Assembly: GCF_030684675.1 (NCBI RefSeq)
Contig: NZ_JAUXXZ010000034.1
Coordinates: forward strand, 1-36,952
Direction: 5' to 3'
From: Daejeonella sp.
GTDB taxonomy: Bacteria; Bacteroidota; Bacteroidia; Sphingobacteriales; Sphingobacteriaceae
Length of the DNA stretch: 36,952 nucleotides
Shown: one piece after another, positions 1 to 36,952 of the stretch
How positions within the stretch are numbered: the first letter of the stretch is position 1
Layout: each line of letters begins with the position of its first letter
Program-made: the position numbers and the translations under genes
Notes under the pieces: model-generated
The model's database searches: none
The model's input: the letters and a program-made list of their open reading frames with translations, nothing else
What the model was told of the DNA's origin: nothing

Positions 1-73
1 GGGAACCTTTATTTACGATCTCCATCAATTCCTCAACTTCTCCTTTACTGAGTTTAATTGTATATCGTATCAT
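1..73 (-). CDS. IS630-like transposase, N-terminal fragment (runs off the window edge)
   Basis: Reading leftward from an ATG at 73-71, the first 24 codons give a peptide beginning MIRYTIKLSKGEVEELM and ending INKGS-like (VNKGS). This resembles, from memory, the N-terminus of helix-turn-helix IS630-type transposases of Bacteroidota, where a short KLSK-EVEEL segment precedes the DNA-binding helices. Only 24 residues are visible, so neither the DDE catalytic core nor the intactness of the gene can be judged. The region from 74 to 269 shows no other gene and probably contains the end of this element. I could not identify its terminal repeat. The family call is an inference from a short match; a stand-alone HTH protein is the alternative. 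Confidence 0.5.
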   Translation of the reverse strand, partial: MIRYTIKLSKGEVEELMEIVNKGS

Positions 74-269
74 AACTGATTGTTTTACGAATATACAATA
101 TATTTTTATTACGTCATAATATATTTAACTTAACACTAGATTGAAAATCAGGCATTGACCATGGGTATACCCCCTTATAATTGTAGATTAAAGATGATTG
201 GAACATTTATTGATAGTCTCTGATTTTAGTGGTCTAAAAATTGTAAGAGAAGTTATTATTTAGAAATTT

Positions 270-1376
270 ATGAAGGAACTACCACTTACTGTTAAACGAT
301 CAATTGAATTAATGGGCCTTTGCCTTTTAGGGGTAATAGTTGCCTATGGACAGCAAATTATCATGCCGGTTATTCTTGCTTTTTTTTTAAGCATAGTACT
401 TCTTCCGGTTTACAGGTTTCTGCGATCAAAAAAAGCCCCAGAATTTCTGGCTATCCTTTTACCCATTTTACTCGGTGCTGTATTAATTGCACTTGTTATC
501 TGGTTCTTTACCGGACAATTCAACAGCCTTCTGGCTGAATTTCCAATGATAAAGAAGAATATCTCCATGCATTTGGCTGAACTGAGCGGGTGGATTAACC
601 AAAAAACTAATTTTTCAACTCCTGAGCAACTAAAATTTATAAATGAGCAAAGTAATAAAGTTCTGTCAAACGCAGGAGCAATTCTAGGTGGTGCCGCAAA
701 CTCAATCACTTCTATATTAATTTACATTGGTCTCGTACCCATTTATATCTATTTGTTTTTATCCTATAAAGGTCTTCTGATACGCTTTGTATTTGTCTGG
801 TTTGAAAAATCTGAACACAAAAAAGTGGAAGAAGTAATGAAAGAAACCGAGGTGATAATTAAGGGCTACCTGATCGGACTTATGATCCAGATTAGTTATA
901 TCATTGTACTCTTAGGCGGATTGTTACTTCTTTTTGGCATAAAGCATGCGCTTTTAATAGGTGTGATCTTTGCAATATTAAACCTGATTCCCTATATAGG
1001 TGCATTGATCGGAAACATCATAGGGGTACTTCTTACATTAACTAATTCACAGGAAATATTACCGGTATTTATAGTATTAGGAGTTATTGCTGCAGTTCAG
1101 TTTCTTGATAATAACATTTTAATGCCCAGAATTGTAGGCTCAAAAGTCAGAATAAATGCTTTTGCCGCGATATTAGGTGTATTTATTTCAGGAAGTCTTG
1201 CAGGTTTTACCGGTATGTTCCTTGCCCTCCCGATGATTGCTATTTTGAAAGTGATTTTTGACCGTTCTGAAATGTTCAAGCCCTGGGGGATTCTTCTTGG
1301 AGATGAGGTAATCCTGAAAAAACCAATCAAATTTCCCAAGTTAATGGTACGTAAAAAGAAACTCGATAAGGCATAA
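270..1376 (+). CDS. AI-2E family transporter (PF01594-type membrane protein)
   Basis: A 368-residue polytopic inner-membrane protein. Hydrophobic segments lie near residues 15-75, 140-165, 195-235 and 235-330, in the usual layout of the AI-2E transporter/permease family. The C-terminal part includes the characteristic stretch around LNLIPYIGALIG, followed by DNNILMPRIVGSKV and a final hydrophobic pair ending ALPMIAILKVIFD. Family members are exporters or permeases of varied or unknown substrates; some are Na+/H+ antiporters, and the name does not prove autoinducer-2 transport. The ATG at 270 gives the standard family length. The gene stands alone, convergent with the TIGR02757 gene, with only 23 bases between the two stops. 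Confidence 0.88.
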   Translation: MKELPLTVKRSIELMGLCLLGVIVAYGQQIIMPVILAFFLSIVLLPVYRFLRSKKAPEFLAILLPILLGAVLIALVIWFFTGQFNSLLAEFPMIKKNISMHLAELSGWINQKTNFSTPEQLKFINEQSNKVLSNAGAILGGAANSITSILIYIGLVPIYIYLFLSYKGLLIRFVFVWFEKSEHKKVEEVMKETEVIIKGYLIGLMIQISYIIVLLGGLLLLFGIKHALLIGVIFAILNLIPYIGALIGNIIGVLLTLTNSQEILPVFIVLGVIAAVQFLDNNILMPRIVGSKVRINAFAAILGVFISGSLAGFTGMFLALPMIAILKVIFDRSEMFKPWGILLGDEVILKKPIKFPKLMVRKKKLDKA

Positions 1377-1399
1377 GTATAAAAAAATGAAAGGCCTAT

Positions 1400-2311
1400 T
1401 CAGATAATCCGGTTTTGAAAGTGTTCCTCAATACCTAAACCAAATAATGCAAAATCATACTTGACGGGATCAAGAGGATCAAATTGGCGAAGGTTTTCAG
1501 TTAGTTCAGTTGCGGTTTGCCAATCGACCTGCTTACGGCTGATTAGTTTTAACTTTCTGGCTACACGCTCAACATGCAGATCTGTCGGACAAATCAGATC
1601 TGAAGGTTTGATGCTGTTCCAAAGTCCGAAATCCACACCGCGGTCATCCTTGCGAACCATCCATCGCAAAAACATATTCAGTCTTTTACATGTGGATTTT
1701 TGCGAAGGTGAACTGATATGTTTTTTAGTACGTACAGGAAAATCGGGCAATGAGAAAAAATAGTTTCTGAATGAATTTAACGCAATTTCTATGACAGATT
1801 CCTCTTTTTTATTTTTCAATTCGCCGATGTAACATGGTGCAGAAGCAATCTCAGTATACTCCGTGGAATAATTTCCCTCTTCAAGAAATTCTTCACGGAA
1901 AATATTCGGTCTTAACGTATTAAAGGCTGTTTCCAATGTATCAGACCTTAAATAGTGCTGTCTAAAAAACTCAATAAAATATAAGGTGTCCGTATCGTTA
2001 AAGGTGCGGTGCTTAAAATTAGTGAAACGTTTCAGATCGGCTTCCTGATGATTTAAAATAAAATCATAGGGAGCACCATCCATCAGGTAAATGAGTTCTT
2101 TACACTTATTAATAATTGTTTTTCTCTGTCCCCAGGCCAGAATTGATGCCCAGAAACCCATAATTTCAATATCCTGTCTTTTAGTAAACAGATGTGGAAT
2201 ACAGATCGGGTCATTTTCTATAAAACCTGGCCGATTATACTGATCGAATTTAACATCAAGAAAATCTTTCAGTTCATGAAAAGTATGAAATGAAGCCGGG
2301 TAATCTGCCAT
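1400..2311 (-). CDS. TIGR02757 family protein (DUF2400-type)
   Basis: A 303-residue cytoplasmic protein recognisable as the TIGR02757/DUF2400 family, common in Bacteroidota and without a firmly established function. Supporting segments are ENDPICIPHLFTKRQDIE near residues 33-50, then GFWASILAWGQRKTIINK, and near the C-terminus LNMFLRWMVRKDDRGVDFG and DLICPTDLHVERVARKL. The LRWM and D-H-V-R-ARKL stretches recall helix-hairpin-helix DNA glycosylase-like folds, which is only a suggestion of nucleic-acid binding. It lies just downstream of, and on the same strand as, the cystathionine gamma-synthase gene with a 14-base gap, so the two are probably co-transcribed. Confidence 0.85.
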   Translation of the reverse strand: MADYPASFHTFHELKDFLDVKFDQYNRPGFIENDPICIPHLFTKRQDIEIMGFWASILAWGQRKTIINKCKELIYLMDGAPYDFILNHQEADLKRFTNFKHRTFNDTDTLYFIEFFRQHYLRSDTLETAFNTLRPNIFREEFLEEGNYSTEYTEIASAPCYIGELKNKKEESVIEIALNSFRNYFFSLPDFPVRTKKHISSPSQKSTCKRLNMFLRWMVRKDDRGVDFGLWNSIKPSDLICPTDLHVERVARKLKLISRKQVDWQTATELTENLRQFDPLDPVKYDFALFGLGIEEHFQNRII

Positions 2312-2325
2312 TTGTCTTGTTGCAA

Positions 2326-3465
2326 TCAGGAAAGTGCTTGTTTCAAATCATCAAGCAAATCCTCTACATCCTCCACTCCCACACTTAAACGCAAAAGATT
2401 GTCTGTAACACCAACTTTATCGCGCTCAGCTTTTGGAATAGAACCATGGGTCATTGAAACAGGGTGATTAATCAACGATTCAACCCCACCAAGTGATTCA
2501 GCTAATGAAAATACTTTAAATGAGGAAGCCACTCTGAAAGTCTCCTGCAAATCAGCGCCTTTCAATGTTATTGAAATCATGCCACCAAAATCATGCATTT
2601 GCTTTTTTGCGATAGCATGGTTTGGGTGATCGGTAAATCCTGGCCAGTATATTTTATCAACTTTGGGATGGGTTTTCAAATATGCTGCAATCTGCCGGCC
2701 ATTCTCACAATGCGCTTTCATTCGAAGGTGAAGGGTTTTCAGCCCTCTCAAAACAAGGAAACTGTCCATCGGACCAGGTGTTGCACCACAGGCATTATAA
2801 ATAAACCAAAGGCGCTTATATAGTTCATCATCATTCAGCATTAAAGCGCCCATAACAACATCCGAATGGCCACCAAGGTATTTTGTAACCGAATGCATGA
2901 CTATATCGGCTCCCAGATCAATCGGATTCTGAAGATAAGGAGAAGCAAAGGTATTGTCGACTGCCAGTAAAATATTATTTGCCTTTGCAATTTCAGAAAC
3001 AGCCTCAATATCAACAATTTGCATAGTTGGATTTGTAGGTGTTTCAATCCAGATCAGTTTGGTATTCTGGTTTACATATTGCTTCACATTCTGAGCATCA
3101 TTCATATTTATAAAATGAAATTTGATGCCATAATTGGAAAATATCTTTGTAAAAATGCGATAAGACCCTCCGTAAAGGTCATCCCCTGTAATCACTTCAT
3201 CACCCGGACTTAAAAGTTTCATGACAGCATCTGTAGCTCCCATCCCACTGGAAAAAGCCAGTCCGTGTTTTGCGTTCTCAAGTGCCGCAAGGCATGATTC
3301 CAATGCTTTACGGGTTGGGTTGGTTCCTCTGGAATATTCAAATCCCTTATTGTCACCAGGCGACTTCTGCCAATAAGTTGAAGTCTGGTAGATTGGGGTC
3401 ATTATTGCCCCTGTACTTGGATCTGGTTCCTGACCTGCATGTATTGCTTTGGTTCCGAATTTCAT
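2326..3465 (-). CDS. metB: Cystathionine gamma-synthase/lyase family PLP enzyme
   Basis: A 379-residue fold-type I PLP enzyme of the Cys/Met metabolism family. It carries the phosphate-cup motif YSRGTNPTR (residues 44-52), the SSGMGA helix start (72-77), ETPTNPTM (141-148), the cofactor aspartate in AVDNTFASPYLQNP (about 168-181), and the PLP lysine in HSVTKYLGGHSD (Lys195). The C-terminus has SLAESLGGVESLINHP. Enzymes of this family make cystathionine from an activated homoserine and cysteine, or cleave cystathionine; sequence inspection alone does not separate synthase from lyase, so the symbol is provisional. Length and start match the family. It precedes the TIGR02757 gene on the same strand. 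Confidence 0.88.
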   Translation of the reverse strand: MKFGTKAIHAGQEPDPSTGAIMTPIYQTSTYWQKSPGDNKGFEYSRGTNPTRKALESCLAALENAKHGLAFSSGMGATDAVMKLLSPGDEVITGDDLYGGSYRIFTKIFSNYGIKFHFINMNDAQNVKQYVNQNTKLIWIETPTNPTMQIVDIEAVSEIAKANNILLAVDNTFASPYLQNPIDLGADIVMHSVTKYLGGHSDVVMGALMLNDDELYKRLWFIYNACGATPGPMDSFLVLRGLKTLHLRMKAHCENGRQIAAYLKTHPKVDKIYWPGFTDHPNHAIAKKQMHDFGGMISITLKGADLQETFRVASSFKVFSLAESLGGVESLINHPVSMTHGSIPKAERDKVGVTDNLLRLSVGVEDVEDLLDDLKQALS

Positions 3466-3538
3466 AGATATTTTATTAAAGATTAAAGCGTATTACAAAA
3501 CTATGGATATAGTTCTGAATAAATTGAATTTAAGCAGG

Positions 3539-4252
3539 CTATTTGCTTTTATTTACTGGAACTAAAGTTGGATTGAGTTCTTGTTTAAACTTATAGCCCA
3601 TGTGTTTGCCCGTAGGATAACCTGAATTTGAGCCCATATATTGTCTTTCTTCAAGAGAGATTTGTCTGACTGATTCAAAAGGCGGAGTAAGCAAATCGAA
3701 ATCCATACAATATATAATTGCAAGTTCGAGAATCTTCCTTATCTGCTCCTTTTTGAGTTTCCCTTTCCAGAATGAGTTAAATAGAAAACCAAGCTGGCTC
3801 TGACCGTCCACAAAGAAATGTTCTTCCCTATTTATGAATATCCTGCCTATCAGATAACCAATATCTGAACTTCGGTTATACTTTAAAGAGTCAGCAAGAA
3901 AATTATGAATGTGAATAATCCCGCAGTACTTCCTGGAGGGATCTTCCTGCACGTACTTTAGTTTATTAATCTCATGTTCAGGAGGAAAACTGAAAACATT
4001 GCTGTGCATGGATAAAACCAGTACATCACCAGAAAACTTAAGTTGTGCTTCAAAATCTCCTCTGTCTGAATAACTGATCTCAACATTCTGGTCTATCTTG
4101 GAAAAGTCGCTCTGCATATCCAGGCATATCTCCTGAAGCACGACTTTAAACTGATTAAAAACAGAAGAGGTGGTCTTAAAAATTTGCTGCTTTACTGAAG
4201 CTTTATTCTCTAGTAGCCTTAAAACATGTTCATAGGATTCTACTTCTTCCAT
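3539..4252 (-). CDS. Conserved hypothetical protein downstream of proS
   Basis: The frame could begin at 4318, but that would overlap the proS coding end by 58 bases. The ATG at 4252 (protein starting MEEVESYEHV, 237 residues) starts 8 bases after the proS stop and is preferred. No signal peptide or membrane segment is evident. Visible features are an acidic N-terminal helix, a hydrophilic middle with alternating beta-like segments (EAQLKFSGDVLVLSMHSNVF), a stretch RKYCGIIHIHNFLADSLKYN, and a basic Lys-rich C-terminus. I do not recognise a named family. Its place directly behind proS suggests co-transcription rather than a shared function. Confidence 0.7.
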   Translation of the reverse strand: MEEVESYEHVLRLLENKASVKQQIFKTTSSVFNQFKVVLQEICLDMQSDFSKIDQNVEISYSDRGDFEAQLKFSGDVLVLSMHSNVFSFPPEHEINKLKYVQEDPSRKYCGIIHIHNFLADSLKYNRSSDIGYLIGRIFINREEHFFVDGQSQLGFLFNSFWKGKLKKEQIRKILELAIIYCMDFDLLTPPFESVRQISLEERQYMGSNSGYPTGKHMGYKFKQELNPTLVPVNKSK

Positions 4253-4260
4253 TTCTATTC

Positions 4261-5733
4261 TTAATATGCTCTGGCAAATAATACCCTTTGAGTTGACGGC
4301 TTTCCAGTCACCATACAAATTCCATCCTCAAGTTTATTATTCAAAGGTATACATCGTATGGTTGCTTTAGTTTCGTCTTTTATACGCTTTTCTGTTTCAG
4401 AAGTACCATCCCAATGGGCTGAAATAAATCCTGCTTTGGTATCCAATAGTTCTTTAAACGCCTCATATGAGTTGGCCTCACGGGTATTCTCCTCCCTAAA
4501 TTTAAGGGCTTTGTTGTATATACTTTGCTGAATGTCGATTAATAAATTTTCGATATGATCAACAATACCTTCCCTTGAAATAGTTTGTTTCTCCTTGGTA
4601 TCTCTTCTTGCGATTTCTATGGTTCCATTTTCAAGGTCACGACCTCCAATTGCCAAACGAACAGGAACACCTTTCATTTCATACTCTGCAAATTTAAATC
4701 CGGGACGTAATGTATCCCGGTTGTCGTACTTAACCGATATATTTTTTTGTTTGAGTTCTTTTGAAAGCGCTTGCGCAAGTTCAGATATTTTTTCAAGCTC
4801 TTCATCCGAACGATAGATCGGAACGATAACTACCTGTATGGGTGCTAGTTTTGGAGGTAAAACCAATCCGGAATCATCAGAATGTGCCATGATCAGAGCC
4901 CCGATAAGCCGGGTTGAAACTCCCCATGAGGTAGCCCATACATAATCGAGTTTTCCTTCTTTACTTGTAAACTTAACATCAAAAGCTTTGGCAAAATTTT
5001 GCCCCAAAAAGTGCGAAGTACCTGCTTGTAAAGCTTTTCCATCCTGCATCAGGGCTTCAATGCAATAGGTATCTAAAGCACCTGCAAAACGTTCATTTGC
5101 TGTTTTTTTACCTCTGATTACCGGGACTGCCATCCAGTTCTCTGCAAAATCTGCATAAACATCAAGCATTCGCTCTGTTTCTTCGATAGCCTCCAGAGAT
5201 GTGGCATGGGCGGTATGACCTTCCTGCCATAGAAATTCGGCAGTACGTAAAAATAGTCTTGTCCGCATTTCCCAACGAACCACATTAGCCCACTGATTTA
5301 CCAGAATAGGTAAATCTCTGTAGGATTGAATCCATCCTTTATAGGTATTCCAAATTATAGTCTCGGAAGTTGGTCTGACAATCAGCTCCTCTTCCAGCTT
5401 GGCATCCTCATCAACAATAATGTTTCCATTACCATCATTTTTCAGGCGGTAATGGGTAACTACAGCACATTCAGTGGCGAAACCTTCAACATGGGATGCT
5501 TCCTTCGAAAAAAATGACTTTGGGATGAATAATGGAAAATAGGCATTACTGTGTCCGGTTTCCTTAAACATTTTATCGAGAGCAGCCTGCATATTTTCCC
5601 AAATTGCATAGCCATAGGGTTTTATGACCATGCAACCCCGCACTGCAGAATGTTCGGCCATATCAGCCTTCCCCACTAACTCATTATACCACTGTGAATA
5701 ATCCTCTTCTCTACTGGTTAAACCCTTACTCAT
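4261..5733 (-). CDS. proS: Prolyl-tRNA synthetase, archaeal/eukaryote-like type
   Basis: A 490-residue class II aminoacyl-tRNA synthetase that charges tRNA-Pro. The length and the terminal tyrosine (sequence ends LFARAY) identify the short ProS type 3 form used by Bacteroidota, which lacks the inserted editing domain of the E. coli enzyme. Visible elements are [20 protein letters not shown] near residue 37, the TSETIIW motif near 123, class II motif 2 around [20 protein letters not shown] (about 157-176), and motif 3 in [17 protein letters not shown]. The anticodon-binding domain begins near residue 300. The C-terminal zinc-like domain retains only two cysteines (TIRC and GICM). The start ATG at 5733 gives the expected [20 protein letters not shown] beginning. 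Confidence 0.95.
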
Positions 5734-5886
5734 CTTATTTAGCTGTCAAAAAATTACGTATATTTATATAATTTAAACTTTAGGCAAAGTTATAAAACTA
5801 GACGATGTATTATAATATTTTGAAATGCAACCAATAGGGATATAATCTCGTCTATACATTAAGCGTTAATATTAAATACTACGGCC

Positions 5887-6831
5887 ATGATAAAGAAAAT
5901 TATTTATTTTTCAGCACTGCATGCTTTTATACTTATTGCAGTAGGTCTTTCTTCATGTATGAGCACCAAGACTGCTCAAACTACGATTCCTGAAGATGAC
6001 GTTTACTACTCCAATGCTAAAGCTAAGGAGATAGTTGTTGCTGAGCGGGTTATACGGGAAGAGAAGCCGGCCTCTGATTATGTTACAGAAGAAGAATTAT
6101 ATGGGGATACCTACAGCAATTACGGTTATACCGATTATACATCTCGTATTAACCGATTCAGAGGATATCACCCTTCTTTAAGTTATTATAACAGTATATA
6201 TGGTTATAATTACGATCCTTTTTTCAGTCCGTCCTACTTTCCATATAGCTATTATGGCTCTCCCGGTATAAATATTGGGATTGGAATTAATAGCGGATTT
6301 TACAGCTATAATCCATGGAGATATTATGGATACAACTATGGCTCTAATTTTTGGGGTCCATATTCCTATTATAATCCGTACAATTCTTTTGGTTTTGGAG
6401 GAGGTAATTTCTATGGGGGTAATTATAACCGCGGATACTACAGTGGCATTTACAGCAGTCCATCCTTTACTAGTCCTAACTACCGTGCCCGTCCAGGCCG
6501 TGCAGGAGACAATATCCCAATGGAAAGAGGTGCTGTTATTGGTGCACCCGGTTCAATTATCAGAGACAATAGTGGAAATATCATCCAATCACGTGGAAGA
6601 GCAGAACGTTATGGTGCTGATCCTACAAGCAGTACTCCTGCCCGGACACAGCCTACCACACGTCCTGACCGAGTAAACCAGAGTCCACCAGCAAGAACAA
6701 CCCAGCCGGAGAGAATTTATACTGCACCGCGACAGGATAATGGTTCAGGTTCAAGAAGTTCACAACCATCCAATAATAACGGAGGCGGAGGCGGCAGCAG
6801 CAATGGGCCGCGTCCTTCTAGAGGAAACTAA
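5887..6831 (+). CDS. Tyr/Gly/Asn-rich putative lipoprotein
   Basis: A 314-residue exported protein. The first 24 residues form a lysine-started hydrophobic signal ending in a lipobox-like LSSC, with Cys24 as the expected lipidated residue. Residues about 80-200 are extremely rich in Tyr, Gly, Asn, Ser and Phe (for example YNPYNSFGFGGGNFYGG). Residues 200-314 switch to an Arg/Pro/Ser/Gln-rich tail ending in a glycine run. The composition points to an intrinsically disordered, surface-exposed polypeptide; similar prolyl-rich tails occur in Bacteroidota lipoproteins of unknown role. It sits 12 bases before the outer-membrane protein gene and is likely co-transcribed with it. No function can be assigned. 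Confidence 0.75.
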   Translation: MIKKIIYFSALHAFILIAVGLSSCMSTKTAQTTIPEDDVYYSNAKAKEIVVAERVIREEKPASDYVTEEELYGDTYSNYGYTDYTSRINRFRGYHPSLSYYNSIYGYNYDPFFSPSYFPYSYYGSPGINIGIGINSGFYSYNPWRYYGYNYGSNFWGPYSYYNPYNSFGFGGGNFYGGNYNRGYYSGIYSSPSFTSPNYRARPGRAGDNIPMERGAVIGAPGSIIRDNSGNIIQSRGRAERYGADPTSSTPARTQPTTRPDRVNQSPPARTTQPERIYTAPRQDNGSGSRSSQPSNNNGGGGGSSNGPRPSRGN

Positions 6832-6843
6832 GAAAGATACTTT

Positions 6844-8331
6844 ATGAAATTAAGAGTTTTATTCTCTTTAGCAGTCATAGTGGCTGCTACAGGGGAGTTA
6901 CATGCCCAGTATTCGGAAGATGCATTACGATTTTCAAGATCCCAGTGGGGAAGCACTGCCAGATTTAAAGCAATAGGCGCACAAACAGGCGTCGGGGGAG
7001 ATTTAAGTTCTGTTGGCGGTAATCCTGCAGGAATAGGTTTTTTTACACGTTCTGAATTGAGTATTACCCCTCAATTTAACGGCTACAATAATAGTTCCAA
7101 CTACCTTGGCCAGCAAACCATTGCCAGAGGAGATAAACTTGGTTTGGCAAATGCCGCGGTTGTTTTTCATACCCGGGCAGCGAAGCCTAAAGGTGCGAAG
7201 CTCGATCAGGGATGGTTGAGTTTTAACTTCGGTTTGGCATACAATCAAACCCAGGGATTTGATAATACTCTGGGCTATTCAGGTAAAAACCCAAAGAATT
7301 CAATTGCTGATTATTTTGCTGAATCTGCAAGCAATATTTATGGAGCACCTAATACTCTGACTTCAGGCTCTTTGGAAAGAATGGCTTATGATAATTATCT
7401 GATCGGTTATGACAATCCTGGTGGATATTATTTTCCTGAAACAGAAGTTAATAATGTCCAGACAAAAAATGATCTGAGATACGGTCGTCAGTCTGAAGTG
7501 AATTTTAGTTTCGGAGCAAACTACAGCAACCAGTTTTATATTGGCGCGAGTATTGGAATTGCAAATATAAATTACAATACCAGTGATACATATAAAGAAA
7601 AAGGGTTTAATGTGACCGAAAACAATGATTATGAACTCTCCTACCGTCAATCACAGATAACTCAGGGATCTGGAATTAATGGAAAAATTGGGGCTATTTA
7701 CAGACCTATACCGAATATCCGTTTAGGTGCTACAATAGAAAGTCCTACCTGGTTTACCATTGACGATAGCTATTCTGAAGGACTGGACACAAAATATGGC
7801 AAAAACAGAGTAGATTCTCAATTTGTTAATGATGATGAGTTTTATGATTTTACCTATAAATTACGAACTCCGCTAAAAATCAGCACAGGTATCGCGTACT
7901 TTTTTGAGGATAAGGGATTTATCTCGGCAGACCTTGATTATGTAGATTATTCAACAATAAATTTTGCTCAAGCAAACTCCGGTGACATTCAGGTTATTTC
8001 TGATAATAATAAAGCGGTGCTGTCAAAATATACTGACGCAATAAACTTCCGGATAGGTGCTGAATACAAAATTGATAAACTGATGCTCAGAGCGGGATAT
8101 GGCTCGCAGGGAGATCCTTATGTTCCTACTGACAGTAAAAGTTTTAAGATTAGTACCTATAGCGGCGGACTAGGGTATCGAATCAATAATTATTATATTG
8201 ATTTAACTTACCAGAAAGTAAGCTCCAATTCAGAGAGGTGGCCATATGCTTTGAATAATATTCCCACTTCAATTGCTAACGTTAAAAATAGCAGGAATAA
8301 TGTATTCCTAACAATAGGGAGTCGATTCTAA
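6844..8331 (+). CDS. FadL/OmpP1-like outer-membrane protein
   Basis: A 495-residue beta-barrel protein with a Sec signal peptide (cleavage likely after LHAQ near residue 22). The N-terminal segment ALRFSRSQWGSTARFKAIGAQTGVGGDLSSVGGNPAGIGFF is the typical beginning of Bacteroidota OmpP1/FadL/TodX (PF03349-like) transporters, where a G-G-D-SSV--NPAGIG element is highly conserved. The remainder shows the alternating aromatic/polar strands of a long barrel and ends with a terminal strand NNVFLTIGSRF finishing in phenylalanine, as expected for BAM-recognised proteins. FadL homologues import hydrophobic compounds; the substrate here is unknown. It is preceded closely by the lipoprotein gene and ends at a strong hairpin terminator. 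Confidence 0.85.
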   Translation: MKLRVLFSLAVIVAATGELHAQYSEDALRFSRSQWGSTARFKAIGAQTGVGGDLSSVGGNPAGIGFFTRSELSITPQFNGYNNSSNYLGQQTIARGDKLGLANAAVVFHTRAAKPKGAKLDQGWLSFNFGLAYNQTQGFDNTLGYSGKNPKNSIADYFAESASNIYGAPNTLTSGSLERMAYDNYLIGYDNPGGYYFPETEVNNVQTKNDLRYGRQSEVNFSFGANYSNQFYIGASIGIANINYNTSDTYKEKGFNVTENNDYELSYRQSQITQGSGINGKIGAIYRPIPNIRLGATIESPTWFTIDDSYSEGLDTKYGKNRVDSQFVNDDEFYDFTYKLRTPLKISTGIAYFFEDKGFISADLDYVDYSTINFAQANSGDIQVISDNNKAVLSKYTDAINFRIGAEYKIDKLMLRAGYGSQGDPYVPTDSKSFKISTYSGGLGYRINNYYIDLTYQKVSSNSERWPYALNNIPTSIANVKNSRNNVFLTIGSRF

Positions 8332-8332
8332 C

Positions 8333-8362
8333 AAAAAAAACCGCCAGCAGGTGGTTTTTTTT
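8333..8362. terminator. Bidirectional rho-independent terminator between the OMP gene and dps
   Basis: An A-tract followed by CCGCC, loop AGCA, GGTGG and a T-tract gives a 13-bp stem (one G-T pair). The A and T runs make it work on both strands. It begins 2 bases after the OMP stop and ends 6 bases before the dps stop, so it serves both convergent genes. Confidence 0.9.
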
Positions 8363-8367
8363 GTTTA

Positions 8368-8847
8368 CTAATTTTTCCCAACAAATGAGCGGAGCATCCA
8401 GTTGTTCTTTTCTTTGAACTGCATGAATTTATTGATGAGATCACTAGTTCCTTCATCCCCCGCCTTTGAAGCTAAGGTCATTATCTCGCGCTCCATTTCA
8501 ATTAACTTGCCAAAATCGTCCATAATTGCCAACACCATATCAGTATCCTTCATCCCTATAGTATCGATCTCTTTCAGTTTGGAGATTTTTATATAATCTG
8601 TAAAAGTACTGAAGGGTGATTTACCAATTGTCAATATGCGCTCTGCAAGTTCGTCAATGGTTAATTGAGCGTTAGTATATAGCTCTTCAAACTTTACATG
8701 AAGCGTGAAGAAATGCGATCCCTTTACGTTCCAGTGACAGCCTCTTAACTTTTGGTAGTGAATATGATAATTTGCAAGTAAATCATTCAAATGATCTACA
8801 ATAGGCTTTAATTCTTTTTCTTCCAGACTTATTTCTTTTGCGTTCAT
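8368..8847 (-). CDS. dps: Dps-family DNA-protecting ferritin
   Basis: A 159-residue Dps/mini-ferritin that forms dodecamers, oxidises and stores iron using hydrogen peroxide, and protects DNA in stress. The inter-subunit ferroxidase ligands are all visible with the exact Dps spacing: His38 (in GCHWNVKG), His50, Asp65 and Glu69 (in TIDELAERIL). The N-terminus is short and lacks an obvious lysine-rich DNA-binding tail, so DNA binding may be weak. The gene is monocistronic, starts at ATG 8847, and is terminated by the shared hairpin at 8333-8362. Expression is probably oxidative-stress dependent, as in other Bacteroidota, although no regulator site was identified. Confidence 0.93.
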   Translation of the reverse strand: MNAKEISLEEKELKPIVDHLNDLLANYHIHYQKLRGCHWNVKGSHFFTLHVKFEELYTNAQLTIDELAERILTIGKSPFSTFTDYIKISKLKEIDTIGMKDTDMVLAIMDDFGKLIEMEREIMTLASKAGDEGTSDLINKFMQFKEKNNWMLRSFVGKN

Positions 8848-8961
8848 AAGATTTTGTTTTTATTGATGAATACCAAAAACTTTACAATTTTCATGCCCGA
8901 ATGTTTTATGTATTTTTGGATCTTCTAAACCCTAATCTTTAGAATCAACAATTTTTTCGCC

Positions 8962-9726
8962 TTGACCTTGAATACAAATAAAATTCGTCCAATTTTATCA
9001 GAAAAGTTTGAAGGCATTATCTGGAAAATTGAAGTCAATGATAAATATGGCTTGATTGCGATTGAAAGCCGATCATTAGAATCAAAGAAAACATCATTTA
9101 GTGTAATAAATTACAAAACCGGTGAAATTCTGATCAAAGAAAAGATTTTTCAGGAACCATGGAACCTCAATCTGGCTTATATTTCTGAAAAAAATCTGAT
9201 TATAACAGCTTATGGTCAGCCAGGAAGTCCGGAGAGTAAAGGCATTATATCAGTAAATATTCAGGATGCTCAAGTATTATGGGAACATTATAATTTATCA
9301 TTTAACAAGGCCACCGATGGGGGTTTGCAGGTATATGATCCCAGGATTAATCCACGAAGACTCTCATGGATAAGTCATATCAAAGGTGAAAATATAGAAG
9401 AAAGCGATAAGATTGAGCATAGCAATGAAATATTAATACACCCGGTATTTAAAAATCAATTTGTAATTCCTGATTTTATTTTAAGAGAGGAACTTGTTGG
9501 AGATCTGTCGGTATTATGTGTTCGGGATCTAAAAATCATTAGTTTTCATGAAAAAACTCAAAATAATATTCAACAGAGACTACTTGTTTATCAGGATGAT
9601 ACAATTTTACTTGATGAAATATTGATCAGGGGTATACAAAAACTGCAACCTGAATCGTTCTTTATGCAAAAAAACCACTTGTTCTACATCAGGAACAAGA
9701 ATGAAATAGTTTCATATTTAGTATAA
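8962..9726 (+). CDS. DUF4905-like protein, UUG start
   Basis: A 254-residue cytoplasmic protein with no signal peptide. There is no in-frame ATG before about residue 200, and an in-frame stop lies at 8926-8928, so initiation must use the TTG at 8962 or the TTG at 8968. The sequence alternates short beta-strands with GxI/WxxxY elements (GIIWKIEVNDKYGLIAIESR, VINYKTGEILIKEKIF, ISVNIQDAQVLWEHYNL), suggesting a beta-propeller-like fold. It fits my recollection of the Bacteroidota DUF4905 family, function unknown. The LysM gene follows 24 bases downstream on the same strand, so the pair is probably one operon. The family name is moderately certain. Confidence 0.75.
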   Translation: MTLNTNKIRPILSEKFEGIIWKIEVNDKYGLIAIESRSLESKKTSFSVINYKTGEILIKEKIFQEPWNLNLAYISEKNLIITAYGQPGSPESKGIISVNIQDAQVLWEHYNLSFNKATDGGLQVYDPRINPRRLSWISHIKGENIEESDKIEHSNEILIHPVFKNQFVIPDFILREELVGDLSVLCVRDLKIISFHEKTQNNIQQRLLVYQDDTILLDEILIRGIQKLQPESFFMQKNHLFYIRNKNEIVSYLV

Positions 9727-9750
9727 TTGCACAATTTTAAATTCTGATAA

Positions 9751-10620
9751 ATGCTGAAACGACTAGTTTTGTCAATTTCTATCGCCATAATGTCATTCAC
9801 TGCGAGCGCATCAATAGATTCAATCAATGTTGAAGAGTTAAATGGCTACAAGAACATAGTACATAAGGTAGAGGCAAAGGAGAGCTATTATTCCATTGCC
9901 AGAAAATATAATGTGAATCCGCAAACCGTTATCCAATTTAACAGTAACCGGTCTTTACAGATAGGAACGATTATACGTGTACCTACCGAAAGGCCATTTA
10001 AAGAGTTGAGTACAAATAAACCTCAGGCTTCTGGTGGATCTAAAGTTGCAGTTATAGATTACAAAGTTGGGCCCCGTGAATACTTGGGTTTGATAGCCCG
10101 AAAATTTAACACCACGATAGAAGATCTGAAGACTTTAAATAACTTAACAAGCAATAATTTATCAATTGGACAGATCATAAAAGTACCTTATGGTACGGCT
10201 CCTCAGGAACAGCTTGCCCCTCCTCCTCCTGCTCCAATCGACACACCGGTAGTCGGTTCCGGAAACCCTCCTACCCAGATCGATAGCAGCAGGAATGCCA
10301 GTGATCGCCTTAAGCTGCCCCCTGCCAGATACGGCTTGAGAGAGGTGAATGAACGCGGTCCCGCAATCTGGATAGCAGATGAAAATCTTGATGGAACCAA
10401 AATGCTGGCACTTCATCAAACTGCACCGATTGGAACCGTAGTGAAAATTACGAATCCAATGACAGGCAAGAGCACTTTTGCCAAGATTGTTGGAAAGTTC
10501 ACACAGAATGAGTCAACCAAAGACGTTATTATTGTAGTTACAAAAGCAGCCGCTGATTTAATCGGGGTAATGGACAAACGATTTCAGGCAACTTTAGTAT
10601 ACGGTGTTCCCAATGAGTAA
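9751..10620 (+). CDS. Exported LysM protein with C-terminal RlpA-like barrel domain
   Basis: A 289-residue secreted protein. A signal peptide occupies residues 1-20 (MLKRLVLSIS... ASA). Two LysM peptidoglycan-binding repeats follow, at about 36-78 (KVEAKESYYSIARKYNV to GTIIRVP) and 103-146 (VGPREYLGLIARKFNTT to GQIIKVP). A proline linker lies near 153-166. The C-terminal region (about 200-287), with GTKMLALHQTAPIGTVVKITNPMTGKST and a late VTKAAADLIG, resembles the double-psi beta-barrel of RlpA-like proteins. It is likely a periplasmic cell-wall-binding protein; catalytic residues of a transglycosylase are not evident. The stop overlaps the start of the kinase gene by 8 bases, implying translational coupling. 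Confidence 0.85.
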   Translation: MLKRLVLSISIAIMSFTASASIDSINVEELNGYKNIVHKVEAKESYYSIARKYNVNPQTVIQFNSNRSLQIGTIIRVPTERPFKELSTNKPQASGGSKVAVIDYKVGPREYLGLIARKFNTTIEDLKTLNNLTSNNLSIGQIIKVPYGTAPQEQLAPPPPAPIDTPVVGSGNPPTQIDSSRNASDRLKLPPARYGLREVNERGPAIWIADENLDGTKMLALHQTAPIGTVVKITNPMTGKSTFAKIVGKFTQNESTKDVIIVVTKAAADLIGVMDKRFQATLVYGVPNE

Positions 10621-11263
10621 GAAACCTTTTGTAATTGGTATAGCAGGTGGCAGCGGTTCAGGAAAAACATTTTTTTTGAAATGTTTCTTAAATCATTTCA
10701 AAGAAAATGAGGTCTGTTTGCTCTCGCAGGATGATTACTATTTCAGAATTGCCCATACCATGACTGCGGAAGAAAATAAATTCTACAATTTCGACCTGCC
10801 CTCAACTATTGATAATCAGCAGTTTATAAACGATATCAAAAAACTAATAAAAGGCGAATCAGTTCACCAAAAGGAGTATACTTTTAATAATCCGGATGCT
10901 GAGCCAAAATTACTCGAGATAAAACCCGCACCAATCATCATGGTTGAAGGTTTATTTATTCTACATTTTCAAGAGATAGCTGATCTTCTGGATCTGAAAA
11001 TTTTCATTGATACCCATGAAGAAATTGCATTACAACGCCGATTAAAAAGAGATCTTATTGAGCGCGGTTATCCTGAAAGTGACGTGCTTTACAAATGGAA
11101 GAATCATGTTGTTCCGGCATATAAAGATTATCTTTTACCGCACAAGGAGCTTTGCGATGTGATTATAAGCAATAATACTCATGTTGCTGAGGATATTATT
11201 AAGATAACGAGTGAGATATCCGATAAATTAAGGAAAAGCATACTGGCAGAACAATTAAGCTAG
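10613..11263 (+). CDS. Uridine kinase-like P-loop kinase
   Basis: A 216-residue P-loop NTPase of the uridine kinase/phosphoribulokinase group. Walker A is GGSGSGKT at residues 12-19. A QDDYY segment near 44 corresponds to the substrate-binding DDFY of uridine kinases, and FDLPSTID plus MVEGLFILH match later family motifs. LIERGYPESDV and a lid-like RRLKRD are also present. Members phosphorylate uridine and cytidine for pyrimidine salvage; exact substrate is not proven. The ATG at 10613 is preferred to the GTG at 10604 because the protein then begins MSKKPFVIGIAGG. The gene overlaps the upstream LysM gene, and its stop codon shares bases with the stop of the opposing CoA-transferase gene. Confidence 0.88.
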   Translation: MSKKPFVIGIAGGSGSGKTFFLKCFLNHFKENEVCLLSQDDYYFRIAHTMTAEENKFYNFDLPSTIDNQQFINDIKKLIKGESVHQKEYTFNNPDAEPKLLEIKPAPIIMVEGLFILHFQEIADLLDLKIFIDTHEEIALQRRLKRDLIERGYPESDVLYKWKNHVVPAYKDYLLPHKELCDVIISNNTHVAEDIIKITSEISDKLRKSILAEQLS

Positions 11264-11916
11264 ATCTGCATTTCAGGAATTTCCCCCTCGATTATGAGTT
11301 TTCCGGATGTAGCATTTCGTATATCCTCGATACTTACTCCCGGCGCACGTTCCAACAGTCTGAATCCTCCTTCTGCTGCTACTTCAAGAACAGCAAGTTC
11401 GGTAACGATTTTTTTAACACAGTTTACTCCTGTTAGCGGTAATGAGCATTCAGGGAGCAATTTACTCTCCCCTGCTTTATTAACATGCTGCATTGCGACA
11501 ATAATGTTCTTGGCAGATGCCACCAGATCCATTGCCCCACCCATTCCCTTAACCATTTTACCCGGGATTTTCCAATTGGCTATATCACCATTCTCAGAAA
11601 CTTCCATGGCACCTAATATGGTGAGATCTACTTTCTGGGATCTGATCATACCAAAACTCATAGCTGAATCGAAAATTGCAGAACCAGGCAAGGTAGTTAT
11701 AGTCTGTTTTCCTGCATTAATCAGATCAGGATCCTCTTCCCCATCAAAAGGAAATGGCCCCATGCCTAATAAACCATTCTCAGACTGCAGCACAACATTT
11801 ATCCCTTCCGGGATATAGTTAGCCACAAGGGTAGGAATCCCAATACCAAGATTCACATAATAACCATCTTTAATTTCCTTAGCGATACGTTTTGCTATTC
11901 CGGTTTTATCAAGCAT
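11260..11916 (-). CDS. scoB: 3-oxoacid CoA-transferase subunit B
   Basis: A 218-residue beta subunit of a family I CoA-transferase (succinyl-CoA:3-ketoacid or acetate CoA-transferase type). The catalytic glutamate lies in QSENGLLGMGP (Glu46), which forms the glutamyl-CoA thioester. NLGIGIPTLVANY near residue 22 and GGAMDLVASAKN near 125 are the conserved subunit-B motifs. The enzyme moves CoA between succinyl-CoA and acetoacetate in ketone-body or branched-chain breakdown. The partner subunit A is encoded just upstream on the same strand but is separated by a 145-base spacer carrying an inverted repeat, whereas these subunits are usually tightly linked. The final stop overlaps the stop of the opposing kinase gene within CTAG. 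Confidence 0.93.
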   Translation of the reverse strand: MLDKTGIAKRIAKEIKDGYYVNLGIGIPTLVANYIPEGINVVLQSENGLLGMGPFPFDGEEDPDLINAGKQTITTLPGSAIFDSAMSFGMIRSQKVDLTILGAMEVSENGDIANWKIPGKMVKGMGGAMDLVASAKNIIVAMQHVNKAGESKLLPECSLPLTGVNCVKKIVTELAVLEVAAEGGFRLLERAPGVSIEDIRNATSGKLIIEGEIPEMQI

Positions 11917-11918
11917 TT

Positions 11919-12057
11919 AATTTGTCGATTTGTTAATTAGTCTATTTGTCAATGTTTTGACAATAATATTATGTGGCAATATTTAATTAAAATAAAGGAA
12001 TTGGTATTTAAAGTAGATTCCCATTGACAAATAGACAAATTGTCTCATAGTCAAATT
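11919..12057. repeat. 139-bp inverted-repeat element between scoA and scoB
   Basis: The spacer contains a perfect 15-bp inverted repeat: GTCTATTTGTCAATG at 11940-11954 and its complement at 12022-12036. Weaker symmetry extends outward to AATTTG (11919-11924) and CAAATT (12052-12057). A nested 6-bp hairpin (TGTCAA/TTGACA at 11947-11962) competes with the long stem. In the sco transcript the arms would pair around a 67-nt loop. Fourteen bases of the arm recur in the infC-rpmI spacer at 32561-32574, so this is probably a dispersed intergenic repeat of the genome. Confidence 0.7.
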
Positions 12058-12061
12058 ACCT

Positions 12062-12754
12062 CTACCTCACCGTCCTCTGCTCAATCCTCTTCTCGTAATT
12101 CTTTCCCTGAAATATCCTGTGAACATAAATACCAGGAGTATGAATCTGATCGGGATCGAGTTCACCAATCTCAACAAGCTGTTCTACTTCGGCAATGGTG
12201 ATTTTTCCTGCCATAGCCATCACCGGGTTAAAATTTCGGGCTGTTGAACGAAAAATCAGATTACCGGCTGTATCTCCTTTCCAGGCCTTAACAATTGCAA
12301 AATCAGCATCAAAAGCCATTTCCATCAGATAGTCCTTGCCGTTAAAATTACGTACTTCTTTACCTTCAGCTACCTCTGTACCAACACCAGCAGGAGTGAA
12401 TATTGCTGGCATTCCGTAGCCAGCTGCCATACAGCGTGTCGCAAGAGTACCCTGAGGAATGAGTTCTACTTCCAGTTCGCCACTGAGAAGCTGTCTCTCA
12501 AATTCAGCATTCTCCCCGACATAGGATGAGACCATTTTCTTAACCTGTCTTTTTTTCAGCATTAATCCAATTCCGAAATCATCAACACCGGCATTATTAG
12601 AAATACAGGTAAGTTGGTTAACGCCTTTCTCCACCAATGCATTAATACAATTTTCAGGTATGCCGCAGAGCCCAAATCCACCCAGCATCAGTGTCATCCC
12701 ACTCTCGATGTCTCTAATTGCCTCATCGGCATTTGCCACTACTTTGTTGATCAT
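12062..12754 (-). CDS. scoA: 3-oxoacid CoA-transferase subunit A
   Basis: A 230-residue alpha subunit of the CoA-transferase whose beta subunit follows. The signature [18 protein letters not shown] is at about residues 22-39, followed by [19 protein letters not shown] and the conserved [30 protein letters not shown] segment. [27 protein letters not shown] near residue 168-195 completes the family pattern. It binds the CoA moiety and forms a heteromer with subunit B to transfer CoA between acyl groups in ketone-body metabolism. Gene order A then B is normal, but the gap between them is not. The start ATG at 12754 gives the expected MINKVV beginning. Confidence 0.93.
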
Positions 12755-12807
12755 ATATTATTTTTGGAAGGCTGAAATTAACAAATCAGCATTGAAATAC
12801 CGCAGAT

Positions 12808-13917
12808 TTATTTCTTTTTAAGCACAATAATTTTATCATTTGAACCATTACTTGTAGCTACAAATAACCTGCCATCCGGCGCTACACATACATCCCTTAA
12901 ACGGCCATAGTTGGCTCTGAATATCTCTTTTGTCTCTTCTATTTTATCAGAACTGGAATTTAGTTTTAGCTGATAAAGAGTCTGATCCTTTAATGTAGCC
13001 AGAATCAACGAATTCTTCCATTGAGGAATGGCATCATTATTATAGTAATCCATTCCCGATACAGCGAGCGTTGGGGTCCAGCTCTTAAGCGGGACTACCA
13101 CATTGTTTGAGTTACAGAACGATTGTTCTCCACTTTCATTGCAAAAGCCATTGACTGCAGGCCATCCGAAATTTCTGTTTTTCAGAATCAGGTTTATTTC
13201 ATCATCCATATTTGGACCATGCTCTGAACTGAAAAGACTTTCTTTTACAAAAACCAGTCCTTGCGGATTTCGATGACCAAAAGTCCATACAGGACTCGAA
13301 TTTACAGGGTTATCTGAAGGAATGGAACCGTCCAGATTTAAACGAAGGATCTTTCCACTTAAAGAATTAATATTCTGGGCAGATGCCTGATTGGATGCAT
13401 CGCCTGTACTGATAAACAATTTAAGATCAGAACTGATTAGCAAACGACAACCATTATGAATACTTGATGCAGGTATATTATCCAGAATGATTACCGGATT
13501 TACCAGAGTGGTACCGTTATAAGTGTATCTGACTATCTTCTCCGTGTAAGTACCTGCTTTATCATAATTATAGGCAACAAATACATTTGGATTTTGATTA
13601 AAAGATGGATGAAGAGCCATACCTAACAATCCACCTTCTCCCACTGACTTAACATCCGGTATTGCAAAAACAATATTTACATTGCCATTATCAGGGTTAA
13701 CACGACTAATCTTACCACCTCGTTCGGTCATCCAGATAAAATTATCTGAACCCCATAACAATTCCCATGGATAAGTTAAATTCTGTGCAAGGATCTGAAT
13801 ATCAACGCTTGCATCCTGCACGGTTTCAGGAAGGCTAAGCGGATCTTTAGATGATTTTTTGCAGGATATTCCGGCAATAATTAATGCGCAAATAAAAAAG
13901 ATCAATGTTGTTTTCAT
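12808..13917 (-). CDS. PQQ-type sugar dehydrogenase lipoprotein
   Basis: A 369-residue exported protein of the glucose/sorbosone dehydrogenase family (soluble PQQ glucose dehydrogenase-like six-bladed propeller). The signal ends in a lipobox GISC with Cys19, followed by KKSS, typical of Bacteroidota surface or periplasmic lipoproteins. Family motifs are LTYPWELLWGSDNFIWMTERGGKI (about 48-71), GEGGLLGMALHPSF, TFGHRNPQGLVF, FSSEHGPNMDDEINLI, NFGWPAVNG and APDGRLFVATSNG. Members oxidise aldoses or other sugars using PQQ, but many have no proven activity and the host must supply PQQ. The gene appears monocistronic, ahead of the CoA-transferase pair on the same strand. Confidence 0.9.
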   Translation of the reverse strand: MKTTLIFFICALIIAGISCKKSSKDPLSLPETVQDASVDIQILAQNLTYPWELLWGSDNFIWMTERGGKISRVNPDNGNVNIVFAIPDVKSVGEGGLLGMALHPSFNQNPNVFVAYNYDKAGTYTEKIVRYTYNGTTLVNPVIILDNIPASSIHNGCRLLISSDLKLFISTGDASNQASAQNINSLSGKILRLNLDGSIPSDNPVNSSPVWTFGHRNPQGLVFVKESLFSSEHGPNMDDEINLILKNRNFGWPAVNGFCNESGEQSFCNSNNVVVPLKSWTPTLAVSGMDYYNNDAIPQWKNSLILATLKDQTLYQLKLNSSSDKIEETKEIFRANYGRLRDVCVAPDGRLFVATSNGSNDKIIVLKKK

Positions 13918-13959
13918 GCTCCTTATTTGGTATTTAACGCATTAATTGTATAAAATTAT

Positions 13960-16323
13960 CTATTTCAGATAAACATAAGTTATACCATCCCCGCCCCTGT
14001 CGGCATGTTCATCCTCAATGCGACTAACTTGAGAATATTTACGTAAATACTCACGAATAAGTTTGCGTAAAATTCCATCACCCTTGCCATGAATAATCTT
14101 CAAAGAGGATAAACCCAGCATTACAGCTCTGTCAAGATACTTTTCAATCTCATAGAGAGCTTCTTCCCCCCTTCTTCCACGAAGGTCAAGTTCTGTATTA
14201 AAGGTCGAGAAACTCTCAGTAAGATCAGTCCCGTGTGATTTTCTGATCTCTTTTGGTACAGAGCGGTTTGAGACTTTTTCAACACGGATTAATTTTACAA
14301 CCGAGCGTAGATCGCCCATAGCCAGAATGACATTATCGCGCGCAATTTCCATCACCTGCCCGACAGTTTCAGAATCAATAAGCTTCACCCAGTCGCCTGA
14401 CTTGATTTCAACGGTTTCCTTGACCTTAGTGATTTTCTTTTCCTGAACATCATGCCTCTTCAATTCATGTTGCAGATTTTGTCTCAGATTTTGCGTTTGC
14501 ACTTTTTCGGCTTTGCTTTCCCTGATTTCTGAAATCGTGTTTTCGATCAGCTTGTTAGCATTTTTAATAATATTCTGAGCTTCAATTTTGGCATCCTTGA
14601 TAATTAGCTTTTTATTTTCTTCCAGATATGTTTTTAATTGCTCGTTTTCTACAAGTAAGGCCTTTACTCTTTCTTCCTTCTTATCTACTGATCTTTTCGC
14701 ATCAATAAGCTCTTTCTTGTCCCGCTCGAGGTCTACAAGCAGTGTATCAACTTTTTTCTGGTAAGTACCCACTTTTCGCTTTGCCGATTCAACTACATCG
14801 GCCCCAAGGCCAATTTTCTGTGCGATCTCAAAGGCATATGAACTTCCGGGCTTGCCTAAAGAAAGTATATAAAGTGGAAGCATCTTTGCGTTATCAAATA
14901 ACATGGATGCATTTTCAAGTCCTGGAGTGGAATTGGCAAAGGTTTTAAGGTTTGAATAATGTGTGGTAACCACTCCTCTGACATTCTTCCTGTTCAGTGA
15001 TTCCAAAACCGATTCAGCAATTGGTCCCCCAAACTGAGGATCTGTACCCGTACCAAATTCATCAATCAGAATTAGCGTTTTCGAATTGGCCCATTCCAGA
15101 AAATATTTCATTTTAGAAAGATGGGCACTATAGGTACTCAGATCACTCTCAATTGATTGATCATCACCTATATCCGCAAAGATTTGTTTAAAAATACCCA
15201 GTTTGGAATGCTCGTCGGCAGGGATTAATAAACCGGCCTGGACCATGATCTGAAGAAGACCAATTGTCTTCATGCACACCGATTTACCTCCGGCATTTGG
15301 CCCAGATACTACAATAACCCGGTCCTGTTCGTCAATTTTAATATTGAGCGGTACAACCGACTGATTTTCCTTTTTTAAACTTATCATTAATAAAGGGTGC
15401 CTTGCATTAATCAGATTGATTTCTGACTCCCTGACTAATACAGGCATTTCGGCTTCGATACTAATCGCAAATAGGGCTTTTGCGCGAACAAAATCAAGTT
15501 TGGTCAGTAATCCATGATAGGATAATAACAAAGGGACATATAGCCTTAATTCATCGGTCAAAGCAATGAGTAATTTGATAATCTCTCTTCTTCTCTCAAA
15601 TTCAAGATCTCTGAGTAAATTATTTAACTGAAATACCTCTTCAGGCTCCATGTAAACGGTCTGGCCTGAAGCAGACTCGTCATGAATAAAACCTTTTAAT
15701 TTTCGTTTATTTTCAGCAAGTACAGGAATGCATAATCTACCATCCCGGATTGTCAGATTCCCATCGGCCGTCCAGCCATTATTTTGAGCATTTTTATAGA
15801 TATGATCTATTTTCTTCCGGGCTTCCTGTTCAGCCTTCGAAATCCCTGATGTGATCTCCGTTAAAGCCGATGATGCATTTGGTTTTATCTTTCCTTTTGG
15901 ATCAATAACTTTTTCAATCTTCTGTATAATGGATTTTTCAATCGGGAGATGTTCAAAAAGTGCCTCAAGATTAGGATAAAGACCCTCACGATCAGAAAAG
16001 TACTGAATTATAGAGAATACTGTTGAAAGAGATGCCGACACCTTAAAAAATTCATCTTCAGAGAGATAGGTTCCTTCAATTCTGGCCTTCTCAACCATAC
16101 TTTTGATATCAAAGAAATTTTGAATAATTAAAGGAGAATCATTTTGGAGAATGCTCTTAAATTCATTGGTTTGGCGTAGAAACTTATTTATAAGATCATA
16201 GTTGTGCATTACCTGGATCTTATCGACCATTTCCCGCCCCATTGGGCTTAGGCAATACAACTTAATAAGTTCTTTGATGTCCAGAAAACCCAGCTTCTCA
16301 CCGGCATTATTGGGGTATATCAT
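13960..16323 (-). CDS. mutS2: MutS2 family ATPase/endonuclease
   Basis: A 787-residue MutS2 protein. The order is an N-terminal MutS core and clamp region, then the ATPase with Walker A GPNAGGKS (341-348) and Walker B LILIDEFGTGTDP (about 417-429), a long charged coiled coil (about 520-630), and a C-terminal Smr domain with LDLRGRRGEEAL and the KIIHGKGDGILR motif near residue 745. MutS2 proteins lack the mismatch-recognition domain of MutS. They suppress homologous recombination or rescue collided ribosomes, depending on species. The Smr nuclease residues (the LDLRGxR and HGxGxG elements) are intact. The start overlaps the stop of the upstream DUF4296-like gene by 4 bases (ATGA), so the two are translationally coupled. 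Confidence 0.95.
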   Translation of the reverse strand: MIYPNNAGEKLGFLDIKELIKLYCLSPMGREMVDKIQVMHNYDLINKFLRQTNEFKSILQNDSPLIIQNFFDIKSMVEKARIEGTYLSEDEFFKVSASLSTVFSIIQYFSDREGLYPNLEALFEHLPIEKSIIQKIEKVIDPKGKIKPNASSALTEITSGISKAEQEARKKIDHIYKNAQNNGWTADGNLTIRDGRLCIPVLAENKRKLKGFIHDESASGQTVYMEPEEVFQLNNLLRDLEFERRREIIKLLIALTDELRLYVPLLLSYHGLLTKLDFVRAKALFAISIEAEMPVLVRESEINLINARHPLLMISLKKENQSVVPLNIKIDEQDRVIVVSGPNAGGKSVCMKTIGLLQIMVQAGLLIPADEHSKLGIFKQIFADIGDDQSIESDLSTYSAHLSKMKYFLEWANSKTLILIDEFGTGTDPQFGGPIAESVLESLNRKNVRGVVTTHYSNLKTFANSTPGLENASMLFDNAKMLPLYILSLGKPGSSYAFEIAQKIGLGADVVESAKRKVGTYQKKVDTLLVDLERDKKELIDAKRSVDKKEERVKALLVENEQLKTYLEENKKLIIKDAKIEAQNIIKNANKLIENTISEIRESKAEKVQTQNLRQNLQHELKRHDVQEKKITKVKETVEIKSGDWVKLIDSETVGQVMEIARDNVILAMGDLRSVVKLIRVEKVSNRSVPKEIRKSHGTDLTESFSTFNTELDLRGRRGEEALYEIEKYLDRAVMLGLSSLKIIHGKGDGILRKLIREYLRKYSQVSRIEDEHADRGGDGITYVYLK

Positions 16324-16694
16324 TTCTGTTTCTGTATCCTGTTCGGTTTTTTAATTTCGGCACTATTGAGTTTATGTTCCTTTTCATCCAATATTGCCTG
16401 TACTCTATTATACATTGTATCAAGCAAGGCCGGTTTCATACTGTAATACATCAGGCTTTTTTCATACAATGCAGGGGTGGTATTGTGAGTTTTATAAATA
16501 GTTGCATATAGATTCTTGTTATTCTTTCTGATTGTATCGTTGTATATAATAGTTGACATGTAACCATCCATGGTATGGAGATCGGCCATTATTAGAATCA
16601 TCTTTTTTTGATCTATGATATCCTTTGGTATATTTTGCTGCTCACAGGCAAATAAAAGTGGAACAATAAGAAATAGAAGTTTAATGACTTTCAT
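16320..16694 (-). CDS. DUF4296-like small lipoprotein
   Basis: A 124-residue protein with a short hydrophobic signal and a lipobox LLFAC (Cys17). The mature part, with IPKDIIDQKKMILIMADLHTMDGYM and a tail of helical heptads (MKPALLDTMYNRVQAILDEKEHKLN), fits the Bacteroidota DUF4296 family as I remember it, in which a short helical domain follows the lipid anchor. Function is unknown. The stop overlaps the mutS2 start by 4 bases, so the two genes form one transcript despite unrelated predicted locations (envelope versus cytoplasm). It lies 112 bases from the divergent YggS gene. Confidence 0.78.
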   Translation of the reverse strand: MKVIKLLFLIVPLLFACEQQNIPKDIIDQKKMILIMADLHTMDGYMSTIIYNDTIRKNNKNLYATIYKTHNTTPALYEKSLMYYSMKPALLDTMYNRVQAILDEKEHKLNSAEIKKPNRIQKQK

Positions 16695-16806
16695 TTTAAT
16701 TCAGGTTACTGACTGACAAATAAGATTTGATAGATAATTCTGTTGCATTTTAGTGTAGTATCCCGTAGGTTTAGCAATTAAAAAATTCAATCAAAAATAC
16801 AGATTA

Positions 16807-17487
16807 ATGAGCATTGCAGATAATATATCGGCTATAAAGAAAGAGATCGGGAATACCGGAGTTAAATTAATCGCAGTGTCTAAAACAAAACCTTTAGAAA
16901 GCATTACTGAAGCGTATGAGGCCGGACAGCGGATATTTGGAGAAAACATGGTACAGGAGCTTGTTGACAAACAGGAAAAGCTCCCCAAAGACATAGAATG
17001 GCATTTGATAGGGCATCTTCAAACGAATAAAGTTAAATATATCGCTCCATTTATCAGTCTGATTCATTCTGTTGATAGCATGAAACTATTGATGGAAATC
17101 AACAAGCAGGCTTTGAAGAATGATCGCATCATTGATTGTCTGCTGCAGCTTGAAATTGCAGATGAAGATACAAAGTATGGTATGGATCTGGCAGAAGCAG
17201 TAGAATTACTGCGTTCCGAGGAATTTAAACAATTAAAGAACATTCGGATTTGCGGAGTTATGGGAATTGCAACCCTTACTGAGAATCCAAGAATGACTAA
17301 AGAGGAGTTTTATGAGCTAAGCACCTTCTTTAAAGGCCTGAAGGATACATTTTTTAGAAAGGATCCGGCATTTACTGAGATTTCTATGGGTATGTCGGGA
17401 GATTATAAACTTGCCATTGAACAGGGAAGCACAATGATCAGATTGGGAAGTACAATTTTTGGTAACAGATCAAAGAAGGCAATTTAG
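16807..17487 (+). CDS. YggS/PROSC family PLP homeostasis protein
   Basis: A 226-residue fold-type III PLP-binding protein without known enzymatic activity; family members buffer pyridoxal phosphate in the cytoplasm. Key motifs are LIAVSKTKPLE at about residues 21-31, with the PLP-bearing lysine in SKTKP, GENMVQELVDK near 45-55, WHLIGHLQTNKVKY (65-78), QLEIADEDTKYGM and SMGMSGDYKLAIEQGSTMIRLGSTIFG at the C-terminus. The last segment is the signature phosphate-binding loop. Length is normal. The acetyltransferase gene follows after only 3 bases, so the two are co-transcribed. Confidence 0.95.
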   Translation: MSIADNISAIKKEIGNTGVKLIAVSKTKPLESITEAYEAGQRIFGENMVQELVDKQEKLPKDIEWHLIGHLQTNKVKYIAPFISLIHSVDSMKLLMEINKQALKNDRIIDCLLQLEIADEDTKYGMDLAEAVELLRSEEFKQLKNIRICGVMGIATLTENPRMTKEEFYELSTFFKGLKDTFFRKDPAFTEISMGMSGDYKLAIEQGSTMIRLGSTIFGNRSKKAI

Positions 17488-17490
17488 CGT

Positions 17491-17958
17491 ATGTCAATAA
17501 CTATTCGAACAGCAGTTAAAGCAGACTGCAACAGGTTACTCGAGCTTATTCAGGAGCTCGCTATATATGAAAAAGCGCCGCTTGAGGTGACAGTGAGCCT
17601 TGAAGAATTTGAGAACGCAGGTTTTGGGGATAATCCGGTATGGAAGGCTTTTCTTGCCGAAGAAAATGGGATTATTCAGGGTTTTGGCCTGTATTACATC
17701 CGCTACTCTACCTGGAAAGGATGCCGCATGTATCTTGAAGACTTGCTCGTGACTGAAAAAATGCGTGGGAAAGGCCTGGGAAAAATGATATTTGACCGCT
17801 TAATTGAAGAAGCAAAAGAAAAAAATTTTAAAGGAATTACCTGGCAGGTTCTTGACTGGAATGATCCGGCGATCAACTTCTATGAAAAATATAATGCGGA
17901 GTTTGATTCCGGATGGATCAATGTATCTCTTTCAAATGATCAGATTGATAAGCTTTAG
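17491..17958 (+). CDS. GNAT family N-acetyltransferase
   Basis: A 155-residue acetyltransferase of the GNAT fold. The central acetyl-CoA-binding motif A is VTEKMRGKGLGKMIFDRLIEEA at about residues 87-108, containing the Q/RxxGxG/A-type RGKGLG. The upstream strand YLEDLLV and the downstream WQVLDWNDPAINFYEKYNAEFDSGW, with its C-terminal NPAINFYEK-like element, are typical of diamine/spermidine acetyltransferase-like (SAT) members. The substrate is unproven, but small polyamines or thialysine are the usual suggestions for this subfamily. It lies 3 bases behind the YggS gene. The aspartate kinase gene follows after 39 bases. Confidence 0.9.
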   Translation: MSITIRTAVKADCNRLLELIQELAIYEKAPLEVTVSLEEFENAGFGDNPVWKAFLAEENGIIQGFGLYYIRYSTWKGCRMYLEDLLVTEKMRGKGLGKMIFDRLIEEAKEKNFKGITWQVLDWNDPAINFYEKYNAEFDSGWINVSLSNDQIDKL

Positions 17959-17997
17959 ATTCTATTAATCAATAATTATAATAATAAAATAAATTTA

Positions 17998-19254
17998 GTG
18001 AAGGTATTTAAATTTGGAGGCTTTGCTGTTTCTTCTGCTGCAAACATTAAAAATCTGGTCAAGATAATTAACATGAACAGTACAGATCAGCTTCTGATCA
18101 TCGTATCTGCCATGGGAAAAACCACTGATGCACTTGAAAAGATCTGCGCTGCGTACATCAATAACAGCGAGGAAGCAATCTTGCTTCTTCAAAAAATCAA
18201 GGAATACCATGAACAGATTATAGCCGGGCTCTTCGGGCTTAAAGAACATCCGGTTTATGACGAAGTTGTCAATACCTTCATTGAGATTGAATGGATGCTT
18301 GAGGATGAACCTCATCCTGATTACGATTTCAATTACGATCAGATTGTTTCCATCGGAGAACTTGTTTCGAGCAAAATAATAGCAGCCTATTTAGCAGAAT
18401 GCGGCATCAGCACGAAATGGATTGATGCCAGGAGCTATATACATACTGACAATTCATACCGGGAGGGAATAATCGACTGGGATAAAACCTCGGCTTCAAT
18501 CCAGTCATTAAAAAAACAGTTTAAGAACCAGGTAATTATCTCCCAGGGTTTTATAGGCGGCACAAGTGAAAACTTTACTACTACCCTTGGAAGAGAAGGT
18601 TCTGATTATTCTGCTGCTGTTTTTGCATCATGTATACATGCTGAATCATTAACCGTCTGGAAAGATGTCCCAGGAATAATGAATGCAGATCCTGCACTAT
18701 TTAGTTCGGCACAGAAATATGAAGAACTCCCCTATTTAGAAGCATTGGAGCTGGCATATTATGGAGCTAATATCATACATCCTAAAACGATAAAACCTTT
18801 ACAAAATGCCGGTATTCCCTTATTTGTCAAGCCATTTTTAAAACCTGAAGAAAGTGGAACAAGAATTGACCAGTCTGCTAAGTTAAATACTGATATCCAG
18901 GCAATTATTTTAAAAAAGAATCAGACTCTGCTAACTATTTCTACCAAAGATTTCTCATATATGGATGAGAAGTACCTGAGTAAATTGTTGAAAGCCTTTA
19001 GTGAAGCTCATATCAAACTAAATATGATGCAGCTATCTGCACTTAGCGTTTCAGTTTGCCTTGATCGGGATGATGTAAAATTGAAGAAAGTGACAGATTT
19101 GTTTCAAGACAAATTACTGTTTTCAGCTATAGAAGGTCTTGAATTATTGACTATGATTTATTTCAAAGAAGAAGAAATCAAGAAACTTATTAAGGGAAAA
19201 ACGGTACTAAAGGAGCAATTCAGCAAAAAAACGGCACAACTAGTCATGAAATAG
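17998..19254 (+). CDS. Aspartate kinase, GTG start
   Basis: A 418-residue amino-acid kinase phosphorylating aspartate, the entry step to lysine, threonine and methionine. The N-terminal KVFKFGG is followed by FAV rather than the usual T/A-S-V, a small deviation in the nucleotide-binding strand. Other motifs are VSIGELVSSKI (117-127), ISQGFIGG (181-188), TTLGREGSDYSAAVFA (195-210), WKDVPGIMNADP (221-232) and ANIIHPKTIKPL (257-268). The remaining 140 residues form a regulatory part with an ACT-like segment. The only start consistent with the conserved N-terminus is GTG at 17998; I see no in-frame ATG that keeps the first strand. Isozyme type is not assignable. Confidence 0.9.
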   Translation: MKVFKFGGFAVSSAANIKNLVKIINMNSTDQLLIIVSAMGKTTDALEKICAAYINNSEEAILLLQKIKEYHEQIIAGLFGLKEHPVYDEVVNTFIEIEWMLEDEPHPDYDFNYDQIVSIGELVSSKIIAAYLAECGISTKWIDARSYIHTDNSYREGIIDWDKTSASIQSLKKQFKNQVIISQGFIGGTSENFTTTLGREGSDYSAAVFASCIHAESLTVWKDVPGIMNADPALFSSAQKYEELPYLEALELAYYGANIIHPKTIKPLQNAGIPLFVKPFLKPEESGTRIDQSAKLNTDIQAIILKKNQTLLTISTKDFSYMDEKYLSKLLKAFSEAHIKLNMMQLSALSVSVCLDRDDVKLKKVTDLFQDKLLFSAIEGLELLTMIYFKEEEIKKLIKGKTVLKEQFSKKTAQLVMK

Positions 19255-19257
19255 GCG

Positions 19258-20436
19258 GTGAATAAGGATCTTTTAAATATCGAAGTTCAGAACTTTATTA
19301 AGGATAATTTAAATTCAGATATTCCTTCTCTAAGTCTTAAAAAAAGTCCCTTTCCAACGATTAGTTCCAAGGAACTGGCTGAGCAGGTCGATAGTAAAAA
19401 AAGATGTGAGCACAAACTTACATTATGGTTTGAAACCCCGGGTATCTATTACCCACCAAAATTAGCTATTGAACAGGCTTCATCAGAACCTGCAGCCAAA
19501 TACAAATCGAATTTAATAGCAGGAGATGACGTTATTGACCTTACCGGTGGTTTTGGTGTTGATACCTGCTTTTTTGCTAAAAAGGCAAATAATGTAACAT
19601 ATTGTGAATTGAACAAGGAACTTTCTGAAATTTCTAAGTATAATTCAGCAGTTTTGGGTGTAAAGATCAATTATCAGCAGGTTGATGGAATTGAATATCT
19701 TCGTTCTAGCGATAAGATATACGGTACTATTTACATTGATCCATCCAGGAGAGTAAACACAAAAAAAGTTTTTCTGTTAAAAGATTGTGAACCTGATATT
19801 ATCATTAATCTGGAGCTTTTACGAAGCCGCTCAGAATTGCTGATGATCAAAACAGCCCCTCTGCTGGATATCCATGCTACAATAAATGAATTGAAGGAAG
19901 TCAGCAGTGTGCATATTGTCAGCATAAAAAATGAATGTAAAGAGCTTCTCTATCTTGTTGACAGTCAAAACTGTGGAAATGATCCAATGATTACCTGTGC
20001 CTTGATTGGTGCTATTGAACCCATGACTTATTCATTCAGAACAAGTGAAGAAAGAAATTACGGAATCACAGAATATTCAGACCCATTGGATTTTATATAT
20101 TTGCCAGATGTTGCCCTGCTCAAAGCCGGATGTTTTAAACTGATTACCCGTGACTTCAGCGTTCATAAAATCCAGCAGCACACTCATTTATATACTTCTG
20201 ACAGACTTAATAGTTTATTTCCCGGACGGAAATTTAAATTAAAAAAGGTCTGGAACTATGGTACATTCATTAAAGAACAAAGCTTTAAAAAGGCAAATAT
20301 TATTTGCCGTAATTTTCCAATAAGTCCGGAAGACCTGAAGAAAAAACTGAAGATAAGTGATGGCGGAGATGAGTACCTATTGTTTTGCATTAACAAAAAC
20401 AATGAGCTTATTGTTTTGAACTGCCTCAGGAATTAA
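19258..20436 (+). CDS. THUMP-like class I SAM-dependent methyltransferase, GTG start
   Basis: A 392-residue protein with a Rossmann methyltransferase core. Motif I is DVIDLTGGFGVDT at about 91-103, the acidic residue after strand 2 is in YCELNKE, and the motif IV position reads DPSRR (161-165) in place of the NPPF/DPPY seen in base methyltransferases. The C-terminal half resembles the THUMP-like domain described for this Bacteroidota family, suggesting an RNA substrate. The start is GTG at 19258, 3 bases after the aspartate kinase stop, so it is the second consecutive GTG-initiated gene here and probably translationally coupled. Substrate is unknown. Confidence 0.83.
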   Translation: MNKDLLNIEVQNFIKDNLNSDIPSLSLKKSPFPTISSKELAEQVDSKKRCEHKLTLWFETPGIYYPPKLAIEQASSEPAAKYKSNLIAGDDVIDLTGGFGVDTCFFAKKANNVTYCELNKELSEISKYNSAVLGVKINYQQVDGIEYLRSSDKIYGTIYIDPSRRVNTKKVFLLKDCEPDIIINLELLRSRSELLMIKTAPLLDIHATINELKEVSSVHIVSIKNECKELLYLVDSQNCGNDPMITCALIGAIEPMTYSFRTSEERNYGITEYSDPLDFIYLPDVALLKAGCFKLITRDFSVHKIQQHTHLYTSDRLNSLFPGRKFKLKKVWNYGTFIKEQSFKKANIICRNFPISPEDLKKKLKISDGGDEYLLFCINKNNELIVLNCLRN

Positions 20437-20445
20437 GAAAATAAA

Positions 20446-20471
20446 AAATGGAGCCAATAATAGCTCCATTT
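20446..20471 (+). terminator. Hairpin downstream of the methyltransferase gene, probable terminator
   Basis: AAATGGAGC at 20446-20454 pairs perfectly with GCTCCATTT at 20463-20471 around an 8-base loop. It follows the methyltransferase stop by 9 bases. The T-tract is short, so termination may be imperfect. Confidence 0.65.
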
Positions 20472-20552
20472 CAAATTAAATATTTCAGGCATTTAGGAGA
20501 TGATTCATTCCTATTTAATCAAATTCAACATCGTCATAATCACAATTTGAAC

Positions 20553-21188
20553 TTATTTATCAGGCTGAGGAGTCATTCTTAAATAAGGCTTAATCTCTCT
20601 GAATCCTTTTGGGAATTTAGCGGGAATATCAGCTGTTTTAATCGCAGGGATAACAACTACATCTTCACCTTCCTTCCAATCGGCAGGAGTAGCTACACTG
20701 TAATTTGCAGTCAACTGTAGAGAGTCAATAACCCTCAAAATTTCCTGAAAATTTCTTCCGGTAGATGCCGGATAAGTAATCATCAGTTTTATCTTTTTAT
20801 CAGGTCCAATGATAAAAAGTGAACGAACTGTAAAGGTCTCAGAAGCATTCGGGTGCATCATACCATACATTTCTGCAATTTCCCTGTCCTCATCTGCTAT
20901 GATTGGAAAATTTACTTCCACATGCTGAGTTTCGTTGATATCATTGATCCAGCCTTTATGTGATTCCACGGAATCAACACTTAATGCAATAATCTTTACA
21001 TTTCTTTTATCAAACTCATTCTTTAAAGATGCCGTTTTCCCTAGTTCTGTAGTACAAACAGGCGTATAATCAGCGGGATGAGAGAAAAGAACTGCCCAGC
21101 TATCGCCTAAATAATCGTAAAAACTAATATCTCCCTGAGAAGTTTTTGCTTTGAAATTTGGGGCTAAATCGCCCAGTTTTAAATTCAT
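20553..21188 (-). CDS. 1-Cys peroxiredoxin (Prx6 type)
   Basis: A 211-residue peroxidase that reduces hydrogen peroxide and organic peroxides in the cytoplasm. The active site HPADYTPVCTTELG (37-50) holds the peroxidatic Cys45 together with Thr42, and the conserved arginine is in FTVRSLFIIGPDKK (about 121-134). Cys45 is the only cysteine in the whole protein, so no internal resolving cysteine exists and a small-molecule or partner thiol must complete the cycle. The C-terminal arm (ATPADWKEGEDVVV... FPKGFREIKPYLRMTPQP) is characteristic of the Prx6 subgroup. The gene is monocistronic, between a plus-strand hairpin and the S41 protease gene. Confidence 0.94.
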   Translation of the reverse strand: MNLKLGDLAPNFKAKTSQGDISFYDYLGDSWAVLFSHPADYTPVCTTELGKTASLKNEFDKRNVKIIALSVDSVESHKGWINDINETQHVEVNFPIIADEDREIAEMYGMMHPNASETFTVRSLFIIGPDKKIKLMITYPASTGRNFQEILRVIDSLQLTANYSVATPADWKEGEDVVVIPAIKTADIPAKFPKGFREIKPYLRMTPQPDK

Positions 21189-21268
21189 AATTATAAAATT
21201 TAAACAGATATGATATACTGAAGTATTTCATTACTAATTTAAGGGATATTTTGGATTGATTTCAAAAA

Positions 21269-21300
21269 AAAACACTTCATAAATAGCTATGAAGTGTTTT
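21269..21300 (-). terminator. Rho-independent terminator of the S41 protease gene
   Basis: AAAACACTTCAT (21269-21280) and ATGAAGTGTTTT (21289-21300) form a 12-bp perfect stem around an 8-base loop, flanked by A and T runs. On the minus strand it lies about 40 bases after the protease stop at 21342 and ends in a long U-tract. Confidence 0.88.
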
Positions 21301-21341
21301 TTTACCCAAATATGTTTAAGGGTCCATTCAGCGGTTTATTA

Positions 21342-22886
21342 TCACTGCTTTTTAAGCTTTAGTTTATCATCAACCATACCTTTAAACACTTTCTTATCGA
21401 AGACTTCGTTCAATCTTTCGGTTTCAAAAGCAGACATACCTGATACACTGGCAATCTTAGATGGAATATTACTGATCGAGAAGGTTCCCTTTTCAGAATA
21501 ACTTAGAGCTGCAGCGAGCAATCTTTCTGTTGGATCACCAAAATCCTTAGTAACATCATCTGAAACTGTATAATCAACAGCCATTCCGCTATAATAACCA
21601 CCCTCATTCTTTTGGTTTTTAGTTTCAAACTGAGGCACGTAAAGGTCAAGTTTATCAATCTTAATAGCGAAAAACCCAACAGGCTTGCCATAGGTTTTCT
21701 GCCCGATCAATTTAATATCACCAGGCATCACTCCTTTCAGACTATTGATTAGTAATTCTGAAGCTGAAGCAGTACCGCTAAGAACCAGGAAGTAAATTTT
21801 TTTAAACTCAGCACTACCTACTTTCTCAAAATTTTCAACATTTCCTGCACTTTTTGTAGGCCTGTAATCAATATCAGCATAAGTAGCGTATACCCCATTC
21901 ACACCACCAGTAAAGTTTTGCAATTTACCCTGAGCATCAAGAAGTGGCTGATGCGATAAGATCTTTGCATTCCCATCCTGCATAGTTTTTGTCCAATAGG
22001 TTGTATACATAACCTGCCCGTTATATGCTGCCGGAGCAACTAGATTTGTAAATACGTCTGAAGTAGCAACTGATCCACCACCATTATACCGAAGATCAAC
22101 AATGAGCTCAGATACACCAGCTGCCTGAAATTTACCGATTTCAGTTGTTAAAGCATCTCTTGAATTGGTAGTGAAACTATTGTAGACAATATATCCTACT
22201 TTTTTAGTTCCTACATTGAGTATTTTAGTTAGAAAAATAGGGTTGTTTGAATATGATGCCCGACCAATAGTTACATCTTCAGAACTACCATCCGGCTTTA
22301 AAACTGTCATGGAAACTGTCGCTGCTGAACCAAATACCGCAGAACCTACAAAATCTATATTGGCGCTTACTGAGGAGCTCAAATCAGTTCTGCCATTTAA
22401 TTTTGTAATCCGGTAACCTCTTTTTAGCGCTTTAGTTGCCGCAGGTGAATTTGGAGATACATATTTTATCCTGAGATCACTAGAAGGGGATGCATTATAA
22501 AAAACAGAAAAACCAAAATCCCCGCTTACACCACCCAATGAAGATGAGACTGATCCATCATCCAGAAATGAATACTTATCTGTAGGTTTATTAGTTCCCG
22601 GTAAAGCTATAATAGCATTTAACACAGCCTCATTACTTCCAAAGCCCCTGGGATTAAAAACTGCGTAAGTAGGCATACCCTCATTCCAGTAATAGGTTTC
22701 CTTAGCATACAGGTAAATAGAGTCCTTTGTAAGGTCTGATCTTGAAGCAACGACAGGGGTTGGTGTGGTAGGTACTGGTGTAACGCTGGCTTTGGGATCT
22801 TTCTTACAGGAGGAAGCAAGTATTAATAAACTCAAAGAGAATATTAACGGTTTATTTAGTGATCTTAAATTCATTTTATTCAACAT
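21342..22886 (-). CDS. S41 family (C-terminal processing) peptidase lipoprotein
   Basis: A 514-residue exported serine protease. The signal contains LILASSCKKD, a lipobox with Cys27 counting from the first ATG; the second ATG, at codon 5, is an equally plausible start. A PDZ-like region lies near residues 120-215 (LRIKYVSPNSPAATKALKRGYRITKLNG), followed by the S41 core: VGYIVYNSF, LIVDLRYNGGG and the nucleophile in FLVLSGTASASELLINSLKG, with a lysine in GQKTYGKPVG as the likely general base. The arrangement matches the tail-specific protease family. Bacteroidota carry many such lipid-anchored members of unknown substrate. It ends at the terminator at 21269-21300. Confidence 0.9.
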   Translation of the reverse strand: MLNKMNLRSLNKPLIFSLSLLILASSCKKDPKASVTPVPTTPTPVVASRSDLTKDSIYLYAKETYYWNEGMPTYAVFNPRGFGSNEAVLNAIIALPGTNKPTDKYSFLDDGSVSSSLGGVSGDFGFSVFYNASPSSDLRIKYVSPNSPAATKALKRGYRITKLNGRTDLSSSVSANIDFVGSAVFGSAATVSMTVLKPDGSSEDVTIGRASYSNNPIFLTKILNVGTKKVGYIVYNSFTTNSRDALTTEIGKFQAAGVSELIVDLRYNGGGSVATSDVFTNLVAPAAYNGQVMYTTYWTKTMQDGNAKILSHQPLLDAQGKLQNFTGGVNGVYATYADIDYRPTKSAGNVENFEKVGSAEFKKIYFLVLSGTASASELLINSLKGVMPGDIKLIGQKTYGKPVGFFAIKIDKLDLYVPQFETKNQKNEGGYYSGMAVDYTVSDDVTKDFGDPTERLLAAALSYSEKGTFSISNIPSKIASVSGMSAFETERLNEVFDKKVFKGMVDDKLKLKKQ

Positions 22887-22940
22887 TTTCTTTGGTTTGT
22901 TTTGATATAAATTATTTTGGTATTCAATTTTAAATTCAAT

Positions 22941-23555
22941 TTAAAGAAATTCATCCACAGCTAAATAATCAACACCAGAGGATATTGCAAATTCCTGATC
23001 AGTTTCTGAAGCTCCAATGACCATGATATCTTTTCTTGTTAACTGATGATCTTTCAGTATATACGATAATACGTCAGGATTTGGTTTCAGGTTTATCTCT
23101 GATGCATAATAAACCCTCAAATATTTCTCCAGTCCATTCCACTCTATCTGTCTGATCTTGTTCAACTGGACTTCTGGCTTACCGTTTGTCACCAAAAACA
23201 AATGCTTTCTGTCTACGACAATTTCCTGCATCAATTCAAGAATCCCTGAAAATAGTAACAATTTCAATGGTAATCTTGCAGTATAGTATAGTCTTTCAAA
23301 ATTATCGCGATATTTTTCCTCTATACCAAAAGCTTCTTTTGCCCTGTCAAAAATACCTTCATCTCCATGATGAGTATAAGACGTTTTGAAAAATTCAGTA
23401 AGATCCTGAGAAGTTGGAAAACCCTCGGTAAATTCAATAAAATTGGCAAAAAGATAATAGACTTGTAAAAGATAATCTCTTTCAGGATAAATTACATCGT
23501 CTAATTCAAATACGAATGCTTTTATGCGATTATCCAGATCTTTATATTTAAGCAT
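22941..23555 (-). CDS. HAD-superfamily-like protein with a degenerate active site
   Basis: The ATG at 23555 (MLKYKDLDNR, 204 residues) is preferred because HAD motif I then sits at residue 16; an upstream ATG at 23597 would add 14 residues. The fold is that of HAD phosphatases with a helical cap. Motif I reads AFVFELDDVIYPE, with glutamate (GAA) where the nucleophilic aspartate should be. Motif II threonine (LFLVTNGK) and motif III lysine (INLKPNPD) are present. Motif IV reads VIGASETDQEF, with alanine in place of the first acidic residue. The protein may therefore be a non-catalytic or altered HAD. It has no evident operon partner. Confidence 0.8.
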   Translation of the reverse strand: MLKYKDLDNRIKAFVFELDDVIYPERDYLLQVYYLFANFIEFTEGFPTSQDLTEFFKTSYTHHGDEGIFDRAKEAFGIEEKYRDNFERLYYTARLPLKLLLFSGILELMQEIVVDRKHLFLVTNGKPEVQLNKIRQIEWNGLEKYLRVYYASEINLKPNPDVLSYILKDHQLTRKDIMVIGASETDQEFAISSGVDYLAVDEFL

Positions 23556-23717
23556 AGTCAAATTTATGAAATCAAAATCGATACTTGCATTATTCAATTT
23601 AGATGTAAAATATCAGATCTCACATTGTAAGGTCATACCTTAATCCCTATTAAACAATTACTCATCCGAAAGAATACAAATATTAGACCATTCAGTATTC
23701 AAATCGTTTAATGCCAC

Positions 23718-24026
23718 TTACAATATCCATTCATTTGACGGTATTATGATATTAATTCCATATTCTATAAAAAGCTGCTTTGCTTTGGATAATTCTTTGA
23801 TTTCTGCTTCTTTGAGTGGATAAATCTTAACTATTTGATTATCAATGCATATTTTAAGTAATTCACTTGTAAAGATTGGTGATGAAGCCTCAGGGATACG
23901 AATGAATTTTTTTCCGGGAATTGAAGGCATTTCAATATGCTCCGCAAAATACACTTCAGATTCATTGAGGGATTGTTCAAGTTTGTATGCAAGAGAAAAG
24001 GAAGCTGCGGTAATCAGAATTGCCAT
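23718..24026 (-). CDS. Small hypothetical protein, Rossmann-like (possible pre-ATP-grasp fold)
   Basis: A 102-residue protein starting 2 bases after the lolD-type stop, clearly co-transcribed. It begins with a hydrophobic beta-strand and helix (MAILITAASFSLAYKLEQSLN), continues with a strand VYFAEHIEMPSI and a helix ELLKICIDNQI, then a strand VKIYPL and a second helix (EAEIKELSKAKQLFIEYGI), ending in a strand NIIIPSNEWIL. The alternating alpha/beta pattern recalls the N-terminal pre-ATP-grasp domain of carbamoylphosphate-synthase-like enzymes, but the ATP-binding part is absent. Whether it is a remnant or an independent small protein cannot be told. No catalytic residues are evident. Confidence 0.65.
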   Translation of the reverse strand: MAILITAASFSLAYKLEQSLNESEVYFAEHIEMPSIPGKKFIRIPEASSPIFTSELLKICIDNQIVKIYPLKEAEIKELSKAKQLFIEYGINIIIPSNEWIL

Positions 24027-24028
24027 TA

Positions 24029-24685
24029 CTAATAATTGATTATCAGACCATCTTTCATCAACACCTTTCGATCTGCCATTTCTGCCAAATTCTCATTATG
24101 GGTAACGATGACAAAGGTTTGTTGCAAACTGTCCCGAAGGTCTAAAAACAAGCGATGCAGACTTTCTGCATTGGCAGAATCCAGATTACCTGATGGTTCA
24201 TCTGCCAGAATAATTGCAGGACTATTAATCATGGCTCTGGCAACAGCCACCCGCTGCTGTTCACCACCAGAAAGTTCATTTGGTTTATGATTTGCTCTGT
24301 CTCTTAAACCAAGAAGATCAAGAAGTTCAAATGCCCTTTTTTCGGCTTCTCTTTTGCCTTTCTTTGCAATAAATGCAGGAATACAGATATTTTCTAACGC
24401 AGTAAACTCTGGCAGCAAATGGTGAAACTGGAAGATAAAACCAATTTGCTCATTTCTAAAGACACTCAGTTTCTTTGAAGAAAGGGAATTGACGTCAATA
24501 TTATTTAACAGAACAGTACCCTGATCAGGTTTATCGAGTGTGCCAATAATATGAAGCAAGGTACTTTTACCGGCGCCTGATGCCCCAATAATAGTAACAA
24601 TCTCTGCCTTCTTAATATCCAGATCAACACCCTTTAGTATCTGTAAGTTACCGTATGATTTCTGAATTCCCCTTGCCTCAAGCAT
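24029..24685 (-). CDS. lolD: LolD-type ABC transporter ATPase
   Basis: A 218-residue ATP-binding subunit. Walker A is GASGAGKST (about 34-42), the Q-loop is [12 protein letters not shown], the ABC signature [14 protein letters not shown] is near 138-151, Walker B is [13 protein letters not shown] near 157-169, and the switch histidine is in VIVTHN. The RSGGLPNLD-style NLD after Walker B and the [10 protein letters not shown] motif place it in the MacB/LolD branch, which drives lipoprotein release or efflux through FtsX-like permeases. No permease lies nearby, as is common in Bacteroidota where lolD is encoded apart from lolCE. The partner is inferred only. Confidence 0.88.
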
Positions 24686-24833
24686 GAATATAGATCTTAT
24701 GAATATGCAAATGTGTGAATTGTTTACTAAACTATGGCTTCCCGTAAAATAATAGCTTAATTTTTGAAAAAAACAGCCTTTACTATTTTCAGGTTAGCAA
24801 TAAAAACGTAGTTTTACGACAAATAATAAGTAA

Positions 24834-26030
24834 ATGAATATTCACGAATATCAGGGTAAAGCAATTTTAAAAAGCTTTGGTGTCAGGGTTCAGGAAGGCA
24901 TTGTTGCTGATACTGCAGAACAGGCTGTTGACGCCGCTAAGAAGCTTAAGGTAGATTATAATTCAGACTGGGTTGTTATAAAAGCTCAAATCCATGCCGG
25001 TGGCAGAGGAAAAGGCGGAGGTGTTAAACTGGCAAAAAACTTAGAGGAAGTTAAGGAAAAAGCAGGACAAATTATTGGAATGCAATTAGTGACCCCTCAA
25101 ACTGGCCCTGAAGGCAAGTTAGTGAGTAAAATTTTGGTTGCTCAGGATGTTTATTATCCTGGAGAGAGTGAAACAAAAGAATTCTATATCAGTGTATTGC
25201 TCGATCGTTCCAGGGGACGTAATATCATCATGTACTCCACTGAAGGAGGTATGGATATCGAAGAGGTTGCAGAACACACCCCTCATCTTATTTTCAAAGA
25301 AGAAATTGACCCTAAAGTTGGCCTTCAGGGATTTCAGGCACGTAAAATCGCCTTCAATCTGGGATTAAGTGGTGATGCTTTTAAAGACATGACCAAATTT
25401 ATAGCAGCGTTGTACAAGGCCTATGAAGGAACTGATTCTTCTATGTTCGAGATCAATCCTGTTTTAAAAACATCTGATAATAAGATACTTGCAGTTGATG
25501 CAAAAGTAAATCTTGACGATAACGGTTTATTCCGTCATCCGGATTATGCAGCTATGCGCGACACCAGTGAAGAAGATCCAACTGAAGTTGAAGCAAGCAA
25601 ATCAAATCTGAACTACGTAAAGTTAGATGGTAATGTTGGCTGTATGGTTAATGGTGCCGGACTTGCAATGGCTACCATGGATATTATTAAACTTGCAGGC
25701 GGTGAGCCGGCTAATTTTCTGGATGTTGGTGGAACTGCCAATGCTGAAACTGTAAAAGCAGGATTTAATATCATACTTTCAGATCCGAATGTAAAAGCGA
25801 TTCTGATCAATATTTTCGGTGGTATTGTACGTTGCGACCGTGTAGCTCAGGGTGTGATTGATGCTTACAAGGAAATAGGAAATATTCCGGTACCGATCAT
25901 TGTTCGTTTGCAGGGAACTAACGCTGTAGAAGCTAAAAAACTGATTGATGAATCGGGATTGAAAGTTTATTCAGCGATTCTGTTAAAAGAAGCAGCTGCA
26001 CTGGTAACTAAAGTATTGGAAGAGAAATAA
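24834..26030 (+). CDS. sucC: Succinate-CoA ligase (ADP-forming), beta subunit
   Basis: A 398-residue ATP-grasp enzyme of the tricarboxylic acid cycle that, with SucD, converts succinyl-CoA to succinate with ATP formation. The N-terminal [17 protein letters not shown] is invariant. The grasp motif is [22 protein letters not shown] (about 48-69). [34 protein letters not shown] (about 205-238) carries the metal and nucleotide ligands, and the CoA-ligase domain has [30 protein letters not shown] and [16 protein letters not shown]. Length is normal. The alpha subunit gene sucD is not adjacent. A strong hairpin terminator closes the gene. Confidence 0.96.
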
Positions 26031-26046
26031 TTTCAGTTCAACAAAT

Positions 26047-26088
26047 AAAAAAGAAAGCCGCTGATTATTAATCAGGGGCTTTCTTTTT
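26047..26088. terminator. Bidirectional rho-independent terminator after sucC
   Basis: A-rich AAAGAAAGCC pairs with GGCTTTCTTT, with an inner CTGATT/AATCAG stem extending it across one mismatch. It begins 16 bases after the sucC stop and reaches the first base of the opposing DUF72 stop, so it serves both convergent genes. Confidence 0.9.
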
Positions 26089-27002
26089 TAGAACAGAGTT
26101 GTAGATTTCAGGAGACCCGGAGGTTTCAAATCAGTTCCGAGTTTGTCATTTAACTGCTTAATGGTATAATCAGCTAGAATCGGAGTATCTTTTTCATCAT
26201 GCTGGTGAAGAAAGAAATAAATCTTATTTAAACCTTGATCTTTCCAATCAGCTAAACGCTCCACCCAGGCATCTATACGACTAAAATCTGTGGGATGCAG
26301 GCCATTACCAACAAAACGAATAAATGCATCTGGTGTAGTTAATTCCATGTGCACACAATCTCTCCTGCCGCTTGCGTCGGTAATAACCGAGCCTTTTTTA
26401 AGCGAATGCATCATATCAAAGAGGTCTTTTCTAGCACTAGTATCCTCATACCAATCTTTATGCCTCACTTCAACAAAAACGTCAAAGTCTCTGGGAAGTT
26501 TTTCCAGGTAATTCTTAAGGATTTCAAAGTTTTTGGGACCAAAATTATCACTCAATTGAAGGAATGCCGGGCCAAGAGTATTTCCAAATTCTGATATACT
26601 TTCCAAATACTGAGAGGTTAGCTCTTCTGCATCCTTCAATCTTTTAATATGGCTTATATTTTGGGTGAACTTAGGAAAAAACTTAAAATCTGAACGGGAT
26701 GCTTCTGCCTTTTCCCGCCAGGCATTTACCTGTTCTTTTTTCGGCATACCATAGAAAATAGCATTCAATTCAATGCTATTAAAATGCTTCACATATTCTG
26801 CCAGAAAATCAGCCTCCCTGGTTTTTGGGGGATAGATCATTCCAACCCACTCCTTTCTACCCCATTTAGCACATCCTACGTATAAATCCGGTCTTGCGGG
26901 TTTCTCTGATTCCTTAAGAACCTGTGTTGTAAGACTTGTGTCACCAGGAAGAGTAAAATCTACCAGCGGAAATTCATTATCAGGTAAACGACCAAAATCC
27001 AT
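26088..27002 (-). CDS. DUF72 domain protein (YecE-like)
   Basis: A 304-residue protein of the DUF72/YecE family, which adopts a TIM-barrel fold; function is not established. The family segment YVGCAKWGRKEWVGMIYPP (about 41-59), the NSIELNAIFYGMPKKEQVNAWREKA region (about 75-99), FFPKFTQNISH, LGPAFLQLSDNFGP and VFVEVRHKDWY are the typical conserved stretches; the C-terminal FLHQHDEKDTPILADY matches the later HNP-like motif region. The N-terminal 40 residues (FGRLPDNEFPLVDFTLPGDTSL) are an extension often seen in Bacteroidota members. It is convergent with sucC and shares its terminator. Confidence 0.92.
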   Translation of the reverse strand: MDFGRLPDNEFPLVDFTLPGDTSLTTQVLKESEKPARPDLYVGCAKWGRKEWVGMIYPPKTREADFLAEYVKHFNSIELNAIFYGMPKKEQVNAWREKAEASRSDFKFFPKFTQNISHIKRLKDAEELTSQYLESISEFGNTLGPAFLQLSDNFGPKNFEILKNYLEKLPRDFDVFVEVRHKDWYEDTSARKDLFDMMHSLKKGSVITDASGRRDCVHMELTTPDAFIRFVGNGLHPTDFSRIDAWVERLADWKDQGLNKIYFFLHQHDEKDTPILADYTIKQLNDKLGTDLKPPGLLKSTTLF

Positions 27003-27195
27003 AAGGTATTTTTATTTCTAAGATAACCAAATTGACGAGTGATCTGTCCATTGTTCTTGCAAACTACTTCCTTTTTATCGGGTATGGATGATGTGAGGTA
27101 TTTTTTATTTTATTTGTGAGCTGGAAGATGTTTCTTGGTTCTGGATATTAGCTTGTGCAAATCGTAAATGTCCTTACAACATAAGAAGGGTTTGG

Positions 27196-27867
27196 TTAAT
27201 TCAACAGTACCCACAGGTGGGTTAAATTAATAACACCACTTTTCCTGCGTGCAATAGATTTTAAAAAGCAAAATTCAGTATTAGATTCAGATTCTGACAA
27301 GGCCTCGTCTTTATTCCAATTTTTATCAATTTCAGATAAAATCTTAAGCCAATTATTAATTTCTTTAATCCAATAACTTGAATTTTCTTTCTCAATAAAT
27401 CCAAGTAAACCACATTCATATAGACCTTTACCATGTTTTTCGGTTTTGTACCTTTCTATTCCTCCATTATTTTTTTCTCCAATAACATATTCTTTTTCTC
27501 TTGACTTTTCAGGAGAAGGTAAACGCTTACTTTCAACCGAAAAAAATGAAGTAGTTGAAACATTTTGTTCATTAGGATAAAAATAAAAATCCGAAAAACC
27601 TTTACTTTGATTGGTGATGTCTCGGTATTGCCCATTAATGTTAAATGGATAATCATAATTTCTTATTAGAATTTGAGCCTGCTCTATGTAAATCTGTGTA
27701 AAATCGTCTTCATTTAGTTTTCTTTTTTTGTAGAAATCAGAAACTAAATACGTTTTGAAATGAGGTACTGTTTGCTTCATTAGTTTACTAATAAGCAAAA
27801 CGACATTAGCATTTGAAATACTGATTAGAGGTTGATATTTATTCGATAAGTTTTCCTCTGCTATCAT
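27196..27867 (-). CDS. PD-(D/E)XK-like probable restriction endonuclease
   Basis: A 223-residue protein that I assign only by pattern. Asp93 (in KGFSDFYFY) followed 19 residues later by Glu112-x-Lys114 (VESKRLP) fits the D-ExK core of PD-(D/E)XK nucleases, and Glu62 in the preceding helix could be the extra acidic ligand. A GGIERY/HGKGLYECGLLGFI stretch (135-157) and an LTHLW C-terminus recall other defence nucleases. It starts inside the last codon of the methyltransferase gene (ATGA overlap), preceded by a clear AGGAG, so the two proteins are made together. The base composition is much more AT-rich than flanking genes, suggesting horizontal transfer. A non-nuclease accessory protein is the alternative. 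Confidence 0.68.
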   Translation of the reverse strand: MIAEENLSNKYQPLISISNANVVLLISKLMKQTVPHFKTYLVSDFYKKRKLNEDDFTQIYIEQAQILIRNYDYPFNINGQYRDITNQSKGFSDFYFYPNEQNVSTTSFFSVESKRLPSPEKSREKEYVIGEKNNGGIERYKTEKHGKGLYECGLLGFIEKENSSYWIKEINNWLKILSEIDKNWNKDEALSESESNTEFCFLKSIARRKSGVINLTHLWVLLN

Positions 27868-30785
27868 TCTCCTATTAAATTAGAAAAGTCAGAGAAACAT
27901 TTATCCGCATCACGATAAGCAGTTAAAGAAAGCCAATATCTGTACTGGTTGGGTTTAACAAAAACAATCGTATTTTTTTGAGGATATAACTTGATTATTC
28001 TATTTACCGATAAATGTGCAGAAATTTGATTGTTTGTAAGTCCATCAATGTTTAATTCAGATAAGTCTTTAGCAAATTTCGTCTCTATATCTTCGCTGTC
28101 GTATTTAAATACGGTTGCAATTAATGAATTTTCAAGTTGGATCACATCACTTAACCTAAATTTACGTTTATTATCATCATAGATGACGTTTAAGGCTCTG
28201 GAAAATTCCGTTCCATAATTTGATATAACAGAATTAAATTTATTTATTTTAATAGCTTCCAAAGCTTTTGATTTTTCTCCGTAAATAAAGAAATTCTGTT
28301 GAAATTCTATGCTATCATTGATTACATTTAATTCAAAGTCAGAGAATGAAAAAATATTTTCAATAAATGGAATATTCTTCAAATCTTTTAAAAGAAACGT
28401 GTTATTTCTATTTATTAGTGTTTCAGAGCTTGTTGCTAAAAAATAGAATTTGTAAAAAGAGTAGTATTTTTCAAAGGAATTATATATTCTCTTCAGAAAT
28501 TCATTGTCATCTTGTAATGACTTGATAGATACCAATCTTCTCTTAAATGAGAAGGATTTATCGTTCAAGAAAATTGGAAATCTTTTCTCTCCAATGTTTT
28601 CCCATATAATTAGATTAGGGGCTAAAAAAACTCTTTCTGGCGGGACTTTTGAAAATTTCATTTTTCTATCTATCTCCACAAGTAAATCATAGTTTATATC
28701 TTCTTCGTCTATTCCTTCAGTTGGCAAAAAAGGAATATCATACATATAATCAGGAGATAAATTTTGTTTACTTCCTATTTCAATACCCTCTTCGATCAGG
28801 CTGTCGTTATTTAATAAAACAGTTTGTAGTGTTGAAAGTGTCTGTACTTTATCTATAAGATTTCGTATTCTTCCTCCACCAAGTAAATTGTTCTTCCAAA
28901 CAAACTCGTTATTTATTGTTGTTTGTCGGTTTACAAAATGTAAATCATAATCATCTATTTCAAAAACAATTCTTTCTTTAGTTGCTTTAGTTCTCCTAAA
29001 AGTTAAGTGTAAAATGTTCTTGTTAAAATCAGGTTTCTCATTTTTGATAAAGATTGCAGCTGAACCCACTCTTGCTCCATTATCCCAAAGCGATTTTCCT
29101 TCCGCTAAAGCTGTAAAATCTAAGACCTGAACAACATTGAAATTTGAAAACAAGGCCTTTTTGTAATCATTAGAGGTGCTATTATACAACAAGCCTGATG
29201 ACTTAATAATCAAACAAACCAATCCGTTCTCTTTTAGAAAACTAAAAGATTCCGAAAGGAATTTCAAAGCAATTTGCCCTTGCGGTATTTTTACTTTTTT
29301 GTTTTCTAAATTCCAAAAATTGGTATAATTTGAAATTGCCCCCCTTACAAACGGTGGATTTCCAATTACTAAATTAAATTTTTTGCATTCAATTGATTTA
29401 CATTCAAAAAAATCCGAATAAATTAAATTTCCTTCAGTTAAATCATCAAATCTTAATTCATTGAGGATTTTTACAGGATTTAACTCATTACATAACGCCA
29501 AACTCAAACTAAAAGAGGCTAACCTTACAGCCTGTTCTTCTTTATCTACTCCATAAATATTTTTTAATAACGACTTTAAAACACGAATATCAGGAGTATT
29601 CATACTGTTTTTGAGCCTCCATATCTGAACCAATCTTTTAAAGGCGATAACTAAGAAAATTCCCGAACCACAAGCCGGGTCTAATATTGTATAACTATTT
29701 AAGTCAATATCATTATACTTTTTCAGTGGAATACACTCATCAACCAATAATTTGGCTAAATGGGACGGCGTATAATACAATCCTTTTTCTTGCTTATCTT
29801 CTCCCAAAAATTCCTCATATAAACGACTAATCAGTTCTACAGGAATTAGTTTAAACTCGAAATATCGCCAATCAGGAAAATCCATTTCAAGCTGTGAAGA
29901 ACCTACAGTCGTTTTATCGGTTGCCAATAAGTCAGCTACACTTGATAAATCTAATGCTTTAAGTTGTTTTTGTTCTTCTATTTCCCACTTAAATACATTT
30001 CCATTAAAATTCTCGTTTAAATCTGAAAGAAGTTCAACAAATTTACCCTGTTGCTTCAATACCTCATTAAAGGTTGATGCATTATTATATTTTTGAAAAT
30101 ATTTTTTTGATAATAATTTATTGCCTTTATTATCAATTCTCTCTTCTAAATACTTTACTAAAATAGCTTGAACAATAATCTTATTAACAATTTCCTTGCG
30201 TGTATTCTTAAACTCTTTTGTTAGTTTATTTGCTACAAAACGAATGTTATCAATCAGTTTATCATAGGCGGAGTTCTGAAACCTAAATCTATTTTTCAGT
30301 TCCTCTTGTTCCCAAAAAATACCACTTTTGATTTTGATAGCAAATTGCTTGTTATATAAGTTATCTACTTTACCAATTAATTTCAGATCCTTTATTAAAT
30401 ACTCCGGTAGGTAATCTTTGGTTATGTGTTTGGTACAATCAATAATTTTTATTTCAGTATTATAAAAAATACAGGCTAAAGGAACTTCACCACTACTCCA
30501 GATTTTTGTTTGAATTTCAGCTATTTCACTTTCCCTTGCTTCCTCAAAACTCCTGTCTGTGAAGTCAAATAAATAAACCTGGGGCTTATAGCTCCCATTG
30601 AGCTGGGTACGCAGATACACAGCAGAGGCAAGGAGTTCACCTGCCTTTTCGATATGAAATTGAATCTGTGGGTCTGGAAGTATATTTTCTTTATGGGTTA
30701 AATATAGGCAATCGTCCTCAAGAGCAAATCCAAGATTTGCTATAACTTCTTGAAAATCAGGGCTATTATTTTTATTGTTGACCAT
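27864..30785 (-). CDS. Large N6-adenine DNA methyltransferase of a restriction-modification system
   Basis: A 973-residue SAM-dependent DNA methyltransferase in the class I gamma layout. Motif X-like GLYYTP (335-340) precedes motif I DPACGSGIFL (369-378), and the catalytic NPPF is at 476-479, with the target-recognition region probably in the C-terminal half (about 640-820). Such proteins methylate the exocyclic amine of adenine. The N-terminal 300 residues resemble the extra domain of Type IIG-like enzymes, but no D-ExK nuclease pattern is evident in it; the nuclease function may lie in the overlapping downstream gene. The coding sequence is markedly AT-rich, as expected for an acquired module. 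No specificity, helicase or BREX genes are present nearby. Confidence 0.85.
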   Translation of the reverse strand: MVNNKNNSPDFQEVIANLGFALEDDCLYLTHKENILPDPQIQFHIEKAGELLASAVYLRTQLNGSYKPQVYLFDFTDRSFEEARESEIAEIQTKIWSSGEVPLACIFYNTEIKIIDCTKHITKDYLPEYLIKDLKLIGKVDNLYNKQFAIKIKSGIFWEQEELKNRFRFQNSAYDKLIDNIRFVANKLTKEFKNTRKEIVNKIIVQAILVKYLEERIDNKGNKLLSKKYFQKYNNASTFNEVLKQQGKFVELLSDLNENFNGNVFKWEIEEQKQLKALDLSSVADLLATDKTTVGSSQLEMDFPDWRYFEFKLIPVELISRLYEEFLGEDKQEKGLYYTPSHLAKLLVDECIPLKKYNDIDLNSYTILDPACGSGIFLVIAFKRLVQIWRLKNSMNTPDIRVLKSLLKNIYGVDKEEQAVRLASFSLSLALCNELNPVKILNELRFDDLTEGNLIYSDFFECKSIECKKFNLVIGNPPFVRGAISNYTNFWNLENKKVKIPQGQIALKFLSESFSFLKENGLVCLIIKSSGLLYNSTSNDYKKALFSNFNVVQVLDFTALAEGKSLWDNGARVGSAAIFIKNEKPDFNKNILHLTFRRTKATKERIVFEIDDYDLHFVNRQTTINNEFVWKNNLLGGGRIRNLIDKVQTLSTLQTVLLNNDSLIEEGIEIGSKQNLSPDYMYDIPFLPTEGIDEEDINYDLLVEIDRKMKFSKVPPERVFLAPNLIIWENIGEKRFPIFLNDKSFSFKRRLVSIKSLQDDNEFLKRIYNSFEKYYSFYKFYFLATSSETLINRNNTFLLKDLKNIPFIENIFSFSDFELNVINDSIEFQQNFFIYGEKSKALEAIKINKFNSVISNYGTEFSRALNVIYDDNKRKFRLSDVIQLENSLIATVFKYDSEDIETKFAKDLSELNIDGLTNNQISAHLSVNRIIKLYPQKNTIVFVKPNQYRYWLSLTAYRDADKCFSDFSNLIGE

Positions 30786-30925
30786 TTTGGTATTAACCCA
30801 TGAAGGTAAGAAAATCTTTGTCTTGTTATCTGGTTAGATTTACTTTCTTTACTTTCTCATTCGCAAAAGTCTGTTGTTTTTCTCGTATAGTTCAAGTAGA
30901 AAAAATCATTCGAGTAAGCTCATAG

Positions 30926-30945
30926 TAACTGGTTACAGCCAGTTA
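30926..30945. promoter_or_regulatory. Palindrome upstream of the methyltransferase gene
   Basis: TAACTGG (30926-30932) and CCAGTTA (30939-30945) form a perfect 7-bp inverted repeat with a 6-base spacer, about 140 bases before the methyltransferase start. It could be an operator for a transcription factor or a hairpin in the leader. It is also the only evident structure in the 242-base gap 30786-31027. Confidence 0.4.
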
Positions 30946-31027
30946 TGTCATTATTTACCTCTTTATATGGTTTTATGGTATAGGCATTGTCTATTCAATC
31001 CTCAAATCCTAATATGTAAACTTCAGA

Positions 31028-31666
31028 TTAGATCTTAATTTTACCCAAATATAAGCTGTCAGACTGCCGGCTTCTGTCGGCAGCAACGAAGGCCATATAC
31101 AAATGAATTACAGATCCGGGTTTAAACTCTAAAGGTAAAGTTAGTTGATCAGTACCCACTTTTCTGAATTGTCCGATAAGCTTATAAAAAGCCCTTTCAG
31201 CTTCGATATTATAGGCAAGCAGCATGACCTGATCATGATCAAATGATTGATCAAATCCTTCGGGATTCCAGGTAAAAGTTAACTCTTTGGGGCCGCTTAA
31301 ATTAAATGCTGTATGTTCAGACATTGGAAGTTCTCCGTAACTAACTTTCACCAATGCAGGATCGATAACAATAGTATTATCAACTACGTTCAATACATTT
31401 TTTAGCAAATATGATTTGGCAGACACAAAACCTTCGGATCGCTCACTGTATCCTTTAAAGCCTACACGCACGAAACTAAGCAATGGTTTAAGCCATACCT
31501 GAGCGGCTGCGAATTTACGACGGTTTAGTGCTTCTTTCTGACTAATTACCCTTGTTCGATTTTTGTATGGCCCCTTTAAATAAGGTATTCCATTTCTTGA
31601 GGATCCAATAACTGTACCTACTTTTCCTATGACAGGACCTAAAAGACCATTAATTAATCTGCCCAT
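31028..31666 (-). CDS. DUF6266-like protein
   Basis: A 212-residue protein without signal peptide. The N-terminus MGRLINGLLGPVIGKVGTVIGSSRNGIPYLKGPYKNRT, followed by ALNRRKFAAAQVWLKPLLSFVRVGF, is the hallmark of a family abundant in Pedobacter and relatives, which I believe is DUF6266; several copies per genome are common. The rest is predicted beta-rich. Function is unknown. Repeated copies and phage-like or secreted-protein-like N-termini have led to no agreed role. It lies between the restriction-modification cassette and the 11-bp repeat array, and is not clearly part of an operon. Confidence 0.75.
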   Translation of the reverse strand: MGRLINGLLGPVIGKVGTVIGSSRNGIPYLKGPYKNRTRVISQKEALNRRKFAAAQVWLKPLLSFVRVGFKGYSERSEGFVSAKSYLLKNVLNVVDNTIVIDPALVKVSYGELPMSEHTAFNLSGPKELTFTWNPEGFDQSFDHDQVMLLAYNIEAERAFYKLIGQFRKVGTDQLTLPLEFKPGSVIHLYMAFVAADRSRQSDSLYLGKIKI

Positions 31667-31776
31667 AACAAAAAGATAATGTATTGAAAATAAGAAGATT
31701 GACGTTAAATTGCAAATAAAAATATAATAAATTATAGGTTAAACAATAATAAATAACAGATTTCAGCTGAGTTCTA

Positions 31777-31831
31777 TCCCTACTTGATCCCTACTTGATC
31801 CCTGTTTGATCCCTGTTTGATCCGTGTTTTA
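31777..31831. repeat. 11-bp tandem repeat array (five units)
   Basis: Five head-to-tail 11-base units: TCCCTACTTGA twice (31777-31798), TCCCTGTTTGA twice (31799-31820), and a degenerate TCCGTGTTTTA (31821-31831). It is non-coding, between the DUF6266-like start and the rplT terminator. The pairwise sequence types suggest duplication of a two-unit or stepwise expansion. Confidence 0.9.
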
Positions 31832-31850
31832 TATTGAGAAGGAGCAACAA

Positions 31851-31875
31851 AAAAGGGAGCACGAGGCTCCCTTTT
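31851..31875 (-). terminator. Rho-independent terminator of the thrS-infC-rpmI-rplT operon
   Basis: AAAAGGGAGC (31851-31860) pairs with GCTCCCTTTT (31866-31875) around a 5-base loop. On the minus strand this is a G+C-rich 10-bp stem followed by U-rich sequence, 24 bases after the rplT stop. Confidence 0.9.
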
Positions 31876-31899
31876 CTTACTTATAATAATAATAATGAT

Positions 31900-32244
31900 C
31901 TATTTTACAGTATCAACCACAGCTTTAAACGCTTCAGGATGGTTCATAGCCAAATCAGCTAATACTTTACGGTTTAACCCGTTTCCTTTTGCAGTTAATT
32001 TACCCATTAATACAGAATAAGATAGTCCATGCTGACGTGCACCAGCGTTAATACGCTGAATCCACAAAGCTCTGAATTCTCTTTTCTTGGTTTTACGGTC
32101 ACGGTAAGCATATTGCAAACCTTTTTCGACTGTATTCTTAGCAACGGTAAAAACCTTGCTTCTTGATCCCCAATAGCCTTTGGCTAAATCTAAGACCTTC
32201 TTTCTTCTTCTTCTTGACGCTACTGCGTTAACCGAACGTGGCAT
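31900..32244 (-). CDS. rplT: 50S ribosomal protein L20
   Basis: A 114-residue L20. The N-terminal [34 protein letters not shown] and the middle [33 protein letters not shown] are invariant in the family. L20 binds 23S rRNA early in large-subunit assembly and, in other bacteria, represses its own operon by binding a leader mRNA structure. It is the last gene of the infC-rpmI-rplT cluster and ends before the terminator at 31851-31875. The 77-base spacer after rpmI has weak pairing (AACC/GGTT) but no clear L20 operator could be recognised. Confidence 0.97.
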
Positions 32245-32321
32245 GTTGTGTTGTTTTTTGGTAAGCGGTGTTCCAATTAAGAAACTTTAAAACCTGATAC
32301 CTGGTTAAATTAATTTGTTAA

Positions 32322-32522
32322 TTATTTGCCGATTGTAAGCATACGTTTTACGTTGCCCATATCTGCGTCAGAAACTAAACTTGTCTGACCTAAAGCGCGC
32401 TTACGCTTGTTGCTCATCTTGGTTAAGATGTGGCTCTTGAAAGCGTTCTTTCTTTTGATTTTGCCTGTTCCAGTAAGCTTAAAACGCTTTTTTGCACTGG
32501 AGCACGTTTTCATTTTTGGCAT
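32322..32522 (-). CDS. rpmI: 50S ribosomal protein L35
   Basis: A 66-residue very basic L35. [42 protein letters not shown] is the standard L35 N-terminus, with [10 protein letters not shown] and H-LTKxSxKRKR. It is a structural component of the large subunit. It sits between infC and rplT in the universal order; the 105-base infC-rpmI spacer carries a hairpin and a repeat element. Start ATG at 32522. Confidence 0.97.
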
Positions 32523-32540
32523 AACTCTATTATATTTATT

Positions 32541-32628
32541 ATTTGTCTATTATTCTATTTGTCTATTTGTCAATTGCGATGTGCCCTAATGGACAAATCA
32601 ATAAATCCGATTTTATCGGATGACAAAT
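32541..32628. repeat. Repeat/hairpin region in the infC-rpmI spacer
   Basis: Two features share the spacer. ATCCGAT (32605-32611) and ATCGGAT (32615-32621) form a 7-bp hairpin with a 3-base loop directly after the infC stop. The part near rpmI repeats TATTTGTC-type units (32541-32574), and GTCTATTTGTCAAT at 32561-32574 is identical to the arm of the scoA-scoB element at 11940-11953. Short complementary GACAAAT copies are at 32592-32598 and 32622-32628. Confidence 0.65.
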
Positions 32629-33200
32629 TATTTTTTTCCTGCATGCTTTGGAGCTACGGTAAGGAACATACGCTTACCTTCTAATTTAGGTAGTTGTTCT
32701 ACTTTACCAACATCCTCCAAAGCCTGAGCAAATTTTAATAAAAGGATTTCTCCCTGCTCTTTGTAAACAATTGCACGGCCTTTGAAATGAACATAAGCAC
32801 GTACCTTTTCTCCATTTTCAAGGAAGCCAATCGCATGTTTCAGTTTGAACTGAAAATCATGATCATTGGTATTAGGTCCAAAACGAATCTCTTTAATGAC
32901 CGTTTGTTTTGCGTTGGACTTAATTTCCTTCATTTTTTTCTTCTGCTCGTAGATAAACTTGTTGTAATCAACAATTTTACATACAGGCGGAACTGCATTC
33001 GGGGAAATCTCAACAAGGTCAAGATCCTGTTCAATAGCCATAGCTAAGGCTTCTCTGAACGGATATATACCAGTTTCCACGTTATCACCAGTTAAACGCA
33101 CTTCAGGCGCTCTGATCAAATCATTGATCTTATGTTCTGCTTCTTTCTTTTTAAACGGAGGTCGTGGTCCCCTGTTAAAGCCTGGTCTTCCTAATGCCAA
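32628..33200 (-). CDS. infC: Translation initiation factor IF-3, UUG start
   Basis: A 190-residue IF-3, which binds the 30S subunit, prevents 50S joining and checks start-codon identity. The N-domain begins [33 protein letters not shown] and includes [28 protein letters not shown]; the C-domain starts near residue 105 ([23 protein letters not shown]) and has [18 protein letters not shown]. The start must be TTG at 33200, because the upstream in-frame codons AAT, TAT, AAA and GAA end in the thrS stop TAA only 12 bases before. Thus infC lies in the thrS frame and is initiated by a non-AUG codon, as infC is in many bacteria. Confidence 0.96.
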
Positions 33201-33212
33201 ATTATATTTTTC

Positions 33213-35138
33213 TTAAATTGTAATTTCTTTAACTAACTGATTACTAAACTCTTCAATCTTCATACTACCTGCATCTCCCTGTCCATGTCTTCTAACAGAA
33301 ACCATGCCGTCATTCATTTCCTTCTCACCAATGATGAGCATGTATGGAATCTTTTTCACTTCCGCATCTCTTATTTTGCGGCCAATCTTCTCGTCACGAG
33401 AGTCAATCAAGCCGCGAATATCGGAATTATTAAGCGATTCTAAAACTTTTTTTGCATAATCCTCATATTTTTCAGAGATAGGAAGAACGATGAATTGCTC
33501 GGGAGTTAACCATAATGGAAATTCTCCGGCACAGTGCTCGATCAATACGGCAACAAAGCGCTCAAGTGAACCGAAAGGTGCCCTGTGTATCATAACCGGG
33601 CGATGTTTCTGATTATCGCTTCCTGTATATTCCAGTTCAAATCGCTCAGGTAAATTATAATCAACCTGAATGGTTCCCAACTGCCACTTTCTTCCCAGTG
33701 CATCTTTCACCATAAAGTCGAGTTTCGGACCATAAAAAGCCGCTTCGCCCAATTCAACAACGGTTGTTAAGCCCTTTTCTTCTGCTGCTTCAATGATAGC
33801 AGATTCGGCCAGCTGCCAGTTCTCATCACTCCCAATATATTTCGCTTTACTTTCAGGATCACGGAGAGAGATTTGGGCAGTATAATTATCAAATCCCAAT
33901 GCCTTGAATACATATAGTACAAGGTCAATCACTTTCTTAAACTCTTCCTTCACCTGATCGGGACGGCAGAATAAATGTGCATCATCCTGTGTAAAGCCAC
34001 GAACACGGGTTAGTCCATGCAATTCGCCACTCTGCTCATATCGGTAAACGGTGCCAAACTCTGCATACCTTACAGGAAGATCCTTGTAGGAACGGGGCTT
34101 AGTTTTGTATATCTCGCAGTGGTGTGGGCAGTTCATCGGTTTTAAAAAGAACTCCTCTCCTTCCTGAGGTGTCTTTATTGGCTGAAATGAATCAGCACCG
34201 TATTTCTCATAATGTCCTGAGGTGATATAAAGGTTCTTATGGCCAATATGCGGAGTAATTACCTGCTCATAACCTGATTTAACCTGTGCCCGCTGGAGGA
34301 AGTTTACCAGTTTCTCTCTTAATGCAGTTCCTTTTGGAAGCCATAATGGTAAGCCCATACCTACCTTATCTGAAAAAGCAAAAAGCTCTAATTCCTTACC
34401 CAATTTACGGTGGTCACGCTTTTTTGCCTCTTCAATCATGTGAAGATAATCAGTCAGCTCACTTTGCTTTGGATAAGTTACTCCGTAGATACGGGTCAAT
34501 TGCTTTCTGCTCTCATCCCCTCTCCAGTATGCTCCGGCCACATTCATCAACTTTACTGCTTTAATGAATCCTGTATTCGGAATATGGGGTCCGCGGCACA
34601 GATCAGTAAAATTTCCCTGAGTATAAAAAGTAATTGAACCATCACTAAGATCTTTAATCAGATCCAGCTTATATTCATCATCTTTTTCTGTAAAATATTT
34701 AATGGCATCTGCTTTGGAAACCGCTTGCCTTGAGAAATCAGATTTTTGTCTCGCAAGTTCAAGGATCTTATCTTCAATCTGCTTAAAATCATCAGAGGAA
34801 AATTCCCGGTCACCAAAGTCAACATCGTAGTAAAACCCGGTTTCAATTGCCGGACCAATACCAAACTTGGTCCCCGGATATAAGGATTCGAGAGCCTCTG
34901 CCATTAAATGGGCAGACGAATGCCAGAATGTAGCTTTTCCATCCTGATCATTCCAGGTAAGTAATTTTACTGCTGAATCTGACTCAATCGGACGGTTGGA
35001 ATCCCATACTTGCCCGTTAACCTCTGCTGCTAAAACATTTCTGGCTAATCCTTCAGATATTGAAAGTGCGACTTGATGCGCTGTGGTTCCCTGTTCGTAT
35101 TCCCGCACTGAACCATCAGGAAGTGTAATTTTGATCAT
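33213..35138 (-). CDS. thrS: Threonyl-tRNA synthetase
   Basis: A 641-residue class II synthetase. The N-terminal TGS domain (residues 1-60, [24 protein letters not shown]) is followed by the editing domain with [11 protein letters not shown] (about 74-84) and the C-x-GPHIP motif (DLCRGPHIP). The catalytic core has motif 2 [57 protein letters not shown] region, with the zinc-binding Cys in NCPHH, and the anticodon-binding domain begins near residue 540. It heads the thrS-infC-rpmI-rplT operon. Two anticodon-arm-like hairpins in its leader, one over the start codon, suggest autoregulation by the enzyme. Confidence 0.96.
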
Positions 35139-35150
35139 CTACAAAATGAT
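35133..35150 (-). promoter_or_regulatory. Start-codon hairpin of thrS resembling a tRNA-Thr anticodon arm
   Basis: On the minus strand AUCAU, loop UUUGUAG, AUGAU (then C) forms a 5-bp stem with a 7-nt loop. The loop positions correspond to tRNA positions 32-38, giving U33, anticodon UGU at 34-36 and A37, i.e. the threonine ACA-reading anticodon. The thrS AUG (35138-35136) is the first three bases of the 3' stem. Binding of ThrRS here would block initiation. Confidence 0.7.
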
Positions 35151-35179
35151 TTATATGTTATAATTTAAAATATTCAAAT

Positions 35180-35198
35180 GATCACCTACAAAGTGATC
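35180..35198 (-). promoter_or_regulatory. Upstream thrS leader hairpin resembling a tRNA-Thr anticodon arm
   Basis: On the minus strand GAUCAC, loop UUUGUAG, GUGAUC forms a 6-bp stem with exactly the same 7-nt loop as the start-codon hairpin. The two hairpins are a direct repeat (16 of 18 bases identical), and the two differences are a paired change of the loop-closing C-G to U-A. They are separated by 29 mostly A/U bases expected to be single-stranded. Confidence 0.7.
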
Positions 35199-35364
35199 TT
35201 CAATTCAAGAGCAAAAATAGGATAATTTGGGTAATTTTTCATGTAGAGACAAATGTTTGAGCAAGGTAAATAGCTGATAACATAGGTATATCTCATTTAG
35301 GTAAATATAATACAGCAATTGCCTGTCCCGTTTATAGTCGCACCGCTGAATAGCCCGGAGCTAA

Positions 35365-35381
35365 AGTGGCTGTTGCACAAC
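35365..35381 (+). repeat. Left terminal inverted repeat of the IS1182-family element
   Basis: AGTGGCTGTTGCACAAC; 14 of 17 positions agree with the reverse complement of the right terminus. Confidence 0.8.
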
Positions 35382-35435
35382 TGAGATATTTAAAAATAAA
35401 TTTATCTATGTCATTGATTATTAATATCTTAATGC

Positions 35436-36893
35436 ATGCAAGGCAAAAAAGGCTATCAGGAAAAGTTGTTTATCACTTTTCGACTATCTGACCATGTTCC
35501 CCAGGACAATATTTATCGTCGTTTGAATGAAACGGTTGATTTTAGTTTCTTATACCGATCCACTTATACTTATTATGGAAAGGAGGGGCAAAAGAGTATA
35601 GACCCCGTAGTGTTTATGAAACTGATGCTGGCGGGCTATCTGGAAAACCTCAATAGTGATCGTAGGATCATAAGCATGGCACGAATGCGTATGGATATAC
35701 TTTATTTCATCGGCTATGACCTTGACGAGGAACTACCCTGGCATAGTACGCTGAGCAGAACTAGGCAGCTGTACGGGCAGGAAGTATTTACAGAGTTGTT
35801 CAAGAAAGTACTTAAGCAGTGTATCGACAAGGGAATGGTAAGTGGCAGGCGCCAGGCTGTAGACGGAGTTTACCTCAAGGCCAACGCTTCAATGGATAGT
35901 TTGGTAGAACGAGAGATCATGGCAGATGCAGAGGACTTCAGCAAAGAATTATCTGAGCAGGGCGAAGCATCTGACGATGTTGTTAGATTCGAATCGAAAA
36001 GTGAACCTCAAGAGGTTATCCCTAATAAAAAAACCGGCAATAAAACCCATTATAGTCCATCCGACCCGGATGCCCGAATGTCGGTTAAACCAGGCAAGGC
36101 GGTTGCCCTGAACTACTTGGGTCAGGTCGGCGTAGATATGGCTAGCCATACAATCACACACGTTCAAGTATTCACGGCCGACAAGCGTGATTGTCAATGC
36201 CTACCCGAAATGCTTCCAACTATGGTTAATACACTAGCTGCTGGCGGGTTGAAAATGCAAGAGATTGTAGCCGATACAGGTTACAGTAGTCCGGATGCAC
36301 TAAAATCGATTGAAGAAAACCGATTAACGGGTTATATTCCCAATCCGAAACAAGTGGTGTACAGCAGAGAAGGGTTCATTTATGATCCTCAGGAGAACCA
36401 ATACATCTGCCCTGTGGGGGAAGCACTTGTTTACAAAGGAAGGTCGGAGGTCGACACAGATATATATAGATTGAGCAAGCGCGTGTGCAATGAATGCAGC
36501 CTCAAAGATCAATGCTCCGTAATGGGCGCCAATGGAGCGAGCATCAGGCAAACAGTAGATAAAGCATATTACGATCGCATGCACGAACGCATGCAGACCC
36601 GAAAGGCTAAGATTCTGATGAAAAAACGTCAGAGCACAGTAGAACCAGTCATCGGAACCCTGGTTGATTACTTGGGGATAAAAAAACTCCGTTGTAAAGG
36701 ACTGGCACAGGCAAATAAATGCCTCACTCTGGCGGCAGTGGCCTATAATCTTAAAAAATTATTAAAACATAGAACCGACGCAGAGTTAAGGAAGCTACAG
36801 ATTCACAAACCAGATATCAGCTTTAATGACTTTACTAACAGTGTAGCTCTCTTTTACAGGGGATGGTTTAATCTGCTACCTATCACCCAATAA
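35436..36893 (+). CDS. IS1182 family transposase
   Basis: A 485-residue DDE transposase that appears full length. The N-terminal DUF772-like region contains VPQDNIYRRLNETVDFSFLY (about 20-39), DPVVFMKLMLAGYLENLNSDRRI and ELPWHSTLSRTRQ. The DDE catalytic triad is probably the Asp in AVDGVYLKANAS, the Asp in IVADTGYSSPDAL and the Glu in STVEPVIGTL (about residue 406). A cysteine cluster (CPVGEA, CNECSLKDQC) near residues 325-365 is usual in this family. No frameshift or internal stop is seen, so the element may still be active. Confidence 0.93.
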   Translation: MQGKKGYQEKLFITFRLSDHVPQDNIYRRLNETVDFSFLYRSTYTYYGKEGQKSIDPVVFMKLMLAGYLENLNSDRRIISMARMRMDILYFIGYDLDEELPWHSTLSRTRQLYGQEVFTELFKKVLKQCIDKGMVSGRRQAVDGVYLKANASMDSLVEREIMADAEDFSKELSEQGEASDDVVRFESKSEPQEVIPNKKTGNKTHYSPSDPDARMSVKPGKAVALNYLGQVGVDMASHTITHVQVFTADKRDCQCLPEMLPTMVNTLAAGGLKMQEIVADTGYSSPDALKSIEENRLTGYIPNPKQVVYSREGFIYDPQENQYICPVGEALVYKGRSEVDTDIYRLSKRVCNECSLKDQCSVMGANGASIRQTVDKAYYDRMHERMQTRKAKILMKKRQSTVEPVIGTLVDYLGIKKLRCKGLAQANKCLTLAAVAYNLKKLLKHRTDAELRKLQIHKPDISFNDFTNSVALFYRGWFNLLPITQ

Positions 36894-36935
36894 TATGCTC
36901 ACTAACACCTACAATGTTGAATCTTTCAGCGCAGG

Positions 36936-36952
36936 GTTGCGCAACAAGCACT
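36936..36952 (-). repeat. Right terminal inverted repeat of the IS1182-family element
   Basis: GTTGCGCAACAAGCACT on the plus strand; its complement matches the left terminus with three mismatches (positions 5, 6 and 13). Confidence 0.8.

Follow-up and report, generated by a model that had tools for sequence, protein, structure and literature searches.

A putative threonyl-tRNA synthetase operator with two anticodon-arm mimics in a Bacteroidota thrS leader

The leader of thrS in the stretch of DNA analysed here (36,952 nucleotides, hereafter the window) carries two hairpins resembling the anticodon arm of tRNA-Thr, one of which includes the start codon. Could threonyl-tRNA synthetase (ThrRS) bind such a leader and repress its own translation? 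The textbook example of tRNA mimicry in the control of bacterial genes is the E. coli thrS operator, in which, according to excerpts of two sources, ThrRS binds two thrS-leader hairpins and prevents 30S binding (PMC3858243, PMC9976931). An initial annotation had read the present leader as an analogue of that operator; this reading is supported by the sequence comparisons reported below, and we consider that the leader very probably acts as an autogenous translational operator of ThrRS.

The thrS locus and its leader

The thrS gene (33213..35138, minus strand) was identified from its open reading frame and by Pfam, and encodes the presumed repressor, a ThrRS of 641 aa with TGS, SAD, class II core and anticodon-binding domains. 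It is followed on the minus strand by infC (IF-3; 32628..33200), rpmI (L35; 32322..32522) and rplT (L20; 31900..32244), all three assigned by Pfam. The protein shares 42% identity with E. coli ThrRS, and residues R583, E600 and R609 of the latter, which we take to be anticodon contacts, are kept in 7/7 aligned ThrRS. The closest thrS relatives bearing names are Sphingobacteriaceae (e.g. a Pedobacter schmidteae MAG, 95%), and the family was taken as Sphingobacteriaceae on the strength of these named relatives.

On the minus strand, a promoter-like box, TATTTTTG (35212..35219), fits TAnnTTTG, which we take to be the Bacteroidota -7 promoter box, and ends 13 nt before the distal stem. The distal hairpin GAUCAC-UUUGUAG-GUGAUC (35180..35198) is joined by an A/U-rich linker of 29 nt (35151..35179) to the proximal hairpin AUCAU-UUUGUAG-AUGAU (35134..35150), whose 3' stem contains the thrS AUG (35136..35138). 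Both the two minus-strand hairpins with loop UUUGUAG and the location of the AUG inside one of them, as claimed in the initial annotation, were confirmed. Each loop reads as an anticodon loop with U33, U34, G35, U36 and A37. The genome's own tRNA-Thr genes, of which at least two were found in a scan of 30 of its 34 tRNA matches, have the arms ACUGA-CUUGUAA-UCAGU (UGU) and CUUCC-UUGGUAA-GGAAG (GGU); their loops therefore agree with the mimics at U33, N34, G35, U36 and A37, but disagree at position 38 (G in the mimic, A in the tRNA).

This layout recurs in the family. Of the 78 family leaders having a distal hairpin, 62 show a TAnnTTTG box no more than 60 nt ahead of its stem (median gap 12), and the linker, measured in 77 family leaders, has a median length of 28 nt (quartiles 27-30, range 23-76 nt). 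Such a near-constant linker would fit two arms held on one ThrRS dimer.

Further upstream, a DDE transposase gene (DUF772, DDE_Tnp_1_6) occupies positions 35436-36893 of the window on the plus strand, oriented away from thrS. The sequence resembles that of the closest relatives compared throughout the thrS leader, a resemblance that stops by about 35314; the transposase gene thus appears to have inserted upstream of the promoter-like box of thrS.

Conservation of the mimics within and beyond the family

Leaders were retrieved from 80 named loci and from further genomes of the phylum, the family and the class. One locus (L061) had no upstream DNA, 13 loci (12 outside the family and L190) were start-anchored with looser settings and L305 was left unanchored, while L024 was left out of the proximal-loop, initiation, linker and box counts and kept in the position control. 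The counts given here are not independent events, as the sequences are related and some further genomes repeat named ones.

Hairpins having a loop of 7 or 8 nt and no fewer than 5 Watson-Crick pairs were sought with each of the 64 triplets placed at loop positions 35-37. GTA turned up in 115 of the 227 leaders; the mean for the 63 remaining triplets was 3.5 and their maximum 14. When at least 4 Watson-Crick pairs were demanded, one GTA hairpin or more was present in 24/24 named Sphingobacteriaceae leaders and in 67/73 further family leaders. The initial annotation had made its reading depend on relatives keeping the paired hairpins and not changing the loop freely; both hairpins were found in 20/24 named and 53/73 further leaders (i.e. 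73/97 family leaders, same setting), and the loop keeps GU while position 34 varies. In some family leaders, such as L214-L216, no mimic was found. Position mattered as well: a hairpin with GUA at 35-37 occurred in 89/101 family leaders between -110 and +9 versus 0/101 between -229 and -110, and in 5/1036 windows inside the thrS coding sequence.

The arm RUCAU followed by an NGU loop directly before the start was found in 86 of 98 distinct family leaders, using a pattern demanding G at -4 and U at -3, and this strict proximal form was missing in the remaining 12. Because the proximal 3' arm AUGAU is coding and fixed, the loop can be examined with no motif imposed on it. In 87 proximal loops picked solely by a 5' arm RUCAU located 6-9 nt before the start, with no condition on the loop, G35 was found in 86, U36 in all 87 and A37 in 83, position 34 being U in 80 and C in 7. 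In distal hairpins, for which G35-U36 was a search condition, position 34 may be A, C, G or U, and the stems range from AUCAC/GUGAU to AACGC/GCGUU and others. G35-U36 is common to all ACN anticodons, and its retention beside a free position 34 is thus expected of a ThrRS anticodon mimic for ACN codons.

The proximal mimic also has consequences for the initiation region, since it places U36 at -3 and U33 at -6, two positions at which initiation in Bacteroidota is favoured by A. U occupies -3 in 87/87 of the unconstrained proximal loops and -6 in 86/86 hairpin-bearing leaders; outside the family, A is found at -3 in 47/103 leaders and at -6 in 50/103. In well translated genes of Flavobacterium johnsoniae, A at -3 and -6 is commoner and U at -3 rarer, as described in part of PMC6847099. 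Forgoing these adenines in favour of the mimic is good evidence of selection acting on the mimic. Codon 2 of thrS is AUU or AUC in the family, AUA occurring in 0/86 leaders versus 35/103 outside it (Fisher p 5e-11, uncorrected for kinship); with AUC (16/86), the outermost proximal pair is lost.

Covariation was assessed on hairpin alignments. The initial annotation had argued for selection on structure from a C-G to U-A change between the two stems; this compensatory change is present, but taken alone it is weak, as it concerns two sister hairpins of one genome. The proper support comes from variation across species, where distal stems change with both partners. Alignment A2 contains 21 of 29 listed leaders, while A6 and A5 contain 15 and 7 single hairpins, respectively, from other groups; a further alignment of 31 out of 35 distal 7-nt hairpins (A3) backs no claim. 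As rows of A2, A5 and A6 were picked as pairing hairpins, covariation in them is biased upward, and less bias attaches to the controls based on triplets, shuffles and position.

In the distal helix of A2, 4/6 pairs vary on both sides and 99.2% of cells are paired. The whole A2 structure scored above all 500 shuffles on 4/5 measures and above every slid version; the fifth measure, further pair types, gave no excess (73/500 shuffles as high). In the proximal helix, 5/6 pairs are invariant and one varies on one side, and covariation is not demonstrable there because the 3' arm is coding and hardly varies. Without a given structure, RNAalifold recovered both hairpins with 11/12 pairs, the outermost proximal pair being missing. 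In A6, all six pairs (6/6) vary on both sides, a value reached by 48/500 shuffles, and 37 cells are changed on both sides against a shuffle mean of 9.2, above all shuffles. In A5, whose hairpins have 7-nt loops, 3/5 pairs vary on both sides (23/500 shuffles), with no excess of further pair types (459/500 shuffles as high).

The single hairpins mentioned above extend the picture beyond what the initial annotation foresaw. Outside the family, a single hairpin upstream of thrS was found in 31 of 169 distinct leaders, against 1.4 on average and at most 4 in 100 shuffles; these leaders were taken partly by similarity rank, so that 31/169 is not a census, and the other 138 had no such hairpin. No other triplet at 35-37 exceeded 8 in this set, and the position control gave 32/175 versus 2/175 in the upstream stretch. 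Carriers include Echinicola (L034), Belliella (L040) and Algoriphagus (L050, L052), and some leaders outside the family (L311, L317, L319) have CGU in the loop. In these single-arm lineages, the AUG lies outside the mimic.

Known systems and the proposed mechanism

The E. coli thrS operator (domains 1-4) and the present leader have in common the gene, the presumed ligand, the mimicry of the tRNA-Thr anticodon arm, the presence of two hairpins and their leader position. In E. coli, infC lies directly 3' of thrS, as here, presumably followed by rpmI and rplT. Two stem-loops joined by a linker are likewise found in both, the unpaired state of the linker being presumed here, whereas the other groups have one arm. 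The two operators differ in that arms are of 5-8 bp and loops of 7-8 nt here, and above all in that the AUG lies inside the proximal mimic, whereas the E. coli AUG and ribosome site lie outside the mimics. Model R1, the covariance model used in the genome searches below, found no operator in the E. coli leader and gave two 6-7-bit matches on the other strand; in the E. coli stretch that we take to be domain 2, the base after CGU is G instead of A, and a blastn search of thrS against E. coli gave no match. The leader would resemble the E. coli operator in kind of action; given the AUG inside a mimic and the lack of homology by R1, it is not counted as an E. coli operator by descent.

A T-box binds tRNA, which it reads with a specifier resembling a codon, whereas the RNA described here displays an anticodon; a search of the whole window with Rfam 15 at gathering scores gave no match, and neither did the T-box covariance model, on the whole window at gathering scores or on the leader with permissive settings. 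The two share leader RNA control of thrS, which in Bacillota is often placed under tandem T-boxes with two or three elements, as stated in a section of PMC12452182. In yeast, a synthetase is reported to bind an anticodon-like element in mRNA (PMC6542539, PMC9976931), but this case concerns a eukaryote, other genes and another layout. Within the same phylum, rpsU is subject to translational autoregulation through an extended Shine-Dalgarno sequence and ribosomes lacking bS21 (PMC9976891, in part); this circuit differs from the present one by having no tRNA mimicry. In the open-access literature searched, no report of a Bacteroidota thrS operator of this type was found.

We propose the following mechanism. 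The mRNA would start a few bases before the distal hairpin, as the promoter-like box suggests, and its two short stem-loops mimic the tRNA-Thr anticodon arm through U33-N34-G35-U36-A37, as the sequence shows. When ThrRS is in excess over tRNA-Thr, the homodimer would bind the leader, probably with one arm per anticodon-binding domain across the linker of 27-30 nt. Bound ThrRS would keep the weak proximal stem shut, making the start codon inaccessible to the 30S subunit, while plentiful free tRNA-Thr would displace it and, by analogy with E. coli, allow thrS to be translated. The pattern of kept and free loop positions is in line with threonine identity, which depends on acceptor-stem pairs and the anticodon according to part of PMC9976931. 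Control by this putative operator may extend to infC, rpmI and rplT. In single-arm lineages, an arm upstream of the AUG would deny the ribosome access to the leader, in the manner of the E. coli operator.

As to its origin, we lean slightly towards an operator proper to Bacteroidota, which would have begun as one arm between promoter and AUG, this family having gained a second arm over the start codon; the synthetase would here read the initiation region as a pseudo-anticodon, for which selection would have given up the favourable adenines at -3 and -6. The order in which the arms were gained is deduced from their present spread and not from a tree.

If the proposed operator is real, a second architecture in another phylum would indicate that anticodon-arm operators arise or persist widely, and the mimics that nature supplies, with loops of 7 or 8 nt and an unconstrained position 34, would allow what ThrRS reads to be probed. 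Bacteroidota mRNAs are naturally devoid of Shine-Dalgarno sequences (PMC6847099, in part), and the operator would show a ribosome of this kind excluded by a start codon placed inside a protein-binding stem.

Folding, specificity and rival explanations

Energy folding in this species did not single out the two open-loop hairpins. A 241-nt stretch folded alone had no stability excess over shuffles (z 0.13), and in the ensemble of the 95-nt leader pairing was about 0.42 for the distal hairpin and 0.19-0.27 for the proximal one. Folded singly, the hairpins are predicted to form two extra pairs across the loop, leaving three unpaired bases instead of an open 7-base loop, with energies of -2.2 (proximal) and -7.0 kcal/mol (distal), both including the two extra loop pairs. 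Given such a weak proximal hairpin, closure of the start codon would depend on a bound protein and not on the RNA by itself.

A weak A/U-rich stem over the AUG is also what a structural 5' hairpin or thermosensor would present, tuning mRNA stability or start access without ThrRS, and structure near the start is reported to tune initiation in Flavobacterium (PMC6847099, in part). This reading nevertheless leaves unexplained why G35-U36-A37 is kept with a free position 34 and why other groups have single arms upstream of the AUG, and we regard it as quite improbable.

It is a shade less probable still that the leader works as a swap switch, in which arms of the two hairpins pair together and ThrRS or another ligand shifts the balance. 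The lowest-energy fold of the 95-nt leader does join the two similar arms, the distal 3' arm pairing with the AUG arm, in a folding carried out for the window leader alone; yet several distal stems of the family are unlike the proximal one (e.g. GUUCGC, ACACUU, CAGUGU), so that the swap is not a conserved feature.

The specificity of the pattern argues for the operator reading. That the pattern is no product of chance was borne out by the recurrence of the hairpins in relatives and by model R1, which gave one match, the thrS leader, in its own 4.25-Mb genome at E<=10 (150 of 5307 first-look candidates scored). Other genes of this genome were considered as further targets of the same control and rejected, as R1 matched thrS alone. 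In the family, 87 of 121 genomes were matched, with 88 matches, 87 of them on the thrS start and ending 5 or 8 bases beyond the first position of the aligned thrS. At E<=1e-3, 34/121 genomes had no match; 20 of these were listed by name, and the leaders read among them have one arm (e.g. L166, L182, L188), two arms separated by a long linker (L087, L088, L184) or none that could be found (L214, L215). Among 149 genomes of the class, including five family members, four were matched at E<=0.01; three of these were family members and the fourth match (G370, E 0.001) lay away from thrS. In the permissive search of the leader against Rfam, the best match below threshold was RF02900, with 26.3 bits on the other strand against a threshold of 51.4; its printed consensus is without such a loop, and it was judged a chance match.

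In family leader L166, the DNA preceding the proximal hairpin, which is intact, resembles to the eye a tRNA 3' end and a terminator-like repeat, and no distal hairpin was found.

The pair of similar inverted repeats that follows the promoter-like box could also be DNA sites of a transcription factor controlling thrS. What is seen, variable arms around a conserved and strand-specific central NGUA, is the reverse of what a palindromic protein site would show, and in the 86 of 98 distinct family leaders cited above the second repeat adjoins the start codon and takes it in; we hold this explanation to be very unlikely, below the swap switch in probability. The least probable of the four is that the sequence is kept for another reason, as a repeat family or integration (att) site, for although an orphan leader copy lies near a phage-integrase-like gene in one genome, 1/88 model matches in 121 genomes falls off thrS and the stems vary on both sides between species. 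The ThrRS operator remains our preferred reading.

In that genome (G329; loci L282 and L283), a promoter-like box and two-hairpin leader copy (L282:1497-1562) stands about 150 nt before a 410-aa ORF with a phage-integrase SAM-like domain, and the real thrS has the same 20-mer over its AUG with a different upstream leader. The orphan looks like an integrative element using the thrS start hairpin as attachment site.

Finally, the proximal-hairpin pattern gave at least 12 further matches in family genomes, among the matches listed. The 12 that were opened were rejected as operators, each lying within a stop-to-stop open frame of 221-833 codons on either strand. In four genomes of genus g134 (L322-L325), the exact ATCATAGTTGTAGATGAT lies inside the conserved open frame IIVVDDEDRENEGD, presumably ribB, a coincidence that could be mistaken for a second operator.
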